Source of the DNA: Leifsonia sp. AG29
GTDB lineage: Bacteria > Actinomycetota > Actinomycetes > Actinomycetales > Microbacteriaceae
Length of the DNA: 64,000 nt
Assembly (NCBI RefSeq): GCF_009765225.1
Contig: NZ_VMSF01000001.1
Span: 434,001-498,000, forward strand
Direction of reading: 5' to 3'
Shown here in pieces: positions 1-64,000 of the stretch (the stretch's first letter is position 1; each line of letters starts with the position of its first letter). The position numbers and the translations under genes were made by a program. The notes below the pieces were generated by a model. It saw only the letters and a list, made by a program, of their open reading frames with translations. It was not told where the DNA came from and made no database searches.

Positions 1-521
1 TCGGCGCCGAGCGAGGCGACCCCGCCCGCCGCCTCGAGACCCAGCAGGCCGCCTCCCGCGACCGCGACCCGGGGCGCGCGCCCCAGCCGCGACGACAGCA
101 CGGCGATCTCGTCGACGAGGGCGTCGACGTCGGCGATCGTGCGATACACGCGGGCCGCGTGCGAGCCGGGGATGTCGGGCACCGGTGCCGAGGAACCGGT
201 GGCGAGGACCAGATCGTCGTAGGCGACCACCGCGCCGGCCGAGGTCGTCACGGTCCGGGAGGCGCGATCGATCGCCAGCACGGCCTCGCCCGTGCGGAGC
301 TCGACCGACTCGTGGTCCCAGTGCGACGCGGGCTCCAGGGTCAGGTCGACGGTCGTGTCGGCGAGCCGCTTGCTGAGCTGCACGCGGTCGTAGGGGCGGT
401 GCGGCTCCTCGGCGATCAGCACGATCGCGTGCCGGCGCTGAGTGTCGCGCGCGACGAGCGCGTCCACCAGGCGATGGGCCGCGGGCCCTCCGCCCACGAT
501 GACGGTCGTTCGGTCGGCCAT
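1..521 (-). CDS. nirB: Nitrite reductase large subunit NirB, N-terminal part (cut by window edge)
   Basis: The visible 173 residues are the N-terminal FAD/NAD(P)-binding part of an oxidoreductase. They begin MADRTTVIVGGGPAAHR, a dinucleotide-binding GxGxxA-type loop, and contain the LATGSSAPVP turn and a second GGGLLGLEAAG loop near the edge. In NirB these domains pass NAD(P)H electrons to a siroheme and [4Fe-4S] centre in the C-terminal half, which lies outside the window. Divergence from nirD supports NirB over a generic FAD oxidoreductase. The ATG at 521 has a GGAAGG-type ribosome site about 8 bases upstream. In most bacteria nirB and nirD share one operon; here they face away from each other. 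Confidence 0.8.
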   Translation of the reverse strand, partial: MADRTTVIVGGGPAAHRLVDALVARDTQRRHAIVLIAEEPHRPYDRVQLSKRLADTTVDLTLEPASHWDHESVELRTGEAVLAIDRASRTVTTSAGAVVAYDDLVLATGSSAPVPDIPGSHAARVYRTIADVDALVDEIAVLSSRLGRAPRVAVAGGGLLGLEAAGGVASLGA

Positions 522-602
522 GGGGGCCCCTTCCGTTGGCGTGCGGCCGTCGCCGCGCCGGGCGTGATCCCTCCCGGTGCCTTCCGACACTATGCGGGGG
601 CG

Positions 603-640
603 GTTTCCCTCCCGTTTCGGCTGTGTAACCTCCGCTTAAC
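603..640 (-). promoter_or_regulatory. Candidate GlnR operator, four half-sites in 11-bp register
   Basis: On the minus strand the sequence reads GTTAA-N6-GTTAC-N6-GAAAC-N6-GAAAC, with half-sites at 636-640, 625-629, 614-618 and 603-607. The centre pair GTTAC-N6-GAAAC fits the actinobacterial GlnR consensus gTnAc-N6-GaAAc exactly, and all four repeat every 11 bp. GlnR is the known nitrogen regulator of nitrite reductase genes in actinobacteria. MtrA recognises a related sequence and is the main alternative. Confidence 0.65.
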
Positions 641-690
641 ACGGGTTGCACACGGCACGCCGGAGGGTGTGAGCGGGGATTCACGCGACG

Positions 691-717
691 GTAACGGCTC
701 GAGCGGCCCCCCGAAAC
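691..717 (+). promoter_or_regulatory. Second GlnR-like half-site pair before nirD
   Basis: GTAAC at 691-695 and GAAAC at 713-717 lie 22 bp apart, two 11-bp steps, just upstream of the nirD -10 element at 728-733. The middle step (702-706) does not match. It may be a weak additional GlnR contact. Confidence 0.3.
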
Positions 718-739
718 ACGCCCTCCGTAGCGTCGGAGC

Positions 740-1111
740 ATGACCATCGCGCAGCCCGCCGAGCTCACCGTCCCGGCCTCCCCGGACTGGCTCCGAGCCT
801 GCCGGGTCGACGATCTCGAACCGGCCTGGGGCGAGGCCGTCCTGCTCCGGGGCCGGCAGATCGCCGTGTTCCTGCTCTCGCCACAGGAGGTGTACGCCGT
901 GTCGCACGAGGATCCGGCCATGGGCGGCGCGCCCGTCATGGCCCGAGGCATCGTCGGTTCGAAGGGGGACCGGCCGACCGTCGCGTCGCCCCTCCACAAG
1001 GAGGTCTACGACCTGGGCACAGGGGAGTGCTTCTCCGACCCGTCGCTGCTCCTGCAGACATTCCGGACCCGCATCGTCGGCGGATTCATCGAGATCGAGC
1101 TGGGCGCCTAG
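740..1111 (+). CDS. nirD: Nitrite reductase small subunit NirD
   Basis: A 123-residue Rieske-fold protein, the small subunit of assimilatory NAD(P)H-nitrite reductase, which reduces nitrite to ammonium in the cytoplasm. The segment from DWLRACRVDDL through AVFLL, SPLHKEVYDLGTGECF and the terminal TRIVGGFIEIEL matches the NirD fold. As usual for NirD it lacks the Cys/His pairs that hold the [2Fe-2S] cluster in true Rieske proteins. The start is set by a TAGCGT -10 element (728-733) exactly six bases before the ATG, which implies a leaderless transcript. The large-subunit gene is divergent. Confidence 0.88.
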   Translation: MTIAQPAELTVPASPDWLRACRVDDLEPAWGEAVLLRGRQIAVFLLSPQEVYAVSHEDPAMGGAPVMARGIVGSKGDRPTVASPLHKEVYDLGTGECFSDPSLLLQTFRTRIVGGFIEIELGA

Positions 1112-1132
1112 CCGGAACGGGGAGGCGCGTCG

Positions 1133-1381
1133 CTACTCCGCGTGCCGGTGCCGCTCGATCGCCGCGCGCGCTGTGGCGACGGCGTCTTCGGGCGGGATGC
1201 CGCGGGCGACGGCGAGTCCGACCAGATAGGTCGTGAGCGGCCCGGCGGGCCGCATCACGCCGTGCGCGGCGTCTCGCGTCAGGTCGAGCAGCAGACCCGT
1301 GGGGACGCCCGCCGGGTCGAGGCCGAGCGCGCTCGCCAGCTCCGCGACCCAGGCGTCGAGGTCTTCGGGGGTATCGGTCAT
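1133..1381 (-). CDS. DUF6457 family small protein
   Basis: An 82-residue protein beginning MTDTPEDLDAWVAEL. The motifs LLDLTRDAAHGVMRPAGPLTTYLVGLAVARG match the short DUF6457 family found beside molybdenum cofactor genes in actinobacteria. The molecular role is unknown; helical content and context suggest a helper in cofactor synthesis or insertion. It overlaps the moeA stop codon by 4 bp (ATGA, 1378-1381), so it is translationally coupled and is the second gene of a moeA operon. Confidence 0.75.
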   Translation of the reverse strand: MTDTPEDLDAWVAELASALGLDPAGVPTGLLLDLTRDAAHGVMRPAGPLTTYLVGLAVARGIPPEDAVATARAAIERHRHAE

Positions 1382-2625
1382 CCTCCGATACTGACCGCTG
1401 GCGGCACCGGGGGCAAGGCCGCCCGCGGGCCGACGAGCATCACGCTCAGCGTGTCCCCGACGAAGACGTGCTCGACCTCTTCCGGGACGACCGCGAGGCC
1501 GTCGGCCGCGGCGAGCGAGTGCACGCGATGCGAGCCCGCGCCCGCGCCGAACACGCGTCGCGCCTCCCCGCCCTCGACCACGATCGGGACCAGCTGGAGG
1601 CGCCCCCTCCTGCTCTGCCACGACTCGGCTGAGCGCAGCTCGACCCTCGCCCGGTCGATCCCGGCGTGGCCGCCCAGCCGGCGGAGCGCGGGCCGCACGA
1701 ACAGCTCGAACGAGACCGCGACGCCGACCGGGTTGCCGGGGAGGCAGAGCAGCAGTGCGCCGGACGGGTCGACGCCGAACCCCTGCGGTTTGCCGGGCTG
1801 CATCGCCACCTCGTCGAACCGGACGGAGGAGCGTCCGAGCACGGCCCGGACCACATCGAGGGCTCCGACGCTCGCCCCTCCCGAGAGGACGATCACGTCG
1901 GCCTGAGCGCGCCCCAGCGCTGCCCGGAGGAGGTCGGGGTCATCCGGGACGACCTCGCTGCTCACGACGTCGGCGCCCGCCTCGAGGATCGCGGCGCCGA
2001 GCAGGACGGAGTTCGATTCGGGGATCTGGCCGCGGCGCAGCGCGGAGGCGGGAGGGACCAACTCCGATCCCGTGGAGATGACGGCGACACGGGGCCGGCG
2101 GTGCACGCGGACGCTCTCACGTCCGGCCGAGGCGATGGCGGACAGCTGCCAGGGTCCGAGTTCCGTGCCGGTATCGGCGACGAGTGCGCCCGCCGGGGCG
2201 TCGTCTCCCGCCCGACGGATGTGAGCGCCCGGCGCGGGGGCCCGGGTGACGACGATCCATTGCGGCGGCTCGGGCGTCGCGGGGGCGCCGAGGTCGGTGT
2301 GCTCCAGCGGGACGACCGCGTCGGCGTCGCTGGGCAGGGGTGCGCCGGTCATGATGCGGGCGGCCTCGCCCGGCCCGAGCCGGGGATCGCGGGCGGAGCC
2401 CGCCGGGACGTCGGCGACGACTCGCAGCCGGACGCCCTCGCGGGCATCGGCGGCGACCACGGCATAGCCGTCCATCCCGGAGTTGTCGAAGACCGGGACC
2501 GGCCAGCGGGTGTGCACGCGCTCGCCCACGACCCGGCCGGCCGCCAGGGCCAGCGGGACGGTCTCGGGCGGCAGCGGCCGCGCCTCGTCCAGGATGCGGG
2601 CGCGGTGCTCGTCGACCGGGATCAT
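1378..2625 (-). CDS. moeA: Molybdopterin molybdenumtransferase MoeA
   Basis: A 415-residue cytoplasmic enzyme that inserts molybdate into adenylylated molybdopterin in the last step of molybdenum cofactor synthesis. Visible family motifs are DNSGMDGYAV (47-56), STGSEL (184-189), SGGASVG (248-254), QPGKPQGFG (276-284) and LPGNPV (295-300). Length is normal for MoeA. A TACGGT -10 element at 2637-2632 lies six bases before the ATG, so the mRNA is probably leaderless. The gene is divergent from fdhD, 62 bp away, which supports joint service to the molybdoenzyme encoded at 3562. Confidence 0.94.
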   Translation of the reverse strand: MIPVDEHRARILDEARPLPPETVPLALAAGRVVGERVHTRWPVPVFDNSGMDGYAVVAADAREGVRLRVVADVPAGSARDPRLGPGEAARIMTGAPLPSDADAVVPLEHTDLGAPATPEPPQWIVVTRAPAPGAHIRRAGDDAPAGALVADTGTELGPWQLSAIASAGRESVRVHRRPRVAVISTGSELVPPASALRRGQIPESNSVLLGAAILEAGADVVSSEVVPDDPDLLRAALGRAQADVIVLSGGASVGALDVVRAVLGRSSVRFDEVAMQPGKPQGFGVDPSGALLLCLPGNPVGVAVSFELFVRPALRRLGGHAGIDRARVELRSAESWQSRRGRLQLVPIVVEGGEARRVFGAGAGSHRVHSLAAADGLAVVPEEVEHVFVGDTLSVMLVGPRAALPPVPPAVSIGG

Positions 2626-2687
2626 GTCGCCACCGTACCTGCCGCCGTTCCCTCCCGCTTCCGGGTCGGGAGGTATAGCCTCGCGAC

Positions 2688-3569
2688 ATGGGCCGCATCA
2701 CGGCGAGGAAGCCGATCACGAAGATCACCCTCGGCATGGGCGTCCGGCACCGCGCGGACACCCTGGCGGTCGAGGAACCCCTCGAGCTCCGGGTCGGCGG
2801 ACGTCCGCTCGCCGTCACGATGCGGACACCCGGCCACGACGTCGAGCTGGCCGCCGGGTTCCTGGTCTCGGAGGGGATCATCTCGCGGGCGGACGAGTTC
2901 CGCTCGGCGATCCACTGCGGCGGACCGGGCACAGGAGGCGCGGAGAACACGTACAACGTGCTCGACGTCACGCTGGCGGCGGGTGTCGCCCCTCCCGACC
3001 CGGACATCGCGCGGGCCTTCTACACGACGAGCTCGTGCGGCGTGTGCGGCAAGGCCAGCATCGAGGCGGTGGAGACGGTCTCGTCGTACGACGTGCGACA
3101 CGATGACCTCGCGGTCGACGCCGAGTTGCTGGCCGGCCTCCCCGACCGGCTGCGCGAGAAGCAGGAGGTCTTCGAGAAGACCGGCGGCCTCCACGCGGCC
3201 GCACTGTTCGACGGCGCCTCGGGAGAGCTGCTCGTGCTCAGGGAGGATGTTGGCCGCCACAACGCCGTCGACAAGGTCGTCGGCTGGGCCGTGCTGAACG
3301 ACCGCCTCCCGCTGACCGGGACGATCCTCCAGGTGTCCGGACGCGCGAGCTTCGAACTGGTCCAGAAGGCGACCATGGCCGGGATCCCGCTGCTCGCGGC
3401 GGTCTCCGCCCCCTCCTCGCTCGCCGTGGAGCTCGCCGAGGCCGCCGGTCTCACCCTCGTCGGCTTCCTGCGGGGCGCCTCCATGAACGTGTACTCCGAG
3501 CCCCGGCGCGTCCTCGTGCCCGCGGGCGCGATCGCCGACCCCGAACTGATGGGAGCAGCCCGTGGTTAG
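2688..3569 (+). CDS. fdhD: Formate dehydrogenase sulfurtransferase FdhD
   Basis: A 293-residue sulfurtransferase that passes sulfur to the bis-MGD cofactor of formate dehydrogenases, which is needed for activity. The persulfide-carrying CGVC motif is at residues 117-120 within YTTSSCGVCGKAS, and the VGRHNAVDK segment is typical of the family. TAGCCT at 2676-2681 lies six bases before the ATG. The last 8 bases overlap the start of the molybdoenzyme gene, so the two are coupled. Confidence 0.95.
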   Translation: MGRITARKPITKITLGMGVRHRADTLAVEEPLELRVGGRPLAVTMRTPGHDVELAAGFLVSEGIISRADEFRSAIHCGGPGTGGAENTYNVLDVTLAAGVAPPDPDIARAFYTTSSCGVCGKASIEAVETVSSYDVRHDDLAVDAELLAGLPDRLREKQEVFEKTGGLHAAALFDGASGELLVLREDVGRHNAVDKVVGWAVLNDRLPLTGTILQVSGRASFELVQKATMAGIPLLAAVSAPSSLAVELAEAAGLTLVGFLRGASMNVYSEPRRVLVPAGAIADPELMGAARG

Positions 3570-5937
3570 TCTCGATGCCCAGCCCGGAGGGGGCGCGGCC
3601 CCGCATGGAGGCTCCGCCTTCGGCCTGCTGCCCGACGAACCGCGACAGGGCGGCTTCGGCCCGCGCGTCGACGGCAAATGGTCGAGCAAGCGCTACCATC
3701 ACTCGGCCGCCGGCTGGGGTGCCGCGAAAGCAGTGGGAGGCGTGCTCGCCAAGGAGCGCGAGCCGATCGCCGGGACGCGCTCGATGTTCACGATGAACCA
3801 CCCCGTCCGCGGTTTCGACTGCCCGGGCTGCGCGTGGCCCGACGACAAGGGCGTCACCCTCGACATCTGTGAGAACGGCATCAAGCACGTCACCTGGGAG
3901 ATGACACGCAAGCGGGTCGGCGCGGACTTCTTCGCCGAGCACACCGTGTCCGAGCTCTCCAGCTGGACCGACTTCGACCTCGAGGACCAGGGCCGCCTCA
4001 CCGAGCCGCTCGTCTACGACGCCGACACGGACCGCTACATCCCGATCGAGTGGCAGGACGCGTTCGACCTGATCGGGAGGGAGCTCCGCGCGCTCGAGAG
4101 CCCCGATCAGGCGAGCTTCTACACCTCCGGCCGGCTGAGCAACGAGGCGTCGTTCCTGTACCAGCTCATGGTGCGCGAGTTCGGGACGAACAACCTGCCC
4201 GACTGCTCGAACATGTGCCACGAGGCGTCCGGGCGCGCGCTGACCGCCTCCCTCGCCACCGGGAAGGGCACGGCCGATCTCGAGGACTGGGACGCGTGCG
4301 ACGCGCTGTTCGTGCTCGGCGTGAACGCCGCCTCCAACGCGCCCCGCATGCTGACCACGCTCGCACAGGCGATCGACCGCGGCGCGCAGGTGGTGCACGT
4401 CAACCCGCTGATCGAGGCGGGCGCGACGCGGACCATCGTTCCGCACGAGTTCGTCGACATGGCCCTGAACAAGTCGACGCCGACGAGCACCCTCAACCTG
4501 CAGGTGCGACCCGGGGGAGACCTCGCCCTCGTGCGCGGCATGGCGAAGGCGCTCTTCGAGGCGGCGGAGAGCAACCCGTCGCTGCTCGACACGGCCTTCC
4601 TCGAGAAGTACACGACGGGCGTGGACGAGTACCGCGAGATCGCGCAGCGCACCTCCTGGGAGGAGCTGGTCGAGCAGTCGGGTCTGAGCGAGGCCGACAT
4701 CCGCGGCGCATCGAAGATCTACCAGGAGGCCGAGCGCACGGTCTTCAGCTGGTGCCTCGGCGTCAGCCAGCACGAGCACGGCGTCGACACCGTGCGCGAG
4801 ATCGTCAACCTGCTCCTCCTGCGGGGGAACGTCGGCAAGAAGGGCGCCGGGCCGTCGCCGGTCCGCGGCCACAGCAACGTGCAGGGCAACCGGACGTGCG
4901 GCATCGACCACAACCCGAAGGAGCCGTTCCTCCAGAAGCTGGACGCCGAGTTCGGCATCACGTCGCCGCGCGGGCGCGGCCTCGACACGGTGCACACCGT
5001 CGCGGCGATGCACGCCGGGAAGGTGAAGGCGTTCATCGGCATGGGAGGCAACTTCGTGCGCGCCGCGCCGGACACCCCGTTCACCGCGGCCGGCCTCCGG
5101 CAGTGCAACCTCACCGTGCACGTCAGCACGAAGCTCAACCGCAGCCACCTCGTGCACGGCCGGGTCGCACTGATCCTCCCGTGCATCGGGCGGACCGAGC
5201 GCGACGAGCAGGCGTCGGGGCTGCAGGGCACCTCCACCGAGGACGCCATGAGCTCCGTGCAGTTCACGATGGGCGTGCGCCGGCCGGCCTCGCCGCTGCT
5301 GCGCTCGGAGCCGGCGATCATCGCGGGCATCGCGCGGGCGCTCCTCCCCGAGAGCAAGACCCCGTGGGAGGAGCTGGTCGCCGACTACGACCGCATCCGC
5401 GACATCATGGCGCGCGTCCTCCCCGGGTTCGAGGGGTACAACGAGCTCGTCCGGCAGCCGTACGGGTTCCGGATCCCGCAGCCCGCGCGTGAGCGCGATT
5501 TCAAGACGCCGTCCGGCAACGCCGAGTTCTCGCACGCGCCCCTGCCGAACGTGATCCCCGAGGACGCCGACGTGCTCGTCCTGCAGACAATGCGGTCGCA
5601 CGACCAGTGGAACACCACGATCTACTCGGCCGACGACCGGTACCGCGGGCTCAAGCGGATCCGCGAGATGGTGCTCATGAACAAGCGCGACATGCGCGAC
5701 CGCGGACTCCGCGAGGGCGACCTCGTCGACATCGTCGCCACCTCGCGCGACGGGTCCGAGCGGTCGGTGCGGCAGTTCCGGGCGCTGGAGTACAACCTCC
5801 CGCGGGGGAGCGCGGCCGGGTACATGCCCGAGCTGAACGTGCTCATCGGCGCGAACGACTACAGCAGTCAGAGCGACCAGCCGCTGATGAAGGACATCCG
5901 CGTGCGCGTGACCCGGTCGGCGGGGGCTGGGGCATAG
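3562..5937 (+). CDS. FdhF/YdeP family molybdopterin oxidoreductase, alpha subunit
   Basis: A 791-residue molybdopterin oxidoreductase of the FdhF/YdeP family, probably a cytoplasmic formate dehydrogenase or an enzyme of unknown substrate. The N-terminal FDCPGCAWPD and a nearby Cys suggest iron-sulfur ligands. The motif NNLPDCSNMCHEAS lines up with the Mo-ligand segment of E. coli FdhF, placing a cysteine (Cys219) where FdhF has selenocysteine. A GTG start at 3562 follows GGGAG and overlaps fdhD by 8 bp. Neighbouring fdhD, moeA and mobA supply cofactor maturation. No electron-transfer subunit gene is adjacent, so the acceptor is unknown. Confidence 0.88.
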   Translation: MVSLDAQPGGGAAPHGGSAFGLLPDEPRQGGFGPRVDGKWSSKRYHHSAAGWGAAKAVGGVLAKEREPIAGTRSMFTMNHPVRGFDCPGCAWPDDKGVTLDICENGIKHVTWEMTRKRVGADFFAEHTVSELSSWTDFDLEDQGRLTEPLVYDADTDRYIPIEWQDAFDLIGRELRALESPDQASFYTSGRLSNEASFLYQLMVREFGTNNLPDCSNMCHEASGRALTASLATGKGTADLEDWDACDALFVLGVNAASNAPRMLTTLAQAIDRGAQVVHVNPLIEAGATRTIVPHEFVDMALNKSTPTSTLNLQVRPGGDLALVRGMAKALFEAAESNPSLLDTAFLEKYTTGVDEYREIAQRTSWEELVEQSGLSEADIRGASKIYQEAERTVFSWCLGVSQHEHGVDTVREIVNLLLLRGNVGKKGAGPSPVRGHSNVQGNRTCGIDHNPKEPFLQKLDAEFGITSPRGRGLDTVHTVAAMHAGKVKAFIGMGGNFVRAAPDTPFTAAGLRQCNLTVHVSTKLNRSHLVHGRVALILPCIGRTERDEQASGLQGTSTEDAMSSVQFTMGVRRPASPLLRSEPAIIAGIARALLPESKTPWEELVADYDRIRDIMARVLPGFEGYNELVRQPYGFRIPQPARERDFKTPSGNAEFSHAPLPNVIPEDADVLVLQTMRSHDQWNTTIYSADDRYRGLKRIREMVLMNKRDMRDRGLREGDLVDIVATSRDGSERSVRQFRALEYNLPRGSAAGYMPELNVLIGANDYSSQSDQPLMKDIRVRVTRSAGAGA

Positions 5938-5971
5938 CGGGCGGTCTCGCGCGGCGGCCTCGTTGGTACCT

Positions 5972-6037
5972 CCCTCGAGGTGCTCGTAGATGCTGTCGCG
6001 CCCGGCGTGTCGGCAGCATCTACGAGCACCTCGAGGG
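5972..6037. terminator. Long perfect hairpin between convergent genes
   Basis: Arms 5972-5995 and 6014-6037 are perfect 24-bp reverse complements, and three more pairs, one a G-T wobble, extend the stem to 27 with a 12-base loop. It sits between the convergent molybdoenzyme and mobA genes, where a bidirectional terminator is expected. The stem is much longer than usual and has no T tract. Confidence 0.65.
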
Positions 6038-6071
6038 CCCGGAGGAGGGACCACCAGCGCGCCCGGGCGAC

Positions 6072-6656
6072 TCAGCCCTCCCAGCCGAGGCGCGCCGCGT
6101 CCTCCCACGTGTCGACGTCGTCGCAGCTGCCCGCCGGCACGAGCACCGGCTCCCACCGGAGCTGCGCCAGCACGGAACGCATGCTGCGGCCGGCGGCGGA
6201 ACCATCGGCGAGGACCGCCTCCAGTGCCTCCCGCCGGTAGAGCGCGGCCAGGGGCTGCGGCTGGTCGCCGTCCGGGTGCGCGATGAGCGCATCAGCGGTC
6301 GTTGGGCCTGTCTCCGCGGCCAGGAGGAGCGGCCCGGCCGCCTCCCCGACACCCGGCATGTCGCAACCGAGCACCAGCACGCGGTCGGCGCCTCCGGACA
6401 GCGCCGCCAGCCCCGCGGCGATGCCCGCGACCGGGCCGCCGAAAGCGGGGAACTCCCGGCACAAGACGGCGTCGGCGGGGAGCGCCTCCCGGCCGGTCTC
6501 GCCCACGATCGCGAGCCGTCGGGCACCCGCTGCCGCAACGAGCGCCCGCGTCAGAAGGGTCTGCCCCTCCCGGGTGAGCTCCGCCTTCGGGGTGCCCCCG
6601 AGCCGGCTCGAGCGGCCGCCGGCGAGGACGATCGCGTCGAAGGCGATGGGCGTCAT
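6072..6656 (-). CDS. mobA: Molybdenum cofactor guanylyltransferase (MobA-like)
   Basis: A 194-residue nucleotidyltransferase that adds GMP to molybdopterin to form MGD. The N-terminal nucleotide-binding motif LAGGRSSRLGG is at 11-21, and the metal-binding GCDMPG is at 97-102. The ATG at 6656 is chosen because the family begins just before VLAGG and a GAGGG ribosome site is directly upstream; an in-frame upstream ATG at 6758 would add about 34 atypical residues. It is convergent with the molybdoenzyme it probably serves. Confidence 0.88.
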   Translation of the reverse strand: MTPIAFDAIVLAGGRSSRLGGTPKAELTREGQTLLTRALVAAAGARRLAIVGETGREALPADAVLCREFPAFGGPVAGIAAGLAALSGGADRVLVLGCDMPGVGEAAGPLLLAAETGPTTADALIAHPDGDQPQPLAALYRREALEAVLADGSAAGRSMRSVLAQLRWEPVLVPAGSCDDVDTWEDAARLGWEG

Positions 6657-6808
6657 GCCCTCAGCGAAGCGGCTCCGCGCCTTAACCGCAAGGGCCTGCC
6701 GGGCGTTCGCATTGGACACGTTGTACATTCCGGCACGTGACCATCCGTCGTAGCGCACGTAGTGTCTGTAGCGAGGACCTGTCCGGTCGTCTGAGAAAGA
6801 GGAGAGAC

Positions 6809-8176
6809 ATGAGCTACGCCGTCATCAACCCCGCCACCGGCGAGACGGTCAAGACCTATGACACCATCAGCGACGCCGACCTCGACGCGGCTATCGCGGC
6901 AGCCGACGACGCCTACCGCACCTGGTCGAAGACGACCACGGTGGAGGAGCGCGGTGCACTGGTGCGCCGCGTGGGCGAGCTCCACATCGAGCGGCGCCAG
7001 GAGCTGGCCGAGATCATCGTGCGCGAGATGGGCAAGCCCGTCGAGCAGGCGCTCGGTGAGGTCGACTTCGCGGGCGCCATCTACGAGTACTACGCCGACA
7101 ACGCGGCCGAGTTCCTGAAGGACGAGCCGATCACGCTGCTCGACGGAGAGGGCTCCGCGGTCGTGCGGCGCTCCGCGCTCGGCGTCCTGCTCGGCGTCAT
7201 GCCCTGGAACTTCCCGTATTACCAGGTCGCCCGGTTCGCCGGACCGAACCTCGTCATCGGCAACACGATCCTCCTGAAGCACGCGGAGCAGTGCCCGGAG
7301 TCGGCCGCCGCGATCGAGCGGATGTTCCTTGACGCCGGCTTCCCGAAGGGCGCCTACGTCAACATCTACGCGTCGCACGACCAGATCGAGAAGGTCATCG
7401 CCGACCCGCGCGTGCAGGGCGTCTCGCTCACCGGCTCGGAGCGGGCGGGCGCGAAGGTCGCCGAGATCGCCGGACGCAACCTCAAGAAGGTCGTGCTCGA
7501 GCTGGGCGGGTCCGACCCGTTCATCCTGCTGTCCACCGACGACCTCGACGCGGCGGTGCAGAACGCGGTCGATGCCCGTCTCGACAACAGCGGCCAGTCC
7601 TGCAACGCGGCCAAGCGCTTCGTCGTCATCGACGACCTGTACGACTCGTTCCTCTCGAAGTTCACCGAGAAGCTCGCCGCCGTCGAGGCCAGCGACCCGA
7701 GCAGCGCCGACTCCGCGCTCGGACCGCTGTCGTCGCTGAAGGCCGCCGAGAACCTCGACGAGCAGGTCAAGCGCGCGGTCGAGCACGGCGCCACGCTGGT
7801 CCGCGGCGGCGGCCGGAACGGCGCCTTCTTCGAGACGACCGTGCTGACCGACGTGACCCCGGACAACCCCGCCTCCAAGGAGGAGTTCTTCGGCCCGGTG
7901 GCGCAGGTGTTCCGCGCGAAGGACGAGGCCGACGCGGTCCGCATCGCCAACGACACGCCCTTCGGCCTCGGCTCGTACCTGTACACGACCGACCCGGAGC
8001 AGGCCAGCCGCGTCGCCGACCAGATCGAGGCGGGCATGGTGTTCGTCAACGTCGTCCTGGCCGACGGCGCCGAACTGCCGTTCGGTGGCGTGAAGCGCTC
8101 CGGCTCCGGGCGCGAGCTCGGCCGTTTCGGCGCCGACGAGTTCGTCAACAAGAAGCTCATCCGCATCGGCGGCTGA
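6809..8176 (+). CDS. NAD(P)-dependent aldehyde (succinate-semialdehyde type) dehydrogenase
   Basis: A 455-residue class I aldehyde dehydrogenase, closest in style to succinate-semialdehyde dehydrogenases such as mycobacterial GabD1. It shows PWNFPYYQ (132-139), catalytic Glu231 in ELGGSDPF and nucleophile Cys265 in NSGQSCNAAKR. The C-terminus ends PFGGVKRSGSGRELG, as in that group. The ATG at 6809 follows a strong GAGGAGAG site, so the longer upstream reading from 6737 is not used. A second enzyme of the same class sits beside gabT at 52.2 kb, so this copy may serve another aldehyde. Confidence 0.9.
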   Translation: MSYAVINPATGETVKTYDTISDADLDAAIAAADDAYRTWSKTTTVEERGALVRRVGELHIERRQELAEIIVREMGKPVEQALGEVDFAGAIYEYYADNAAEFLKDEPITLLDGEGSAVVRRSALGVLLGVMPWNFPYYQVARFAGPNLVIGNTILLKHAEQCPESAAAIERMFLDAGFPKGAYVNIYASHDQIEKVIADPRVQGVSLTGSERAGAKVAEIAGRNLKKVVLELGGSDPFILLSTDDLDAAVQNAVDARLDNSGQSCNAAKRFVVIDDLYDSFLSKFTEKLAAVEASDPSSADSALGPLSSLKAAENLDEQVKRAVEHGATLVRGGGRNGAFFETTVLTDVTPDNPASKEEFFGPVAQVFRAKDEADAVRIANDTPFGLGSYLYTTDPEQASRVADQIEAGMVFVNVVLADGAELPFGGVKRSGSGRELGRFGADEFVNKKLIRIGG

Positions 8177-8229
8177 CGCCCCCGCCTCCCGCCTCCCGCG
8201 GGCTGCGCCCCTCGCGGCGCGCCGCCCCG

Positions 8230-8294
8230 CCATCGAGTCCCCTGAGAATGCGCCCGACACGCCGTCGAACGCGCACTCTTGGGGGACTCGATGG
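8230..8294. repeat. 65-bp palindromic repeat, family 1, copy 1
   Basis: Arms 8230-8253 and 8271-8294 are inverted repeats with 21 of 24 positions paired, around a 17-base centre containing GACACGCCGT. Two relatives of identical 65-bp length lie at 9801 and 9884, on the other side of the sedolisin gene. It also lies in the tail of the preceding dehydrogenase gene and could act as a terminator. Confidence 0.8.
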
Positions 8295-8431
8295 TGGGAG
8301 GGGGGGCGACGGGAGGCAGGTCGGACGGCAGCCGAGCGCGGGGCGATGGGGGTCTGTCGGCGCTGGCCCAGCAGGGCGTAGGGTTCTCGCACGCCATCGC
8401 GTCGGAGCGACGGCCGCGACTAGGGAGCACC

Positions 8432-9733
8432 ATGAAACGCAGAACGCTCGTCTCTTCCACCATCGCCCTCGCCGGCGCCGCCGCGCTCGCGCTGGCCGCC
8501 TCCATGCCGGCGACCGCGGCGACACCCAGCGCCGCCACGCCCGACACCAGCGGGGTGTACACCGTCCACCCGATCGTCGAGAAGGCGAAGCTGTCGGTCG
8601 CCGCACTGACCCCCGCCTTCACGCCCGCCGACTGCCTGGCGCAGACCGGAGGCGCCGTCGCCTGCCAGACGCCGCAGAGCATTCGGGCGGCGTACGACAT
8701 CCCGTCGACAATCAACGGTGCGCCGGCCGGGACGGGCCAGACGATCGTCATCGTCGACGCTTTCGGGAGCCCGACGGTCGCCTCCGACCTGGCGACATTC
8801 TCGCAGTCGTTCGGGCTGCCCGCGCCGCACCTCACCGTCTACTACCCGGGCGGCAAGCCGACCTGGAACGGCCGCGGCACGCAGACCGGCTGGGCCGAGG
8901 AGACATCGCTCGACGTGCAGTGGGCCCACGCGGTCGCGCCCGGGGCGAACATCGCGCTCGTCGTGGCGGCGAACGATCACGGCGCCTCCCTCGACAACGC
9001 CGTGAAGTACGCGGTCGACAACCACCTCGGCAACGTCCTGTCGATGAGCTACGGGGAGGCGGACAACCTGATCGCCTCGCCGAACGCCAACAACGGCCAG
9101 ACGACGCAGGCGCAGAAGGCGTTCGCCAAGGGAGCGGCGCAGAACATGTCGCTCTTCGCCTCCTCGGGCGACGCCGGTTCGGACAACGGCGCCGGGTACG
9201 CGAACTTCGGCTTCCCAGCCTCGGACGCGAACGTGACGGCCGTCGGCGGCACGAACCTCTGGGCCGGGAGCGGGCTGGCCCAGCCGCACGACACCGTGTG
9301 GGGGGACTACGCGAACTGCCCCCTCACCTGCGCGTTCGGCGTGATCGGTGAGACGGGGGGCGCGCCCAGCCAGTTCCTCCCGAAGGGCGGCTCCGACGTC
9401 GCCTACAACGCCAGCGTCTACACGGGTGTCCTGACCTACCTCGGGTTCCTCGGCGGCGCCGACAACGGCTTCTACTACTTCGGCGGAACCTCCGCCGGGT
9501 CGCCGCAGTGGGCCGCGCTCACCGCCGACGTCATCCAGGCCGTCGGACACCCGGTCGGGAACGTCAGCGGATACGCCTCCGGGTGGGCCTCGAAGGGGTT
9601 GCTCTTCGACGTCACGCAGGGCAGCAACACGACGCCGACGTTCGGCGGCGGCTACTCGGCGGCGGCGGGCTGGGACCGGCCCACCGGCTGGGGGACGCCC
9701 GACGTGGCAGGGATCATCGCCGCGCTGAAGTGA
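8432..9733 (+). CDS. Secreted sedolisin (S53) serine-carboxyl protease, short form
   Basis: A 433-residue exported protease. It starts with a signal peptide (MKRRTLVSSTIALAGAAALAL, then an AxA site near ATAA). The S53 Glu-x3-Asp pair is visible as E157 and D161 in AEETSLDVQ, and the catalytic serine is S354 in GGTSAGSPQ. The usual S53 propeptide of about 150-200 residues is absent: the catalytic domain begins almost at once. The ATG at 8432 follows GGGAG; upstream in-frame sequence from 8279 runs through a repeat and is not credible. The gene is flanked by family 1 palindromes. Confidence 0.88.
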   Translation: MKRRTLVSSTIALAGAAALALAASMPATAATPSAATPDTSGVYTVHPIVEKAKLSVAALTPAFTPADCLAQTGGAVACQTPQSIRAAYDIPSTINGAPAGTGQTIVIVDAFGSPTVASDLATFSQSFGLPAPHLTVYYPGGKPTWNGRGTQTGWAEETSLDVQWAHAVAPGANIALVVAANDHGASLDNAVKYAVDNHLGNVLSMSYGEADNLIASPNANNGQTTQAQKAFAKGAAQNMSLFASSGDAGSDNGAGYANFGFPASDANVTAVGGTNLWAGSGLAQPHDTVWGDYANCPLTCAFGVIGETGGAPSQFLPKGGSDVAYNASVYTGVLTYLGFLGGADNGFYYFGGTSAGSPQWAALTADVIQAVGHPVGNVSGYASGWASKGLLFDVTQGSNTTPTFGGGYSAAAGWDRPTGWGTPDVAGIIAALK

Positions 9734-9800
9734 CGCGGGAGGCGGGCCGCCTCGGGCGCGCCCGCCTCCTCCCTGCCGCTTCGCCCCCGTCTGCGTCCCT

Positions 9801-9865
9801 CCGTCGAGTCCCCGAAGAGTGCAGGCGACACGCCGTGCGCTGCGTACTCTCGGGGGACTCGATGG
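9801..9865. repeat. 65-bp palindromic repeat, family 1, copy 2
   Basis: Left arm 9801-9824 and right arm 9840-9865 pair imperfectly around a GACACGCCGT core. It starts 83 bp before copy 3, so the two are tandem. Confidence 0.8.
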
Positions 9866-9883
9866 TGGGGGCGCTCCGTTCCT

Positions 9884-9948
9884 CCGTCGAGTCCCCGAAG
9901 AGTGCAGGCGACACGCCGTGTGCTGCGTACTCTTCGGGGACTTGGTGG
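9884..9948. repeat. 65-bp palindromic repeat, family 1, copy 3
   Basis: Its left arm (9884-9907) is identical to that of copy 2, the GACACGCCGT core is kept, and the right arm (9923-9948) carries a few changes. Confidence 0.8.
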
Positions 9949-10023
9949 GCGCGAGGCACGACCGACAGGAGGCGCGGCATGGCCACCACGGCGCGGCACC
10001 GCCACCCCGGGTACCGTGGGCGC

Positions 10024-10482
10024 GTGCAGACCTTCCTGCCCTACCCCGACTTCGGGCGCAGCGTGCGCGTGCTCGACCGCGCGCGCCTCGGCAAGCAACG
10101 CGTGGAGGCGCTGCAGGTGCTCCGCGCGATCACGGTGCCCGGCTACGGCTGGCGCAACCACCCGGTGGCGAAAATGTGGCGCGGATACCTCCCGGCGCTG
10201 ACGAAATACGCGCTCGAATCCGCCGACGCCTGGATCGAGCTCGGCCACGCCGACACGGTCCGGCCCCAGGTCCTGGCATTCGCACCCGAGGTCGTGCACG
10301 TCGCCCAGGAGGAGCTGGAGCTTCCGCCGTGGATCGGCGACCCCGAGTTCCACCGCAGCCACCAGTCCAACCTCGTGCGCAAGGACCCGGAGTTCTACGG
10401 GCCGCTGTTCCCGGGCGTTCCCGACGACCTGCCGTATGTGTGGCCGGGTGCGACGCGGGAGGCGGACGGCCCCGCCCGCTAA
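10024..10482 (+). CDS. MSMEG_6728-type / pyrimidine-dimer-glycosylase-like protein
   Basis: A 152-residue cytoplasmic protein starting (V)QTFLPYPDFGRSVRVLDRARLGKQRVEALQ. This pattern belongs to a family related to phage T4 pyrimidine-dimer DNA glycosylase and widely annotated after MSMEG_6728; its function is not established. The GTG at 10024 is preferred because family members begin here and TACCGT (10012-10017) lies six bases upstream, the leaderless pattern seen elsewhere in this window. An ATG at 9979 with a good AGGAGG would add 15 Arg/His-rich residues and cannot be excluded. Confidence 0.75.
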   Translation: MQTFLPYPDFGRSVRVLDRARLGKQRVEALQVLRAITVPGYGWRNHPVAKMWRGYLPALTKYALESADAWIELGHADTVRPQVLAFAPEVVHVAQEELELPPWIGDPEFHRSHQSNLVRKDPEFYGPLFPGVPDDLPYVWPGATREADGPAR

Positions 10483-10513
10483 GCCCGGGCCGCCCGCTGA
10501 GGCCGGCCCGCCC

Positions 10514-12043
10514 TCAGTGCGCGACCGCAGGCTCCGGCTCGGCCGCCGCGCCCGTGTCCCCGGGCCCCGCCACGACAGCCGCCGTCGCCACCCGCCGCCG
10601 GTACAGCAGCCCGGTCAGCACCGCACCGAAGGCGAAGAACCCGGCTCCCCACCAATAGGCGGTCGCGTAGCTGTGCACCGCCGCCTCCGCGAGCACCTGC
10701 GGGCTCGGGGGAAGGTGGGAGGCGACGTAGTCGGTGGCAGCGGTGGCCGCGAGCGTGTTCAGGAGGGCCGTGCCGATCGAGCCTCCGACCTGCTGGCTCG
10801 TGTTGACCATGGCGGAGGCGACGCCCGCATACTGCCGGTCCACGCCGAGGGTCGCGGTCTGGATCGCCGCGGGCATGATCGACCCCATGCCGGTGCCGAG
10901 GATCATGAGCGGCGGCAGCAGATCGACCGCATAGTTGGCGTGGACGCCGAGGTGGGTCAGGTAGACCATTCCGCCGGCCGCGATCGTCATGCCGATCGGC
11001 ACCATGACCTTCGGGCCGAACTGCGGCACGAAGATGTTCGTCGACAGCTGCGCCGCGAGCACGAGCATGACGATCATGGGGAGGAAGCCGAGGCCGGTCT
11101 GGATGGGCGTGAACCGCAACGTTGTCTGCAGGTAGTACGTCACGAACAGGAAGATGCCGAACATGCCCGCGCCCGCGATCAGAACGGCGCTGTACGACGC
11201 GCCCCGATTGCGGTGCAGCACGATGTGGAGGGGCAGCAGCGGGTGGGAGGCGCGGCGCTGCCAGAGCACGAACGCCACGAGGAGGACGCCGGCCGCGGCG
11301 AGGAAGCCCCAGCACGACGGCGAGTCCCAGCCGTCCGACTCGGCGTTCGAGAACCCGTACACCAGCGAGAACAGCGCTGCCGACACGAGGATCGTGCCCG
11401 GCACGTCGAGCTTCGGGCGCGGCCCGGTGCGCGGGACCGAGCTGACGAACACCATCGCCCCGGCGACCGCGATGAGCGCGATGACGACGTTGATGTAGAG
11501 GTTCCACCTCCAGTCGAGCTTCTCGGTGAGGAGGCCGCCGAGCAGGAGCCCGACCGCGCCTCCCGCGCCGGCGATGGCCCCGAAGATGCCGAACGCACGC
11601 GCCCGCTCCTTGGGCACCGTGAAGGTGGTGGTCAGCACCGCGAGGGCGGTCGGCGCGAGCAGCGCACCGAACGCACCCTGCAGGGCGCGCGCGCCGACGA
11701 GCATGCCGAACGTGCCCGCTGCGCCACCCAATGCCGACGCACCCGCGAAGCCGATGAGGCCGATGATGAAGGCGCGTTTGCGCCCGATGAGGTCGGAGAG
11801 GCGGCCACCGAAGAGAAGGAGGCTGCCGAAGGCGAGGGAGTAGGCGGTGACGATCCACTGGCGGTCCGCGTTCGTGAAGCCGAGGTCGGCCTGCGCGGAG
11901 GGAAGCGCGATGTTGACGACGGTCGAGTCGAGCACGACCATCAGCTGCGCCAGCGCGACCGTCACGAGCGTCCACCAGCGGCGCGACGACGGAGCGGCGG
12001 TTGCGGGCGCGGCAGCCGGGAGGGAGGGAGAGGTGGGGGACAT
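10514..12043 (-). CDS. MFS drug exporter, DHA2 (EmrB/QacA) family
   Basis: A roughly 509-residue inner-membrane proton antiporter with about 14 predicted membrane spans. Motif A-like GGRLSDLIGRKRAF follows the second helix, and the motif D1-like LAQLMVVLDSTVVNIALP lies in the first helix, both standard for 14-TMS drug exporters. The divergent TetR gene and shared operator suggest induction by a toxic substrate, which is unknown. The start is either the ATG at 12043 or one four codons upstream at 12055; neither has a clear ribosome site. Confidence 0.9.
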   Translation of the reverse strand: MSPTSPSLPAAAPATAAPSSRRWWTLVTVALAQLMVVLDSTVVNIALPSAQADLGFTNADRQWIVTAYSLAFGSLLLFGGRLSDLIGRKRAFIIGLIGFAGASALGGAAGTFGMLVGARALQGAFGALLAPTALAVLTTTFTVPKERARAFGIFGAIAGAGGAVGLLLGGLLTEKLDWRWNLYINVVIALIAVAGAMVFVSSVPRTGPRPKLDVPGTILVSAALFSLVYGFSNAESDGWDSPSCWGFLAAAGVLLVAFVLWQRRASHPLLPLHIVLHRNRGASYSAVLIAGAGMFGIFLFVTYYLQTTLRFTPIQTGLGFLPMIVMLVLAAQLSTNIFVPQFGPKVMVPIGMTIAAGGMVYLTHLGVHANYAVDLLPPLMILGTGMGSIMPAAIQTATLGVDRQYAGVASAMVNTSQQVGGSIGTALLNTLAATAATDYVASHLPPSPQVLAEAAVHSYATAYWWGAGFFAFGAVLTGLLYRRRVATAAVVAGPGDTGAAAEPEPAVAH

Positions 12044-12058
12044 GGACGTCAGCATATA

Positions 12059-12076
12059 CGAAACGGAGCAGTTTCG
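12059..12076. promoter_or_regulatory. Candidate TetR operator between exporter and regulator
   Basis: CGAAAC-N6-GTTTCG is a perfect inverted repeat, and the flanking bases extend it imperfectly. It lies within the probable promoter spacer of the exporter (TATATG -10 on the minus strand, 12056-12051) and 39 bp before the regulator start, so it could control both genes. Confidence 0.6.
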
Positions 12077-12114
12077 GATCTAAATTGTTCAGGAATTCAT
12101 CTAGACTGTCGGTG

Positions 12115-12741
12115 ATGGACACGTCAGCCCCCGCACCGAAGCTCGGGCGCAAGAGGGATCACACCCGCGACCCGGAGATCCTCGCCGCTGCCCTCGACGT
12201 CCTCGCCGAAGTCGGCTACGACGGCATGACGATGGACATGGTCGCCGCGCGCGCGAAGGCCGGCAAGGCCACCGTCTACCGGCGCTGGCCATCGAAGGCC
12301 GAGCTCGTGGTCGAGGCCGTCGCCTGCCTGAAGAAGGTGGACGCCGACCCCGCCTCCCTCCCCGACACCGGCACCCTCCGCGGTGACCTCGTGGCGATGA
12401 TGAAGCCCCACACGATCGACGACGCCGAGAAGAAGCTGAAGGTGATGGCCGGGCTCGTCTCGATGCTCGCGCAGAACCCCGGGCTCTCGGAGGCCGTCAA
12501 TGCGGCGATCGTCGAGCCGCGCGCCGCCGTGAACCGGCTGCTGCTCCAGCGAGCGGTCGACCGCGGCGAGATCCCCGCCGACACGGACATCGACCAGCTC
12601 GCGCTCCTGGCGCCCTCGATGGCGGCCTACCGGTCGCTGGTGCTCCGCAAGCCGGTCGACCGGGAGTTCCTGCTCGGCGTGCTCGACGACATCCTGCTGC
12701 CCGCGGTCGGAATCCGCCGAGAGGTCGCGGCCCAGCCCTGA
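12115..12741 (+). CDS. TetR/AcrR family transcriptional regulator
   Basis: A 208-residue repressor. The N-terminal helix-turn-helix reads EILAAALDVLAEVGYDGMTMDMVAARAKAGKATVYRRWPSKAELV (about residues 22-66), the classic TetR DNA-binding pattern. The C-terminal ligand domain resembles the TetR_C group seen beside exporters. TAGACT (12102-12107) lies seven bases before the ATG, so the transcript is probably leaderless. It probably represses the divergent exporter and itself through the operator at 12059-12076. Confidence 0.9.
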   Translation: MDTSAPAPKLGRKRDHTRDPEILAAALDVLAEVGYDGMTMDMVAARAKAGKATVYRRWPSKAELVVEAVACLKKVDADPASLPDTGTLRGDLVAMMKPHTIDDAEKKLKVMAGLVSMLAQNPGLSEAVNAAIVEPRAAVNRLLLQRAVDRGEIPADTDIDQLALLAPSMAAYRSLVLRKPVDREFLLGVLDDILLPAVGIRREVAAQP

Positions 12742-12760
12742 GCGGGCTAGCATCCACCCC

Positions 12761-13174
12761 GTGACCTCGCTGAGCGGACCATCCCCGTATTTCGCCTTCC
12801 CCGGCACAGCCCGGGAGGCGCTCTCCTTCTACCAGAGCGTGTTCGGAGGCGATGTGCGGCTGAACACGTACGCCGAGTTCGGCCGCACCGACGGCCCCGG
12901 CGACGCGGTCGCGCACGGCATGCTCGTCGGCGACGTGCCGCTCTTCGCCGCCGATGCCGCCGAGGGCGAGGCGTCTTTCAGGGCCGAGGGGCTCCTCCTC
13001 TCTCTACTCGGGGCGGACGAGCCCGCCGTGCTGCGGGCCTGGTTCGATGGGCTCTCGGCGGGCGGCACCATCGTCGATCCCCTGCAGGAGCGGCCGTGGG
13101 GCGACTGGGACGGCCAGGTGAAGGACCGTTACGGCGTCACGTGGCTGATCGGCTTCGAGGGCTCGGCGCTGTAG
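12761..13174 (+). CDS. VOC-fold (glyoxalase/PhnB-like) protein
   Basis: A 137-residue protein of the vicinal oxygen chelate superfamily, PhnB/3-demethylubiquinone-like branch: YFAFPGTAREALSFYQSVFGGDV at the start, PLQERPWGDWDGQVKDRYGVTWLIGF at the end. The substrate is unknown. A GTG start at 12761 is set by TAGCAT (12748-12753) seven bases upstream. It begins 20 bp after the TetR gene but has its own promoter. Confidence 0.82.
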   Translation: MTSLSGPSPYFAFPGTAREALSFYQSVFGGDVRLNTYAEFGRTDGPGDAVAHGMLVGDVPLFAADAAEGEASFRAEGLLLSLLGADEPAVLRAWFDGLSAGGTIVDPLQERPWGDWDGQVKDRYGVTWLIGFEGSAL

Positions 13175-13177
13175 CGC

Positions 13178-13205
13178 CGGCCACCGGCCACCGGCCACCG
13201 GCCAC
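13178..13205. repeat. Four exact copies of a 7-bp tandem repeat (CGGCCAC)
   Basis: CGGCCAC is repeated four times without error immediately after the VOC gene. Such a short tandem repeat is prone to slippage. It lies between convergent genes. Confidence 0.8.
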
Positions 13206-13266
13206 CGCCCGGCTCGGGCGTGGCGGAGGGAGGAGACTTCGCTGGGCCGCGACCGAATCGGCGGTG

Positions 13267-13310
13267 AACGGAGGATGGGGTGGCCGTTGCTGGCCGAATC
13301 GTCCTCCGTT
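13267..13310. repeat. Inverted repeat AACGGAGGA / TCCTCCGTT between convergent genes
   Basis: Perfect 9-bp arms at 13267-13275 and 13302-13310. The arm sequence is the same as the AACGGAGGATG end of the 105-bp repeats around galM, so this may be a short relative, or a terminator for the convergent VOC and DUF4287 genes. Confidence 0.5.
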
Positions 13311-13339
13311 GCACATGGAAGGTGCCGTCCCTCCAAGCG

Positions 13340-13597
13340 TCAGCCGGCGTCGCCCAGCCCCGCCCGCGCATAGCCCACCAGCGCGTTCGCGTGACCGTGG
13401 CCCATGCCGTGCTCGGTCTTGAGCCAGCCGACGACCTCCATGTGCGTCGCGCCCGTGTCGAGCTGCGCGACGACGAGGCCGAGCCATTCCTGCACCGTGC
13501 GGCCATAGGTCTTCTCGATGCTCGGGAAGTACGAGGCCGGGCCCTGGACCTTCTGACCCGGGGCGATATCGGGCGCGATGACGGGATGCTCGGACAT
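13340..13597 (-). CDS. DUF4287 domain protein
   Basis: An 85-residue protein with the DUF4287 pattern GPASYFPSIEKTYGRTVQEWLGLV followed by HMEVVGWLKTEHGMGHGHANALVGYAR. The function is unknown; the second half resembles the DUF5655/DUF4287 helical domain. TAGGAT (13609-13604) stands six bases before the ATG. Confidence 0.85.
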   Translation of the reverse strand: MSEHPVIAPDIAPGQKVQGPASYFPSIEKTYGRTVQEWLGLVVAQLDTGATHMEVVGWLKTEHGMGHGHANALVGYARAGLGDAG

Positions 13598-13669
13598 GCC
13601 CGAATCCTACCGACCGCGATGTCACCGGCTGCGGATAGTCTCCATCCATCGATCGCCGAGGAGGCGCTG

Positions 13670-14278
13670 ATGCACGACACCACCTGCCACATGTCGATCT
13701 CGCTCGACGGCTTCGTCGCCGGGCCCGAGCAGAGCCTCGAGAACGGTTTGGGCCTGCGCGGCCAGGAGCTGCACCGCTGGCACATGGGCGACCCGCGCGC
13801 GACCGAGGCTGACGCGACGGCCGCCGGCTGGCTGATGCGGCCGCGCGGCGCGTACGTGATGGGGCGGAACATGTTCGGGCCGATCCGCGGCGAGTGGGAC
13901 GAGCCGTGGGACGGCTGGTGGGGGCTCGAGCCGCCCTATCACGCGCCCGTTTTCGTGCTCACCCACTTCGCCCATGACCCGATCGAGATGGAGGGAGGGA
14001 CCACCTTCCACTTCGTGACCGACGGCTTCGACGCTGCCTACGCGCGGGCGGTCGAGACCGCCGACGGGCGCGGCATCGACATCGCTGGCGGCGCCTCCAC
14101 CGTACGTCAGGCGCTCAACGCGGGCGTCATCGACGAGCTCACGCTCGACATCGCGCCCGTGCTCCTCGGCGCCGGCGAGCGCATGTTCGACGACGTCACC
14201 GCGTTCGACTTCGAGCCGGTCGAGGTGCTCCACTCGCCGCTCTCGACCCACATCCGGTACCGGCGCACCGGCACCTGA
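13670..14278 (+). CDS. Dihydrofolate-reductase-like (RibD C-terminal) family protein
   Basis: A 202-residue protein of the RibD C-terminal/DHFR-like family: MSISLDGFVAGP at the start, GAYVMGRNMFGPI in the middle, then DIAGGASTVRQALNAGVIDELTLDIAPVLLG. The GGAS segment is the NADPH-binding loop. These stand-alone proteins are probably NADPH-dependent reductases of unknown substrate. The ATG at 13670 follows GAGGAG. It is tail-to-tail with the next gene, 10 bp apart. Confidence 0.85.
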   Translation: MHDTTCHMSISLDGFVAGPEQSLENGLGLRGQELHRWHMGDPRATEADATAAGWLMRPRGAYVMGRNMFGPIRGEWDEPWDGWWGLEPPYHAPVFVLTHFAHDPIEMEGGTTFHFVTDGFDAAYARAVETADGRGIDIAGGASTVRQALNAGVIDELTLDIAPVLLGAGERMFDDVTAFDFEPVEVLHSPLSTHIRYRRTGT

Positions 14279-14288
14279 TCCCGCGCGA

Positions 14289-16604
14289 CTACCCGCGAGC
14301 GGCTTCCGCCTCCTCGGGCGCCCGCCGCAGCACCAGGAACCGCGCACCGTACGGGCCGATCCGCAGCGGGAAGCTCGCCAGGTTGTCGACCGTTGCGAAC
14401 TCGCTGTCGTCGTCCGCGTCGATGACGGTCGCGCCGAGCGGCAGCGCCTCCGACCGCACGGTCCCGTCGACCTCGGCGCCCGTCATGTTGAGCACGGTCA
14501 GCTGCACGGTCGGCAGCCCCTGGTCGTCGAGCTCGTCGAGCTCATGCACGAGCACGAGCATCCCGGGGTGCGCGACATCGGGCACGTCGATCTGGCGCCC
14601 GCTCGCGATGCCGTACCGCGAGCGCAGCTCCAGCAGCCGTCGCAGCCGGCTGGCGAACGATTCCGGGTCGCGCAGCTGATCGGGCAGGATCCCGTACAGC
14701 GAGCGTGCCCGCGGCATACCCGACGCCGACCGCTCCGCGTCGGGGGCCACCCCGAGCAGATCGTGGGCGCCGCGCTCCACCCACCGGGTGTCGCCGTCGG
14801 CGATCAGGTCCGCGACCTCGTCGCGCGGGAGCGTCAGGGCCCCGAGCAGGTCCCATCCCGAGAGCGCGAACACTCCCGGCTGCCACGCGTTGAACGCCGC
14901 GAGCAGGAGGTGCGCGTCCCGGATCGCGGGCACGTCCTCCGCGGTGATCGAGTCGAGCGTCGTGTGCCCCTGGGTCGCCGCGATGAGGGAGGCGGTGGTG
15001 CAGGCAATCCCATTGGTCGTGAACACGAGGTTGTAGTCAGCCGCGTCGCCGGTGAGCGCAGCGGTCAGGTCGCCGCGGATGATCTCGGCGAGCTCGCCCC
15101 CGGTCACCTCCTGGTAGCGGAACGGGTAGAGATCGTCCTTGTGGAGGGTCGCCCAGTGCACGAGCTCGTAGGTGAGCTCGTCGTGGTTCTGCATGCCGTG
15201 CACCAGGCTCACCGGCTCGACGCCGGTCTCGAGGGAGGTGCGCAGCGTCAGCCGCAGGAACTCGGTGTCGCCGGTTGCGAGGGCGTGGTGGTAGGCGGGG
15301 CGGTTGATGAAGTCGTACGACAGGTCGGCGCCGACGGCTCCGGTGTCGCGGATGTCCTCCACCGTGAGGTTGAGCTCCTGGAACGTGAAGCCGCCCACCT
15401 TGCGCACCATGCCCGCGATGACGTGGTTCGCGGCGTGCGACAGCGGGTGGCCCTCCGACCAGGCGGGCATTCCCTCCACGCTCTTCTCCACGCCGAGGAA
15501 ACCGTTCGCGTCGAGCCGCAGCGCACTCGTGCCGAGGTCGCCTAGCGAGTGCAGTGCGTCGCCGATCACGAGCCGCATGCCCGAGAAGGTCGGGTCGAGC
15601 CAGTTGACCGAGGGCTGTCCCTCCTTGAAGTAGTGGAGGTACACCCAGCGGCGCGTGACGCCGTCGACGCCGAGCACCGGCGCGGTGACGCTCCAGTTGG
15701 TCTCCTTCACGCCGGGCGAGTAGAAGATGACGCGCTGGAGCTCCCCGATGATGTAGCCGCGGTCGGCGAGCGAGGCCTCGGTGGCGGGGTCGAGGTTCAC
15801 CGAGTCACGCCCCTCGGGCACGTCCGGCAGGAGGTGCCACTCCTCCGGCGGGATCTCGACCATGTGGTAGATGCCGGGGTAGTCCTTGTACGCCATCTCG
15901 GCGAGGCGGAAGTCCGCCCCCTTGCCGGTGTGGCCGGGGACGATGTCGTCGATGACGCTGCCGCCGTGCTCCTCGGCCACGTCGGTCAGGCGCCGGAAGG
16001 TCTCCTCGTCGCCGAACGCGGGGTCGATCTGCGTGCCGATTCGGTCGAAGTGGCCGTCGCCGCTGGGGGTCTGCTGCCAGCCGCGGATGCCGCCGGCCCG
16101 CTTGACCGGGCCCGTGTGGAGGCCGTTGATGCCGATCTGCTCGAAGACCGTCCACAGCTCGGGGTCGGCGAGGGAGGTGAGAAACGACTCGTTCGGACGC
16201 GTGATCAGCGAGATCGGGTAGGCGGTGAACCACACGTCCGAGATCGAGACGGCGCGGCGAGCGTCGGGACGCGCGTACGGGTGGCGCCACATGCTCGGCG
16301 AGCCCGAGAGCTGACGGCTCAGCACGTCGGCGTCCTTCAGCATCGACTGGCGGACCAGCCATTCGATGTAGGCGGGGTTCTGCCCGTTCGCGGCGCGAGG
16401 GTCGGCGAAGCTGCGACGCAGCGTGCCGCTGCGCAGGTTCGCGCGCGGGCGCAGGCGCCTGGGCCGCGCCGGGTACAGCTGCTCGTCGTAGGTGATCTCC
16501 GTCGCCTCCGGCTCCACCGGAGTCTCCGGCTCGACCGGGGCCTCCGGCTCGACCGGGGCCTCCGGCTCGGCAATGCTGGCCGTCTCGACCGGCTCGTCCT
16601 CCAC
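14289..16604 (-). CDS. GH13 alpha-amylase family enzyme, trehalose-synthase-like
   Basis: A 771-residue carbohydrate-active enzyme. The four GH13 regions are visible: DDIVPGHTG (region I), ALRLDANGF with the nucleophile Asp (II), TFQELNL with the acid/base Glu (III) and MQNHDE (IV). The pattern resembles maltose/trehalose-interconverting enzymes, but the exact reaction is uncertain. Before the domain is a repetitive Pro-Glu-Ala-Val tail (residues about 13-34) encoded by an 18-bp repeat. The GTG at 16604 follows AAGGAG; a longer in-frame reading to 16772 is rejected. Divergent from the LigD-like gene. Confidence 0.83.
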
Positions 16605-16704
16605 GTGTTCTCCTTCCGCCGCTGTGAACGGTAGTCCCGTGCGGGCCGATCCGGTGCATCCTGCGCCGACTCCGGCGTACCGTTCAGCCAGGAAGGAGTC
16701 TCGC

Positions 16705-18798
16705 ATGCCGACGTCTGCCGCACAGACGGTCGAGGTCGACGGCCGTCGCCTCCGGGTCAGCAACCTCGACAAGGTGCTCTACCCCGAGACCGGCACCACG
16801 AAGGCCGACGTCATCGCCTACTACCTGGCCATCGCACCGGCCCTCATCCCGTACGCCGCGAACCGCGCCCTCACGCGCAAGCGCTGGCCGAACGGCGTCG
16901 GCACCGAAGAGGAGCCGCTGCCCGCCTTCTTCGAGAAGGACCTCGGCAACGGCGTGCCCGATTGGGTGCAGCGGCGGACCATCGAGCACTCGTCCGGGCC
17001 GAAGCAGTACCCGCTGGTCGAGGACCGAGCGACGCTGGCATGGCTGGCCCAGGCGGCGGCGCTCGAGCTGCACGTGCCGCAGTGGCAGTTCGCCCGGTCG
17101 GGAGGCGCGCGCAACCCGGACCGCATGGTGCTCGACTTCGACCCGGGACCCGGCGTGGATCTGCCGACGACGGCGGGTGTCGCGCTGCTCGCGAAGGACA
17201 TCCTGGAGGGAATGGGCCTGACGCCCTTCCCGGTCACCTCGGGCTCGAAGGGCATCCACGTGTACGCGGCGCTCGACGGGTCGCTCACCAGCGACCAGGT
17301 GTCGGCGGTCGCGCACGAGCTCGCCCGCGCTCTGGAGGCGGACAACCCGGACCTGATCGTGTCGGACATGAAGAAGTCCCTCCGCGAGGGCCGGGTGCTC
17401 ATCGACTGGTCGCAGAACAACGGCAAGAAGACCACGATCGCGCCGTATTCGCTGCGTGGGAGGCCCCATCCGACCGTTGCCGCGCCGCGCACCTGGGAGG
17501 AGCTGCGCGAGCCCGGCCTCGCGCACCTCCTGTACTCGGAGGTGCTCGAGCGGTACGAGAGCATCGGCGACCCGCTCGCGCCCCTCCTGCGCTCGCGCGA
17601 CGCCGGCCTCGAGCCGACGCCCGAGCACATGGCGAGGTTCGTCTCGACGCCGGAGGCGCAGGACCGGCTCGCGAAGTACCGCTCGATGCGCGATGCGGCG
17701 AAGACGCCGGAGCCCGTCCCCGACGACCTCGGACTCCCTGGATCCGGGCGCTCGTTCGTCATTCAGGAGCACCACGCCCGGCGCCTCCACTACGACTTCC
17801 GGCTCGAGCACGACGGAGTGCTGGTCTCGTGGGCGATTCCGAAGGGCCCGCCGACCGACCCCAAGGTGAATCACCTCGCGGTGCCGACGGAGGACCACCC
17901 GCTCGAGTACGGCACGTTCGAGGGCGAGATCCCGAAGGGCGAGTACGGCGGCGGCCTCGTCAAGATCTGGGACGCCGGCGAGTACGACGTCGAGAAGTGG
18001 AGGGACGGCAAAGAGGTCATCGCGGTCCTGCACGGGCGCCCGGACGGCGGGCTCGGCGGCGAGCCGCGGAGGTTCGCGCTGATCCACACGGGTCAGGCGG
18101 GAGACGAGAAGAACTGGATGATCCACCTCATGGTGGACAAGGCGCACGCGGCGGCGACGGCGGCGCAGCCCGAGCCGGCCCCGATGGGCGTGATGCTTAC
18201 GAAGAGCGCCACCCGCCTCCCCGGCGCGGGCGCCCTGCCGGGAGGGACCCGCTACGAGCCGAGGTGGGACGGCGTCCGCATGGTCGTCACCGCCGCAGAA
18301 GACGGTGCCGTGCAGTTGTGGTCGGCGCAGCAGGAGGCGCTGACCGCCTCCTTCCCCGAACTCGTCGAGGCCGCGGACGGCCAGGTCCCGCCCGGCTGCT
18401 CTGTCGACGGCGTGGCCGTCCGCTGGGCCGGTGAGCGCCTCGACCCAGACTCGCTCGAGCGGCGGTTGACGGCCCCGGCGAAGACCGTCCGCCGCCTCGC
18501 CGACGAGGAACCCGCGAACTACGTCGCTTTCGACCTCCTCACGGTGGCCGGCACGGACCTCCGTGACCGGCCCTACTCGGTGCGCCGACAACTGCTCGAG
18601 GAGCTCGCGAAGGGCTGGACGCCTCCACTCTCGCTCTCGCCGTCCACCGACGACCCTGAGGTTGCGAAGGGCTGGAGGCGCGATCTGGCCCCGGCCGGCA
18701 TCGACGGCGTCGTCGCGAAGGGCGCCGACCAGGCGTACGAGGCTGGTCGGCGGGAGTGGGTCGAAGTCCGAAGTCAGACCGGCGGGCGCACCGGGTGA
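16705..18798 (+). CDS. ligD: LigD-like protein: polymerase + phosphoesterase + degenerate ligase domain
   Basis: A 697-residue homologue of the non-homologous end-joining protein LigD. Residues about 10-300 form the primase-polymerase domain with [15 protein letters not shown] and DWSQNN. Residues about 340-490 form the 3'-phosphoesterase, with [18 protein letters not shown] and GEYGGG. The last ~200 residues are an adenylation domain lacking key groups: motif I reads EPRWDG, with Arg520 in place of the lysine that takes AMP; DGE has become DGV (570); motif V is absent; and the OB-fold domain is missing. Ligation is therefore unlikely. The ATG at 16705 follows GGAAGGAG. No ku gene is in the window. 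Confidence 0.88.
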
Positions 18799-18826
18799 TG
18801 CCGCCCGCGCGACGCAGAAACCCGGC

Positions 18827-20980
18827 TCAGCCGACCGCGTCGAGCGACAGCAGGACGAGACCCTGCGGGAACAGCACGGGCGGCCGCAGACCCGCCGTGG
18901 CGAGGGCCAGCCCGCTGAGCTCCAGCGGCTCGTGCTCCCACGGCAGTGGCGACTGCCCGGGCCGGTCCTGCCGGTTCTCCGGCGCGAGAACCGAAACGGC
19001 GTAGACCCGTTCCGGGTCGAGCCCCGGGATGCGGACCGGCGCGACCGGGTGGCTCGCGCTCGAGGTGACCTGCGTGATCGTGACGAGGGCGCGCGCTCCG
19101 TCCGGCGCGACCACGCCCCGCACGTCGAGGGCCGGGTCGGCGACGTCGGAGTGGAGGGGGCGACCGGCGGCGATGAGCTCCCGCACCTCCTTGTACCGCT
19201 CGACCCAGGCGGCGATGCGGTCGAGAGCCGGCCGGTCGAGCCGGGTGAGGTCCCACTCGATGCCGAAGTGGCCGAACAGGGCGACGCCCGCGCTCAGCTC
19301 GAGCGACACCGTGCGGCCGGTCGAGTGGACGACCGGGCTCGTGAGGTGCGCGCCCATCAGCTCAGGAGGCACGACCAGGCCCGTGTATTTCTGGATGGTC
19401 AGTCGCTCGAGCGGGTCGAGGCAGTCGCTCGTCCAGATGCGGTCGGTGTGCTCCAGGATGCCGAGGTCGACGCGCGCGCCTCCCGAAGCGCAGGTCTCGA
19501 TCTCGAGTCCGGGGTGCCGTTCCTTGAGGGAGGCGAGCAGCCGGTAGAGCGCGAGGACGCCGTCGTGCACACGGGCGCGGCCGCCGGGTCCGTCGCCAGG
19601 CTCCGTCACATCGCGGTTGTGGTCCCACTTGAGGTAGGCGATGTCGTACTCCTGGAGGAGCGCCTCCAGTCGCTGCTCGATGTACGCGTAGGCGTCGGGA
19701 TTGGCGAGGTCGAGCACGTACTGCTGTCTGCCCGCGACGGGGAGGTCGTTCCGTCCGCGCAGGAGCCAGTCGGGGTGCTCGCGGGCGAGGTCGCTGTCGA
19801 GGTTCACCATCTCGGGCTCGACCCAGAGGCCGAACTCCATGCCCAGCTCGTGCACCCGGTCGACGATCGGGTGCAGGCCGTCGGGCCACACGGTGGTGTC
19901 GACGAACCAGTCGCCGAGTCCGGCGGTGTCGCCGCGGCGGCCCGAGAACCAGCCGTCGTCGAGCACGTAGCGCTCGACGCCGACGGAGGCGCCGGCCTCG
20001 GCGAGCTCGATGAGTCGGCTCAGGTCGTGGTCGAAGTAGACGGCCTCCCAGGTGTTCAGCGTCACAGGGCGGGGTCGCGACGGGTGACCGGGTCGGCTCC
20101 GGAGCTCCCGGTGGAACCGTCCCGACAGCTCGTCGAGCCCGTCGCCCCACGAGCCGATGACCCAGGGCGTCGTGTAGGCGCCTCCCGCCGCCAGCGTGCC
20201 CTCACCGGGGAGGAGGAGCTCGCCGCCCGCGAGGAACGAGTCGCCGGTCGTCGTCCGCTCGGCGAGGACCCGGTGGTTGCCGCTCCAGGCCACGTGGATC
20301 GCGTGCACCAGTCCGCGCTCGAAGCCGAAGGCGCGGACGCCGGCGGCGAGCAGGAGAGTCGAGTCGGCACCCGGGCGGCCGCGGCGGCTCTCCCGGAGGT
20401 GCGTGCCGTAGGTGAAGTCGCGGCGCTGCGGGAACCGCTCGCGGAGGTGGTGCCCGGTGGTGTCGAGGATCTCGGCCGTGTCGGTCGGCACCGGGAACGC
20501 GAGGAGGAGGTCGTCGAGCACGAACGGCGTCTCGGCGGTGTTGTGAAGCGTGGCGCGCTGCTTCAGGAGGCCCGCGTCGGTGACCTCGAGCTCCACGGTG
20601 ACCGAGATCCCCGCCTCCGTGTCGGCTCCGTTCACGGTGACCGAGCTGCCACGCGCCTCCATTGCCGTCGTCGAGAAGAGCAGGTCGAAACCGCGGCCGT
20701 CCGGGCGGTGCCCGGCGATGCCGGGGGTGGCGCTCCACCCGGTCGCGTCCGTCGCGAGCAGAGAGAGCTGAGGAGTGCGGTCGAGACCGCCCGACACGCG
20801 CTGCGGACGCGCGGCCAGCGCGACAGCGGCAGCGTCCGCGGCGGCGAGTTCGGCACCCCAATAGACGATCCCCGGCAGCCCGGTGTCGCGCGCCTCGAGG
20901 ATGAGGCTCGTGCCGCCGTTGCGGAGGTGGACGGTGTCGGGCGCGGGGGCCGTGCCGGCGTGCTGATCGCTTCGTCGCAT
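18827..20980 (-). CDS. Alpha-galactosidase, GH36
   Basis: A 717-residue cytoplasmic glycoside hydrolase releasing terminal alpha-galactose from oligosaccharides such as melibiose or raffinose. The GH36 nucleophile lies in YLKWDHNRD and the acid/base Asp in TSDCLD. The segments RYVLDDGWF and WVEPEMVN are typical. Length is normal, with no signal peptide. The gene is divergent from a ROK regulator across an AT-rich region, so regulation by galactoside availability is likely. Confidence 0.92.
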   Translation of the reverse strand: MRRSDQHAGTAPAPDTVHLRNGGTSLILEARDTGLPGIVYWGAELAAADAAAVALAARPQRVSGGLDRTPQLSLLATDATGWSATPGIAGHRPDGRGFDLLFSTTAMEARGSSVTVNGADTEAGISVTVELEVTDAGLLKQRATLHNTAETPFVLDDLLLAFPVPTDTAEILDTTGHHLRERFPQRRDFTYGTHLRESRRGRPGADSTLLLAAGVRAFGFERGLVHAIHVAWSGNHRVLAERTTTGDSFLAGGELLLPGEGTLAAGGAYTTPWVIGSWGDGLDELSGRFHRELRSRPGHPSRPRPVTLNTWEAVYFDHDLSRLIELAEAGASVGVERYVLDDGWFSGRRGDTAGLGDWFVDTTVWPDGLHPIVDRVHELGMEFGLWVEPEMVNLDSDLAREHPDWLLRGRNDLPVAGRQQYVLDLANPDAYAYIEQRLEALLQEYDIAYLKWDHNRDVTEPGDGPGGRARVHDGVLALYRLLASLKERHPGLEIETCASGGARVDLGILEHTDRIWTSDCLDPLERLTIQKYTGLVVPPELMGAHLTSPVVHSTGRTVSLELSAGVALFGHFGIEWDLTRLDRPALDRIAAWVERYKEVRELIAAGRPLHSDVADPALDVRGVVAPDGARALVTITQVTSSASHPVAPVRIPGLDPERVYAVSVLAPENRQDRPGQSPLPWEHEPLELSGLALATAGLRPPVLFPQGLVLLSLDAVG

Positions 20981-21020
20981 TGAATACTTTTAGCTTGAAA
21001 GAAATAGGATTGTCAAGAAC
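20981..21020. promoter_or_regulatory. AT-rich divergent promoter/operator, galactosidase and ROK genes
   Basis: A distinctly AT-rich stretch contains CTTT-N7-AAAG (20987-21001) and a TAGGAT -10 candidate for the ROK gene at 21005-21010. On the other strand TAAAAG lies six bases before the galactosidase ATG. ROK repressors bind such AT-rich dyads, so this is a likely operator. Confidence 0.45.
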
Positions 21021-21087
21021 GGGCGCCCCGCGCGCCAGGCGCGGGCGGGCGCCGTGCCAGGATGATGCCCGATCGAGAGGAGGCGCC

Positions 21088-22233
21088 ATGAAGCCGCAAG
21101 AGCTCCGCGCCGAGCTCGCCCGCGCCGTCCTTATGCACGGGCCGATCTCGCGGACCGAGCTCGCAGACCGCCTCCAGCTGTCGCAGCCCTCCCTGACCCG
21201 CTTGAGCAAGCCCTACCTCGACGCGGGCCTGTTCATCGAGCTCGACGCCCAGCCGGACGGGAGCGTCGGCCGGCCCACCCGACCGCTCGACATCCGGCGC
21301 GACGCCGCCCGCATCGTCGGCGTCAAGCTGACCGGCGAGGCCGCGATCGGCGTGCTCACCGACCTGCGCGCCGACGTGCTGTCGGTTCAGGAGCGCCCCC
21401 TCCCGTCGCACGAGGTGGCCGAAGTCGTCGCCGAAGTCGCCGCGCTCGTGTCGGCGCTCGCCGCCGGAGGGGAGCGCCCGGCGGGCCTCGGCGTCACCGT
21501 GGGCGGTCGCGTCGCGCGTGACCGGCTGGTGACCCGCGCACCCTTCCTGGGCTGGAGGGACGTCGAGCTGGCCGATCTCCTCGAAGAGGCCACGGGCATT
21601 CCGACGGTCGTCGAGAACGACGTGGTCGGTCTCACCGAAGCGGAGCACTGGTTCGGCCTCGCAAGGGGTCTCGCCGACTTCTCGCTCATCACGATCGGCG
21701 TCGGCGTCGGCTACGGTCTCGTCGTGCACGACCGCGTGGTCTCGACCCCCGACACGGGCCTCGGGCTCGGCGGCCACATCCCGCTCGATCCCGCTGGGCC
21801 ACGGTGTTTCGAGGGTCATCCTGGGTGCACCACGGCGATGCTGAGCATCCCCAGCATCGAGGCGCAGGCTGCGGCCGCTCTCGGCCGCAGCACTCCCTAC
21901 GAGGAGGTGCTCGAACTGGCCCACGATGACGGGTCGCCGGTCGCCCCTATCGTCCACCGCGCGGCGTGGGCGCTCGGCCGGCTCATGGGGCTGAGCGCGA
22001 ACCTGACGATGCAGCCGGTCATCGTGCTCTCGGGCGATGGCATCGCCCTGTGGGAGCACGAGAGCGAGCGGGTGCTCGCCTCCCTCCGCGCCGATCGCGA
22101 CCCCGAGGCGCTTCCGGTGGAGGTGCGGGTCGACACCTCCGGCTTCGAGGCGTGGTCGCGGGGTGCGGCCGCGCTCGCCATCCAGTCGTACCTCGGTGCC
22201 CGGAGCACGGGCGCGATGCTTCACACGGCGTAA
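21088..22233 (+). CDS. ROK family transcriptional regulator
   Basis: A 381-residue sugar-responsive regulator. The N-terminal winged helix reads ELARAVLMHGPISRTELADRLQLSQPSLTRLSK (about 7-40); the C-terminal two-thirds is the ROK kinase-like sensor with GVTVGGRV and ENDV. The family zinc motif CxCGxxGC is incomplete, seen only as CFEGHPGC, so one cysteine is missing. The ATG at 21088 follows GAGAGGAGG. It probably represses the divergent alpha-galactosidase and itself. Confidence 0.9.
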   Translation: MKPQELRAELARAVLMHGPISRTELADRLQLSQPSLTRLSKPYLDAGLFIELDAQPDGSVGRPTRPLDIRRDAARIVGVKLTGEAAIGVLTDLRADVLSVQERPLPSHEVAEVVAEVAALVSALAAGGERPAGLGVTVGGRVARDRLVTRAPFLGWRDVELADLLEEATGIPTVVENDVVGLTEAEHWFGLARGLADFSLITIGVGVGYGLVVHDRVVSTPDTGLGLGGHIPLDPAGPRCFEGHPGCTTAMLSIPSIEAQAAAALGRSTPYEEVLELAHDDGSPVAPIVHRAAWALGRLMGLSANLTMQPVIVLSGDGIALWEHESERVLASLRADRDPEALPVEVRVDTSGFEAWSRGAAALAIQSYLGARSTGAMLHTA

Positions 22234-22315
22234 CCCGGCCTGGCCGGCCCGACCCACGGCCCCTATTCTTCCTCGCACCCGGTCGTGAGCCGGGTCCGGA
22301 GAGATGGGGGTCACG

Positions 22316-22558
22316 ATGTCCGACCACGAGAGCGAGCACGGCCCGGCGCCGATCGTCGTCGGAGTCGTCAGCCTCCTGCTCGCCGCGGCGGCCGTGGCGA
22401 GCCTCTTGACGGCCTCGGCTGCGACGCCCGGCGTGACGGCCACGGCCGCACTGCTGCTCCTCGGAGCCGGCTACGGCGTCGCGGTGTCCGTCGTCTCGCT
22501 GGTGCGCCGGGGCCGGTCAGCGTCGGACGCGGTAAGCGAGGAGAGCGCGGCGGAGTAG
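22316..22558 (+). CDS. Small two-helix membrane protein
   Basis: An 80-residue protein with two hydrophobic helices (about residues 12-35 and 40-62) and a charged tail; no family recognised. The start is either the ATG at 22316, after a GGGGG stretch, or the ATG at 22304, after GGAGAG. A TATTCT -10 candidate lies near 22264. Its 3' end overlaps the convergent chelatase gene by 88 bp, so one of the two ends may be overextended. Confidence 0.55.
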   Translation: MSDHESEHGPAPIVVGVVSLLLAAAAVASLLTASAATPGVTATAALLLLGAGYGVAVSVVSLVRRGRSASDAVSEESAAE

Positions 22559-23232
22559 CGGTCGCGGGCGACGGCCACGAGCTCCCACTCCGGTTCGCGC
22601 CCCGCGCGGAGGAGCGGCTCCGTGACGAGGTCCGCCCCCGACTTGTGCACCAGATCCTGGAAGTAGCCCGGCGCGAGCAGGTAGCTCGCGGCGACGACAC
22701 GCGCGCCGCCCGACGACGAGGCGCTCCGGGCGACCGCCGTGGGGAGGTTCGGCTCGGCGGCGCTCAGGAAGCCGACCGTCACGGACCGCCCGGCCGTCTG
22801 GCACAACAGCAGCCCCGCCTCCCGCCCGTCGTCCACGCCGTCCGCGTCGCTCGACCCGGCGACGGCCAGCACGATGCTGTCCGCGGGAGTCGCGCCCGCC
22901 TCCAGGATCCGCCGCCGGAGGAGGGCGCCGAGCCGGACGTCGGGCCCGAGCGCACCCGCGACGACGACGCGGTCGCCGAAGGGCGCGACGGCTTCCGGGA
23001 TGTCGTGCCCGAGGTGATACCCGCGGCTGAGCAGGAGCGGCAGGACGATGACGGAGGCGTCCGCCGGCAGGGCGCCCAGCGCCTCCGCCAGGTCGGGCTG
23101 CTGCACGTCGACGAACGCGTGCGCCGCCAGGTCGGCGCCGATCTGCCCGTGGACGGCGGCCGCGAAGTCGGCGACGGCGCGCTGGCCCACGGGGTCGGAC
23201 GTCCCGTGCGAGACGGTCAGGAGCGCGATCAT
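22471..23232 (-). CDS. Sirohydrochlorin chelatase (CbiX/SirB-like)
   Basis: A 253-residue two-domain CbiX-type protein: LLTVSHGTSDPVGQ at the start with the metal-binding His, LPLLLSRGYHLGHDIP in the middle, and VVAASYLLAPGYFQD in the second domain. In this context it most likely inserts iron into sirohydrochlorin to make siroheme for sulfite and nitrite reductase. The ATG at 23232 is preferred over the one at 23250; CATCCT lies six bases upstream. It is divergent from the sulfite reductase operon, which encodes the methyltransferase making its precursor. Confidence 0.85.
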   Translation of the reverse strand: MIALLTVSHGTSDPVGQRAVADFAAAVHGQIGADLAAHAFVDVQQPDLAEALGALPADASVIVLPLLLSRGYHLGHDIPEAVAPFGDRVVVAGALGPDVRLGALLRRRILEAGATPADSIVLAVAGSSDADGVDDGREAGLLLCQTAGRSVTVGFLSAAEPNLPTAVARSASSSGGARVVAASYLLAPGYFQDLVHKSGADLVTEPLLRAGREPEWELVAVARDRYSAALSSLTASDADRPRRTSETTDTATP

Positions 23233-23296
23233 GGCCCCAGGATGCCGCATCGGGCGCGCCCGGTTTCCACATTGCGTCCATTTATTACCGGCCGCC

Positions 23297-23326
23297 TTCC
23301 GTCGCGCACTGCGTTCGTCCTAGGTT
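23297..23326 (+). promoter_or_regulatory. Candidate promoter of the sulfate-assimilation operon
   Basis: TTCCGT (23297-23302) and TAGGTT (23321-23326) are separated by 18 bp. This would give a leader of about 50 bases before the GTG at 23385. No known sulfur-regulator site was recognised; a perfect CGGGCGCGCCCG palindrome sits at 23251-23262. Confidence 0.4.
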
Positions 23327-23384
23327 CGCTTCCCGATCCGCCTCGCCGCGGACGACCCGCCTCCGGGCGGAGGAAGGACCACCC

Positions 23385-25097
23385 GTGACGATCTCCGAGC
23401 AGGACCGGCCGGCAGCCCCGGCCCGCCCCCGCCGCACCGATGCGCGCCCCAACGGCCAGTGGGCCGTCGACGGCCGCGCGCCGCTCAACGCCAACGAGGC
23501 GTGGAAGCAGGAGGACGGCGGCCTCGCCGTCCGCGAGCGGATCGAGAACGTCTACGCGGCGGGCGGGTTCGCCTCCATCAACCCCACCGACCTGCACGGC
23601 CGGTTCCGCTGGTGGGGCCTCTACACGCAGCGGAAGCCCGGGATCGACGGCGGCAAGACGGCAACGCTCGAGCCGCACGAGCTCGAGGACGAGTACTTCA
23701 TGCTCCGCGTCCGCATCGACGGCGGCCAGCTGACGACCGAGCAGCTGCGGGTCATCGCCGGCATCTCGACCGAGTTCGGGCGCGACACGGCCGACCTGAC
23801 CGACCGGCAGAACATCCAGCTGCACTGGATCCGCGTCGAGGACGTGCCCGAGATCTGGCGCCGGCTGGAGGCGGTCGGGCTCAGCACGACCGAGGCCTGC
23901 GGCGACGTGCCGCGCGTCATCCTCGGCTCGCCCGTCGCGGGGATCGCGGCCGACGAGCTGATCGACCCGACCCCGCTCATCGACGAGATCGCCGACCGCT
24001 TCCTCGGCGACCCCGAGCTCGCGAACCTCCCGCGCAAGTTCAAGACCGCCATCAGCGGGCACCCCAGCCAGGACGTCGCCCACGAGATCAACGACGTCTC
24101 GTTCGTCGTCGTGGAGCATCCCGAGCTGGGCGTCGGGTTCGACCTCTGGGTCGGCGGCGGCCTCTCGACGGCGCCGCGCCTGGCCGAGCGCCTCGGCGCC
24201 TTCGTGCCCGCCGAGCGGGTGCCCGAGGTGTGGCACGGCGTGGTGCAGATCTTCCGCGACTACGGCTACCGGCGCCTCCGCAACAAGGCGCGCCTCAAGT
24301 TCCTGCTCGCCGACTGGGGCACCGCGAAGTTCCGGGAGGTGCTCGAGACCGAGTACCTCGACGCCCCGCTCCCCGATGGGCCCGCTCCCGCGGCACCCAA
24401 GACCGTGGGAGACCACGTGGGCGTCCACCGCCAGAAGGACGGCCGCTACTTCATCGGCGTCACGCCGTTCGTCGGCCGTGTCTCGGGGAGCACCCTCGCC
24501 GCGCTCGCCGACCTGCTCGAGCGCCACGGCTCCTCCCGGCTGCGCACCACGCCGCACCAGAAGATCCTCGCGCTCGACATCCCGGAGGAGGAGGTCGAGC
24601 AGGTCGTCGCCGAGCTCGACGCCCTCGGGCTGTCGGCGCGGCCGAGCGTGTTCCGCCGCGGCACCATCGCCTGCACCGGCATCGAATTCTGCAAGCTCGC
24701 GATCGTCGAGACGAAGGTGACCGCGACGACGGCTGTCCGGGAGCTGGAGAAGCGACTGGAGGGACTGGACCTGCCGGCTCCGCTGAGCCTCCACGTCAAC
24801 GGCTGCCCGAACTCGTGCGCCCGGATCCAGACGGCCGACATCGGGCTGAAGGGCCAGCTCCTCCCGGACGGGAACGGCGGCCAGGTGCCAGGGTTCCAGG
24901 TCCACCTCGGCGGCGGCCTCGCCTCCCGCAACCGCGACGAGGCGGGACTCGGCCGCACCGTCCGCGGCCTCAAGGTCTCCGCCGACGGCATCGCCGACTA
25001 CGTCGAGCGCATCGTGACCCGCTATCTCGCCGACAAGGCGGAGGACGAGACCTTCGCCCAGTGGGCGCACCGAGCAGATGAGGAGGCGCTGGCATGA
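23385..25097 (+). CDS. sir: Ferredoxin-dependent sulfite reductase
   Basis: A 570-residue siroheme enzyme of the nitrite/sulfite reductase family, reducing sulfite to sulfide with six electrons. The [4Fe-4S]/siroheme cysteines are C430, C436, C474 and C478, in ACTGIEFC and NGCPNSC. Two ferredoxin-like half domains and two repeat domains are present in normal order. The cys genes downstream mark it as sulfite rather than nitrite reductase. The GTG at 23385 follows AGGAAGGA. It heads an operon and overlaps cysH by 4 bp. Confidence 0.92.
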   Translation: MTISEQDRPAAPARPRRTDARPNGQWAVDGRAPLNANEAWKQEDGGLAVRERIENVYAAGGFASINPTDLHGRFRWWGLYTQRKPGIDGGKTATLEPHELEDEYFMLRVRIDGGQLTTEQLRVIAGISTEFGRDTADLTDRQNIQLHWIRVEDVPEIWRRLEAVGLSTTEACGDVPRVILGSPVAGIAADELIDPTPLIDEIADRFLGDPELANLPRKFKTAISGHPSQDVAHEINDVSFVVVEHPELGVGFDLWVGGGLSTAPRLAERLGAFVPAERVPEVWHGVVQIFRDYGYRRLRNKARLKFLLADWGTAKFREVLETEYLDAPLPDGPAPAAPKTVGDHVGVHRQKDGRYFIGVTPFVGRVSGSTLAALADLLERHGSSRLRTTPHQKILALDIPEEEVEQVVAELDALGLSARPSVFRRGTIACTGIEFCKLAIVETKVTATTAVRELEKRLEGLDLPAPLSLHVNGCPNSCARIQTADIGLKGQLLPDGNGGQVPGFQVHLGGGLASRNRDEAGLGRTVRGLKVSADGIADYVERIVTRYLADKAEDETFAQWAHRADEEALA

Positions 25098-25834
25098 CCG
25101 CCACGAACCTGGGCAGCACGACCGTCCGCCCCGACGGGCTGCGCCCGGCCGACGAGCTGCGCGACATCGCCCGCCGCGGCGCGCGCGAGCTCGAGAGGGC
25201 GACCGCGGAGGAGATCGTCGCCTGGGTCGCCGATGAGTTCGCGGTCGAGCGGACAGCGGTGGCGTGCTCGATGGCCGACGCGGTCCTCCCGCACCTGGTC
25301 TCCACGGCCTTGCCGGGCGTCGACGTGCTCTTCCTCGACACCGGTTACCACTTCGTAGAGACGTACGCGACGCGCGACGAGGTCGCCCGTTCCCTCGACG
25401 TGACGGTCGTCGACGTGCTGCCCCGGCAGACCGTCGCCGAACAGGATGCCGAGTTCGGCGCGGAGCTCTTCGCGCGCGACCCCAACCTCTGCTGCGCCCG
25501 TCGCAAGGTCGAGCCGTTGCAGCGCGCGCTCGCGGGCTACGAGCTGTGGTTCACAGGCGTTCGCCGGGAGGAGGCGCCCACGCGCGCCGAGACTCCCGTC
25601 ATCGCCTGGGACGAGAAGAACGGCCTCGTGAAGGTCAACCCGCTCGCCGCCTGGACGTTCGACGAGTTGCTCGACTACGCGACCGCCAAGGCCGTCCCCC
25701 TGAACCTCCTCCTGTCGAACGGGTACCCCTCGATCGGCTGCGAGCCGTGCACGAAGCCGGTCGCGCCGGGCGAGGACCCGCGATCCGGCCGGTGGGCCGG
25801 GCTCGCCAAGACGGAATGCGGGCTCCACCTGTGA
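25094..25834 (+). CDS. cysH: Adenylylsulfate (APS) reductase CysH
   Basis: A 246-residue reductase converting APS to sulfite with thioredoxin. Paired cysteines C133-C134 and C216-C219 bind a [4Fe-4S] cluster, marking the APS-type enzyme rather than the PAPS-type, and the catalytic C242 sits in the C-terminal ECGLHL. The absence of an APS kinase gene nearby agrees with direct use of APS. ATGA overlap with the sulfite reductase gene. Confidence 0.94.
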   Translation: MTATNLGSTTVRPDGLRPADELRDIARRGARELERATAEEIVAWVADEFAVERTAVACSMADAVLPHLVSTALPGVDVLFLDTGYHFVETYATRDEVARSLDVTVVDVLPRQTVAEQDAEFGAELFARDPNLCCARRKVEPLQRALAGYELWFTGVRREEAPTRAETPVIAWDEKNGLVKVNPLAAWTFDELLDYATAKAVPLNLLLSNGYPSIGCEPCTKPVAPGEDPRSGRWAGLAKTECGLHL

Positions 25835-26742
25835 GCGCCGCGACGACCGGGACACTGACCCTGATCGATCAGCTCGAGAGCGAGTCGATCCACATCATCC
25901 GCGAGGTGGTCGCCGAGTTCGAGCGGCCGGTCCTCCTCTTCTCCGGCGGCAAGGACTCCGTCGTCGTGCTCCACCTCGCCGCGAAGGCGTTCTGGCCGGC
26001 GCGCATCCCGTTCTCGCTCCTCCACGTCGACACGGGCCATAACTTCCCGGAGGTGCTCGCCTTCCGCGACGCGACCGCCGAGCGTTTCGGCATCCCGCTC
26101 GCGGTCGCCAGCGTTCAGGACTACATCGACGACGGGCGTCTGACCGAGCGTGCGGACGGCACTCGCAACCCGTTGCAGACCGTCCCGCTCCTCGACGCGA
26201 TCGAAGCGGGTCGTCACGACGCGGTCTTCGGCGGCGCGCGCCGCGACGAGGACAAGGCCCGCGCGAAGGAACGCATCCTCTCCCTGCGCGACGGCTTCGG
26301 ACAGTGGGACCCGCGCAACCAGCGCCCCGAGCTGTGGAGCCTCTACAACGGGAGGCACACCCCGGGCCAGCACGTCCGCGCCTTCCCGATCAGCAACTGG
26401 ACCGAACTCGACGTCTGGCGCTACATCGAGCGCGAGGGCATCGAGCTGCCGCCGCTGTACTACGCCCACGAGCGCGACGTCTATGCCCGCGATGGTATGT
26501 GGCGCGCCGTGACCCCGGTCTCGCTGCCCGACGAGGCCGAGACCGTCGAGCGGCGGCTCGTGCGCTACCGCACCGTCGGCGACATGAGCTGCACCGGCGC
26601 GGTCGAGTCGGACGCTGTCGACGTCGCCGCCGTGGTGCGCGAGGTCGCCGCCTCCACCCTCAGCGAACGCGGCGCAACCCGTGCCGACGACCGCATCTCG
26701 GAGGCCGCCATGGAAGACCGGAAACGACAGGGATACTTCTGA
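25831..26742 (+). CDS. cysD: Sulfate adenylyltransferase subunit CysD
   Basis: A 303-residue catalytic subunit of ATP sulfurylase, making APS from sulfate and ATP. The PP-loop SGGKDS is at 38-43, with LHVDTGHNFPE and FGGARRDEDKARAKERI after it. The GTG at 25831 overlaps the cysH stop as GTGA. It works as a heterodimer with the GTPase encoded next. Confidence 0.95.
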   Translation: MSAATTGTLTLIDQLESESIHIIREVVAEFERPVLLFSGGKDSVVVLHLAAKAFWPARIPFSLLHVDTGHNFPEVLAFRDATAERFGIPLAVASVQDYIDDGRLTERADGTRNPLQTVPLLDAIEAGRHDAVFGGARRDEDKARAKERILSLRDGFGQWDPRNQRPELWSLYNGRHTPGQHVRAFPISNWTELDVWRYIEREGIELPPLYYAHERDVYARDGMWRAVTPVSLPDEAETVERRLVRYRTVGDMSCTGAVESDAVDVAAVVREVAASTLSERGATRADDRISEAAMEDRKRQGYF

Positions 26743-28079
26743 TGACACTCCAGCTCGACGACGTCCTGCGTCCGTCCGCCCCCGCCGCGACGCGCGGAAC
26801 GCTCTTCCGGTTCGCCACGGCCGGCTCCGTCGACGATGGCAAGTCGACGCTGGTCGGCCGGCTGCTGCACGACTCGAAGGCGATCCTCGCCGACCACCTC
26901 GCCGCCGTGGAGCGCACCTCCCGTGAGCGCGGCTTCGGCGGTGAGCGCGGCGGTCTCGACCTGGCGCTCCTGACCGACGGGCTCCGTGCGGAGCGCGAGC
27001 AGGGCATCACGATCGATGTCGCGTACCGCTACTTCGCCACCGATGCCCGGTCGTTCATCCTCGCCGACTGCCCGGGCCACGTGCAGTACACGCGCAACAT
27101 GGTCACGGGCGCGACCACCGCCGACGCAGTCGTGCTGCTCGTCGACGCCCGCAACGGCGTCCTGGAGCAGACCCGGCGTCACCTCGCGGTGATCAGCCTG
27201 CTCCGGGTGCCGCACGTCATCGTCGCGATCAACAAGGTCGACCTCATCGGCTTCGACGAGGCCCGGGTGAGCCAGGTCGCGGCGGAGCTGGCCGAGGTGG
27301 CCCTCGGTCTCGGCATCGGCGACCTGCACGTCATCCCGGTCTGCGCCGTAGACGGCGACAACGTGGCTGCGCGGTCCGAGCGCACGCCCTGGTACACCGG
27401 GCCGGCTCTTCTGGAACTGCTCGAGTCCCTCCCGACCGGCGATCAGGCCGAAGCCGTCACGGAGGAGCTGCGCCTCCCCGTCCAGCTGGTCCTCCGGCCG
27501 CAGGGCGCCCTGGCACCCGGCCTCGACGCCGACGAGTATCGCGACTACCGCTCGGCCGCGGGCCGTATCGCCTCCGGCACGATCGCCGTCGGCGACCGCG
27601 TGAGCGTCCACCCGGGAGGCGCGACCAGCGTCGTGACGCGCATCGACGTCGCGGGCCGGAGCGTCGCCTCGGCGGTCGCGCCCCAGTCCGTGGCGGTGAG
27701 CCTCGCTGACGGCCTCGACCTGGCCCGCGGCGCCCTCATCGGCGCGCCGGGGACCCTCCCGGAGCCGCGCTCCGCGATCACCGCCGAGGTCTTCTGGCTC
27801 GACGCTGCGGGCATCGCCGTGGGCGCACGCCTTCTGCTCAAGTGGGGGACCGCGACCGTCCAGGCGCGCCTGACCGGCATCGCCGGCCGGCGCGACCTCA
27901 CCACGCTGGAGGTGGTGCCCGCCGACGCCCTCGAGGTGAACGACATCGGCCACGTCTCCCTCCAGCTCGCCGAGGCCCTCCCGGTCGAGCCGTACGCCGT
28001 CAACCGGCAGACCGGCGCGTTCCTCCTCATCGACCCCCAGTCCGGCGCGACCCTCGCGGCCGGGATCGTCTCCGTCTGA
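26742..28079 (+). CDS. cysN: Sulfate adenylyltransferase GTPase subunit CysN
   Basis: A 445-residue EF-Tu-like GTPase that drives APS formation by CysD. GTP motifs: GSVDDGKST (28-36), DCPGH (109-113) and NKVD (164-167). No CysC kinase domain is fused at the C-terminus. The start overlaps the cysD stop in TGATG. Confidence 0.95.
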   Translation: MTLQLDDVLRPSAPAATRGTLFRFATAGSVDDGKSTLVGRLLHDSKAILADHLAAVERTSRERGFGGERGGLDLALLTDGLRAEREQGITIDVAYRYFATDARSFILADCPGHVQYTRNMVTGATTADAVVLLVDARNGVLEQTRRHLAVISLLRVPHVIVAINKVDLIGFDEARVSQVAAELAEVALGLGIGDLHVIPVCAVDGDNVAARSERTPWYTGPALLELLESLPTGDQAEAVTEELRLPVQLVLRPQGALAPGLDADEYRDYRSAAGRIASGTIAVGDRVSVHPGGATSVVTRIDVAGRSVASAVAPQSVAVSLADGLDLARGALIGAPGTLPEPRSAITAEVFWLDAAGIAVGARLLLKWGTATVQARLTGIAGRRDLTTLEVVPADALEVNDIGHVSLQLAEALPVEPYAVNRQTGAFLLIDPQSGATLAAGIVSV

Positions 28080-28090
28080 AAGGCCCGTCC

Positions 28091-29179
28091 GTGACCTCTC
28101 TGCACCCTCCCTCCCGCCGTTCCCTCCGCGCAGCCGCCGCGCTGCTCGTCGCCGCCTCGCTCGGGGCCCTGACCGGCTGCGCCGGAGCGTCGGCCGCGTC
28201 CAGCACCGCGTCCGGCACCGCGACCTCCACCCTGGCAGCCACGATCCGCGTCGGCTACTTCGACAACGTGACGCACGCTCCTGCGCTGGTCGGCCTGCGC
28301 GACGGCCTGCTCGAGAAGGCGCTCGGCCGCACCGAGCTCAAGACCTCTCAGTTCAACGCCGGCCCGGCCGAGATCGAGGCCCTCAGCGCGGGCGCCATCG
28401 ACGCGGCCTACATCGGCCCGAGCCCCGCCATCAACTCCTACCTGAAGAGCGCGGGCCAGTCGCTGAAGATCGTCTCGGGCGTCGCCACCGGCGGCGCCGC
28501 GCTCGTGGTGAAGCCGAGCATCACCTCGGTCGCCCAGCTCAAGGGCACCACGATCGCGACGCCGCAGCTCGGCAACACGCAGGACGTCGCCTTCCGCTAC
28601 TGGCTGACGCAGAAGGGCCTCCACACCTCCCTGACCGGAGGCGGGGACCTCACGATCGCTCCGACCGACAACGCCCAGGCGCTGACGCTGTTCCAGGCCG
28701 GCAAGCTGGACGGCGCCTGGGTGCCGGAGCCGTGGGTCTCCCGCTTCGTCCTCGACGGCAAGGCCTCCGTGCTCGTCGACGAGGCCAAGCTGTGGCCCGG
28801 CGGTCGCTTCCCGACCACGGTGCTCGCCGTCTCCAGCAGCTTCCTCAAGGCGCACCCCGAGACGGTCAAGGCGCTCGTGAAGGGCAACGCCGATGCCATC
28901 GCCGCGCTGCAGAAGCCCTCGGCCGCCGCCTCCATCAACGCCCAGCTCAAGGCCGACACCGGCAAGGCGCTGCCCGACGCCGTGGTCGCCCGCTCGCTCG
29001 AGCACGTCTCGTTCTCGGTCGACCCCGACGCCTCCGCCTTCCCGGCGCTGCTCAGCCACGCAAGCGCGGTCGGCCTCGGCACGAAGGGCTCGCTGAAGGG
29101 ACTCTTCGACCTGTCCGCGCTCAACGCGCTCCGGAAGGCGGCGGCCAAGCCGGCCGTCTCCGCGGGCGGACTCGGGTGA
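28091..29179 (+). CDS. ABC transporter substrate-binding lipoprotein (SsuA/NrtA-like)
   Basis: A 362-residue lipoprotein with a signal and lipobox LGALTGC. The mature part has the sulfonate/nitrate/taurine-binding fold: GYFDNVTHAPALVGLRDGLL, a YIGPSPAIN segment and WVPEPW. Its place between cysN and cobA suggests import of sulfonates or sulfate; no other sulfate permease is present in the operon. The GTG at 28091 follows the cysN stop by 11 bp. Confidence 0.88.
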   Translation: MTSLHPPSRRSLRAAAALLVAASLGALTGCAGASAASSTASGTATSTLAATIRVGYFDNVTHAPALVGLRDGLLEKALGRTELKTSQFNAGPAEIEALSAGAIDAAYIGPSPAINSYLKSAGQSLKIVSGVATGGAALVVKPSITSVAQLKGTTIATPQLGNTQDVAFRYWLTQKGLHTSLTGGGDLTIAPTDNAQALTLFQAGKLDGAWVPEPWVSRFVLDGKASVLVDEAKLWPGGRFPTTVLAVSSSFLKAHPETVKALVKGNADAIAALQKPSAAASINAQLKADTGKALPDAVVARSLEHVSFSVDPDASAFPALLSHASAVGLGTKGSLKGLFDLSALNALRKAAAKPAVSAGGLG

Positions 29180-29937
29180 GCCCGGTGGGCGGGACCAGCA
29201 GGCCGGCCGTGACGCTGGAGGCGGTGAGCAAGCGCTTCGGCGCCGACGCGCCCCTCGTGCTCGACGGCATCGACCTCCAGATCGCCGACGGGGAGTTCGT
29301 CTGCCTGCTCGGCGCGTCCGGGTGCGGTAAGTCCACGGCGCTGAACCTCATCGCCGGCCTCGAGGAGCCCACGGCCGGACGGATCGACGTCCCGAGCGGG
29401 CCGGTCGCGATGATGTTCCAGGACGCCGCATTGCTGCCCTGGCTCACCGCCCGCCGCAACGTCGACCTCGCCCTCGAGCTGGGCGGCGAGCCGCGCGACG
29501 CCCGGCGCGCCCGCGTCGACGAGCTCCTCGCGCTCGTCTCGCTGTCGCACGCCGCCGACCGCCGCCCGCACGAGCTCTCCGGCGGGATGCGGCAGCGGGT
29601 GGCGCTCGCCCGCGCTCTCGCCCAGGACAGGCACGTCCTTCTCATGGACGAGCCCTTCGCCGCGGTCGACGCCATCACGCGCGACCTGCTCCACGTCGAG
29701 CTCGAGCGGATCTGGCGGCAGACCGGGAGGACGATCGTGTTCGTCACCCACAACGTCCGCGAGGCGCTGCGCCTCGGCCAGCGGATCGTGCTGCTCACCT
29801 CCCGGCCCGGCCGCGTCGCCGCCGAATGGGCCGTGCCCGCCGACGTGCGCGCCGGGCAGGACCCCGTCGAGATCGCGCGGCTCGACGACGAGATCACCCA
29901 TCGACTCCGAGAGGAGCTGGTCCGCAATGCCGCCTGA
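29176..29937 (+). CDS. ABC transporter ATPase (SsuB-like)
   Basis: A 253-residue ATPase with Walker A GASGCGKST (46-54), signature LSGGMRQ (134-140) and Walker B LLMDEP (155-160), in the SsuB/TauB group. The GTG at 29176 overlaps the previous stop as GTGA. It partners the adjacent permease and binding protein. Confidence 0.92.
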   Translation: MSPVGGTSRPAVTLEAVSKRFGADAPLVLDGIDLQIADGEFVCLLGASGCGKSTALNLIAGLEEPTAGRIDVPSGPVAMMFQDAALLPWLTARRNVDLALELGGEPRDARRARVDELLALVSLSHAADRRPHELSGGMRQRVALARALAQDRHVLLMDEPFAAVDAITRDLLHVELERIWRQTGRTIVFVTHNVREALRLGQRIVLLTSRPGRVAAEWAVPADVRAGQDPVEIARLDDEITHRLREELVRNAA

Positions 29938-30820
29938 AGCCGCCGTCACCGCGCCGCCTTACGTCGCGCCCGACCTGCACGCCCTGGAGGCGGGGCTCGA
30001 CTCGCTGCAGACCGCCGGCCCGGCGTCGCCCCGCCGCGGCCGCCGCCTCCTCAGAGCAGCCGTGCCGACGACGCTGTTCGTGCTCGTCGCGATCGCAGTG
30101 TGGCAGCTCTGGGTCTCGATCGCCCACCCGCGACCGGATCTCTTCCCGGGGCCGGCCGACGTCGTGGGTGCACTCGGCGCCGCTGCGACGTCCGGCCGCC
30201 TCGCGGAGGCGATCGGAACGAGCCTCGGCCGCGGCGGGTTCGGCTTCGCCCTGGCCGTCGTGATCGCGACCCCGCTCGGCCTCCTGCTCGCCGAGGTGCG
30301 GTGGCTGCGCCGTGCGGTCGGCCCGATCCTCTCGGGCCTCCAGGTGCTGCCGTCCGTCGCCTGGGTGCCCGCGGCGATCCTCTGGTTCGGGCTCACCGAC
30401 GCCGCCGTGTACTTCGTCGTGCTGCTCGGGGCCGTTCCGTCGATCGTCAACGGGCTGCTCACCGGCATCGACCACGTGCCGCCGCAGCTGCGTCGCGTCG
30501 GGGTCGTGCTCGGCGCCTCCCGTCGGCAGCTGCAGACCCGCGTGCTGTTCCCCGCCGCGCTGCCCGGCTACGTCGCGGGCCTCCGTCAGGGCTGGGCGTT
30601 CGCGTGGCGCTCCCTCATGGCGGCCGAGATCATCGCCGGCTCGCTCGGCTTCGGTCTCGGGTCGATGCTCGAGCAGAGCCGGGAGCTCGCCGATCTGCCC
30701 AGCGTGCTCGCGACGATCCTCACCATCCTCGTCGTCGGCATCGTGATCGAGCTAGCCGTTTTCGCGCCGGTCGAGCGCAGCCTCCTGCGGCGCCGCGGCC
30801 TCATGGGGACGACCCGATGA
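29927..30820 (+). CDS. ABC transporter permease (SsuC-like)
   Basis: A 297-residue inner-membrane permease with about six spans and the cytoplasmic EAA-type loop near GVVLGASRRQLQTRVLFPAALPG. It has an unusually long soluble N-terminus of about 45 residues. It overlaps the ATPase gene by 11 bp. Confidence 0.9.
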   Translation: MPPEAAVTAPPYVAPDLHALEAGLDSLQTAGPASPRRGRRLLRAAVPTTLFVLVAIAVWQLWVSIAHPRPDLFPGPADVVGALGAAATSGRLAEAIGTSLGRGGFGFALAVVIATPLGLLLAEVRWLRRAVGPILSGLQVLPSVAWVPAAILWFGLTDAAVYFVVLLGAVPSIVNGLLTGIDHVPPQLRRVGVVLGASRRQLQTRVLFPAALPGYVAGLRQGWAFAWRSLMAAEIIAGSLGFGLGSMLEQSRELADLPSVLATILTILVVGIVIELAVFAPVERSLLRRRGLMGTTR

Positions 30821-31626
30821 GCGCGCGCGAGAACGGGTCCGTCGGGTCCGTCGCCCTGATCGGCGGCGGTCCGGGCCACCCCGACCTCATCACGGTCCGC
30901 GGTCGCCAGCTGCTCACCGCCGCCGACGTGGTCGTCGCCGACCGGCTGGGGCCTCGCGCCCTGCTCGACGACCTCGGTCCCGATGTCGAGATCATCGACG
31001 TCGGCAAGCAGCCCGGCCACCACCCCGTGCCGCAGTCGCGGATCAACGAGATACTCGTCGAGCACGCCCTCGCGGGCAAGCGCGTCGCCCGGCTGAAGGG
31101 CGGCGACCCGTTCGTCTTCGGGCGCGGCGGGGAGGAGGCGGAGCACTGCCGTGCCGCCGGCGTCCCGGTGGAGGTGGTGCCCGGGGTGACGAGCGCCATC
31201 TCCGTCCCCGCCGTGGCCGGCATCCCGCTGACCCACCGCGGCGTGGCCGCCGGCTTCACGGTGCTCTCCGCCCACACCGATATCGACGAGGTGCCGGGCG
31301 GCCCCGAGCACACGGTCGTCCTCCTCATGGGCGTCTCCGGACTCGCGGCGACGGCCGCCACCCTCGCATCGGGCCGCCGCGGCACCGACTGCCCCGTGGC
31401 GATCGTCGAGGACGGCTACGGCGACGGCCAGCGCATCACTGTGGGAACCCTCGGCACCATCGCAGCTGACGCGGCGCTTCGCGGCGTACGCTCGCCCGCG
31501 GTGATCGTCATCGGCGATGTCGTCCGTCTCGCCGACCCCGACCTCGTCGACGCACCCCTCACGCACCAGCGAACCCAGACGCACCAGCACAGGCTCACGC
31601 ACCACCACAGAGAGGCACAGCAATGA
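30817..31626 (+). CDS. cobA: Uroporphyrinogen-III C-methyltransferase CobA
   Basis: A 269-residue SAM-dependent enzyme making precorrin-2 for siroheme. Motifs: GGGPGHPDLITVRG, RLKGGDPFVFGRGGEE and VPGVTSAISVPAVAGIPLTHR. The oxidase and chelatase activities of CysG are not fused; the chelatase is the divergent gene at 22471. The last ~20 residues are an odd His/Gln/Thr-rich tail (from about nt 31561) not typical of the family. ATGA overlaps on both sides. Confidence 0.93.
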   Translation: MSARENGSVGSVALIGGGPGHPDLITVRGRQLLTAADVVVADRLGPRALLDDLGPDVEIIDVGKQPGHHPVPQSRINEILVEHALAGKRVARLKGGDPFVFGRGGEEAEHCRAAGVPVEVVPGVTSAISVPAVAGIPLTHRGVAAGFTVLSAHTDIDEVPGGPEHTVVLLMGVSGLAATAATLASGRRGTDCPVAIVEDGYGDGQRITVGTLGTIAADAALRGVRSPAVIVIGDVVRLADPDLVDAPLTHQRTQTHQHRLTHHHREAQQ

Positions 31627-33008
31627 CCCGACCGTTCCGAGTGGCCGTCGTCGGCGCCGGACCCGCCGGAATCTACGCCGGCAACATCCTCCGCACCCGC
31701 GCCGCCGAGGCGGGCATCGAGACCCGGATCGACCTGTTCGAGTCCCTTCCCGCGCCGTACGGGCTCATCCGCTACGGCGTCGCGCCGGACCACCCGCGCA
31801 TCAAGGGCATCGTGACGTCCCTCCACGACATGCTCGCCGAGGGCTCGGTGCGCCTGATCGGCAACGTGGAGGTCGGCGCCGACATCACCGTCGACGAGCT
31901 GCAGTCGCTCTACCACGCCGTCGTCTTCGCGACGGGAGCGCAGCGCGACACCGCGTTCGACCTCCCGGGTGCGGGGCTGAAGGGCAGCTTCGGCGCCGCC
32001 GACTTCGTCTCCTGGTACGACGGCCACCCCGACGTTCCGCGTCACTGGCCGCTCGAGGCCGAGCAGATCGCTGTGCTCGGGAACGGCAACGTCGCGCTCG
32101 ACGTCGCTCGCGTGCTCGCCAAGCACCCGGCCGACCTCCTGACCACCGACATCCCGGACAACGTCCACGCCGGCCTCGCCGCATCGCCGGTCACCGATGT
32201 GCACGTCTTCGGCCGGCGCGGCCCCGAGGACATCAAGTTCACGCCCATCGAGCTCCGCGAGCTCGGCGAGGTCCCCGGCGTCGACATCGTGCTCTACGAC
32301 GAGGACTTCGGGCGCGCGGCCGACGAGACCACGGGCGAGCGCCGCGCCGCCGGCAATCAGGCGAAGGTCATGGCGCGCATCCTCCAGTCGTGGCGCGACC
32401 GGGAGCCCTCGGGCGCGCCCCGGCGCCTCCACCTCCACTTCTGGCACCGCCCGGCGGAGATCCTGGGCGACGACGCCGTCTCGGGCATCCGCTTCGAGCG
32501 CACCGAGCCGGACGGACGCGGCGGCATCGCCGGCACGGGCGAGTACCGCGAGTACGACGTCCAGGCCGTCTACCGCGCGATCGGCTACCGTGGCACGCCC
32601 GTGCGCGACGTGCCGTTCGACGAGGCGGCGGGGGTCATCCCCAACGACGGCGGCCGCGTGCTGGAGGACGGTGTGCCGGTTCCGGGCCTCTACGCGACAG
32701 GCTGGATCAAGCGCGGACCCGTCGGCCTCATCGGCCACACCAAGGGCGACGCCGGCGAGACGATCGAGAAGCTGCTCGAGGACCACGCCGAGCTCGCCGC
32801 CTCCGAGCGCCCGGGGGAGGAGGCGGTCACCGAGTTCCTGGAGGGGCGCGGCGTCCGGTACACCACCTGGGAGGGGTGGCTCGCCCTCGACGAGCACGAG
32901 CGCGCCCTCGGCGAGGGCTTCGCGGGCGACGTCGTCCGGGAGCGCATCAAGGTCGTCCCGCGTGACGAGCAGGTCGCGATCTCGAACCGCGAGGTGATCG
33001 TCCGATGA
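31623..33008 (+). CDS. fprA: Ferredoxin-NADP reductase (FprA type)
   Basis: A 461-residue FAD enzyme of the adrenodoxin-reductase-like FprA family: VAVVGAGPAGIYAG for FAD, ESLPAPYGLIRYGVAPDHPRIK, then LGNGNVALDVARVL for NADPH and ATGWIKRGPVGLIGHTKGDA at the end. It passes electrons from NADPH to the ferredoxin encoded next, and so probably to sulfite reductase. ATGA overlaps on both sides. Confidence 0.93.
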   Translation: MTRPFRVAVVGAGPAGIYAGNILRTRAAEAGIETRIDLFESLPAPYGLIRYGVAPDHPRIKGIVTSLHDMLAEGSVRLIGNVEVGADITVDELQSLYHAVVFATGAQRDTAFDLPGAGLKGSFGAADFVSWYDGHPDVPRHWPLEAEQIAVLGNGNVALDVARVLAKHPADLLTTDIPDNVHAGLAASPVTDVHVFGRRGPEDIKFTPIELRELGEVPGVDIVLYDEDFGRAADETTGERRAAGNQAKVMARILQSWRDREPSGAPRRLHLHFWHRPAEILGDDAVSGIRFERTEPDGRGGIAGTGEYREYDVQAVYRAIGYRGTPVRDVPFDEAAGVIPNDGGRVLEDGVPVPGLYATGWIKRGPVGLIGHTKGDAGETIEKLLEDHAELAASERPGEEAVTEFLEGRGVRYTTWEGWLALDEHERALGEGFAGDVVRERIKVVPRDEQVAISNREVIVR

Positions 33009-33352
33009 CCTACGTCATCGCGCTGCCCTGCGTCGACGTCAAGGACCGAGCCTGCATCGACGAGTGCCCCGTGGACTGCATCTACGAGGGCGAGCGCTCG
33101 CTGTACATCAACGCCGACGAGTGCGTCGACTGCGGGGCCTGCGAGCCGGTGTGCCCGGTCGAGGCGATCTACTACGAGGACGACCTCCCGGCCGAGTGGG
33201 CCGACTACCACGCGGCGAACGTCGAGTTCTTCAGCGAGCTCGGCAACCCGGGAGGCGCCTCCAAAGTCGGCCCGCAGGCGTTCGACCACCCGCTCATCGC
33301 CTCCCTCCCGCCGCAGGAGGGTCCCGGGCTGACCGTGGTGGCCCATGTCTGA
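33005..33352 (+). CDS. fdxA: Ferredoxin (7Fe/8Fe, FdxA type)
   Basis: A 115-residue ferredoxin with two cluster motifs: C9, C17, C21, C25 and C40, C43, C46, C50. The wider spacing in the first set fits a [3Fe-4S][4Fe-4S] protein. The C-terminal extension of about 60 residues is normal for actinobacterial FdxA. It is the likely electron donor to the sulfite reductase of this operon. Confidence 0.93.
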   Translation: MTYVIALPCVDVKDRACIDECPVDCIYEGERSLYINADECVDCGACEPVCPVEAIYYEDDLPAEWADYHAANVEFFSELGNPGGASKVGPQAFDHPLIASLPPQEGPGLTVVAHV

Positions 33353-34292
33353 GGTCGTCGTCATCGGCGGCGGACCCGCCGGTCTCTCCGCCACCCTCAA
33401 CCTCGCCCGGGCGCTGGTCGATGTCGTGCTCGTCGACGCGAGCCGGCCCCGCAACGCCGCCACCCTCCGATCGCACGGCTTCCTGACCCGAGACGGCATC
33501 CGGCCGACCGAGCTGCGGTCGCTGGCCAAGGAGGAGCTGGCGCCGTACGAGAACGTCGAGTTCCTGGAGCGCCGGACCGTCACCTCCGTGCGTCGGACGC
33601 CGGACGGCTTCGCCGTCGACGTCGCAGGCCGCGCGCCGGGTCAGGAGCAGAGCATCGCCACGCGTGCGGTCCTGCTGACGACAGGTCTGACCGAATCGCT
33701 GCCGGCGCTGCCGAGCATCCGCGCCTACTACGGCATGAGCGTCTTCAGCTGTGTCGCGTGCGACGCCTGGGATCTGCGCGGCAAACCGCTGGCGCTCATC
33801 GGCGAGACGGACGACCTCGCCCGCCGCGCCGTCCACCTGAGCCGGTGGACCGACGACCTGACGGTCTTCACCAACGCCTCACCCGTCGTGTCGGACGAGG
33901 AGGAGGCCGCCCTGGCCGCCGCCGGCATCCGCGTCGAGCGCACTCGCATCGCCGACCTGGAGGGGGAGCGCGGCGCCGTCCGGTCGGTCCTGCTGCAGGA
34001 CGGCCGGTCGGTGCCGATCGAGGGAGGCTTCGTGCGCCCGGGCTGGACGGTCGCGACCGCCTTCATCGACGACATCGACCCCGAGCGCTCCGGCGACGGC
34101 TTCCTCGTCGTCGACGAGGGCGGCCGCACGTCCATCCCCGGGCTCTACGCGGCCGGCGATGTGACGGTGCCGGGGCCGCAGCAGATGATCATCGCGGCCG
34201 GAGCTGGCGCGCGGGCGGCTGCTGCTATCGTCGACGATCTGCAGTCCTCCGCCGTCGCGGCGAGGGGCGGCCTGGCCGACGCCCGGGGCTGA
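33345..34292 (+). CDS. Thioredoxin-reductase-like FAD oxidoreductase
   Basis: A 315-residue FAD/NAD(P) protein with [20 protein letters not shown] and a CxxC pair C136-V-A-C139, the position of the redox pair in thioredoxin reductase. The NAD(P) loop is weak ([14 protein letters not shown]), so the electron donor is unclear. Within this operon it may regenerate thioredoxin for CysH. It overlaps the ferredoxin gene by 8 bp. Confidence 0.82.
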
Positions 34293-34329
34293 CACCCCGG
34301 CGGCGCGAGACTCGAGAGGAAGACGCCGC

Positions 34330-34758
34330 GTGCTCCGCACCATGCTCACCGCGAAGATCCACCGGGCGACGGTGACCCACGCCGATCTGCACTACGTGGG
34401 ATCCCTGACGGTCGATCTCGACCTGATGGACGCGGCGGGGCTCCTCCCGGGCGAGAAGATCGCCGTGCTCGACGTCGACAACGGCGCGCGGTTCGAGACC
34501 TACCTCATCGCGGGCGAGCGGGGCAGCGGCGTGATCGGCGTCAACGGGGCGGCCGCGCATCTGGCGTCGGTCGGCGACCTCGTGATCGTCGTGGCGTACG
34601 GGCTGCTCGACGACGCGGAGGCGCGGACCTTCCGTCCCTCCATCGTGCACGTCGACGCCGCGAACCGGCCGGTCGCGATCGGCGACGACCCCGCCTCGGC
34701 GGACGGGCTGGAGGGCGTGGAGGCGCCGCCGCAGTCGCTGCCCGCGCTCCCCGCCTAG
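34330..34758 (+). CDS. panD: Aspartate 1-decarboxylase PanD
   Basis: A 142-residue precursor of the pyruvoyl enzyme that makes beta-alanine for pantothenate. Self-cleavage would occur at Gly24-Ser25 in YVGSLT, and K9 and Y22 are conserved. The GTG at 34330 has GAGAGGAAG upstream. It follows the sulfur genes by 37 bp, an unexpected position with no other pan gene near. Confidence 0.92.
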
Positions 34759-34770
34759 CCCCGCACCGCG

Positions 34771-34791
34771 GCCTCCGTCAGAGCCGGAGGC
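34771..34791. terminator. Hairpin between convergent panD and ANTAR genes
   Basis: GCCTCCG (34771-34777) and CGGAGGC (34785-34791) pair perfectly across a 7-base loop. It covers the short gap and the stop codon of the ANTAR gene. No T tract follows. Confidence 0.5.
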
Positions 34792-35488
34792 GGCGGTCGA
34801 CGATCTCGGCGGCGACCGTCGAGATGCCGATCCGGTTGCTCCTCGCGTGACCCCGGATGAGCTCGAAGGCGGCGTCGATGGAGACTCCTCGGGTCTGGGC
34901 GACGACCCCCTTCGCCTGCTCGATCACGATGCGGCTGTTCAGGGCGAACTGGAGCTGCTGGCGCACGGCGTCGCTCTCGGCGAGGGTGCGCTGGTGGAGG
35001 ATGCCGATCGTCGCGACGTCGGCGAAGGCCTGGGCGGCGATCAGGTCGTCGGGGGCCAGCTCGCCGGTGCTGTCCCGGAACAGGTTCAGCGTGCCGATCG
35101 TCTCCTCGCGGAGGCGCATGGGCACCGCGTCGATCGCCGCGAAGCCCTGCTCCAGCGCCCGGTCGCGGAAGGCGCGCCAGCGCTCGGGCGAGTCGGCGAT
35201 GTCGGACAGCGAGACGACCCTCCCGGTCACGAAGCTCTCGATGCACGGACCGGCGTAGGCGCTGAGCTGCATCACCTCGACCAGCCGCGTCGCCTCGCTC
35301 GTGGAGGCGATGACGTCGAGTTCGCCGTGCTCGTCGGCGAGCATGACGCCCGCGGCCGTCGCGCCGAGGACGCGGCTCGACAGCTCGACGAGATTCTGGA
35401 GGAGGTCCACGACGTCGTAGTCGGCCACGAGGGTGTCCGCCAGGCCGGCGAACGCCGTCAGCATCTCCTGGTCCCGGGTGCGCGTCAT
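34778..35488 (-). CDS. GAF-ANTAR domain regulator 1
   Basis: A 236-residue cytoplasmic regulator. A GAF sensor domain (about 20-165) is followed by an ANTAR RNA-binding domain (about 178-236): LNSRIVIEQAKGVVAQTRGVSIDAAFELIRGHARSNR. ANTAR proteins prevent transcription termination by binding paired RNA hairpins; the GAF ligand is unknown. The ATG at 35488 overlaps the upstream gene's stop by 4 bp. Confidence 0.9.
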   Translation of the reverse strand: MTRTRDQEMLTAFAGLADTLVADYDVVDLLQNLVELSSRVLGATAAGVMLADEHGELDVIASTSEATRLVEVMQLSAYAGPCIESFVTGRVVSLSDIADSPERWRAFRDRALEQGFAAIDAVPMRLREETIGTLNLFRDSTGELAPDDLIAAQAFADVATIGILHQRTLAESDAVRQQLQFALNSRIVIEQAKGVVAQTRGVSIDAAFELIRGHARSNRIGISTVAAEIVDRRLRL

Positions 35489-36201
35489 CGATCCTGCTCC
35501 TCGCCGCGGTCGAGGGCCGAGAAGTCGAGGCGCCCCTCCAGGACCTCGCGCGACACCTCCATCATCGACCGGTTCGTCGCGTAGGCGTGTGCCTGGATCA
35601 CCGACCGGGCATCGTCGGCGCTCACGTCGAGCTGGGCCAGGACCATGCCCGTCGCCTGGTGCACGGCACGGCGTGAGAACGGGTTGCGGTCCTCCGGCAG
35701 GTCGTCGGCGCCGAGAGCGGTCAGCGCCCGGTGGAGGAGCCGGCGGCCCGCCTCGTCCGCGAGCCTGCTCGCCTCCCTGGTATCGGCCTGGTCGAGCACG
35801 AGCGGCTCGCGCGAGTACAGGTCGACGGCCCCGATCCGGAGCCGGCCGATCAGCATGGGGAAGGCGAAGAGGGCTCCGACGCCCGCGTCGAGAGCCGCCG
35901 GGCTGAACGCAGGCCAGGAGGCGGCCGCCGCCGCGCGCAGGTCGGGCTCGAGCACGGGACGGCGGAGGCGCACCGCGTCCCAGCACGGTCCCTCGCCGAG
36001 GTCGAACTGCAGTTCGTCCAGTCGCGCGGCGATCGAATCGCTCGCGGCGACGGTCTCCGTGCCGAAGAGCTCGCCGATCGTCGAGACCGAGGTGCCGGAG
36101 ACCGGGAGGGCCGCCATGAACGGGCGCCAGTACTCCGCACGCCGCTCGGCGCCGGAAGCTCCCTCGCCTCCGCCGTCGTCCCCGCGCGATCCATGCCCCA
36201 C
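35485..36201 (-). CDS. GAF-ANTAR domain regulator 2
   Basis: A 238-residue paralogue of the downstream gene. A GAF-like region (LQFDLGEGPCWDAVRLRRPV) is followed by ANTAR: SRRAVHQATGMVLAQLDVSADDARSVIQAHAYATNRSMMEV. The GTG at 36201 is chosen because TAGCGT (36214-36209) lies seven bases upstream; other GTGs in frame exist. The 4-bp overlap with its partner suggests they are made together and may form a heterodimer. Confidence 0.85.
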   Translation of the reverse strand: MGHGSRGDDGGGEGASGAERRAEYWRPFMAALPVSGTSVSTIGELFGTETVAASDSIAARLDELQFDLGEGPCWDAVRLRRPVLEPDLRAAAAASWPAFSPAALDAGVGALFAFPMLIGRLRIGAVDLYSREPLVLDQADTREASRLADEAGRRLLHRALTALGADDLPEDRNPFSRRAVHQATGMVLAQLDVSADDARSVIQAHAYATNRSMMEVSREVLEGRLDFSALDRGEEQDR

Positions 36202-36267
36202 GACGCTCACGCTACCGAACCCGGCGCCCCCGTCGACGGGCCGTGCCTGAGAGAGTCCGCAGAAACC

Positions 36268-36300
36268 GTTCACCGGTGCGTGCCCGGGGGTTCACCCGGT
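36268..36300 (+). promoter_or_regulatory. Candidate PHO box before the phosphoesterase gene
   Basis: Three adjacent 11-mers start at 36268, 36279 and 36290. The outer two read GTTCACCGGTG and GTTCACCCGGT, close to the Streptomyces PhoP direct-repeat unit G(T/G)TCAYYYR(G/C)G; the middle one is a poor match. A reverse half-site GTTCAC lies at 36328-36323. Confidence 0.5.
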
Positions 36301-36369
36301 CGTCGCATCCGGTCCCGACCCTGTGAACCGGCCGGGCGTCACTCGGACCCGCCCGTCAGGAGGATCGGT

Positions 36370-37557
36370 ATGCGCTCTCGAACCCGCAGGCTCTCGCTCA
36401 TCGCGGCCGGTGCCGTCGCGGCCACGCTGTTCGCCGGTGCGGCCGCCGTCGCGGCGCCCGGCATCGGCAACGGCTGGCCCTACGACCCGACGGTCACGGC
36501 CGATGACGCCAAGGCCTACACGCTCGCAGCCGTCGGCGACATCGCGTGCGAGCCGGCCGACGCCGAGAACGCCGCCACCCCCTCCTCCCTCAAGTGCGGC
36601 AGCCCGAGTCTCGGCGGCTACGACGCCGAGTTCGCCACCGCGCAGCAGACCGAGGCGATGAAGCCCGACGCCGTCGCGCTTCTCGGCGACGAGCAGTACG
36701 AGGTCGGCAAGCTGAGCGACTTCGAGGGCTCCTTCGAGCAGGCCTGGGGCGGCCTCAAGTTCCTCGAGCGACCGGCCCCGGGCAACCACGAGTACTACCC
36801 GTACACCAAGAAGGGCGACAACGAGGCCGGCCAGAACGGCACCGGCTACTTCGCGTACTTCAACGGCCACGACCAGGCGGGCAAGCCGAACGCGTCCGGG
36901 CAGGCCGGGGACGACACCGCCGAGACGCAGGGCTGGTACTCGTACGATCTCGGCAACTGGCACATCGTCTCGCTCAACGCCGAGTGCAACTCGCCCGCGT
37001 TCGGCAACGACTGCTCCACCACCGACGGCGGCCTGCTCGCCCAGGAGACGGCCTGGCTCGCTGCCGACCTGCAGAACAACCACCAGCAGTGCACCGTGGC
37101 CTACTGGCACCAGCCGACGTTCAGCGCGACCAGCGCCTCCACGGCGACCGTGTCGGCCTCGGCGCCCGGTGCCGGGGGTCAGGAGGGACAGGTCGCCGAC
37201 GCCTGGTGGAAGCTGCTCTACGCCAACCGCGCCACCCTCGTGCTGAACGGCCACGAGCACGCGTACGCGCGCTTCAAGCCGATGGACCCGGCCGGCCAGG
37301 TCGACACCAAGCGCGGCATCCCCGAGATCATCATCGGCACCGGTGGCGAGGGGCTCGACACGCTCGCGAAGAACGCCGACGGCACCTTCGCCAACCCGAA
37401 CGTCGTGACCGGGTTCGACCAGGGCTACGGAACGATGAAGCTCACGCTCAAGCAGCACGGCTACTCGTTCTCGTACTCGCCTGCGCTGCTCGGCGCGGGG
37501 CAGCCCGCGTCGGCGCTGAACTACACGGACTCCGGCTCCGGCGACTGCAAGGGCTGA
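36370..37557 (+). CDS. Secreted calcineurin-like metallophosphoesterase
   Basis: A 395-residue exported phosphoesterase with a signal peptide ending near AVAAP. Metal-binding blocks are visible in order: AAVGDIAC, LLGDEQY, GNHEYYP, AYWHQP and LNGHEHAYAR. It resembles purple-acid-phosphatase-like enzymes that release phosphate outside the cell. The ATG at 36370 follows AGGAGG. The candidate PHO box upstream fits induction by phosphate limitation. Confidence 0.9.
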   Translation: MRSRTRRLSLIAAGAVAATLFAGAAAVAAPGIGNGWPYDPTVTADDAKAYTLAAVGDIACEPADAENAATPSSLKCGSPSLGGYDAEFATAQQTEAMKPDAVALLGDEQYEVGKLSDFEGSFEQAWGGLKFLERPAPGNHEYYPYTKKGDNEAGQNGTGYFAYFNGHDQAGKPNASGQAGDDTAETQGWYSYDLGNWHIVSLNAECNSPAFGNDCSTTDGGLLAQETAWLAADLQNNHQQCTVAYWHQPTFSATSASTATVSASAPGAGGQEGQVADAWWKLLYANRATLVLNGHEHAYARFKPMDPAGQVDTKRGIPEIIIGTGGEGLDTLAKNADGTFANPNVVTGFDQGYGTMKLTLKQHGYSFSYSPALLGAGQPASALNYTDSGSGDCKG

Positions 37558-37606
37558 CCAGCGCCGGCAGCGTCGCGAAGGTCGCAGCCGCCGTCGTCGC
37601 CGCGGG

Positions 37607-38836
37607 TCAGAGGCCCTCGGCGACGGCGGCGGCCGCGTGCAGCCAGGCGCGCCGCGTCTTCGCCGACAGCCGCTCGAACGCCAGTCGGCCCCCGTGCATC
37701 TCCGGGTCGAACGGGATGGTCACGGCCCGGCGCGCGAGCGGCTCGAAGCCCTTCGCCACGCGCTGCACCTCCGACGCGGGGCCGGTCCGCTCCGACTGCG
37801 ACACGATCACGACGGCGTCGCGGGCGAGGCGGGCGGAGTGCGCGTCGCGCTGCATGAGTGCCTCCAGGAGGAGTGCCCCGGCCTCGGCGTGCTCGCCGAG
37901 CGCGGTCGTCGCGATCACGAGCTGGTCGGTGTGGTCGACCATCCGGAGCCAGCGCTCGGCGGACTCGTCGTTGCCGCTGTCGATGATGACGAGCCGGTAG
38001 AACTTGGTGGCGACCGTGTGGAGCCGGTCGAAGTCGTCCGACGAGATCCGCTGCTCGGTCGCCAGCATGGTCGGGTTGGACCGCAGGACGTCGTACTTGT
38101 CTGCGTTCTGGTGGTGCACGAAATGGCCGATGTCGGCCGTGCGGGCCTCCGCCGAGAGCAGCATGTCGGTCGCCGGGAGGATGTCCTGCACCGTCGCGTC
38201 GTGCGCGTCGCGCTCCGTGCGCCAGCCGAGGGTGCCCCGGGTCTCGTTGTTGTCCCAGGCGAGCACGCCCGAGCCGCCGTTGCGGGCGAAGACGGCGGCG
38301 AGGAGGGCCGTCGTGGGGGTCTTGTTCGCGCCTCCCTTGCCGTTGACGATCGCGATCGTGCGAGGTCCCGCCCAGTGGCGGCTGACGGCGTCGAGCTCGG
38401 CGCGCTCCTGCAGCTCGGCGTTCGACGGGGCCATCGGGATGCCGACCCGGGCCAGCGCCCCGCGGACGCCCTGGCGGGCGCGATCCGGCTGCGGACGCTC
38501 CACGTAGAGGAACGAGTCGCGCTCGGGCGCGGTGCGGGGGAGGAAGGCGACCGGGGCCGGCTCCGCAACGGACGCGGCCAGCGGCTCCTCGTCGCCGATC
38601 GTGCCGTCGGGGTGGACGACCAGCAGCCATTCGCCCTCGTCGTCGGCGACCGTCAGCTGCACGGGGTGACCCGCCGACGCGGCGATCTGTCCGACGCGCC
38701 AGAGCATCGCCTCGCGCAGCCGCTCGGTGGTGGCCTCGGCGAACGTCTCGGTGTTTCCGTCGACGCGGAGCTCGCCCGTCGCGTCGGCCCGGAGCCGTGC
38801 GCTGAGGTGAGGGGGCAGGGGCATGTCGAGTGCCAC
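37607..38836 (-). CDS. ParA/MinD-like P-loop ATPase
   Basis: A 409-residue protein. An uncharacterised N-terminal region of about 155 residues precedes a SIMIBI ATPase domain beginning TIAIVNGKGGANKTPTTALLA. The deviant Walker A has Asn where ParA/MinD proteins have Gly before the second lysine. The rest (LAWDNNETRGTLGW, VIIDSGNDES) resembles MinD/ParA-like proteins linked to type VII secretion, but no such genes are near. The GTG at 38836 follows GGAAGGAG; a TGGAAA-17-TACCGT promoter lies at 38913-38885. Confidence 0.85.
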   Translation of the reverse strand: MALDMPLPPHLSARLRADATGELRVDGNTETFAEATTERLREAMLWRVGQIAASAGHPVQLTVADDEGEWLLVVHPDGTIGDEEPLAASVAEPAPVAFLPRTAPERDSFLYVERPQPDRARQGVRGALARVGIPMAPSNAELQERAELDAVSRHWAGPRTIAIVNGKGGANKTPTTALLAAVFARNGGSGVLAWDNNETRGTLGWRTERDAHDATVQDILPATDMLLSAEARTADIGHFVHHQNADKYDVLRSNPTMLATEQRISSDDFDRLHTVATKFYRLVIIDSGNDESAERWLRMVDHTDQLVIATTALGEHAEAGALLLEALMQRDAHSARLARDAVVIVSQSERTGPASEVQRVAKGFEPLARRAVTIPFDPEMHGGRLAFERLSAKTRRAWLHAAAAVAEGL

Positions 38837-39014
38837 GGGACTCCTTCCGTCGGCTGCGCCGGAGCGCGCGCAGGCCGACTCAGCACGGTAGACCGGTCCG
38901 GCGCGGGTTTCCAGTCGCACTCAGCCGACAGTCAGATCCGCGCGGCGCCCTCGCGGGCCGCTGCGCGCCCGCGGTCCGGCTCGCGAACACGGAATTCTCA
39001 GAACGCTTGTCCTC

Positions 39015-39029
39015 ACCCCGTACGGGGGT
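39015..39029. promoter_or_regulatory. GC palindrome in the sedolisin promoter
   Basis: ACCCCGTACGGGGGT contains a perfect 12-bp palindrome and lies between TTGTCC (39008-39013) and TAGAGG (39029-39034), in the spacer of a likely promoter. It resembles copper-sensor CsoR operators (ACCCC...GGGGT), but this is only a similarity. Confidence 0.35.
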
Positions 39030-39083
39030 AGAGGATAGCGATCGCGCCGACCTGCGCACTCCCGCATCGATGAAAGGACATCC

Positions 39084-41168
39084 ATGCGCACCACCACACG
39101 ATCCCTCAGGGCCGCTGCCGTCACCACCGGCGCGGCCCTTCTTTTCGCCGTCGCGATGGCCTCACCGGCCGCCGCGGCCCCGGACCGGACATCCCTCCCG
39201 GGCAGTCAGCCGTCCTGGGCGAACGCCAAGGCGCTCCGCTCTGCGGCGCCGGCGACCGACACGGTCGACCTCCGGGTGTACCTCCCGTGGCGCAACCAGT
39301 CCGCGGCCGAACAGGCGGCGCTCGCCGTCTCGACGCCGGGCTCGTCGAGCTACCGGCAGTTCCTGACGCCGCAGCAGTTCCGTCAGCAGTTCGCGCCGAG
39401 CCAGTCGAGCGTCCTCGCCGTTCAGAAGTTCCTGCGCGACGCCGGCTTCTCGATCGTCGACACTCCGGCGAACAACCGCTACGTCTCCGCTGAAGGCACC
39501 GTCGCCCAGGCGCAGAGCGCGTTCGGCGTCACCCTGGGCGAGTACAGCGCCTTCGGCACGACCCTCCGGGCCCCGGAGTCGGCGGTCAGCGTCCCGGCGT
39601 CGCTCGCGGGCGTCGTGGAGAGCGTCATGGGCCTCGATCAGGGCGCGTCGCTGATCCAGTCGGACAACACCAACGGGAACAGCGGCAACGGCACCACCGG
39701 CAACGGTCAGGACCACGGCGCACCGTCGGTCGGATTCCGTGCGGGCCAGCCGTGCTCGCTCTGGTACGGCGAGAAGACGGTCGCCATGCCGAACGCCCCC
39801 GCGTACGGCACGAGCACCAAGCCGATCGCCCCATGCGGTTACACGCCGGCGCAGGTTCGCGGCCTGTACGGCCTCGACACGGTCGCGGCCGACGGCACCG
39901 GGCAGACGGTGGCGTTCGTCGGAGCCAACGCGAGCCCGACGCTGGTGCAGGACGTGACCAAGTACAGCAGCCTCCACAACCTGCCGGCGCCGAAGATCAC
40001 GCAGCTGGTGGCCCCGGGCGTGTACAAGCACCCGGACACGCCGCAGCAGGTCCCCGGCGACTACTACGGCGAGGAGACGCTCGACGCCGAGGCGATCCAC
40101 ACCACCGCTCCGGGAGCCAGCCTGCTCTACGTGGCCTCCGCGAACGCACGGCAGGACTTCGACGCGTCGGTGAACCACATCGTCGACAATCACCTGGCGA
40201 GCATCCTGTCTATCAGCTACGGGTTCGCCGGCGAGGCGGTGCCGCAGGGCTACATCAACAGCCTCAACAACACGTTCATCCAGGCGGCGGCCACCGGCGT
40301 CGGCGTGTTCGTGTCGAGCGGTGACAGCGGTGACGAGGTCAAGAACTTCGGTTCGCCGCAGGTCGACTTCTACGCCGACAGCCCGTGGGTGACCGCCGTG
40401 GGCGGTACCTCCGCTGCGGTGGTGCCGACGGCCGCGCCGTCCGGGCTCGGCTACTCCGCTGTCGACGACCCGGCGTCGCCGCTCAACAAGAGCGGCTGGA
40501 AGCGCTCCTTCGAGGTCGGCTGGCAGACGGGTCTCGACTCGGTGAAGCCCACCGCGACCGACCACATGTCGAGTGCTCCTTACGAGCTCGACGGCACGTT
40601 CGCGTCGCCCCTCCCGGGTGGCTTCAACGGCGGCGGCGGTGGAGGCGTCAGCAAGATCTTCGCCGAGCCCTCGTACCAGCAGGCGGCGGTCGGTTCGGCC
40701 TCCGGCCGGCTCGTGCCCGACATCAGCGGACTGGCGGACCCGAACACGGGTCTGCTCGTCGGCCAGACGCAGGCGTTCAGCGACGGCACGTACTACGACG
40801 AGTACCGCATCGGCGGCACCTCCGTCGCGGCCCCGCTGACGGCCGGCATCGCCGCGGTCGCCAACCAGGTGGCCGGTTCGCCGCTCGGGTTCCTCAACCC
40901 GCGCATCTACGCCGCGTACGCGGCGGGCGGGTCGGCGTTCTACGACGTCGATCAGGCGGACCAGTTCGGGACGACCCTCCAGTCGCCCCTGCCGTCCGTG
41001 CTCCGCGTGAACTACGTGAACAGCGAGAACGCGTCCGGTGGCCTCAGCTACAGCCTGAGGACGCAGGAGGACCCGAACCAGACGCTGCACAGCACCAAGG
41101 GCTACGACACCGCCACCGGTGTCGGCACGCCCGCGGGCGCGGCGTTCTTCGCGGCGATCACGAAGTAG
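39084..41168 (+). CDS. Secreted sedolisin (S53) protease with propeptide
   Basis: A 694-residue exported protease, kumamolisin-like. A signal peptide ends near AAAAP; the pro-kumamolisin activation domain spans about 45-190 (VDLRVYLPWRNQ...NNRYVSAEG); a Gly/Asn-rich linker follows; then the catalytic domain with E330 and D334 (EETLD), the SGDSGD oxyanion segment and S580 in GGTSVAAP. The C-terminal GYDTATGVGTP is the calcium site. The propeptide is cut off outside the cell at low pH in known relatives. Confidence 0.92.
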   Translation: MRTTTRSLRAAAVTTGAALLFAVAMASPAAAAPDRTSLPGSQPSWANAKALRSAAPATDTVDLRVYLPWRNQSAAEQAALAVSTPGSSSYRQFLTPQQFRQQFAPSQSSVLAVQKFLRDAGFSIVDTPANNRYVSAEGTVAQAQSAFGVTLGEYSAFGTTLRAPESAVSVPASLAGVVESVMGLDQGASLIQSDNTNGNSGNGTTGNGQDHGAPSVGFRAGQPCSLWYGEKTVAMPNAPAYGTSTKPIAPCGYTPAQVRGLYGLDTVAADGTGQTVAFVGANASPTLVQDVTKYSSLHNLPAPKITQLVAPGVYKHPDTPQQVPGDYYGEETLDAEAIHTTAPGASLLYVASANARQDFDASVNHIVDNHLASILSISYGFAGEAVPQGYINSLNNTFIQAAATGVGVFVSSGDSGDEVKNFGSPQVDFYADSPWVTAVGGTSAAVVPTAAPSGLGYSAVDDPASPLNKSGWKRSFEVGWQTGLDSVKPTATDHMSSAPYELDGTFASPLPGGFNGGGGGGVSKIFAEPSYQQAAVGSASGRLVPDISGLADPNTGLLVGQTQAFSDGTYYDEYRIGGTSVAAPLTAGIAAVANQVAGSPLGFLNPRIYAAYAAGGSAFYDVDQADQFGTTLQSPLPSVLRVNYVNSENASGGLSYSLRTQEDPNQTLHSTKGYDTATGVGTPAGAAFFAAITK

Positions 41169-41205
41169 CGCGATCACGACCTAGCGGCGCTGCGCGCCTC
41201 CCGAT

Positions 41206-41232
41206 GTGCCCCCTCCCGTGCGGAGGGGGCAC
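41206..41232 (+). terminator. Terminator hairpin after the sedolisin gene
   Basis: Arms GTGCCCCCTCC (41206-41216) and GGAGGGGGCAC (41222-41232) pair perfectly around a 5-base loop. There is no clear T tract. Confidence 0.7.
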
Positions 41233-41249
41233 ACTGGTGTCCGGCCGTG

Positions 41250-41288
41250 TTGTCGAAGGCGCGCGACGAGATTCGACAAGGTGTCGAA
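41250..41288. promoter_or_regulatory. Triple TGTCGAA operator before the amine oxidase gene
   Basis: TTGTCGAA (41250-41257) and TTCGACAA (41272-41279) are inverted 8-mers, and a third TGTCGAA lies at 41282-41288. They sit just upstream of a TAGCAT -10 element (41311-41316), so a bound protein would cover the -35 area. No adjacent regulator gene is seen. Confidence 0.5.
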
Positions 41289-41345
41289 TCGAGCCGCTCT
41301 GCGGGCCCCCTAGCATCGCCGTGACCGAAGAGGGAAGTGATAGCC

Positions 41346-42713
41346 ATGAACAGCATCGACCGTGACGTCGTCATCATCGGCGCTGGCGCATCCGGGCTGA
41401 CGGCTGCGAACGAACTGACGAAGGCGGGCCTGACCGTGGCCGTCCTGGAGGCGCGCGACCGCGTCGGCGGGCGGCTCTGGACCGACGACATCGACGGCGC
41501 GACGCTCGAGATCGGCGGCCAGTGGGTCTCGCCCGACCAGGACGCGCTCCTCGAGACGCTCGCGGACCTCGGCCTCGAGACCTACTCCCGCTACCGCGAG
41601 GGCCGCAACATCTACCTCGGCGAGAACGGCGACCGCCGCACCTTCGAGGGCGAGATCTTCCCTGTGGCTCCGGCGACCGAGCAGGAGATCGTGGGCCTGA
41701 TCGACCGCCTCGACGCGCTCGTCGCCGAGATCGATCCCGAGCGGCCGTGGGCGCACCCCGACGCCAAGGAGCTCGACGAGATCTCGTTCCGCCGCTGGCT
41801 CGAGACGCAGACCGACGACGAGGAGGCGCGGCGCAACATCGGCATGTTCATCGCCGGTGCCATGCTCACGAAGCCCGCTCACGCCTTCTCGGCGCTTCAG
41901 GCACTCCTCATGGCCGCCAGCGCGGGAAGCTTCTCGCACCTCGTCGACGCCGACTTCATCCTCGACAAGCGCGTGAAGGGCGGCCTCCAGCAGGTGCCGC
42001 TGCTGCTCGCCGAGCGGCTCGGCGACGACGTGTTCCTCGGCCAGCCGGTGCGCTCCCTCCGCTGGGACGAGTCCGGCGTCACCGCGGTCGCCGACGGCAT
42101 GGAGGTGCGGGCCCGCTCCGCGATCCTGGCCGTCCCTCCCGTGCTGATCAGCCGGATCTCCTATGAGCCGCCGCTGCCGCGCCGGCAGCAGCAGCTGCAC
42201 CAGCACCTCTCGATGGGCTTCGTCATCAAGGTGCACGCTGTGTACGAGACGCCGTTCTGGCGCGACCACGGTTACAGCGGCACGGCGTTCAGCCCGTACG
42301 AGCTCGTGCACGAGGCGTACGACAACAGCTACCACGGCGACCCGCGGGGCACCCTCGTCGGGTTCGTCTCCGACGAGTCGGCCGACGCGGTCTTCCGGCT
42401 CACCCCGGAGGAGCGCAAGGCCCGCATCCTCGAATCGCTCTCGCACTACTACGGCGAGCAGGCCCTCCACCCCGTCGTCTACTACGAGAGCGACTGGGGC
42501 AGCGAGGAGTGGACCCGCGGCGCCTACGCCGCGAGCTTCGACATGGGCGGCCTCGCGCGCTACGGCGCAGACCTCCGCGTCCCGGTCGGGCCGATCCACT
42601 TCTCCTGCAGCGATCTGGCAGGCAAGGGATACCAGCACGTCGACGGCGCGATCCGCGTGGGGCGCGAGACGGCCGCGGCGATCGTCGCGGCGCTGGAGCC
42701 CGCGGGCCGGTAG
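41346..42713 (+). CDS. Flavin-dependent monoamine oxidase
   Basis: A 455-residue FAD enzyme: DVVIIGAGASGLTAANELTKAGLTVAVLEARDRVGGR at the start, GGQWVS substrate-side motif, and a C-terminal FAD block ending KGYQHVDGAIRVGRETA. Family members oxidise amines such as putrescine or tyramine, giving an aldehyde, ammonia and peroxide; the substrate is unknown. The ATG at 41346 is taken because GAGGGAAG is 8 bases upstream; the GTG at 41337 is too close. Confidence 0.88.
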   Translation: MNSIDRDVVIIGAGASGLTAANELTKAGLTVAVLEARDRVGGRLWTDDIDGATLEIGGQWVSPDQDALLETLADLGLETYSRYREGRNIYLGENGDRRTFEGEIFPVAPATEQEIVGLIDRLDALVAEIDPERPWAHPDAKELDEISFRRWLETQTDDEEARRNIGMFIAGAMLTKPAHAFSALQALLMAASAGSFSHLVDADFILDKRVKGGLQQVPLLLAERLGDDVFLGQPVRSLRWDESGVTAVADGMEVRARSAILAVPPVLISRISYEPPLPRRQQQLHQHLSMGFVIKVHAVYETPFWRDHGYSGTAFSPYELVHEAYDNSYHGDPRGTLVGFVSDESADAVFRLTPEERKARILESLSHYYGEQALHPVVYYESDWGSEEWTRGAYAASFDMGGLARYGADLRVPVGPIHFSCSDLAGKGYQHVDGAIRVGRETAAAIVAALEPAGR

Positions 42714-42865
42714 GCCCCCACGAGCTGCGCGCGGCCAGTCGTGGATGGCCGCGCGCACCCTCCCTCCGAACCCCCTGCCGACGCGGCGGGGGGTTCGGCG
42801 TTCCGCCCGGGCGGCGCGGAACCAGGGGGAAGGTGCTCGGATGTGAAATCTCAGATGGAGGATGC

Positions 42866-43016
42866 TAGGCTCGTCTGCAGATCGAGGGCCGTCGAGTGAT
42901 CCGGTTCTCGACCGGGCGCCGGGCTGAACGGGTACAGGCCGCGCTCGGCGGTGAGCGCTGAAGCGCCTACCGAGGTGCCCCCGGCTGTTTTCGGGTTCAG
43001 CCGGGGGCGCCTTTCT
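42866..43016 (+). ncRNA. Candidate small RNA with promoter and intrinsic terminator
   Basis: TGTGAA (42842-42847), an 18-bp spacer and TAGGCT (42866-42871) predict transcription from about 42878. It ends at a strong terminator: arms 42974-42987 and 42998-43011, followed by TTTCT. No ORF or ribosome site lies between, and the next gene is convergent. The inner segment GCGCCGGGCTGAAC could pair with the terminator's right arm, so an alternative fold is possible. It does not match 6S, 4.5S, tmRNA or the 6C motif by eye. Confidence 0.5.
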
Positions 43017-43073
43017 GGTGCGGCGCTGCCTGCGCTCGGTCGGCGCTCGGTGCCGGTGCCGTGCCGTGCTCAC

Positions 43074-43600
43074 GATCCTCCCCGGGCGACGCTGATCCTC
43101 CCTGAGCGACCGCGCGCCGCTAACGGAGGATGGGCGGCGGCTGGAGACGCGGATCTGCGGTTTCCGGAGGCGCACTCCCAGTGCGCGACGCGCGCGATCC
43201 TCCCTGCGCCACGGAGCTCCTCCCTTCGCGACCGCGCGGCGCTAACGGAGGATGGGCGGCGGCTGGAGGCGCGGATCTGCGGTTTCCGGAGGACACGCCC
43301 AGTGGGCGACGCGCGCGATCCTCCCTGCGCCACGGAGCTCCTCCCTTAGCAGCCGCGCGGCGCTAACGGAGGATGGGCGGCGGCCGGAGGCGCGGATCTG
43401 CGGCTTTGGGAGAGACACGCGATGCGTGGATGCCCGCGATCCTCCCCAAGCGACCGATGCCCTCCGTCGCTACCCCCGCGGCTAAGGGAGGATGAGTGGC
43501 GGTCGGAGGCCCGAATCTGCGGCTTCCGGAGGAGGCGTGCAGTGCGGGGACGCACGCGATCCTCCCGGCGCGACAGATCCCCTCCCTCCGCGACCGTCGA
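43074..43600 (-). repeat. Array of four 104-105-bp repeats (family 2), left of galM
   Basis: Units at 43122-43226, 43244-43347, 43365-43468 and 43484-43588, spaced by 16-18 bp, plus partial sequence on the left. Each, read on the minus strand, begins AGGGAGGAG-like and ends CATCCTCCGTT, with internal GGGAGGAT and TCCTCC inverted pairs. Period is about 121 bp. No protein reading is credible. The remaining space between the amine oxidase and 42840 holds nothing recognised. Confidence 0.88.
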
Positions 43601-43613
43601 GACGCAGAGGGCC

Positions 43614-44537
43614 TCAGACCGCGCGGATGGTCCAGGACGCGGTCGCCGCCTCCCCGGGCTGCAGCACGATGAGGTCCGTACCCGAGTTGAAGGCGTCGGG
43701 CGGGCACGTCATCGGCTCGACGGCGAGGCCCAGCCGGTCGATCGCGGCGACGGGCTGGTCGGCCGTGTGGATCTGCACCCAGGGGCACGCGCCGTCCCAG
43801 GTCATCTCGACGCCGCTGCCGTCGGCGGCCCGCAGGGTGACAGTGGCCATCCCGTCGGCATCGCGGTCGAGCCCGGTGAAGGCGTGGTCGATGAACGTGT
43901 CCGCGATGCGGCGCGGCTCGCGGAAGTCGAAGACACCGCCTCCCTCGGACGCGACATCCGCGAGCCCGATCGGAATGAGCCTGTCCTCGGTGACGGTGAG
44001 CACCGAGGCGGCCGGAAGCGTCAGCGTCCAGTCGTCCACCCGGCCGTCGCCGGCCACGAGGTAGGGGTGCGGTCCCGTGCCCCAGGGCGCGGGCGTCGTG
44101 CCGGTGTTGGTTCCCGTGACGCTCGTGTGGAGGCCGTGATCGTCGAGTTCGAACGACACGGTCACCTCGATGCGGTGCGGGTATCCGGCCTGCGCCTCGA
44201 TCGTCGCGGCGAACGCGGCCGAACTGGCGGAACGATCGATCGCTGCGAAGTCGAGCCAGCACGCGAGCCCGTGCAAGGCATGGCCGCGCGTCGGCTCGGT
44301 GAGCGGGAGGCGCTGCTCCACCCCGTCGAACGTGTACCGGCCGTCGACGACCCGGTTCGGCCAGGGTGCCAGTGTCGCGCCCCGGTAGGCCGGTCGCACC
44401 TCGTCGGCATCGAACGGCACCACGAGGTCGCGCCCGTCGTACTCGAGCGTGCGCAGGGTGGCCCCGACGGAGGCGATGGTCGCGTGATAGCCGCCGGCGC
44501 TCAGGCCGAAGTGCGTGCCGGAGATGGGAGTGGTCAT
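43614..44537 (-). CDS. galM: Aldose 1-epimerase (GalM-like)
   Basis: A 307-residue mutarotase of the galactose mutarotase fold, interconverting alpha and beta sugars. Recognisable are TLAPWPNRVVDGRYTFDG, RGHALHGLACW with a catalytic His, TGPHPYL with the second His and a C-terminal AVEPMTCPPDAFNSG with the Glu base. The ATG at 44537 has CAGAAT six bases upstream. It lies between two repeat arrays of opposite orientation. Confidence 0.9.
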   Translation of the reverse strand: MTTPISGTHFGLSAGGYHATIASVGATLRTLEYDGRDLVVPFDADEVRPAYRGATLAPWPNRVVDGRYTFDGVEQRLPLTEPTRGHALHGLACWLDFAAIDRSASSAAFAATIEAQAGYPHRIEVTVSFELDDHGLHTSVTGTNTGTTPAPWGTGPHPYLVAGDGRVDDWTLTLPAASVLTVTEDRLIPIGLADVASEGGGVFDFREPRRIADTFIDHAFTGLDRDADGMATVTLRAADGSGVEMTWDGACPWVQIHTADQPVAAIDRLGLAVEPMTCPPDAFNSGTDLIVLQPGEAATASWTIRAV

Positions 44538-44575
44538 CCGCCCATTCTGGCGCACCGGGCGCGCCGGCGGTCGAC

Positions 44576-44839
44576 GAGGGAGGATGCCCGTCGCTCAGGG
44601 AGGATCCCTGGGCGCCCCGGAGTGCAGGTCTCCTCCCCGACCCGCGGATTCGGGCAACCGGCCGCGGCTCATCCTCCGTTGCCAACGGTTCGGTCCCGCG
44701 TCGGCGCGGCGTGGGCGCGAGGGCCGGCGACGCCAAGGGAGGAGGCCCGTAGCTGAGGGAGGATGTATGACCGTCCCGCGGCGCTTGTATCCTCCCCAAG
44801 CCGCACTTTCGGGCCTCCGGCCGCGGCGCATCCTCCGTT
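44576..44839 (+). repeat. Two 105-bp repeats (family 2), right of galM, inverted
   Basis: Units 44576-44680 and 44735-44839 are each exactly 105 bp and start 159 bp apart. They begin AGGGAGGA and end CATCCTCCGTT on the plus strand, the reverse of the array left of galM. Shared internal blocks include AGGGAGGAT and TCCTCC. The rest of 44538-44996 carries the promoter of the next gene and nothing else recognised. Confidence 0.85.
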
Positions 44840-44996
44840 CCCGACAGTGCGCGGTCGGCGGGAGGCGAAGCCCCGCCGCGACCGCGGATGCGCCGAACGC
44901 GAGCAACGCCTCCACCACCCCACCCCGCCCACCCCCTCGAAACACTCGCAACACCGCGGAAACGCCGACGAAACGCATCGCGGATAGCGTCTGCCC

Positions 44997-46709
44997 ATGG
45001 GCGAGCTGTTCGGCGGGTACACGACCGCCGCGTCGCGCCGCCGGCGTGGCCGGGCGGCCCCGTTCGACGAGATGTTCCACGGGCCCGCCGCCGCGGTCGA
45101 CGGCGCACGCCCCGCGTACCGCGAGCTGTTCACCGCCCTGGCGGCCCTCACCCAGGAGGAGCTCCGCGGCCGCACGGAGGCGCTCGCCAGCTCGTACCTG
45201 GCCCAGGGCGTGACGTTCGACTTCGCAGGGGAGGAGCGGCCGTTCCCCCTCGATGCGGTGCCCCGCGTCATCGAGCAGCGGGAGTGGGCGCACATCGAGG
45301 CGGGCGTGAAGCAGCGCGTGCGGGCGCTCGAGGCCTTCCTCGCCGACGTCTACGGCGATCAGAACGCGGTCCGCGACGGCGTGGTTCCCGCGGCCCTCAT
45401 CACCTCCTCCGCCCACTTCCACCGGGCCGCGGCCGGGATCGTCAGCGCCAACGGCGTCCGCATCCAGGTCTCGGGGATCGACCTGATCCGGGACGAGCGC
45501 GGGGAGTGGCGGGTCCTCGAGGACAACGTGCGCGTCCCCAGCGGCGTCAGCTACGTGATCTCCAACCGCCGGGTCATGGCCCAGACCCTCCCGGAGCTCT
45601 TCACCTCGATGCGGGTGCGCCCGGTGGGCGACTACCCCTACCGCCTGCTGCAGGCCCTCCGCGCCAGCGCGCCCGGCGGCATGGAGAACCCGAACGTCGT
45701 CGTCCTGACCCCGGGCGTGTACAACTCGGCCTACTTCGAGCACACCCTGCTCGCCCGGCTCATGGGGGTCGAGCTCGTGGAGGGGCGCGACCTGTTCTGC
45801 TCGGGCGGTCACGTCTGGATGCGGACCACCTCCGGTCCGCAGCGCGTCGACGTGATCTACCGCCGGGTCGACGACGACTTCATCGACCCGCTCCAGTTCC
45901 GCGTCGACTCCGTGCTCGGCACGCCCGGCCTGATGCTGGCGGCGCGGCTCGGCAACGTCACGATCGCGAACGCGGTCGGCAACGGCGTCGCCGACGACAA
46001 GCTCGTCTACACGTATCTGCCCGAGCTCATCCGCTACTACCTCGCCGAGGAGCCGGTGCTGCCGAACGTCGACACCTGGCGGCTGGAGGAGCCCGACGCG
46101 CTCGCCGAGGTGCTCGACCGGCTGGACGAGCTCGTCGTGAAGCCGGTCGACGGCTCGGGCGGCAAAGGGCTCGTGATCGGGCCGGACGCGACACGCCGCG
46201 AGCTCGCGGAGCTCCGAGCCCGGCTCATCGCCGACCCGCGGGGGTGGATCGCCCAGCCGGTGGTGCAGCTCTCGACGATCCCGACGCTCGTCGACTCCGG
46301 GATGCGTCCGCGCCACGTCGACCTGCGCCCGTTCGCGGTGAACGACGGGCGCGACGTCTGGGTGCTCCCCGGCGGCCTCACCCGGGTGGCCCTCGCCGAA
46401 GGGCAGCTCGTCGTCAACAGCAGTCAGGGAGGCGGTTCGAAGGACACGTGGGTGGTGGGCGCGAACGCGAGCCCGGAGAACGGGGAGCTCGCGAGTCCGC
46501 GCGATGCCGGCACCGCTCCGGGGGAGGGGCGCCGCGTGGCCGGCCTGGTCGCAGCGCAGGCGGCGCACCGGGCGTCACCCGACGCCAGGACCGCTCAACA
46601 CGCCCCCGACCACTCGGCGGAGGACGCCCCGCGCAGCGACCAGCAGCAACAGCAGCAGCAACAGCAGCAGCAGCAGCAAGAGCAACCCGGGGAGGCGCCC
46701 CGATGCTGA
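44997..46709 (+). CDS. Circularly permuted ATP-grasp protein with C-terminal polyglutamine
   Basis: A 570-residue protein of the circularly permuted ATP-grasp type 2 family. Typical segments: DGVRIQVSGIDLIRDERGEWRVLEDN, PSGVSYVISNR, VKPVDGSGGKG and RPFAVNDGRDVWVLPGGLTRVA. The family is predicted to ligate amino acids or peptides, together with the alpha-E and transglutaminase proteins that follow. The C-terminus carries a low-complexity tail with 13 consecutive Gln. TAGCGT (44985-44990) lies six bases before the ATG. Confidence 0.9.
   Translation: MGELFGGYTTAASRRRRGRAAPFDEMFHGPAAAVDGARPAYRELFTALAALTQEELRGRTEALASSYLAQGVTFDFAGEERPFPLDAVPRVIEQREWAHIEAGVKQRVRALEAFLADVYGDQNAVRDGVVPAALITSSAHFHRAAAGIVSANGVRIQVSGIDLIRDERGEWRVLEDNVRVPSGVSYVISNRRVMAQTLPELFTSMRVRPVGDYPYRLLQALRASAPGGMENPNVVVLTPGVYNSAYFEHTLLARLMGVELVEGRDLFCSGGHVWMRTTSGPQRVDVIYRRVDDDFIDPLQFRVDSVLGTPGLMLAARLGNVTIANAVGNGVADDKLVYTYLPELIRYYLAEEPVLPNVDTWRLEEPDALAEVLDRLDELVVKPVDGSGGKGLVIGPDATRRELAELRARLIADPRGWIAQPVVQLSTIPTLVDSGMRPRHVDLRPFAVNDGRDVWVLPGGLTRVALAEGQLVVNSSQGGGSKDTWVVGANASPENGELASPRDAGTAPGEGRRVAGLVAAQAAHRASPDARTAQHAPDHSAEDAPRSDQQQQQQQQQQQQQEQPGEAPRC
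46642..46680 (+). repeat. CAG/CAA trinucleotide tract coding for polyglutamine
   Basis: About 13 CAG/CAA codons in a row near the end of the ATP-grasp gene, mostly CAG. Such triplet runs are rare in bacteria and may vary in length by slippage; changes by whole triplets keep the frame. Confidence 0.85.
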
Positions 46710-47629
46710 GCAGGATCGCCTCGTCGCTCTTCTGGATCGGCCGCTACATCGAGCGCAGCGACGGCACGGCGCGCATCCTCGACGTGCACCTCCAGCTCCT
46801 GCTGGAGGACCCGTGGATCGACGAGGACACGGCGTGCCGGTCCCTCCTCGGCGTCATGGGCAGCCCGGCGACCGAGAGCGCGATCGCCCGGGAGGATGTG
46901 CTCCGCATCCTGGCCGTGGACCGGTCTGCACCCGCCTCCATCATGTATTCGCTCAGCTCCGCCCGGGAGAACGCCCGGCGGGCCCGCGAGATCATCTCGA
47001 CCGAGCTGTGGGAGTGCCTCAACACGACGGCCGCGCGGATGCCCCGCCGCGTCACCGGCGACAAGGTGCACGAGTTCTTCAGCTGGGTGCGCGAGCGGAC
47101 CGCGCTCGCCGTCGGCGTCATGGAGTCCGGCGCGAGCCGCGACGAGGCCTGGCACTTCTTCACCCTCGGGCGGAGCCTGGAGCGAGCGGACATGACCGCG
47201 CGCCTCCTCGCGACCCGGTCGCTCACCGAGGCGAGCGGCCCCAGCTGGACCACGATCCTCCGCTCGTGCGGTGCGTACGAGGCGTACCTGCGCACGTACC
47301 GGGGAGTGCCGTCGGCGCGGAACGCCGCCGAGTTCCTGCTCCACGACCGGCTCTTCCCGCGATCGATCCTGTTCTCCGTGGCGCGGGCGGTGGAGTGCCT
47401 GCGCGACATCGAGCCGCGCCTGGAGCGGGCGGGCGTGTCGGATCACGCCGTGCGGATGCTCGGGCAGGTGCAGAGCGAGCTCGAGTTCCGCCCGGTCGCC
47501 GAGGTCCTCGACGACCTCCCGGCGTACATGTCGGCGATCCAGGAGGCGACGAGCGCGGCGACGACCGCGATCAGCCTCCGGTACTTCCCGGAGAGCACGG
47601 CGCCGAGCTGGACGGGGGACAGGACATGA
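46703..47629 (+). CDS. Alpha-E domain protein
   Basis: A 308-residue all-helical protein starting MLSRIASSLFWIGRYIERSDGTARILDVHLQLLLED, the mark of the alpha-E family. Function is not proven; it always sits beside ATP-grasp and transglutaminase genes and is proposed to act with them in peptide modification. The ATG at 46703, after GGGGAGG, overlaps the ATP-grasp gene by 7 bp. Confidence 0.93.
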   Translation: MLSRIASSLFWIGRYIERSDGTARILDVHLQLLLEDPWIDEDTACRSLLGVMGSPATESAIAREDVLRILAVDRSAPASIMYSLSSARENARRAREIISTELWECLNTTAARMPRRVTGDKVHEFFSWVRERTALAVGVMESGASRDEAWHFFTLGRSLERADMTARLLATRSLTEASGPSWTTILRSCGAYEAYLRTYRGVPSARNAAEFLLHDRLFPRSILFSVARAVECLRDIEPRLERAGVSDHAVRMLGQVQSELEFRPVAEVLDDLPAYMSAIQEATSAATTAISLRYFPESTAPSWTGDRT

Positions 47630-48483
47630 AACGGCTCAAGGTGGTCCACTCGACCGGCTATCGCTACGCCGGCGACGTGACGGCGTCGTACAACGAGGCG
47701 AGGATGCTCCCCGTCTCGGGCGAGCGGCAGCTGGTGCTCCACTCGTCCGTCGACGTCCGGCCCGTGTCGTCTCATCACCAGTACACCGACTACTGGGGCA
47801 CGCGCGTGCTCGCGTTCGACGTGCTCGATGCGCACAGCGAACTGACGATCACCGCGAGCAGCCTCGTGGAGGTGCTGGAGACCACGCATCCCCCGTCGGG
47901 CGTCGGGTGGGAGGAGCTCGCCGCGCTGGTTCCGCGCTCCGCGGGCTGCGTCGAGCAGCTCCGGCAGACCCCGCTGACCGCGCCTCCGCCCTCGCTCACC
48001 GAGCTCGCGCGGTCGGTCGCCGCCGCCGTGGCGCCCGCGGTCGACGGGCCGTGCGCCGCAGCGCTGGCGATCGTCGCCGCCGTCTCCTCCGAGATGGACT
48101 ACGTGCCGGGCGTCACCGGTGTCAGGACCACCGCCGCCGAGGCCTGGGAGGCGCGCAGCGGCGTCTGCCAGGACATCGCCCACGTCGCGATCGGGGCGCT
48201 CCGGGCCGTCGGGATCCCCGCGCGCTACGTCTCCGGCTACCTCCACCCGAAGGCCGAGGCCGCGGTCGGCGAGACCGTCACGGGCGAGTCGCACGCCTGG
48301 GTGGAGTGGTTCTGCGGCACCTGGCACGGCTACGACCCGACGAACGGCATCGCCATCGGCGACCGGCACGTGCGGGTCGGGCACGGCCGGGACTACACCG
48401 ACGTGACGCCGCTTCGCGGGGTCTACGCCGGCAGCGGCGGCTCGGAGCTGTTCGTCTCGGTCTCGATCACCCGGGAGGCGTGA
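47626..48483 (+). CDS. Transglutaminase-like cysteine protease family protein
   Basis: A 285-residue protein with an N-terminal beta domain (residues 1-110) and a transglutaminase core. The triad is complete: C181 ([10 protein letters not shown]), H223 (ESHAWVEW) and D237 (GYDPTN). It probably cleaves or links peptide bonds made by the ATP-grasp partner. ATGA overlap upstream; its end overlaps the convergent channel gene by 61 bp. Confidence 0.93.
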
Positions 48484-49187
48484 ACCGTCTGACTCTCGAG
48501 CAGCTGCCGCAGCGCGGCGACCTCGCGGGTCAGCGCCTCCACCTCGGACCGCGTGATGACCTCCTCCGCTGCCTCGCTCTCGCCGACGCGCTCGACGATC
48601 CAGGAGGCGAAGGTCGCCGTCACGACGCCGATGAGTGCGATGCCGCCGAGCATCACGCCGACCGCGACGAGACGCCCGGCGTCGGTGACGGGCACCTCGT
48701 CGCCGTAGCCGACGGTGGTGATCGTGACGAAGGCCCACCACAGCCCGTCGCCGAGCGAGCGGATCGTCCCGCCGTGCCCGCGCTCGGCGTCGAGCACGGC
48801 CAGCGCGGCGATGTACACGAGCAGCGACGCCGCGCCCACCACGTAGACCAGCACCCGGCCCCGGAACGCGCGCCCGACGGTCCGCTGCAGCACGGTCGCG
48901 ATCGTGACCAGTCGCAGGAGGCGCAGCGGACGCAGCATGGGGAGGGCCACCACCAGCAGGTCGAACAGGTGCGTGTAGAACCATCGCCAGCGGCTCTCGG
49001 CGAGGACGAGCATGACGATGTAGTCGGCGACGAAGACCGCCCAGGTGGCCCAGATCACCGCCTCCGCCACGTCGCCGGGCGGACCCTTGAGGTCGCCGAT
49101 CACCTCCCACGAGTACGCGACGAGGAAGATGAGGGCGGTCACGGCGAGCGGCCACTCCATGAGCCGCTGCCAACGCTGCTGGGTCAT
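48423..49187 (-). CDS. Voltage-gated-type potassium channel
   Basis: A 254-residue six-span ion channel. An S4-like arginine-rich helix ([17 protein letters not shown], 86-102) precedes the pore loop with selectivity filter TTVGYGD (157-163). The C-terminal ~45 residues form a likely coiled coil for tetramer assembly. TACGCT (49199-49194) lies six bases before the ATG. Its tail runs 61 bp into the transglutaminase gene on the other strand. Confidence 0.92.
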
Positions 49188-49250
49188 GGCGGGAGCGTAG
49201 TGCTGCCGCGCCTCCGCCGCACGCTCCCGGCGGGTCGAGGGGCGACGCGC

Positions 49251-50723
49251 TCAGCCGGCCGCGCGGAGTGCGGCGTACAGATCCGCGCGGGCCGCGAAGC
49301 CGGACAGGTCGCGCCCGAGCAGTCGCTCGGCCTCCGCGACGCGGGCGCGCAGCGTGTGCCGGTGCACGCCCAGGCGGCGCGCGGCGACGTCGTACACGCC
49401 GTCGCTGTCGAGCCAGATCCGCAGGGTCGCCGGGAGGGACGGGTCGGCCGCCTCCAGCGGGGCCAGCGACGCCCGGGCGACCGCCCGGGCGTCCGGCGTC
49501 TCGAGCAGGGCGAGCATGCCCGCGCCGGCGACGTCGTCGAACGCCACGACCGCCGCCTCGGGGGAGGCGCGCCGTCGCGCGGTCTCCGCTTGACTGACAG
49601 CACTGCGCAGGCCGGACAGCGACGTCGGCGCGGAGAGACCGCCGCGCAGCTCGAAACGCTCGGTCAGCTCCTCGACCGCGGCCTGGGCGGGAGCGGAGCC
49701 CTCGGCGGAAAGGACGAGCACGAGCTCCTGCCCGTCGCGCGCGAAGAACACGTCGCTGTTCGCCTCCAGCCAGTCGGCCGCCGCTGCGGTGGAGGGGCCG
49801 GTCAGCAGCGCCACGCGCACGGGAGACTCGGGAAGGGCTCCCAGGACCGGCTCCGCGACGTCCGCGGCGAGTTCGGCGTCCCCCGTGAGCAGCGCCCGCC
49901 AGACCCCCGTCCGCAGACGCCCGCGCGCCGCGTCGGTGGCCCGTCCCTGCTCGAGGGCGAGCCCGGCCAGCGCGACGACCCCGGTCACGACCTGCTGGGC
50001 CGCCTGGTCGAGCCCCTCGGCGCCGACGGCCAGCACACCGCGGAGGCGCCCCGCCGCGCCTAGGGTCTGGAGTGAGAACGCTCCGGCCGACGTCGAGGCC
50101 GTCCCCGCTGCGCGCCGTCTGCTCCGGAGCAGCGGCTCGGCCGCCGCGGCGAGGGCGGCCCGGTCGCCGGCGGCGAGGGCGTCGTCGGGAGCCACGCGGT
50201 CGATCGTGCCGTCCGCTCGCAGGAGGGCGACCGGGCGCTCGATCTGGCGCGCCAGCTCGCCGAGGACGGACGCGAGCGGATCGGGCCGCAGAGCGGCGAG
50301 CGAGATCGCCCTGGAGGCGCGGAGCGCCCAGGTGTTGCGGGCATACGTGTCGGCGGCGACGCGCTCCGCGATGAACCGGGCGATCGCGATGAACGGGGTG
50401 CGGTAGGGCACCTCGAACAGCGGCAGGCCGTGACGGGTGCACGCCTCCACCAGGGCCTCCGGCGTCCCGGAGCGGACGACCTCGGTGCCGTACCCGAGGC
50501 CGGCGATGCCGTGCGCCGCGAGGCGCGAGACGTACGCCTCGATGTCGTCCGGCGTCCCGGTGATGAGCAGCAGCTGGCCCGCCGAGAGGAACGGCGTCGG
50601 GTCGGGGAGCTCGGAGCTGTGGGCCCACGGGATCGGCCGCTCCAGATCGCCCGTGCCCGCGGGGGTGAGCAGCCGCAGCTTGAGCTCGGGTCGCGCCAGC
50701 AGCTGGGCGAGCGTCGCGGGCAT
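49251..50723 (-). CDS. PucR family transcriptional regulator
   Basis: A 490-residue regulator. The N-terminal PucR domain (TLAQLLARPELKLRLLTPAG through about 130) is followed by a GGDEF-like region and a C-terminal HTH_30: TLRIWLDSDGVYDVAARRLGVHRHTLRARVAEAERLLGRDL (about 430-475). The ATG at 50723 follows GGGAGGGG. PucR proteins often activate neighbouring catabolic genes; here the divergent gabT-gabD pair is the likely target. Confidence 0.92.
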   Translation of the reverse strand: MPATLAQLLARPELKLRLLTPAGTGDLERPIPWAHSSELPDPTPFLSAGQLLLITGTPDDIEAYVSRLAAHGIAGLGYGTEVVRSGTPEALVEACTRHGLPLFEVPYRTPFIAIARFIAERVAADTYARNTWALRASRAISLAALRPDPLASVLGELARQIERPVALLRADGTIDRVAPDDALAAGDRAALAAAAEPLLRSRRRAAGTASTSAGAFSLQTLGAAGRLRGVLAVGAEGLDQAAQQVVTGVVALAGLALEQGRATDAARGRLRTGVWRALLTGDAELAADVAEPVLGALPESPVRVALLTGPSTAAAADWLEANSDVFFARDGQELVLVLSAEGSAPAQAAVEELTERFELRGGLSAPTSLSGLRSAVSQAETARRRASPEAAVVAFDDVAGAGMLALLETPDARAVARASLAPLEAADPSLPATLRIWLDSDGVYDVAARRLGVHRHTLRARVAEAERLLGRDLSGFAARADLYAALRAAG

Positions 50724-50807
50724 GGTGGCCCCTCCCTTCCCGGCGGCTCCGGCGCCGCGCTGACAGGCTGTCCAATCGCCTGCAGAGAATTGTACGGCTG
50801 GTCCAGG

Positions 50808-50823
50808 CGGTGGAGGTCCACCG
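50808..50823. promoter_or_regulatory. Palindrome overlapping the gabT -35 region
   Basis: CGGTGGA-GG-TCCACCG, perfect 7-bp arms. It ends five bases before the gabT -10 element TACGAT (50829-50834), so it covers the expected -35. It is the best candidate binding site for the divergent PucR protein. On the minus strand TACAAT (near 50790) is a candidate pucR -10. Confidence 0.5.
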
Positions 50824-50840
50824 GTTCGTACGATTCCGGC

Positions 50841-52202
50841 ATGACCATCCTCTCGACCGCCACCCCCGCCCTCGTCGGCGGACCGACCCTCCCGCAGGAG
50901 CGCCGGCTCGTCACCCCGATCCCCGGCCCGGAGTCGCGCCGACGCGCCGAGCGCAAGGCGCAGGCCGTGGCCGCGGGCGTCGGGGCCACCATCCCGGTCT
51001 TCACTGTCGCCGCGGGAGGCGGGGTGCTCGTCGACGTCGACGGCAACTCCCTCATCGACCTCGGCTCGGGCATCGCCGTCACCGGCGTCGGCAACTCGGC
51101 CCCCCGCGTCGTCGAGGCCGTCACCGCCCAGGTGGCCGCCTTCACGCACACCTGCTTCACCGTCGCGCCCTACGACTCGTACGTCGACGTGGCCGAGGCG
51201 CTGAACCGGCTGACCCCGGGCGACCACGCCAAGCGCAGCGCCCTGTTCAACTCCGGCGCCGAGGCCGTCGAGAACGCGGTCAAGATCGCCCGCCACTACA
51301 CCGGGAAGCAGGCGGTCGTCGCGTTCGACCACGCGTACCACGGCCGCACCAACCTCACGATGGGGCTCACCGCCAAGAACCAGCCGTACAAGAACGGCTT
51401 CGGCCCCTTCGCCCCCGAGATCTACCGCGCCCCGCTGAGCTACCCGCTGCGCGACGGCGGCCTCTCCGGCGCCGAGGCGGCGAAGCGCGCGATCACCATG
51501 ATCGAGAAGCAGATCGGCGCCTCCAACCTCGCCGCGATCATCATCGAGCCGATCCAGGGCGAGGGCGGCTTCATCGTCCCCGCCGACGGGTTCCTCCCGG
51601 CGCTCCAGGAGTGGGCGAACGCGAACGGGGTCGTCTTCATCGCCGACGAGGTGCAGACCGGCTTCGCCCGGACCGGCACCATGTTCGCCTCCGAGCAGTT
51701 CGGGATCGTCCCCGACCTCATCGTCACCGCGAAGGGCATCGCCGGCGGCCTGCCGCTCTCGGCCGTCACCGGCCGGGCCGAGATCATGGATGCGCCGCAG
51801 GTCGGCGGACTGGGCGGCACCTACGGCGGCAACCCGCTCGCCTGCGTCGCGGCCCTCGCCGCCATCGAGACGTACGAGCAGGAGAACCTGGCCGAGCGCG
51901 CACAGCAGATCGGGCACATCCTGTTCGAGAAGCTCGGCGCCCTGCGCGACGCCGACCCGCGCGTCGCCGAGGTCCGCGGCCGCGGTGCGATGGTCGCCAT
52001 CGAGCTCGTCGACCCCGAGACCGGCGAGCCGGACGCCGCCCTCACGGCGAAGGTCGCGGCCGCCGCGCACGCCGCGGGCGTGGTGCTGCTCACCTGCGGC
52101 ACGTACGGCAACGTGATCCGGTTCCTCCCGCCCCTGAGCATCCCCGACCACCTGCTGATCGAGGGACTCGACGTCGTCGCGGAGGCGGTGGCGAACTCAT
52201 GA
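50841..52202 (+). CDS. gabT: 4-aminobutyrate aminotransferase GabT
   Basis: A 453-residue class III aminotransferase moving the amino group of GABA to 2-oxoglutarate. PLP binding: FNSGAEAVENAVKIAR, D269 in FIADEVQTGFARTG, and Lys298 in VTAKGIAGGLPLSA. TACGAT lies six bases before the ATG, predicting a leaderless message. It overlaps gabD by 4 bp, completing the GABA-to-succinate route. Confidence 0.95.
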   Translation: MTILSTATPALVGGPTLPQERRLVTPIPGPESRRRAERKAQAVAAGVGATIPVFTVAAGGGVLVDVDGNSLIDLGSGIAVTGVGNSAPRVVEAVTAQVAAFTHTCFTVAPYDSYVDVAEALNRLTPGDHAKRSALFNSGAEAVENAVKIARHYTGKQAVVAFDHAYHGRTNLTMGLTAKNQPYKNGFGPFAPEIYRAPLSYPLRDGGLSGAEAAKRAITMIEKQIGASNLAAIIIEPIQGEGGFIVPADGFLPALQEWANANGVVFIADEVQTGFARTGTMFASEQFGIVPDLIVTAKGIAGGLPLSAVTGRAEIMDAPQVGGLGGTYGGNPLACVAALAAIETYEQENLAERAQQIGHILFEKLGALRDADPRVAEVRGRGAMVAIELVDPETGEPDAALTAKVAAAAHAAGVVLLTCGTYGNVIRFLPPLSIPDHLLIEGLDVVAEAVANS

Positions 52203-53698
52203 GCCTCGTCGACACCGCGAACGACACGACGCGGAGCGCCCTCGCCGACCGCGAGGCCGACCTCCTCGCCCGCATCCCCGACGGCCTGTTCATCGGCGGC
52301 CGGTGGGAGGCGGGGACCCGCGACCCGATCCAGGTCCAGGACCCCGCCACCGGGCGCGTCATCAAGCGCATCGCGAACGCGACGCCCGAGGACGGCGTGC
52401 GTGCTCTCGACGCCGCTGTTGAGGCGGCCGACTCGTGGGCGGCGACCCCCGCCCGTGTGCGCGGCGAGATCCTGCGCCGGGCGTTCGACCTGCTTCAGGA
52501 GCGACGCGAGGACTTCGCGCTCCTGATGACGCTCGAGATGGGCAAGCCGCTGGCCGAGGCGAACGGCGAGGTCACCTACGGCGGCGAGTTCCTGCGCTGG
52601 TTCTCCGAGGAGGCGGTGCGCATCTCCGGCCGCTACGGCCAGAACCCCGAGGGCACCGGGACCATGGTCGTGTCGCAGCGCCCGGTCGGTCCGTGCTTCC
52701 TCATCACCCCGTGGAACTTCCCGCTCGCGATGGCGACCCGCAAGATCGCACCGGCGCTCGCCGCGGGCTGCACGGTCGTCGTCAAGCCGGCCGAGCTGAC
52801 CCCGCTCACCACGCTGTACTTCGCCCAGCTGCTCGCCGACGCGGGCCTGCCCGCCGGGGTCGTGAACGTCATCCCGACGAGCACGGCCCGTCAGGTCTCC
52901 GAGCCGATCATCGCGGACCCGCGGCTGCGGAAGCTCTCGTTCACCGGTTCGACGCCGGTGGGGCGCAACCTGCTAGCGCAGGCCGGGCAGAACGTGCTGC
53001 GCACCTCCATGGAGCTCGGCGGCAACGCGCCGTTCGTGGTCTTCGACGACGCCGACCTCGACAAGGCGGTGGAGGGAGCGATGCTCGCCAAGTTCCGCAA
53101 CATCGGCCAGGCGTGCACCGCGGCCAACCGCTTCCTCGTCCACGAGTCCGTCGCCGACGAGTTCGCGGCCCGGATCGTCGAGAAGGTGCGGGCGCTGCGC
53201 ATCGGGCGCGGCACCGAGGAGGGCGTCACCATCGGCCCGCTGATCGACCACCGGGCGGTCGCCTCCATGGAGGACCTCGTCGCGGACGCGGTCGACAAGG
53301 GCGCTCGCGTGCTCACCGGCGGGTTCGCGCCCGCGGGCGACGGGTCCTTCTACGAGCCGACGGTGCTCGTCGACGTGCAGCCCGGGAGCGAGATCCTCCG
53401 CGAGGAGATCTTCGGCCCGGTCCTCGCGATCAGCACCTTCTCGACGGAGGAGGAGGCCGTGGCCCGTGCCAACGAGACCGAGTACGGGCTCGTCGGGTAC
53501 GTGTTCACCCAGGATCTGGCGCGCGGCCAGCGGATGATCGACCGCATCGACACCGGCATGATGGGGCTCAACACGGGGATCGTCTCGAACGCCGCCGCGC
53601 CCTTCGGCGGCGTCAAGCAGTCGGGCCTCGGTCGGGAGGGCGGCCTCGAGGGCATCCACGAGTACCTGAGCACCAAGTACACGCTCATCCCGGCCTGA
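52199..53698 (+). CDS. gabD: Succinate-semialdehyde dehydrogenase GabD
   Basis: A 499-residue NAD(P)-dependent dehydrogenase oxidising succinate semialdehyde. PWNFPLAM (171-178), Glu272 in MELGGNAPF and nucleophile Cys306 in NIGQACTAANR are present. ATGA overlap with gabT makes co-translation likely. Its 3' end is followed by a palindrome array. Confidence 0.94.
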   Translation: MSLVDTANDTTRSALADREADLLARIPDGLFIGGRWEAGTRDPIQVQDPATGRVIKRIANATPEDGVRALDAAVEAADSWAATPARVRGEILRRAFDLLQERREDFALLMTLEMGKPLAEANGEVTYGGEFLRWFSEEAVRISGRYGQNPEGTGTMVVSQRPVGPCFLITPWNFPLAMATRKIAPALAAGCTVVVKPAELTPLTTLYFAQLLADAGLPAGVVNVIPTSTARQVSEPIIADPRLRKLSFTGSTPVGRNLLAQAGQNVLRTSMELGGNAPFVVFDDADLDKAVEGAMLAKFRNIGQACTAANRFLVHESVADEFAARIVEKVRALRIGRGTEEGVTIGPLIDHRAVASMEDLVADAVDKGARVLTGGFAPAGDGSFYEPTVLVDVQPGSEILREEIFGPVLAISTFSTEEEAVARANETEYGLVGYVFTQDLARGQRMIDRIDTGMMGLNTGIVSNAAAPFGGVKQSGLGREGGLEGIHEYLSTKYTLIPA

Positions 53699-53717
53699 CT
53701 CGTCCTCGCCGTCGCTG

Positions 53718-53955
53718 CGCCCTGCATTCGTGCCGAATGCAGGGCGTGGCTCGCTCCAGGGCGACATTCGTGCCGAATGTCGCCTCGCCGCTGCCCCGAC
53801 CGCGCGCCCGACATTCGTGCTGAATGCGGGGTATGCCGCGCTCGAGGGCCACATTCGTGCCGAATGTGGCCTCGCGGCTGACCAGACCGCGCCCCTGCAT
53901 TCGTGCTGAATGCGGGGTATGGCACGCGCCAGGGCGACATTCGTGCCGAATGTGG
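53718..53955. repeat. Paired-palindrome array A (family 3), six copies
   Basis: Six copies of CATTCGTGCYGAATG start at 53725, 53765, 53812, 53852, 53898 and 53938. Spacing alternates 40 and 46-47 bp, so the array is three pairs. Several extend to 11-13-bp arms with a 3-base loop. It fills the gap between gabD and a convergent gene. Confidence 0.92.
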
Positions 53956-53972
53956 CCCTCGAGCGGCGAGGG

Positions 53973-54221
53973 TCAGGCGCGAGCGATCGGCCCGGTCTCC
54001 GCGCGCAGTTCGGTCTTCACGTCGTGCTCCACGAGCACCGGTACGAAGTCGCGCACCGGAGCCCCGTCGAACTGCTCGTGGTGCTTCTCGACGAGTTCCT
54101 CGATGTGCTCCCGCGGCACCTGCGGGAATCGCTCGCTCAGTCGCTCCGCCGCGTGCTCCAACGCGGCCGACTCGTCATCGAGGCCCTCGGACAGTCGGCG
54201 CTGCTCGTTCTCGATCGTCAT
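53973..54221 (-). CDS. Three-helix bundle dimerization domain protein
   Basis: An 82-residue protein: LEHAAERLSERFPQVPREHIEELVEKHHEQFDGAPVRDFVPVLVEHDVKTEL. The pattern matches the small three-helix bundle family common in actinobacteria, whose role is unknown. The ATG at 54221 is favoured over 54236. It is divergent from the PhzF gene by 59 bp. Confidence 0.75.
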   Translation of the reverse strand: MTIENEQRRLSEGLDDESAALEHAAERLSERFPQVPREHIEELVEKHHEQFDGAPVRDFVPVLVEHDVKTELRAETGPIARA

Positions 54222-54280
54222 GGCGCGATTATGCACCCCCAGGGTTAACAGGGGCTACGGCCATCTGACAGGCTGGTCCC

Positions 54281-54982
54281 ATGGATGACGAGAACATCGA
54301 GGTGGTCGTCGTGCGCGTCTTCACCGACGAGCGCGGGACGAACGGGAACGAGCTGGGGATCGTGCGCTCCTCGCCGGTGACGGCGCACCGGGAGCAGGCG
54401 ATCGCGACCGCGCTCGGCTTCAGCGAGACGGTGTTCATCGACGAGGTCGACGCCGCCGACGTCACGGCCCGGATCCGGATCTTCACGCCGGCGAAGGAGT
54501 TGCCGTTCGCGGGCCACCCGAGTGTCGGGACCGCGTGGTGGCTGGCCGAGTCCCGCACTCCGGTCGGCGTGCTGCGCGAGAAGGCCGGCGACGTCACGGT
54601 GGAGGTCGACGACGAGCAGGGCAGTGCCTTCATCGAGGCGCGCCCCGAGTGGACGCCCGCCTTCGAGTGGCTGCCGCTCGACTCCCCGGCCGAGGTCGAC
54701 GCCCTCGATCCGTTCGCCTTCACGTCCGGCCAGCACTTCGCGTACGCCTGGATCGATGAGGAGGCGGGGCTCCTGCGGGCCCGCATGTTCGCCCCCGAGA
54801 TGGGCATCATCGAGGACGAGGCGACCGGCGCCGCCGCGGTCGCCCTGACCGCGCGCCTGGGCCGCGCCCTGCGGATCACGCAGGGGGAGGGATCGGAGAT
54901 CGTCACCGAGCCGCTCGCCGACGGCCGCGTCCGCGTCGGCGGCAGCGTGGTCTACGACCGCACCATCGACGCGACGCTCTGA
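54281..54982 (+). CDS. PhzF family isomerase/epimerase
   Basis: A 233-residue PhzF-fold protein: VRVFTDERGTNGNELGIV at the start, the FTPAKELPFAGHPSVGTAWWL core and a C-terminal DEATGAAAVALTARL. The acidic residue in the family's catalytic position appears as Glu in GFSETVF. The substrate is unknown. CAGGCT (54269-54274) lies six bases before the ATG. Confidence 0.88.
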   Translation: MDDENIEVVVVRVFTDERGTNGNELGIVRSSPVTAHREQAIATALGFSETVFIDEVDAADVTARIRIFTPAKELPFAGHPSVGTAWWLAESRTPVGVLREKAGDVTVEVDDEQGSAFIEARPEWTPAFEWLPLDSPAEVDALDPFAFTSGQHFAYAWIDEEAGLLRARMFAPEMGIIEDEATGAAAVALTARLGRALRITQGEGSEIVTEPLADGRVRVGGSVVYDRTIDATL

Positions 54983-55017
54983 GGCGGTCCCCGGCCTGCC
55001 CGGCCGGGAACCGCCTC
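54981..55017. terminator. Bidirectional terminator between PhzF and catalase genes
   Basis: Arms 54981-54996 and 55002-55017 pair over 16 bp with one G-T wobble and a 5-base loop. It begins in the PhzF stop codon and lies between convergent genes. Confidence 0.75.
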
Positions 55018-55029
55018 CAGCGAGTGCCG

Positions 55030-56523
55030 CTAGTCGGCGACGCCGACGAACTCGGCCGCCTCGTCGGCGGTGCCGGCGCCGGAGTCCAGGCGGTCGCGGA
55101 GAGCGCGGCCCAGGGAGGCGTCGACGTTCGTCCAGTACTGGATGGCTCGCTCGCGGATGTCCTCGCGCTTCACGCCGCCCACAGCGCCCGCGATCGTGTC
55201 GAGGAAGCGCGCGCGTGCGGCGTCGTCGTACACCTCGCGGTACAGCGTGCCCGCCTGCCCGAAGTCGTCGTCCTCGGCGTGGAGGGTCGCCGCGGCGCGC
55301 ACCAGCTCGCCGTCCGCCTCCCACGAGCCCTCGTCGGCGAGCTGCGGCTGGGCCGCCGGTCCGCCGAACGAGTTCGGTGCGTAGACCGGCTCGCCGGCCG
55401 GCTTGAAGCCGTGCCGCGCGGCGCCGTCCTGCGAGTAGTTGTGGACGGGCGCGACCGGCCGGTTCACGGGCAGCTCGTTGTAGTTCGTCCCGACGCGGTA
55501 GCGCTGGGCGTCCGGGTAGGAGAAGACGCGGGCCATCAGCATCTTGTCGGGGCTGATGCCGATCCCCGGGACCGTGTTGGCGGGTGAGAACGCGGCCTGC
55601 TCGATCTGCGCGAAGAAGTTCTCCGGGTTGCGGTCGAGCGTGTGGACGCCCACTTCGATCAGCGGGTAGTCGCTGTGCGGCCACACCTTGGTCAGATCGA
55701 ACGGGTTGAACCGGTACGTCTTGGCGTCCTCGTACGGCATGACCTGGACGGACAGCTTCCACGCCGGGAAGTCGCCGCGCTCGATCGCCTCGTACAGGTC
55801 GCGGCGGTAGTAGTCGGCGTCCTCGCCCGCGATCCGCTGGGCGTCGGCGCCGTGGAGCTCCTCGTTGCCCTGCAGCGCGTGGAAGTGGTACTTGACCCAG
55901 AAGCGCTCGCCCGCCGCGTTGATCCACTGGTAGGTGTGCGAGCCGTAGCCCGGCATGGTCCGCCAGGAGCGGGGGAGGCCGCGGTCGCCCATGAGGTAGG
56001 TGACCTGGTGCGCCGACTCGGGGGAGAGGGTCCAGAAGTCCCACTGCATGTCGGCGTCGCGCAGGCCCGAGCCGGGGAGGCGCTTCTGCGAGTGGATGAA
56101 GTCGGGGAACTTCATGCCGTCGCGGATGAAGAACACGGGGGTGTTGTTGCCGACGATGTCGTAGTTGCCCTCGGTCGTGTAGAACTTCACCGAGAACCCG
56201 CGGACGTCCCGCCAGGTGTCGGGCGAGCCCTGCTCCCCGGCGACGGACGAGAAGCGATGGAGGGTCTCGGTCACCGTCTCCGGCTGGAAGACGGCCGCCT
56301 TCGTGTAGGCCGTCACGTCGCCCGTGACCTCGAAGCGGCCGAAGGCGCCGCCTCCCTTGGCGTGCACGATGCGCTCGGGGATCCGCTCCCGGTTGAACTG
56401 CGCCAGCTTCTCGACGAGGTACCGGTCGTGCAGGGCGGTGACGCCGTCGCGTCCGGTGGTCAGCGAGTGGGCGTCGCTGGCGACCGGCGTTCCGGTCTGG
56501 GTCGTGGTGGGGCGATCGGACAT
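55030..56523 (-). CDS. katA: Catalase, clade 3 type
   Basis: A 497-residue haem catalase. Distal His lies in [15 protein letters not shown], the distal Asn in [19 protein letters not shown], and the proximal Tyr in [15 protein letters not shown]. Length suits the small-subunit class. The ATG at 56523 follows GAGGAGAA. Only 31 bp separate it from the fur gene upstream, so the two form an operon against peroxide. Confidence 0.96.
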
Positions 56524-56554
56524 GGTTCTCCTCATCTCTTGTGGAGCGCGGCGG

Positions 56555-56980
56555 TCAGGCCGCGCTCCGCTGGCAGGACGGGCACAGCCCCCAGAACGTG
56601 ACCTCCGCGGTCGAGATCGCGAACCCTCCCGTTTCGCCGGGGGTCAGGCACGGGGCATGACCGGTGACGCAGTCGACATCCGCCACGGCTCCGCACGAGG
56701 TGCAGACGACGTGGTGGTGGTTGTCGCCGATGCGGCGCTCGTACAGCGCCGGCGAGTGCGCCGGCTCGATGCGCCGTAGGAGACCGGCGCCGGTGAGGTC
56801 GGCCAGCACGTTGTGCACGTTCTGGATCGACGTGCCGGGGAGGGCGTCACGCACCTCGGCGAGCACGGCCTCGGCGCTCGCGTGGGGGCGACGGTCGAGC
56901 GCGTCGAGGACGAGCATGCGCCCTCGGGTGGCACGGAGACCGGCCCCGTGCAGGGCGTCCTCCAGGCGTGCCGCGTCCAT
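56555..56980 (-). CDS. Fur family regulator (FurA/PerR-like)
   Basis: A 141-residue metalloregulator. The winged helix covers about 10-80 ([14 protein letters not shown]...[22 protein letters not shown]); HHH at 88-90 and CxxC pairs C93-C96 and C133-C136 bind metal. Pairing with katA points to a peroxide-sensing FurA/CatR/PerR role. TAGGCT (56992-56987) lies six bases before the ATG, with TTGAGT 16 bp upstream. Confidence 0.9.
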
Positions 56981-56986
56981 GGGTCG

Positions 56987-57016
56987 AGCCTAGTGATAAC
57001 GGTGAATGACTCAAAA
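56987..57016 (-). promoter_or_regulatory. Promoter and likely autoregulatory operator of fur-katA
   Basis: On the minus strand TTGAGT-N16-TAGGCT is followed after six bases by the ATG. The spacer carries an imperfect dyad, AGTCAT...AT-ACT, in an AT-rich stretch resembling FurA/CatR boxes of other actinobacteria (TTGAxTCATTC type). Confidence 0.6.
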
Positions 57017-57199
57017 CAAAGCGGATCCCGGGCGTGGCGCATCCGCCTCCACCGGGCGACGGGACACGGCCACCAGGGTCGCCGGACCGACCGCGCGCAC
57101 GACGTGGTCGACGAGGGCATGCGGAGCGGCCGCCTCCACGATGAGCACCAGCCAGCGACCGCCGGCGATCACCGTGACCTCGTACTCCGCACGGTTCAC
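57011..57199 (-). CDS. Small hypothetical protein coupled to the M23 gene
   Basis: A 62-residue protein starting MNRAEYEVTVIAGGRWLVLIVEAA with alternating hydrophobic residues suggesting beta strands. No family is recognised. The ATGA overlap with the M23 stop codon (57196-57199) supports translation. Its end reaches the fur promoter. Confidence 0.5.
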   Translation of the reverse strand: MNRAEYEVTVIAGGRWLVLIVEAAAPHALVDHVVRAVGPATLVAVSRRPVEADAPRPGSALF

Positions 57200-57867
57200 C
57201 GGCCGGCCCTCGCGGCCAGCCAGGGGAGCGGATCGACGTGACGGCCGTCGACGGCGAGCTCGAAGTGGAGGTGCGGCCCGGTCGACACGCCCGTGTTGCC
57301 CAGTGCCCCGACGATGTCGCCCGCGCGCACCTCCTGTCCCTCCGCCACGGCGAGCGAGCCGGACTGCAGGTGGCAGTACTTGGTGACCACGGAGGCGCCG
57401 TCGTGGCGGTGCGCGATCTCTGCGAAGACGCCGCAGGCGCCGGTGCCCCGAGCATCGGCCGCGATGACCGTGCCGGCCAGTGACGCCGCGACGACCGTGC
57501 CTTCCGGGGCGACGAGGTCGATGCCACGGTGGAAGGTGGATGCGCCGGGAGCGGGCGCCGAGCGCGGGCCGAAGAAATCGGAGATGTCCGCGTCCGGGCC
57601 GAGCGGCCAGACGACTGCGGGCGGCGCCGCGACCGCGGGCGCCTCGCGCGTGATGACGAAGGAGCGGAAGTCGTCTGCGGCGACGGTCTGCAGCGGGTCG
57701 GTGACGGCGGGCCGCTCGGGAGGCGCGGCCGACGCTGCGTGGGCGGGGCTGCCCGCGGCGGCCGCTGAGCCGATGAGGGCGAGGGCGACGCCGCGTCGGC
57801 CGGCTCCGGCGACCAGGGCGCGCGGCACCACGGGCGAGGGTCGGGTGGGTGCTCGGTGTCTAGGCAT
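57196..57867 (-). CDS. Secreted M23 (LytM) metallopeptidase
   Basis: A 223-residue exported peptidase with an N-terminal signal (hydrophobic about 25-45). The zinc site is complete: H113 and D117 in FHRGID, H199 and H201 in HLHFEL, and H166 in YCHLQ. It probably cuts peptidoglycan cross-bridges. TAGAAT (57879-57874) lies six bases before the ATG. Divergent from an LCP gene, another cell-wall function. Confidence 0.92.
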   Translation of the reverse strand: MPRHRAPTRPSPVVPRALVAGAGRRGVALALIGSAAAAGSPAHAASAAPPERPAVTDPLQTVAADDFRSFVITREAPAVAAPPAVVWPLGPDADISDFFGPRSAPAPGASTFHRGIDLVAPEGTVVAASLAGTVIAADARGTGACGVFAEIAHRHDGASVVTKYCHLQSGSLAVAEGQEVRAGDIVGALGNTGVSTGPHLHFELAVDGRHVDPLPWLAARAGR

Positions 57868-57891
57868 ACTGAAATTCTAAGATGCTAAAAT
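57868..57891. promoter_or_regulatory. AT-rich divergent promoter of M23 and LCP genes
   Basis: Two -10 elements lie back to back: TAGAAT (57879-57874, minus) for the peptidase and TAAAAT (57886-57891, plus) for the LCP gene. The tight spacing means that any protein bound here would affect both. Confidence 0.55.
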
Positions 57892-57934
57892 GAATGCGTC
57901 ATGTGAGAAGGCCACCCTGACCGAAGGAGAAGAC

Positions 57935-58933
57935 ATGCAGTTCAGACGACGGAATCGGCTCGGCCGACGGGCCAAGCTCGTGGTCGGGGTGTCCGGCCTC
58001 CTTCTCGGGCTGGTCGCTGCGCTCGCAGCGGCGGTCCTCATCTTCGTGACCACGGTGGCGAACACGTTCACCGCGGGCCGCGACGTCATCGAGGACGCCT
58101 TCCCTCCCGCGAGCAGCCGGGCCGCCCCCGCTGCGGACGGCTCGCGGAACATCCTCCTGCTCGGATCGGACGCCCGCGGGTCCGTGGCGGGGATCGGAGA
58201 TGAGGGCAGCACTGGCCAGCGCACCGACACGATCATGGTCGTGCACGTCCCGGCCGACCGGAAGGACGTCCAGGTCATGTCGATCATGCGCGACAGCTGG
58301 GTCGACATCCCCGGGCACGGCGAAGCCAAGATCAACGCGGCCTTCTCGTGGGGCGGCACGCCCCTGATGGTCCAGACGGTGGAGGCGCTGCTCGGCACGC
58401 GCATCGACCACGTCGCCCTCATCGGCTTCGACGGCTTCAAGGACATGACGGACGCCCTGGGCGGGGTGACGGTCCACTCGGAGCAGGCCTTCACCATGGA
58501 GGGGCACCACTTCACCGAAGGGCCGAACCACCTCGACGGCGATGCGGCGCTGGCGTTCGTCCGCGCCCGCTACCCGTTCGCGGACGGCGATTACCAGCGC
58601 GTACGCAACCAGCAGGCGTTCATGAAGGCGATCGCGACCACCGCGATCAGCCAGCGGACCTTGACGAGTCCCGAGCGCATCCTCGCCTTCACCGATGCGA
58701 CGGCCCGGCACCTCGCGGTCGACCCGGGTCTCGACTTCCAGACCCTCCTCGGGCTGGGTCTCGGCGTTCGGGACGTGCGCGCCGGCGACATCGGGTTCTT
58801 CACCGTCCCGACTGCGGGGACGGGAATGGTGGGCGATCAGTCGGTGGTGTTCGTCGACGAGGAGCGGCTCGCGGCCCTCCGGGTCGCGCTCGCGGAGGAC
58901 GGAGTCGCGGAGTTCGCCGCGTCTCTCGGCTGA
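57935..58933 (+). CDS. LytR-CpsA-Psr (LCP) family cell-wall ligase
   Basis: A 332-residue membrane-anchored enzyme joining glycopolymers to peptidoglycan. One N-terminal membrane helix (about 15-40) precedes the LCP domain: SRNILLLGSDAR, QRTDTIMVVHV, SIMRDSWVDIPG, KINAAFSWGG and VRARYPFADGDYQRVRNQQ. The ATG at 57935 follows AAGGAG; the ATG at 57890 upstream is less likely. Confidence 0.92.
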   Translation: MQFRRRNRLGRRAKLVVGVSGLLLGLVAALAAAVLIFVTTVANTFTAGRDVIEDAFPPASSRAAPAADGSRNILLLGSDARGSVAGIGDEGSTGQRTDTIMVVHVPADRKDVQVMSIMRDSWVDIPGHGEAKINAAFSWGGTPLMVQTVEALLGTRIDHVALIGFDGFKDMTDALGGVTVHSEQAFTMEGHHFTEGPNHLDGDAALAFVRARYPFADGDYQRVRNQQAFMKAIATTAISQRTLTSPERILAFTDATARHLAVDPGLDFQTLLGLGLGVRDVRAGDIGFFTVPTAGTGMVGDQSVVFVDEERLAALRVALAEDGVAEFAASLG

Positions 58934-59021
58934 GTCACCCGTGATTGTTTCTCAGCATTGCAATATACTGGTCACACCGTATCCGTATGATCTGCAGTGC
59001 CCGAGAGACAGGGGAACGACG

Positions 59022-59708
59022 ATGCCCATCCCGGTGACCAAGAAGGCGGCCCCTCCGAAGCGCGTGCTGCTGCGCGACGTGGTCCGCGACACCATCCGCG
59101 ACGCGATCATGGACGGGACGCTGAAGCCGGGGGAGACCCTCCACGACGACGCCCTGCAGGAGTGGCTCGGCACCTCCCGGACGCCCATCCGCGACGCGCT
59201 CAACGAGCTCGCGCGGATCGGCCTCATCGAGATGGAGCCGAACCGGTACACGCGGGTCGCCATGCTCACCTCCGACGCGGAGGCGCTCGAGGCGCTGAAC
59301 GTGCTCGGCGTGATCTACGGCGGCGCGGCGGTCATCGCCGTCCCCGGGCTGACCGCCGCCAACGCCAAGACGCTCACCGGCAAGGTCAAGACCGCGATCA
59401 AGGGGGTCAAGGGGTCGGACGCCGATGTCATCCGCGCCAACCTCCTCGACGTCTTCAACACGCTCGTCGAGCTGTCGGACAACAGCCTCCTGGTGAAGCT
59501 CGCCCGCGAGACCATCGACGGCCTGGCCTACAAGATCCGTGTCGCCCGGCTGGTCGAGATCGTCGACGGCCCCTCGGTCGTCGACCTCCTCGAGCGCATG
59601 ATCGGCGCCCTGGAGGAACGCGACGGCTTGAGCGCGCGCCGCGTCACGGACGCCCTGTTCCAGCTGCCGACCGCGGCGCTCAGCGAGGACGCGCTCGCGG
59701 CCTCCTGA
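59022..59708 (+). CDS. GntR family transcriptional regulator
   Basis: A 228-residue regulator with an N-terminal winged helix: VVRDTIRDAIMDGTLKPGETLHDDALQEWLGTSRTPIRDALNELARIGLIEM (about 18-70), then an all-helical FCD-like effector domain. The target is unknown. The ATG at 59022 follows AGGGGA. It is followed by the second palindrome array. Confidence 0.9.
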   Translation: MPIPVTKKAAPPKRVLLRDVVRDTIRDAIMDGTLKPGETLHDDALQEWLGTSRTPIRDALNELARIGLIEMEPNRYTRVAMLTSDAEALEALNVLGVIYGGAAVIAVPGLTAANAKTLTGKVKTAIKGVKGSDADVIRANLLDVFNTLVELSDNSLLVKLARETIDGLAYKIRVARLVEIVDGPSVVDLLERMIGALEERDGLSARRVTDALFQLPTAALSEDALAAS

Positions 59709-59759
59709 CCCGGACGCCGCGGCGATTCGGTCGCTTCGGCGCGCCCTCGCGCCGGCCCA

Positions 59760-60195
59760 CATTCGTGCCGAATGCAGCCCCGGGCGGGTGCGTCGGCAGC
59801 ATTCGTGCTGAATGTTGCCGTGGAGGTGCGCCGCGGCGCTCTCGCGCTGGGCCACATTCGTGACGAATGTGGGCCTGGGCGGGTGCGTGGGCAGCATTCG
59901 TGCTGAATGTGGCCGTGGAGGTGTGCGCCGAGGCGCCCTCGCGCTGGGCGACATTCGTGACGAATCTGGGCTTGGGCGGGTGCGTCGGCAGCATTTGTGC
60001 CGAATGTGGCCGTGGAGGTGCGCCGCGCCGCCCTCGCGCTGGGCGACATTCGTGACGAATGTGGGCCTGGGCGGGTGCGTCGGCAGCATTCGTGCTGAAT
60101 GTGGCCGTGGAGGTGCGCCGAGGCGCCCTCGCGCTGGGCGACATTCGTGACGAATCTGGGCTTGGGCGGGTGGGTCAGCGACATTCGGCACGAGT
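59760..60195. repeat. Paired-palindrome array B (family 3), ten copies
   Basis: Copies of CATTCGTGMYGAATG-type palindromes start at 59760, 59800, 59855, 59895, 59952, 59992, 60047, 60087, 60142 and (damaged) 60182. Spacing alternates 40 and 55-57 bp: five pairs with a 95-97 bp period. The 40-bp step is the same as in array A. Reading frames through it are repetitive artefacts. From 60200 to 60380 nothing is recognised. Confidence 0.92.
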
Positions 60196-60389
60196 GGCAC
60201 GAGCGTCGGCGACGCGAGACCGCGCCTTGCACAGCGAACCCGCCAGCGAGGGCCGCACGCTTTCGGCGAATTTGCAGATTCAGAGGTGCGGCGCGCGGAC
60301 GGCTCGAGGAATGCGCACCTGACCTGGCGATTTTCTAGCGCGCTCGAAACACTTACGCGGCGACGGCGTACGTATGTTGAAGTATCAGA

Positions 60390-60428
60390 GTTCTAAAAGA
60401 TCAGAACGACGAGGGAAAACGCTAGAAT
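60390..60428 (+). promoter_or_regulatory. AT-rich promoter region of the glycosylphosphotransferase gene
   Basis: An inverted repeat GTTCT (60390-60394) / AGAAC (60403-60407) is followed by a TAGAAT -10 element (60423-60428). This gives a leader of about 35 bases. No good -35 hexamer is seen, which suggests an activator or another sigma factor. Confidence 0.45.
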
Positions 60429-60468
60429 ATCAATAGACAGGTTCACCGACCCGAGGGGAGCAGCCACC

Positions 60469-61884
60469 ATGAAGATGCAGGCCATGACCGATGACCGCCG
60501 CGACGACGGCCACGGCGGCACGGCGATCGGACGCTCCGGCTCATTCCCGCTCGCCCGACCGCACGCCGCCCTCGCCCTCACCGACGCCCTGATCGTCATC
60601 GCGGCCCTCCTGGCCAGCACCTTCGTCGCCGGTGCCGCCCAGCTCCTGAGCATCACGGGCGCCATCGCGGCAGCGGTCCTCGCGGCCGGCTGGGTGATCG
60701 CGCTCCGCGTCGGCAACACGCGCGATGAGCGCATCCTCGGGTCGGGCACGGCCGAGTTCCGGCGCGTGCTCGTCTCGTCGCTCTCGTTCGCAGGGTCGGC
60801 CCTGCTGCTGTTCGCGATCTTCGGCGCCGACCTCGCCACCGGTCATGTCGTCATCGCCCTTCCGCTCGGGGTCGTCCTCCTCGTCCTCAGCCGGGCGGTG
60901 TGGCGGCTCGTCCTCCGGCGCCTCCGGCGCCGCGGCGCAGGCCTCCTTCCGGTGCTGGTCGCCGGGGAGAACGCGGCGCGCGTGAGCGGCCACCTGACGG
61001 CCGACCCCGCGGCGAGCGGCCTGCGACCGATCGCCGTCCTGCCCGGCGCACTCGACCACGCGGAGGTGGTGCGCAGGGCGGTCGCCGCGCACGCGGGCGC
61101 GGTCGTGCTCGCCGGCGACATCGGCGACCCCCGCGATGCGCAGCACCTCATGTGGTCCCTCCAGGACCGGGGCATCGATGTCATCGTCAGCACCGACCTC
61201 CCCGACGTCGCTCCGTCCCGGCTCGCGTACCGCGTTGCCGACGGGCTTCCGCTCGCCCACCTCCGAGGACGACGGACGCATTCGGTCGGCCGCGTGGTCA
61301 AGGGCGCCATCGACCGCGTGGGCGCGGCCGTCGGCCTCGTGCTCCTCGCGCCGGTCTTCGCTGCTGTCGCCCTGCTGATCCGCCTCGACGACCGCGGCCC
61401 GGTGTTCTTCCGTCAGGAGCGCGTCGGACGCGACGGTCGACGCTTCCGCATGCTCAAGTTCCGCACGATGTGCGTCGACGCCGAGAAGCGGCTCGAGGAG
61501 CTGCGCGACGCGAACGACAGTTCCGGGCCCCTGTTCAAGATCCGCCACGACCCGCGCATCACCCGGGTCGGGCGCACACTCCGCAAGTACTCGATCGACG
61601 AACTGCCGCAGCTCTGGAACGTCCTCGTCGGCGACATGAGCCTCATCGGCCCGCGACCGGCCCTGCCCTCCGAGGTCGCCTCGTACCCCGACCACGCCAC
61701 CCGCCGCCTCCTCGTGCAGCCGGGCATGACCGGGCTCTGGCAGGTCAGCGGCCGCGCCGACCTCTCCTGGGAGGCGGGGCTGCGGCTCGACCTGTCGTAC
61801 GTCGACAACTGGTTCCTCCACCGCGACGTCGCGATCCTCGCCCGGACCGCCGGGGTCCTCGTCCGCCCGCGCGGCGCGTACTGA
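60469..61884 (+). CDS. Exopolysaccharide polyprenyl glycosylphosphotransferase
   Basis: A 471-residue membrane enzyme that puts the first sugar phosphate onto undecaprenyl phosphate. About four N-terminal helices (30-150), a CoA-binding-like middle region, a fifth helix (near 290) and the catalytic domain: RQERVGRDGRRFRMLKFRTM, KYSIDELPQLWNVLVGDMSLIGPRP and QPGMTGLWQVSGR. The ATG at 60469 follows GAGGGGAG. It may begin an exopolysaccharide locus, but no other such genes follow here. Confidence 0.92.
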   Translation: MKMQAMTDDRRDDGHGGTAIGRSGSFPLARPHAALALTDALIVIAALLASTFVAGAAQLLSITGAIAAAVLAAGWVIALRVGNTRDERILGSGTAEFRRVLVSSLSFAGSALLLFAIFGADLATGHVVIALPLGVVLLVLSRAVWRLVLRRLRRRGAGLLPVLVAGENAARVSGHLTADPAASGLRPIAVLPGALDHAEVVRRAVAAHAGAVVLAGDIGDPRDAQHLMWSLQDRGIDVIVSTDLPDVAPSRLAYRVADGLPLAHLRGRRTHSVGRVVKGAIDRVGAAVGLVLLAPVFAAVALLIRLDDRGPVFFRQERVGRDGRRFRMLKFRTMCVDAEKRLEELRDANDSSGPLFKIRHDPRITRVGRTLRKYSIDELPQLWNVLVGDMSLIGPRPALPSEVASYPDHATRRLLVQPGMTGLWQVSGRADLSWEAGLRLDLSYVDNWFLHRDVAILARTAGVLVRPRGAY

Positions 61885-61942
61885 CGCACCGACTTCCACA
61901 CCTCCAGCCACCCTCCCGACACCCACCCCGAAGGAGAACCCC

Positions 61943-62374
61943 ATGAAGAACAAGCTCATCGCCCCGCTCGGCGTCCTCGTCCTCAGCGCCCTCGCGCTGA
62001 CGGGCTGCAGCGCGGCCGACTCCGCGAAGCCCACCCCGACGCCGTCGAGCACGAGCACCGCCGCCCCGGTGCCCGAGGTCGAGAAGAAGGCGATCGCCTG
62101 CGAGGACGGCAAGGCGACGGTGACCGAGAACAACATCGAGGCGACCATCGAGGGCGACTGCGCGACCGTCGAGGTGAAGGCGTCCAGCAGCATCGTCAAA
62201 GTCGGCGCGGTCGGCACCCTGACGATCGAGGGGGCGATCAACAAGGTCGTCGCCTCCTCCATCGACCAGCTCTCGATCACCGGGAACGGGAACACCGTCG
62301 TGACGCCCACCGAGCCGCTCGTCACCGACAACGGCGACCAGAACGAGGTCCTGAAGGAGGAGCGGGCCGGCTGA
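61943..62374 (+). CDS. DUF3060 lipoprotein
   Basis: A 143-residue lipoprotein with lipobox LALTGC (about 17-22), a Pro/Thr/Ser linker and a DUF3060 domain of short beta repeats: ATVTENNIEATIEGDCATVEVKASSSIVKVGAVGTLTIEG. The role is unknown. The ATG follows AAGGAG. It lies 58 bp after the glycosylphosphotransferase. Confidence 0.85.
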   Translation: MKNKLIAPLGVLVLSALALTGCSAADSAKPTPTPSSTSTAAPVPEVEKKAIACEDGKATVTENNIEATIEGDCATVEVKASSSIVKVGAVGTLTIEGAINKVVASSIDQLSITGNGNTVVTPTEPLVTDNGDQNEVLKEERAG

Positions 62375-62383
62375 CCGGTTCCG

Positions 62384-64000
62384 TCAGCGGGCCCGCGACC
62401 GGAGGCGCGTCTCCTCCAGATCGAGCAGGGACTGAGCATCCGTGAGGATGCGCGACGGGTAGGAGCCGCGTGCGCGCTCGAGCAGCAGGCGGCTCCGCTC
62501 GGCGTCCACCACGGCGAGCCGGAGAGTCCGGTACACGTGGTGGGGCCGGTTCTCGGCGGGCGTCTCGCTTGCGAGTGCCCGCTCCCAAGCCGACTCGGCC
62601 CGCAGGTAGGAGGACTGCCGTACTCGCTCCACGACCTCCGGATCGATCGGCCCCGTCGTGCCGGCGACCGTCTCCGGGTCGTCGAGCACGGCGAGGCCAG
62701 CCTCGCTGAGATCGTCCAGCAGCCGGGCGAGCAATCGCCGGTCCTCTCCGGCGTCGGCGCCCTGAAGCCCGAGGGCGCGGATCAGCCAGGGGAGCGTTCC
62801 TCCCTGCACCACCAGGCTGACGAAGGCGACCGTGAACGCTATGAGGATCAGCTGCGGGCGGTACGGGATCTCGGCGGGGAGCGACTGGGCGGCCGCGAGG
62901 GTGACGACACCGCGCATGCCGGCCCACCCGAGCACGACGCCGCCCCGCCAATCGATGGCCTCCTGGCGGTACTCCTCCAGATCGGTGCGGTGCCGCGCGT
63001 AGCGCTGCTCGGCCCGGAGCTTCCGGAGCGCCTGCCAGCGAAACCGGACCGGATGGTCGCGGAAGTAGCTGATCATCAACCACTCCCGGAGCACCGCGCG
63101 CTCGGCGCGCTCGGCGCGTCTTCGCAAGCCGTAGATCAGCGGCACGATCAGCACGAACCGGATGACGACCAGCGCGCCGAGGGCGATCAGGCCGAGACCG
63201 ATCGCGTCCCACACGCTCAGGATCTCCGGATGCTCGACATCGGTGATGAGCGTCCGGAGCTCGAGGCCGATCAGGAGGAAGACTCCGTTCTCGAGCAGGA
63301 ACTGGATGGTCCTCCAGTTGATCGCGTCGCTGATGCGCGCCTGGGCGCTGAACTCGCGCGGCGCGGCGTGGCCGGTGTAGAGCCCGGTCACGACGACCGC
63401 GAGGACGCCCGAGCCGTGGAGCGCCTCCGTGGGAGCGAACGCCGCGAACGGGACGATGACCGACAGCGCCGTGTCGAGAACGGGGTCGCTCAGCTTGGAG
63501 CGCACCCACACCGAGACGAATCCGACCACCAGCCCGACCACGAGCGCGATCACGACGGCCGAGACGAAGTCGCCGACGCCCTGCCACGGCGTGGTGGCCG
63601 CGCCGAGCGCCACGGCCAACGCGGTCCGCAGCAGCACCAGGGCGGTGGCGTCGTTGACGAGACCCTCTCCCTCCAGGACGGTGAGGAGGCGCGGGGGCAG
63701 TCCGAGCCGGCGGCCGACCGAGGTCGCGGCCACCGCGTCCGGCGGGCTGATGATCGCTCCCAGGGCGATCGCCGCGGCGAGGTCGAGGGCCGGGAGGAGC
63801 GTGAAGAGCACGAACCCGGCGGCGAAGGCGGTGATGATGACGAGCACGACCGAGAGCCCCGCGATCGGAGCCAGGTTGCGACGGAAGTCCGTCAGCGGAG
63901 TGCTGATCGCCGCCGCGTAGAGGATCGGCGGGAGGAGCCCGTCGAGGATGATCTCAGGCGGCACCTCGATCGAGGGGACGCCGGGCAGGAACGACAGCGT
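62384..64000 (-). CDS. Na+/H+ antiporter, CPA1 (NhaP) family, N-terminus cut by window edge
   Basis: At least 538 residues, open to the window end. About ten membrane spans are visible. The CPA1 motif ALGAIISPPDAVAATSV contains the ion-binding Asp pair region, and VLEGEGLVNDATALVL and WAGMRGVVTLAAAQSLP are typical. A ~150-residue helical cytoplasmic tail follows. It probably exports sodium or manages pH. Confidence 0.93.
   Translation of the reverse strand, partial: TLSFLPGVPSIEVPPEIILDGLLPPILYAAAISTPLTDFRRNLAPIAGLSVVLVIITAFAAGFVLFTLLPALDLAAAIALGAIISPPDAVAATSVGRRLGLPPRLLTVLEGEGLVNDATALVLLRTALAVALGAATTPWQGVGDFVSAVVIALVVGLVVGFVSVWVRSKLSDPVLDTALSVIVPFAAFAPTEALHGSGVLAVVVTGLYTGHAAPREFSAQARISDAINWRTIQFLLENGVFLLIGLELRTLITDVEHPEILSVWDAIGLGLIALGALVVIRFVLIVPLIYGLRRRAERAERAVLREWLMISYFRDHPVRFRWQALRKLRAEQRYARHRTDLEEYRQEAIDWRGGVVLGWAGMRGVVTLAAAQSLPAEIPYRPQLILIAFTVAFVSLVVQGGTLPWLIRALGLQGADAGEDRRLLARLLDDLSEAGLAVLDDPETVAGTTGPIDPEVVERVRQSSYLRAESAWERALASETPAENRPHHVYRTLRLAVVDAERSRLLLERARGSYPSRILTDAQSLLDLEETRLRSRAR

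What the first reader, a model, noticed from the sequence alone, without database searches (positions are those of the whole stretch)
18220..18798. LigD homologue with an apparently dead, truncated ligase domain
Polymerase and phosphoesterase motifs are intact, but the AMP-accepting lysine of motif I is arginine (residue 520, AGG), the Glu after DG is Val570, the motif V lysines are gone, and the OB-fold domain is missing. The protein may process DNA ends while a separate ligase seals them, or the domain may have a new binding role. The frame is open to the stop, so it is not a simple pseudogene.
Basis: partly seen in the sequence, partly recalled or inferred. Interest (0 to 1): 0.65.

Follow-up and report, generated by a model that had tools for sequence, protein, structure and literature searches.

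The report
End-processing LigD with dead ligase
A bacterial DNA-break repair protein has kept its two end-processing domains but has a dead, shortened ligase domain, while a second copy in the same genome has kept the ligase and lost one processing domain, so the two look like complementary halves of one repair enzyme.

Summary
The 697-aa ORF (16705-18798, +) has intact polymerase (POL) and phosphoesterase (PE) active sites, but its ligase (LIG) domain has lost the AMP-accepting lysine (R520), motif Ia Arg (A541), motif III Glu (V570) and both motif V lysines (E687, R689), and stops before the OB domain. A sequencing error is unlikely: a second genome of the genus (G025) carries the orthologue with the same Glu-to-Val change, an end at the same place, and further decay.

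New here: (1) the protein is a chimera. POL-PE is not the genus's own LigD, and LIG is of LigC type. (2) The genus's own Ku-linked LigD is elsewhere in this genome with an intact ligase but no PE. Each of 28 genus genomes has one PE: beside ku in 26, in the window-type protein in 2. (3) Between the two genomes POL and PE evolve under purifying selection and LIG far less so, although LIG fold positions persist in this genome.

Best explanation: LigD functions are divided between two proteins. The window protein supplies PE (and POL) in trans; the Ku-linked LigD, or LigC, seals. Trans action is inferred, not shown. Split NHEJ domains are known; this is a new variant.

The parts
16690..16698 (+). 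ribosome-binding-site-like AGGAAGGAG, 6 bases before the ATG
   Evidence: read directly in the sequence
16705..18798 (+). ORF of 697 aa, POL-PE-pseudoLIG; ATG start, TGA stop. (The stop-to-stop frame opens further upstream; a GTG start at 16492 would give 768 aa.)
16798..17574 (+). POL domain (LigD_Prim-Pol), residues 32-290; DxD and third Asp present
   Evidence: Pfam 8e-81; alignment to 2iru; motifs located
17668..18132 (+). PE domain (LigD_PE_dom), residues 322-476; metal- and phosphate-binding residues kept
   Evidence: TIGR02777 167.7 bits against cut-off 144; alignments to 2lj6 and 3n9b
18241..18762 (+). degenerate LigC-type ligase NTase domain, residues 513-686
   Evidence: PF01068 2.2e-23; LIG tree
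18262..18264 (+). codon 520 AGG: motif I Lys replaced by Arg
18325..18327 (+). codon 541: motif Ia Arg (M. tuberculosis Arg501) replaced by Ala
18412..18414 (+). codon 570 GTG: motif III Glu (M. tuberculosis Glu530) replaced by Val; Val in the G025 orthologue too
18763..18771 (+). codons 687-689 (Glu-Val-Arg) in place of motif V Lys-x-Lys
18772..18798 (+). last 8 residues and stop; no OB domain

Best explanation
The gene encodes a DNA-end-processing protein, not a ligase. It is a chimera of a POL-PE pair related to LigD of other Microbacteriaceae and a LigC-type NTase domain that has lost the lysine nucleophile, several ATP-contacting residues and the whole OB domain. The genus's own Ku-linked LigD in this genome has lost its PE domain but keeps POL, the ligase core and OB. 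Together the two proteins carry the three activities of a normal LigD. The likely course: Ku binds a break; the POL domain (the Ku-contacting domain in studied LigDs) brings the window protein to the end; PE removes 3'-phosphate or 3'-ribonucleotide blocks and POL fills or adds nucleotides; the Ku-linked POL-LIG protein, or LigC, seals. Shown here: the residues, the missing OB, one PE and one Ku per genome, the PE-less Ku-linked LigD, the chimeric origin, and the selection contrast. Inferred: that the protein is made, binds Ku, and works in trans with the other ligase.
For: Dead ligase residues and missing OB (residue roles from passages of PMC8656161, where E613A or K637A abolished nick sealing). 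Intact POL and PE active sites. One PE (PF13298) in each of 28 of 28 genus genomes and one Ku in each of 28; by coordinates PE lies within 3 kb of ku in 26 and far from it in 2 (G000, G025). In those 2 the Ku-linked LigD has POL, ligase core and OB by Pfam but no PE, and its POL nests with the genus LigDs while the window POL does not (POL-PE tree, grouping with the genus rejected, p-AU 0.015). LIG groups with LigC-type ligases. Window against G025: dN/dS 0.18 POL, 0.16 PE, 0.68 LIG; pN ratio LIG/POL 4.55, against median 1.47 and range 0.43-2.52 in 270 pairs of genus LigDs (the pairs of 276 with POL pN above 0.02). Unfused POL-PE beside a separate LIG frame occurs in three other genomes of the family.
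Against: No expression, binding or activity data. The gene is not beside ku. The two genomes do not share the gene's neighbourhood, and a three-gene tree does not show them to be sisters (best tree with them together 10.5 log units lower, p-AU 0.061), so a single origin of the arrangement is not shown. Sub-functionalisation rests on two genomes. The Ku-linked protein may work without PE, as B. subtilis LigD does (PMC7719229 passage), in which case the PE of the window protein could serve another pathway. LIG keeps 30 of 34 invariant columns here, which a purely vestigial domain need not. The window PE region has low confidence in the predicted model (blocks 42-79 over residues 351-470; 17-sequence alignment).
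Confidence: 0.62

Rival explanations
1. Pseudo-ligase with a retained job: the dead NTase domain still folds and acts as a non-catalytic module, for example binding DNA ends, Ku or the partner ligase. It can hold together with the best explanation.
For: Of 34 columns invariant in 24 LigC-type relatives the window keeps 30; three of the four lost (K520, R541, E570) are nucleotide-contacting. With 7 active-site columns chosen after the fact, chance of 3 or more among 4 is 0.021. Residues 511-680 are modelled at pLDDT 84-96. The window LIG end branch (0.33) is no longer than those of relatives with intact motifs (0.40, 0.44).
Against: The G025 orthologue keeps 15 of 34 columns, has 49 gap columns in the LIG stretch, and is not recognised as a ligase by Pfam. 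AlphaFold also models its tail at 74-94, so the model does not discriminate. The relative-rate test is weak: 13 against 26 changes (p 0.04), 14 against 23 (0.14), 15 against 23 (0.19).
Confidence: 0.25
2. The LIG tail is only a fading remnant with no role, kept open because the genome is GC-rich and because the tail must not misfold.
For: dN/dS 0.68 in LIG against 0.16-0.18 in POL and PE; heavy decay in G025. Base composition alone leaves 185 codons free of stops with probability about 0.05, so an open frame is only moderate evidence.
Against: Fold positions kept in this genome; third-position GC still 0.88 in LIG against 0.94 in POL.
Confidence: 0.55
3. Residual partial ligase: no self-adenylylation, but sealing of pre-adenylylated ends, as truncated or lysine-mutant ligases can do in vitro (recalled, not from a call).
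For: Motif IV Lys672 and Arg525 and Arg683 are kept.
Against: Motif Ia and III residues and both motif V lysines are gone, no OB, and the G025 orthologue lacks motif I altogether.
Confidence: 0.04
4. The whole gene is on its way out, or the changes are sequencing errors.
For: Different neighbourhood in the two genomes.
Against: Strong purifying selection on POL and PE; shared Val570 and shared end in an independent genome; 3.64-Mb contig of a genome rated 100% complete.
Confidence: 0.06

Closest known systems
LigD of POL-PE-LIG order (M. tuberculosis Rv0938 type; NCBIfam PRK09632)
   Same: POL and PE in the same order with intact active sites; whole-length similarity (808.5 bits)
   Different: below the PRK09632 cut-off of 989 bits; LIG dead, LigC-type and without OB; gene not beside ku
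LigC (PRK08224 type) and accessory LigC-like ligases of Microbacteriaceae (G050, G053, plasmid POL-LIG)
   Same: the LIG part groups with them and is 50-51% identical to those of G050 and G053
   Different: those keep K at motif I (24 of 24 used); the standalone ones continue for over 120 residues after the NTase core
Nonconventional bacterial NHEJ with LigD domains spread over several proteins (category of PMC7719229; S. coelicolor and S. ambofaciens, PMC1378119 and PMC5124664; archaeal Methanocella, PMC4797286; all seen as passages)
   Same: POL, PE and LIG activities come from different proteins
   Different: here two full-length-like LigD proteins have lost complementary parts, and a dead ligase domain is still attached to POL-PE
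Two-domain LigD of Bacillus subtilis (LIG-POL, no PE; passage of PMC7719229)
   Same: the Ku-linked protein of this genome likewise has POL and LIG without PE
   Different: here a PE is kept on a second protein, and the domain order is POL-LIG

Membership tests
LigD (three-domain NHEJ ligase) | POL domain with catalytic Asp residues | tested here: met
LigD (three-domain NHEJ ligase) | PE domain with metal- and phosphate-binding residues | tested here: met
LigD (three-domain NHEJ ligase) | ligase domain with lysine nucleophile and motif V lysines | tested here: not met
   R520, E687, R689
LigD (three-domain NHEJ ligase) | OB domain after the NTase core | tested here: not met
   no residues for it and no remnant downstream
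LigD (three-domain NHEJ ligase) | gene beside ku, as in the rest of the genus | tested here: not met
   about 1.5 Mb from the only ku
LigD (three-domain NHEJ ligase) | Ku-stimulated end joining | not testable with these tools
   needs biochemistry
PRK09632 (NCBIfam equivalog) | score of at least 989 bits | tested here: not met
   808.5 bits, model positions 4-658 of 781
LigC-type ligase (for the LIG part only) | closest kinship of the NTase sequence | tested here: met
   in an 18-row LigC-type clade, SH-aLRT 100 (quick tree); the 9-row subclade 96; long branches present
LigC-type ligase (for the LIG part only) | catalytic motifs I, Ia, III, V | tested here: not met
Nonconventional NHEJ (domains in different proteins, with Ku) | Ku, LIG, POL and PE all present, not all in one protein | tested here: met
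Nonconventional NHEJ (domains in different proteins, with Ku) | the separate proteins act together in repair | not testable with these tools
   inferred only

The most novel reading that the evidence does not exclude
A two-protein LigD: the Ku-linked POL-LIG protein and a horizontally acquired POL-PE protein have lost complementary parts and now need each other, and the dead LigC-type domain on the latter serves as a non-catalytic docking or end-binding module (a pseudo-ligase) that hands processed ends to the active ligase.
Probability: 0.17. Interest if true: 0.72.

Novelty: new variant of a known kind. Interest (0 to 1): 0.5.

Why it matters
It is a natural experiment on why bacterial NHEJ fuses polymerase, phosphoesterase and ligase in one chain. 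A 2006 review (PMC1378119, passage) states that it remained to be discovered whether stand-alone NHEJ ligase, nuclease and polymerase proteins can interact in trans. Here a genome carries two LigD-like proteins with complementary losses while close relatives carry the fused enzyme, so trans action and its cost can be tested directly. For annotation it is a warning: PF01068 matches this protein well above its cut-off although the ligase is dead.

Tried and rejected
Sequencing error or simple pseudogene: rejected by the shared Val570 and shared end in G025 and by the low dN/dS in POL and PE.

Decay of the genus's own LigD in place: rejected. The genus's own LigD is the Ku-linked, PE-less protein.

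Mobile-element cargo: no support. No tRNA in the window, G+C near the gene 0.71-0.74 like its surroundings, no shared flanks with G025. I did not search for insertion sequences.

Anti-phage defence: P0001 matches no PADLOC model at E 0.001.

Intact POL-PE-LigC ancestor: not found. The plasmid LigDs of Arthrobacter (H1, H2) have LigD-type LIG. Of 398 family genomes searched with the LIG part, the two nearest matches are standalone ligases of G050 and G053.

Structure prediction as a judge between remnant and pseudo-enzyme: not informative; both tails are modelled with confidence.

Sisterhood of G000 and G025: neither shown nor rejected. The third marker (PF00006, longest frame of each locus) was not checked for orthology. 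Four of the 28 genomes (G003, G005, G022, G023) drop out of the 24-genome tree because a marker was missing.

Literature: listings show no title on a LigD with a dead ligase domain or on reciprocal PE/LIG loss; (Microbacteriaceae or Leifsonia with LigD) gave 0 and 3 papers, none on this by title. That is not proof of absence. Papers were seen as passages (PMC8656161, PMC7719229, PMC5124664, PMC4797286, PMC1378119), plus the abstract and outline of PMC8656161 and one section of PMC7719229.

Rows dropped before counts: six of 276 genus pairs with POL pN of 0.02 or less; rows thinned for the trees; G003 and G027 LigDs left out of the motif count because their frames are broken.

Full report
Observation. 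The ORF at 16705-18798 (+) encodes 697 residues from an ATG with a good ribosome-binding-site-like sequence. Pfam finds POL (32-290), PE (354-436) and the NTase core of an ATP-dependent ligase (513-686), and no ligase C-terminal domain. Codon 520 is AGG and codon 570 GTG. Alignments to M. tuberculosis LigD structures, read with the residue roles given in PMC8656161 (passages), show that the lysine nucleophile (K481) is Arg520, Arg501 is Ala541, Glu530 is Val570, Lys635 is Glu687 and Lys637 is Arg689; Arg486 and Arg629 are kept. POL and PE active-site residues are kept. Eight residues follow Arg689, and no OB remnant was found downstream. Of LigDs used for comparison, 24 of 24 unbroken full-length ones of the genus and 80 of 80 loci fetched from genome contigs keep KWDG. 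The 80 were the best 80 of 147 relatives found.

Genome. The window lies in G000, 3.68 Mb, 3 contigs. The genus is probably Leifsonia: contig G007:C2 has the length (118,178) of the Leifsonia shinshuensis plasmid NZ_CP043642.1, and both searches hit it at the same place. PF01068 has four matches in G000: the window protein, a Ku-adjacent 731-aa frame, a 373-aa LigC-type frame with a POL-only gene next to it, and a 534-aa frame. There is one Ku.

Division of domains. PF13298 (PE) gives one match in each of 28 of 28 genus genomes, and Ku one in each of 28. Comparing the coordinates, PE lies within 3 kb of ku in 26 genomes and about 1.5 and 2.6 Mb from it in G000 and G025. In these two the Ku-linked LigD has POL, ligase core and OB by Pfam, and no PE; both keep EMKWDG (translation). 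In G000 and G025 the single PE sits in the window protein and its orthologue. Two of the 26 (G003, G027) have broken LigD frames.

Origin. In the POL tree (52 rows) the Ku-linked proteins of G000 and G025 fall inside a 28-row genus clade (SH-aLRT 100), while the window protein and its orthologue pair together (100) outside it. A POL-PE tree (50 rows) agrees, and holding the pair with the genus LigDs is rejected (p-AU 0.015). The nearest POL-PE sequences by identity are 69-73% in other Microbacteriaceae. The PE tree (42 rows) is less resolved but also keeps the pair apart from the genus. In the LIG tree (47 rows) the window and G025 domains lie in an 18-row LigC-type clade (100) and a 9-row subclade (96) with standalone ligases of G050, G053 and G236 and plasmid POL-LIG proteins; their own pairing has support 82, and G025 is a long branch. 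These are quick trees. So the protein is a chimera of a LigD-type POL-PE and a LigC-type LIG.

Age and selection. G025's orthologue is 71% identical overall; it shares Val570 and ends at about the same place, has lost motif I altogether and has large deletions in LIG. Its LIG is no longer recognised by Pfam. Between the two, dN/dS is 0.18 (POL), 0.16 (PE) and 0.68 (LIG); a separate pairwise alignment gave 0.18, 0.15 and 0.62. pN in LIG is 4.55 times that in POL, against a median of 1.47 and a maximum of 2.52 in 270 pairs of genus LigDs, and 1.30 for the Ku-linked pair. The comparison mixes two LIG types, and synonymous sites are affected by very high third-position GC, so the ratio is a guide, not an exact measure.

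A result against a purely vestigial reading. Of 34 LIG columns invariant in 24 LigC-type relatives (three of which are the truncated plasmid forms), the window keeps 30 and G025 15; relatives left out one at a time keep 94-100%. The four lost in the window are A499, K520, R541 and E570, three of them nucleotide-contacting. AlphaFold models the window NTase core at pLDDT 84-96 over residues 511-680, but it also models the G025 remnant at 74-94, so the models do not decide. Relative-rate tests are weak. I conclude that catalysis was lost before the two lineages parted, that the fold has largely persisted in this genome, and that it has decayed in the other.

What it does. Best supported is a protein that cleans and fills DNA ends and leaves sealing to the Ku-linked POL-LIG protein or LigC. 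The parts, the single PE and the selection pattern are shown; recruitment by Ku, expression and cooperation are inferred. The modular nature of LigD makes this plausible: passages of PMC1378119, PMC4797286, PMC5124664 and PMC7719229 describe organisms with separate POL, PE and LIG proteins, and PMC5124664 describes LigC as back-up when the LigD ligase domain is defective. In three other genomes of the family (G195, G140, G333) POL-PE and LIG lie in two overlapping stop-to-stop frames on one strand, which shows, if not assembly error, that POL-PE need not be fused to LIG.

Limits. Two genomes only; their sister relation is unresolved (p-AU 0.061 against), so the arrangement may have arisen once, twice, or moved by transfer. 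Gene neighbourhoods differ.

Verdict.

Noticed in passing
L153 6953-8440 (G007:C2), L149 2201-4033 (G016:C20), L034 (G024:C7): Three plasmid-like POL-LIG proteins of the genus all end at ...RGGQRDW-stop, just before motif V and without OB, although motif I (KLDG) and the motif III Glu are intact. In L153 and L149 a 411-aa frame follows that looks by eye like a tyrosine recombinase. A fourth copy (L148, G023:C17) continues with KVKHRD and the rest.
   Followed up: partly
L167, L168 (G195, G140, one genus) and L169 (G333): LigD split into two overlapping stop-to-stop frames, POL-PE and LIG, on one strand in other Microbacteriaceae.
   Followed up: partly
L032 (G003), L033 (G027): Two small genomes (2.7 and 2.6 Mb) of the genus have broken LigD frames.
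   Followed up: no
G000:C1:240904-241764 and L004 36-1055: Two further POL genes in the same genome, one next to LigC.
   Followed up: no
L037 (G050), L148 (G023): Accessory LigC-like ligases with KWDG or KLDG and about 130 residues after the NTase core give no Pfam OB match (PF04679) at E 0.001, so the C-terminal domain of this group is diverged.
   Followed up: no
window 14289-16772 (-): The neighbour upstream on the opposite strand, with a frame overlapping the start of the LigD gene, matches alpha-amylase only just under the cut-off (21.7 against 22 bits).
   Followed up: no
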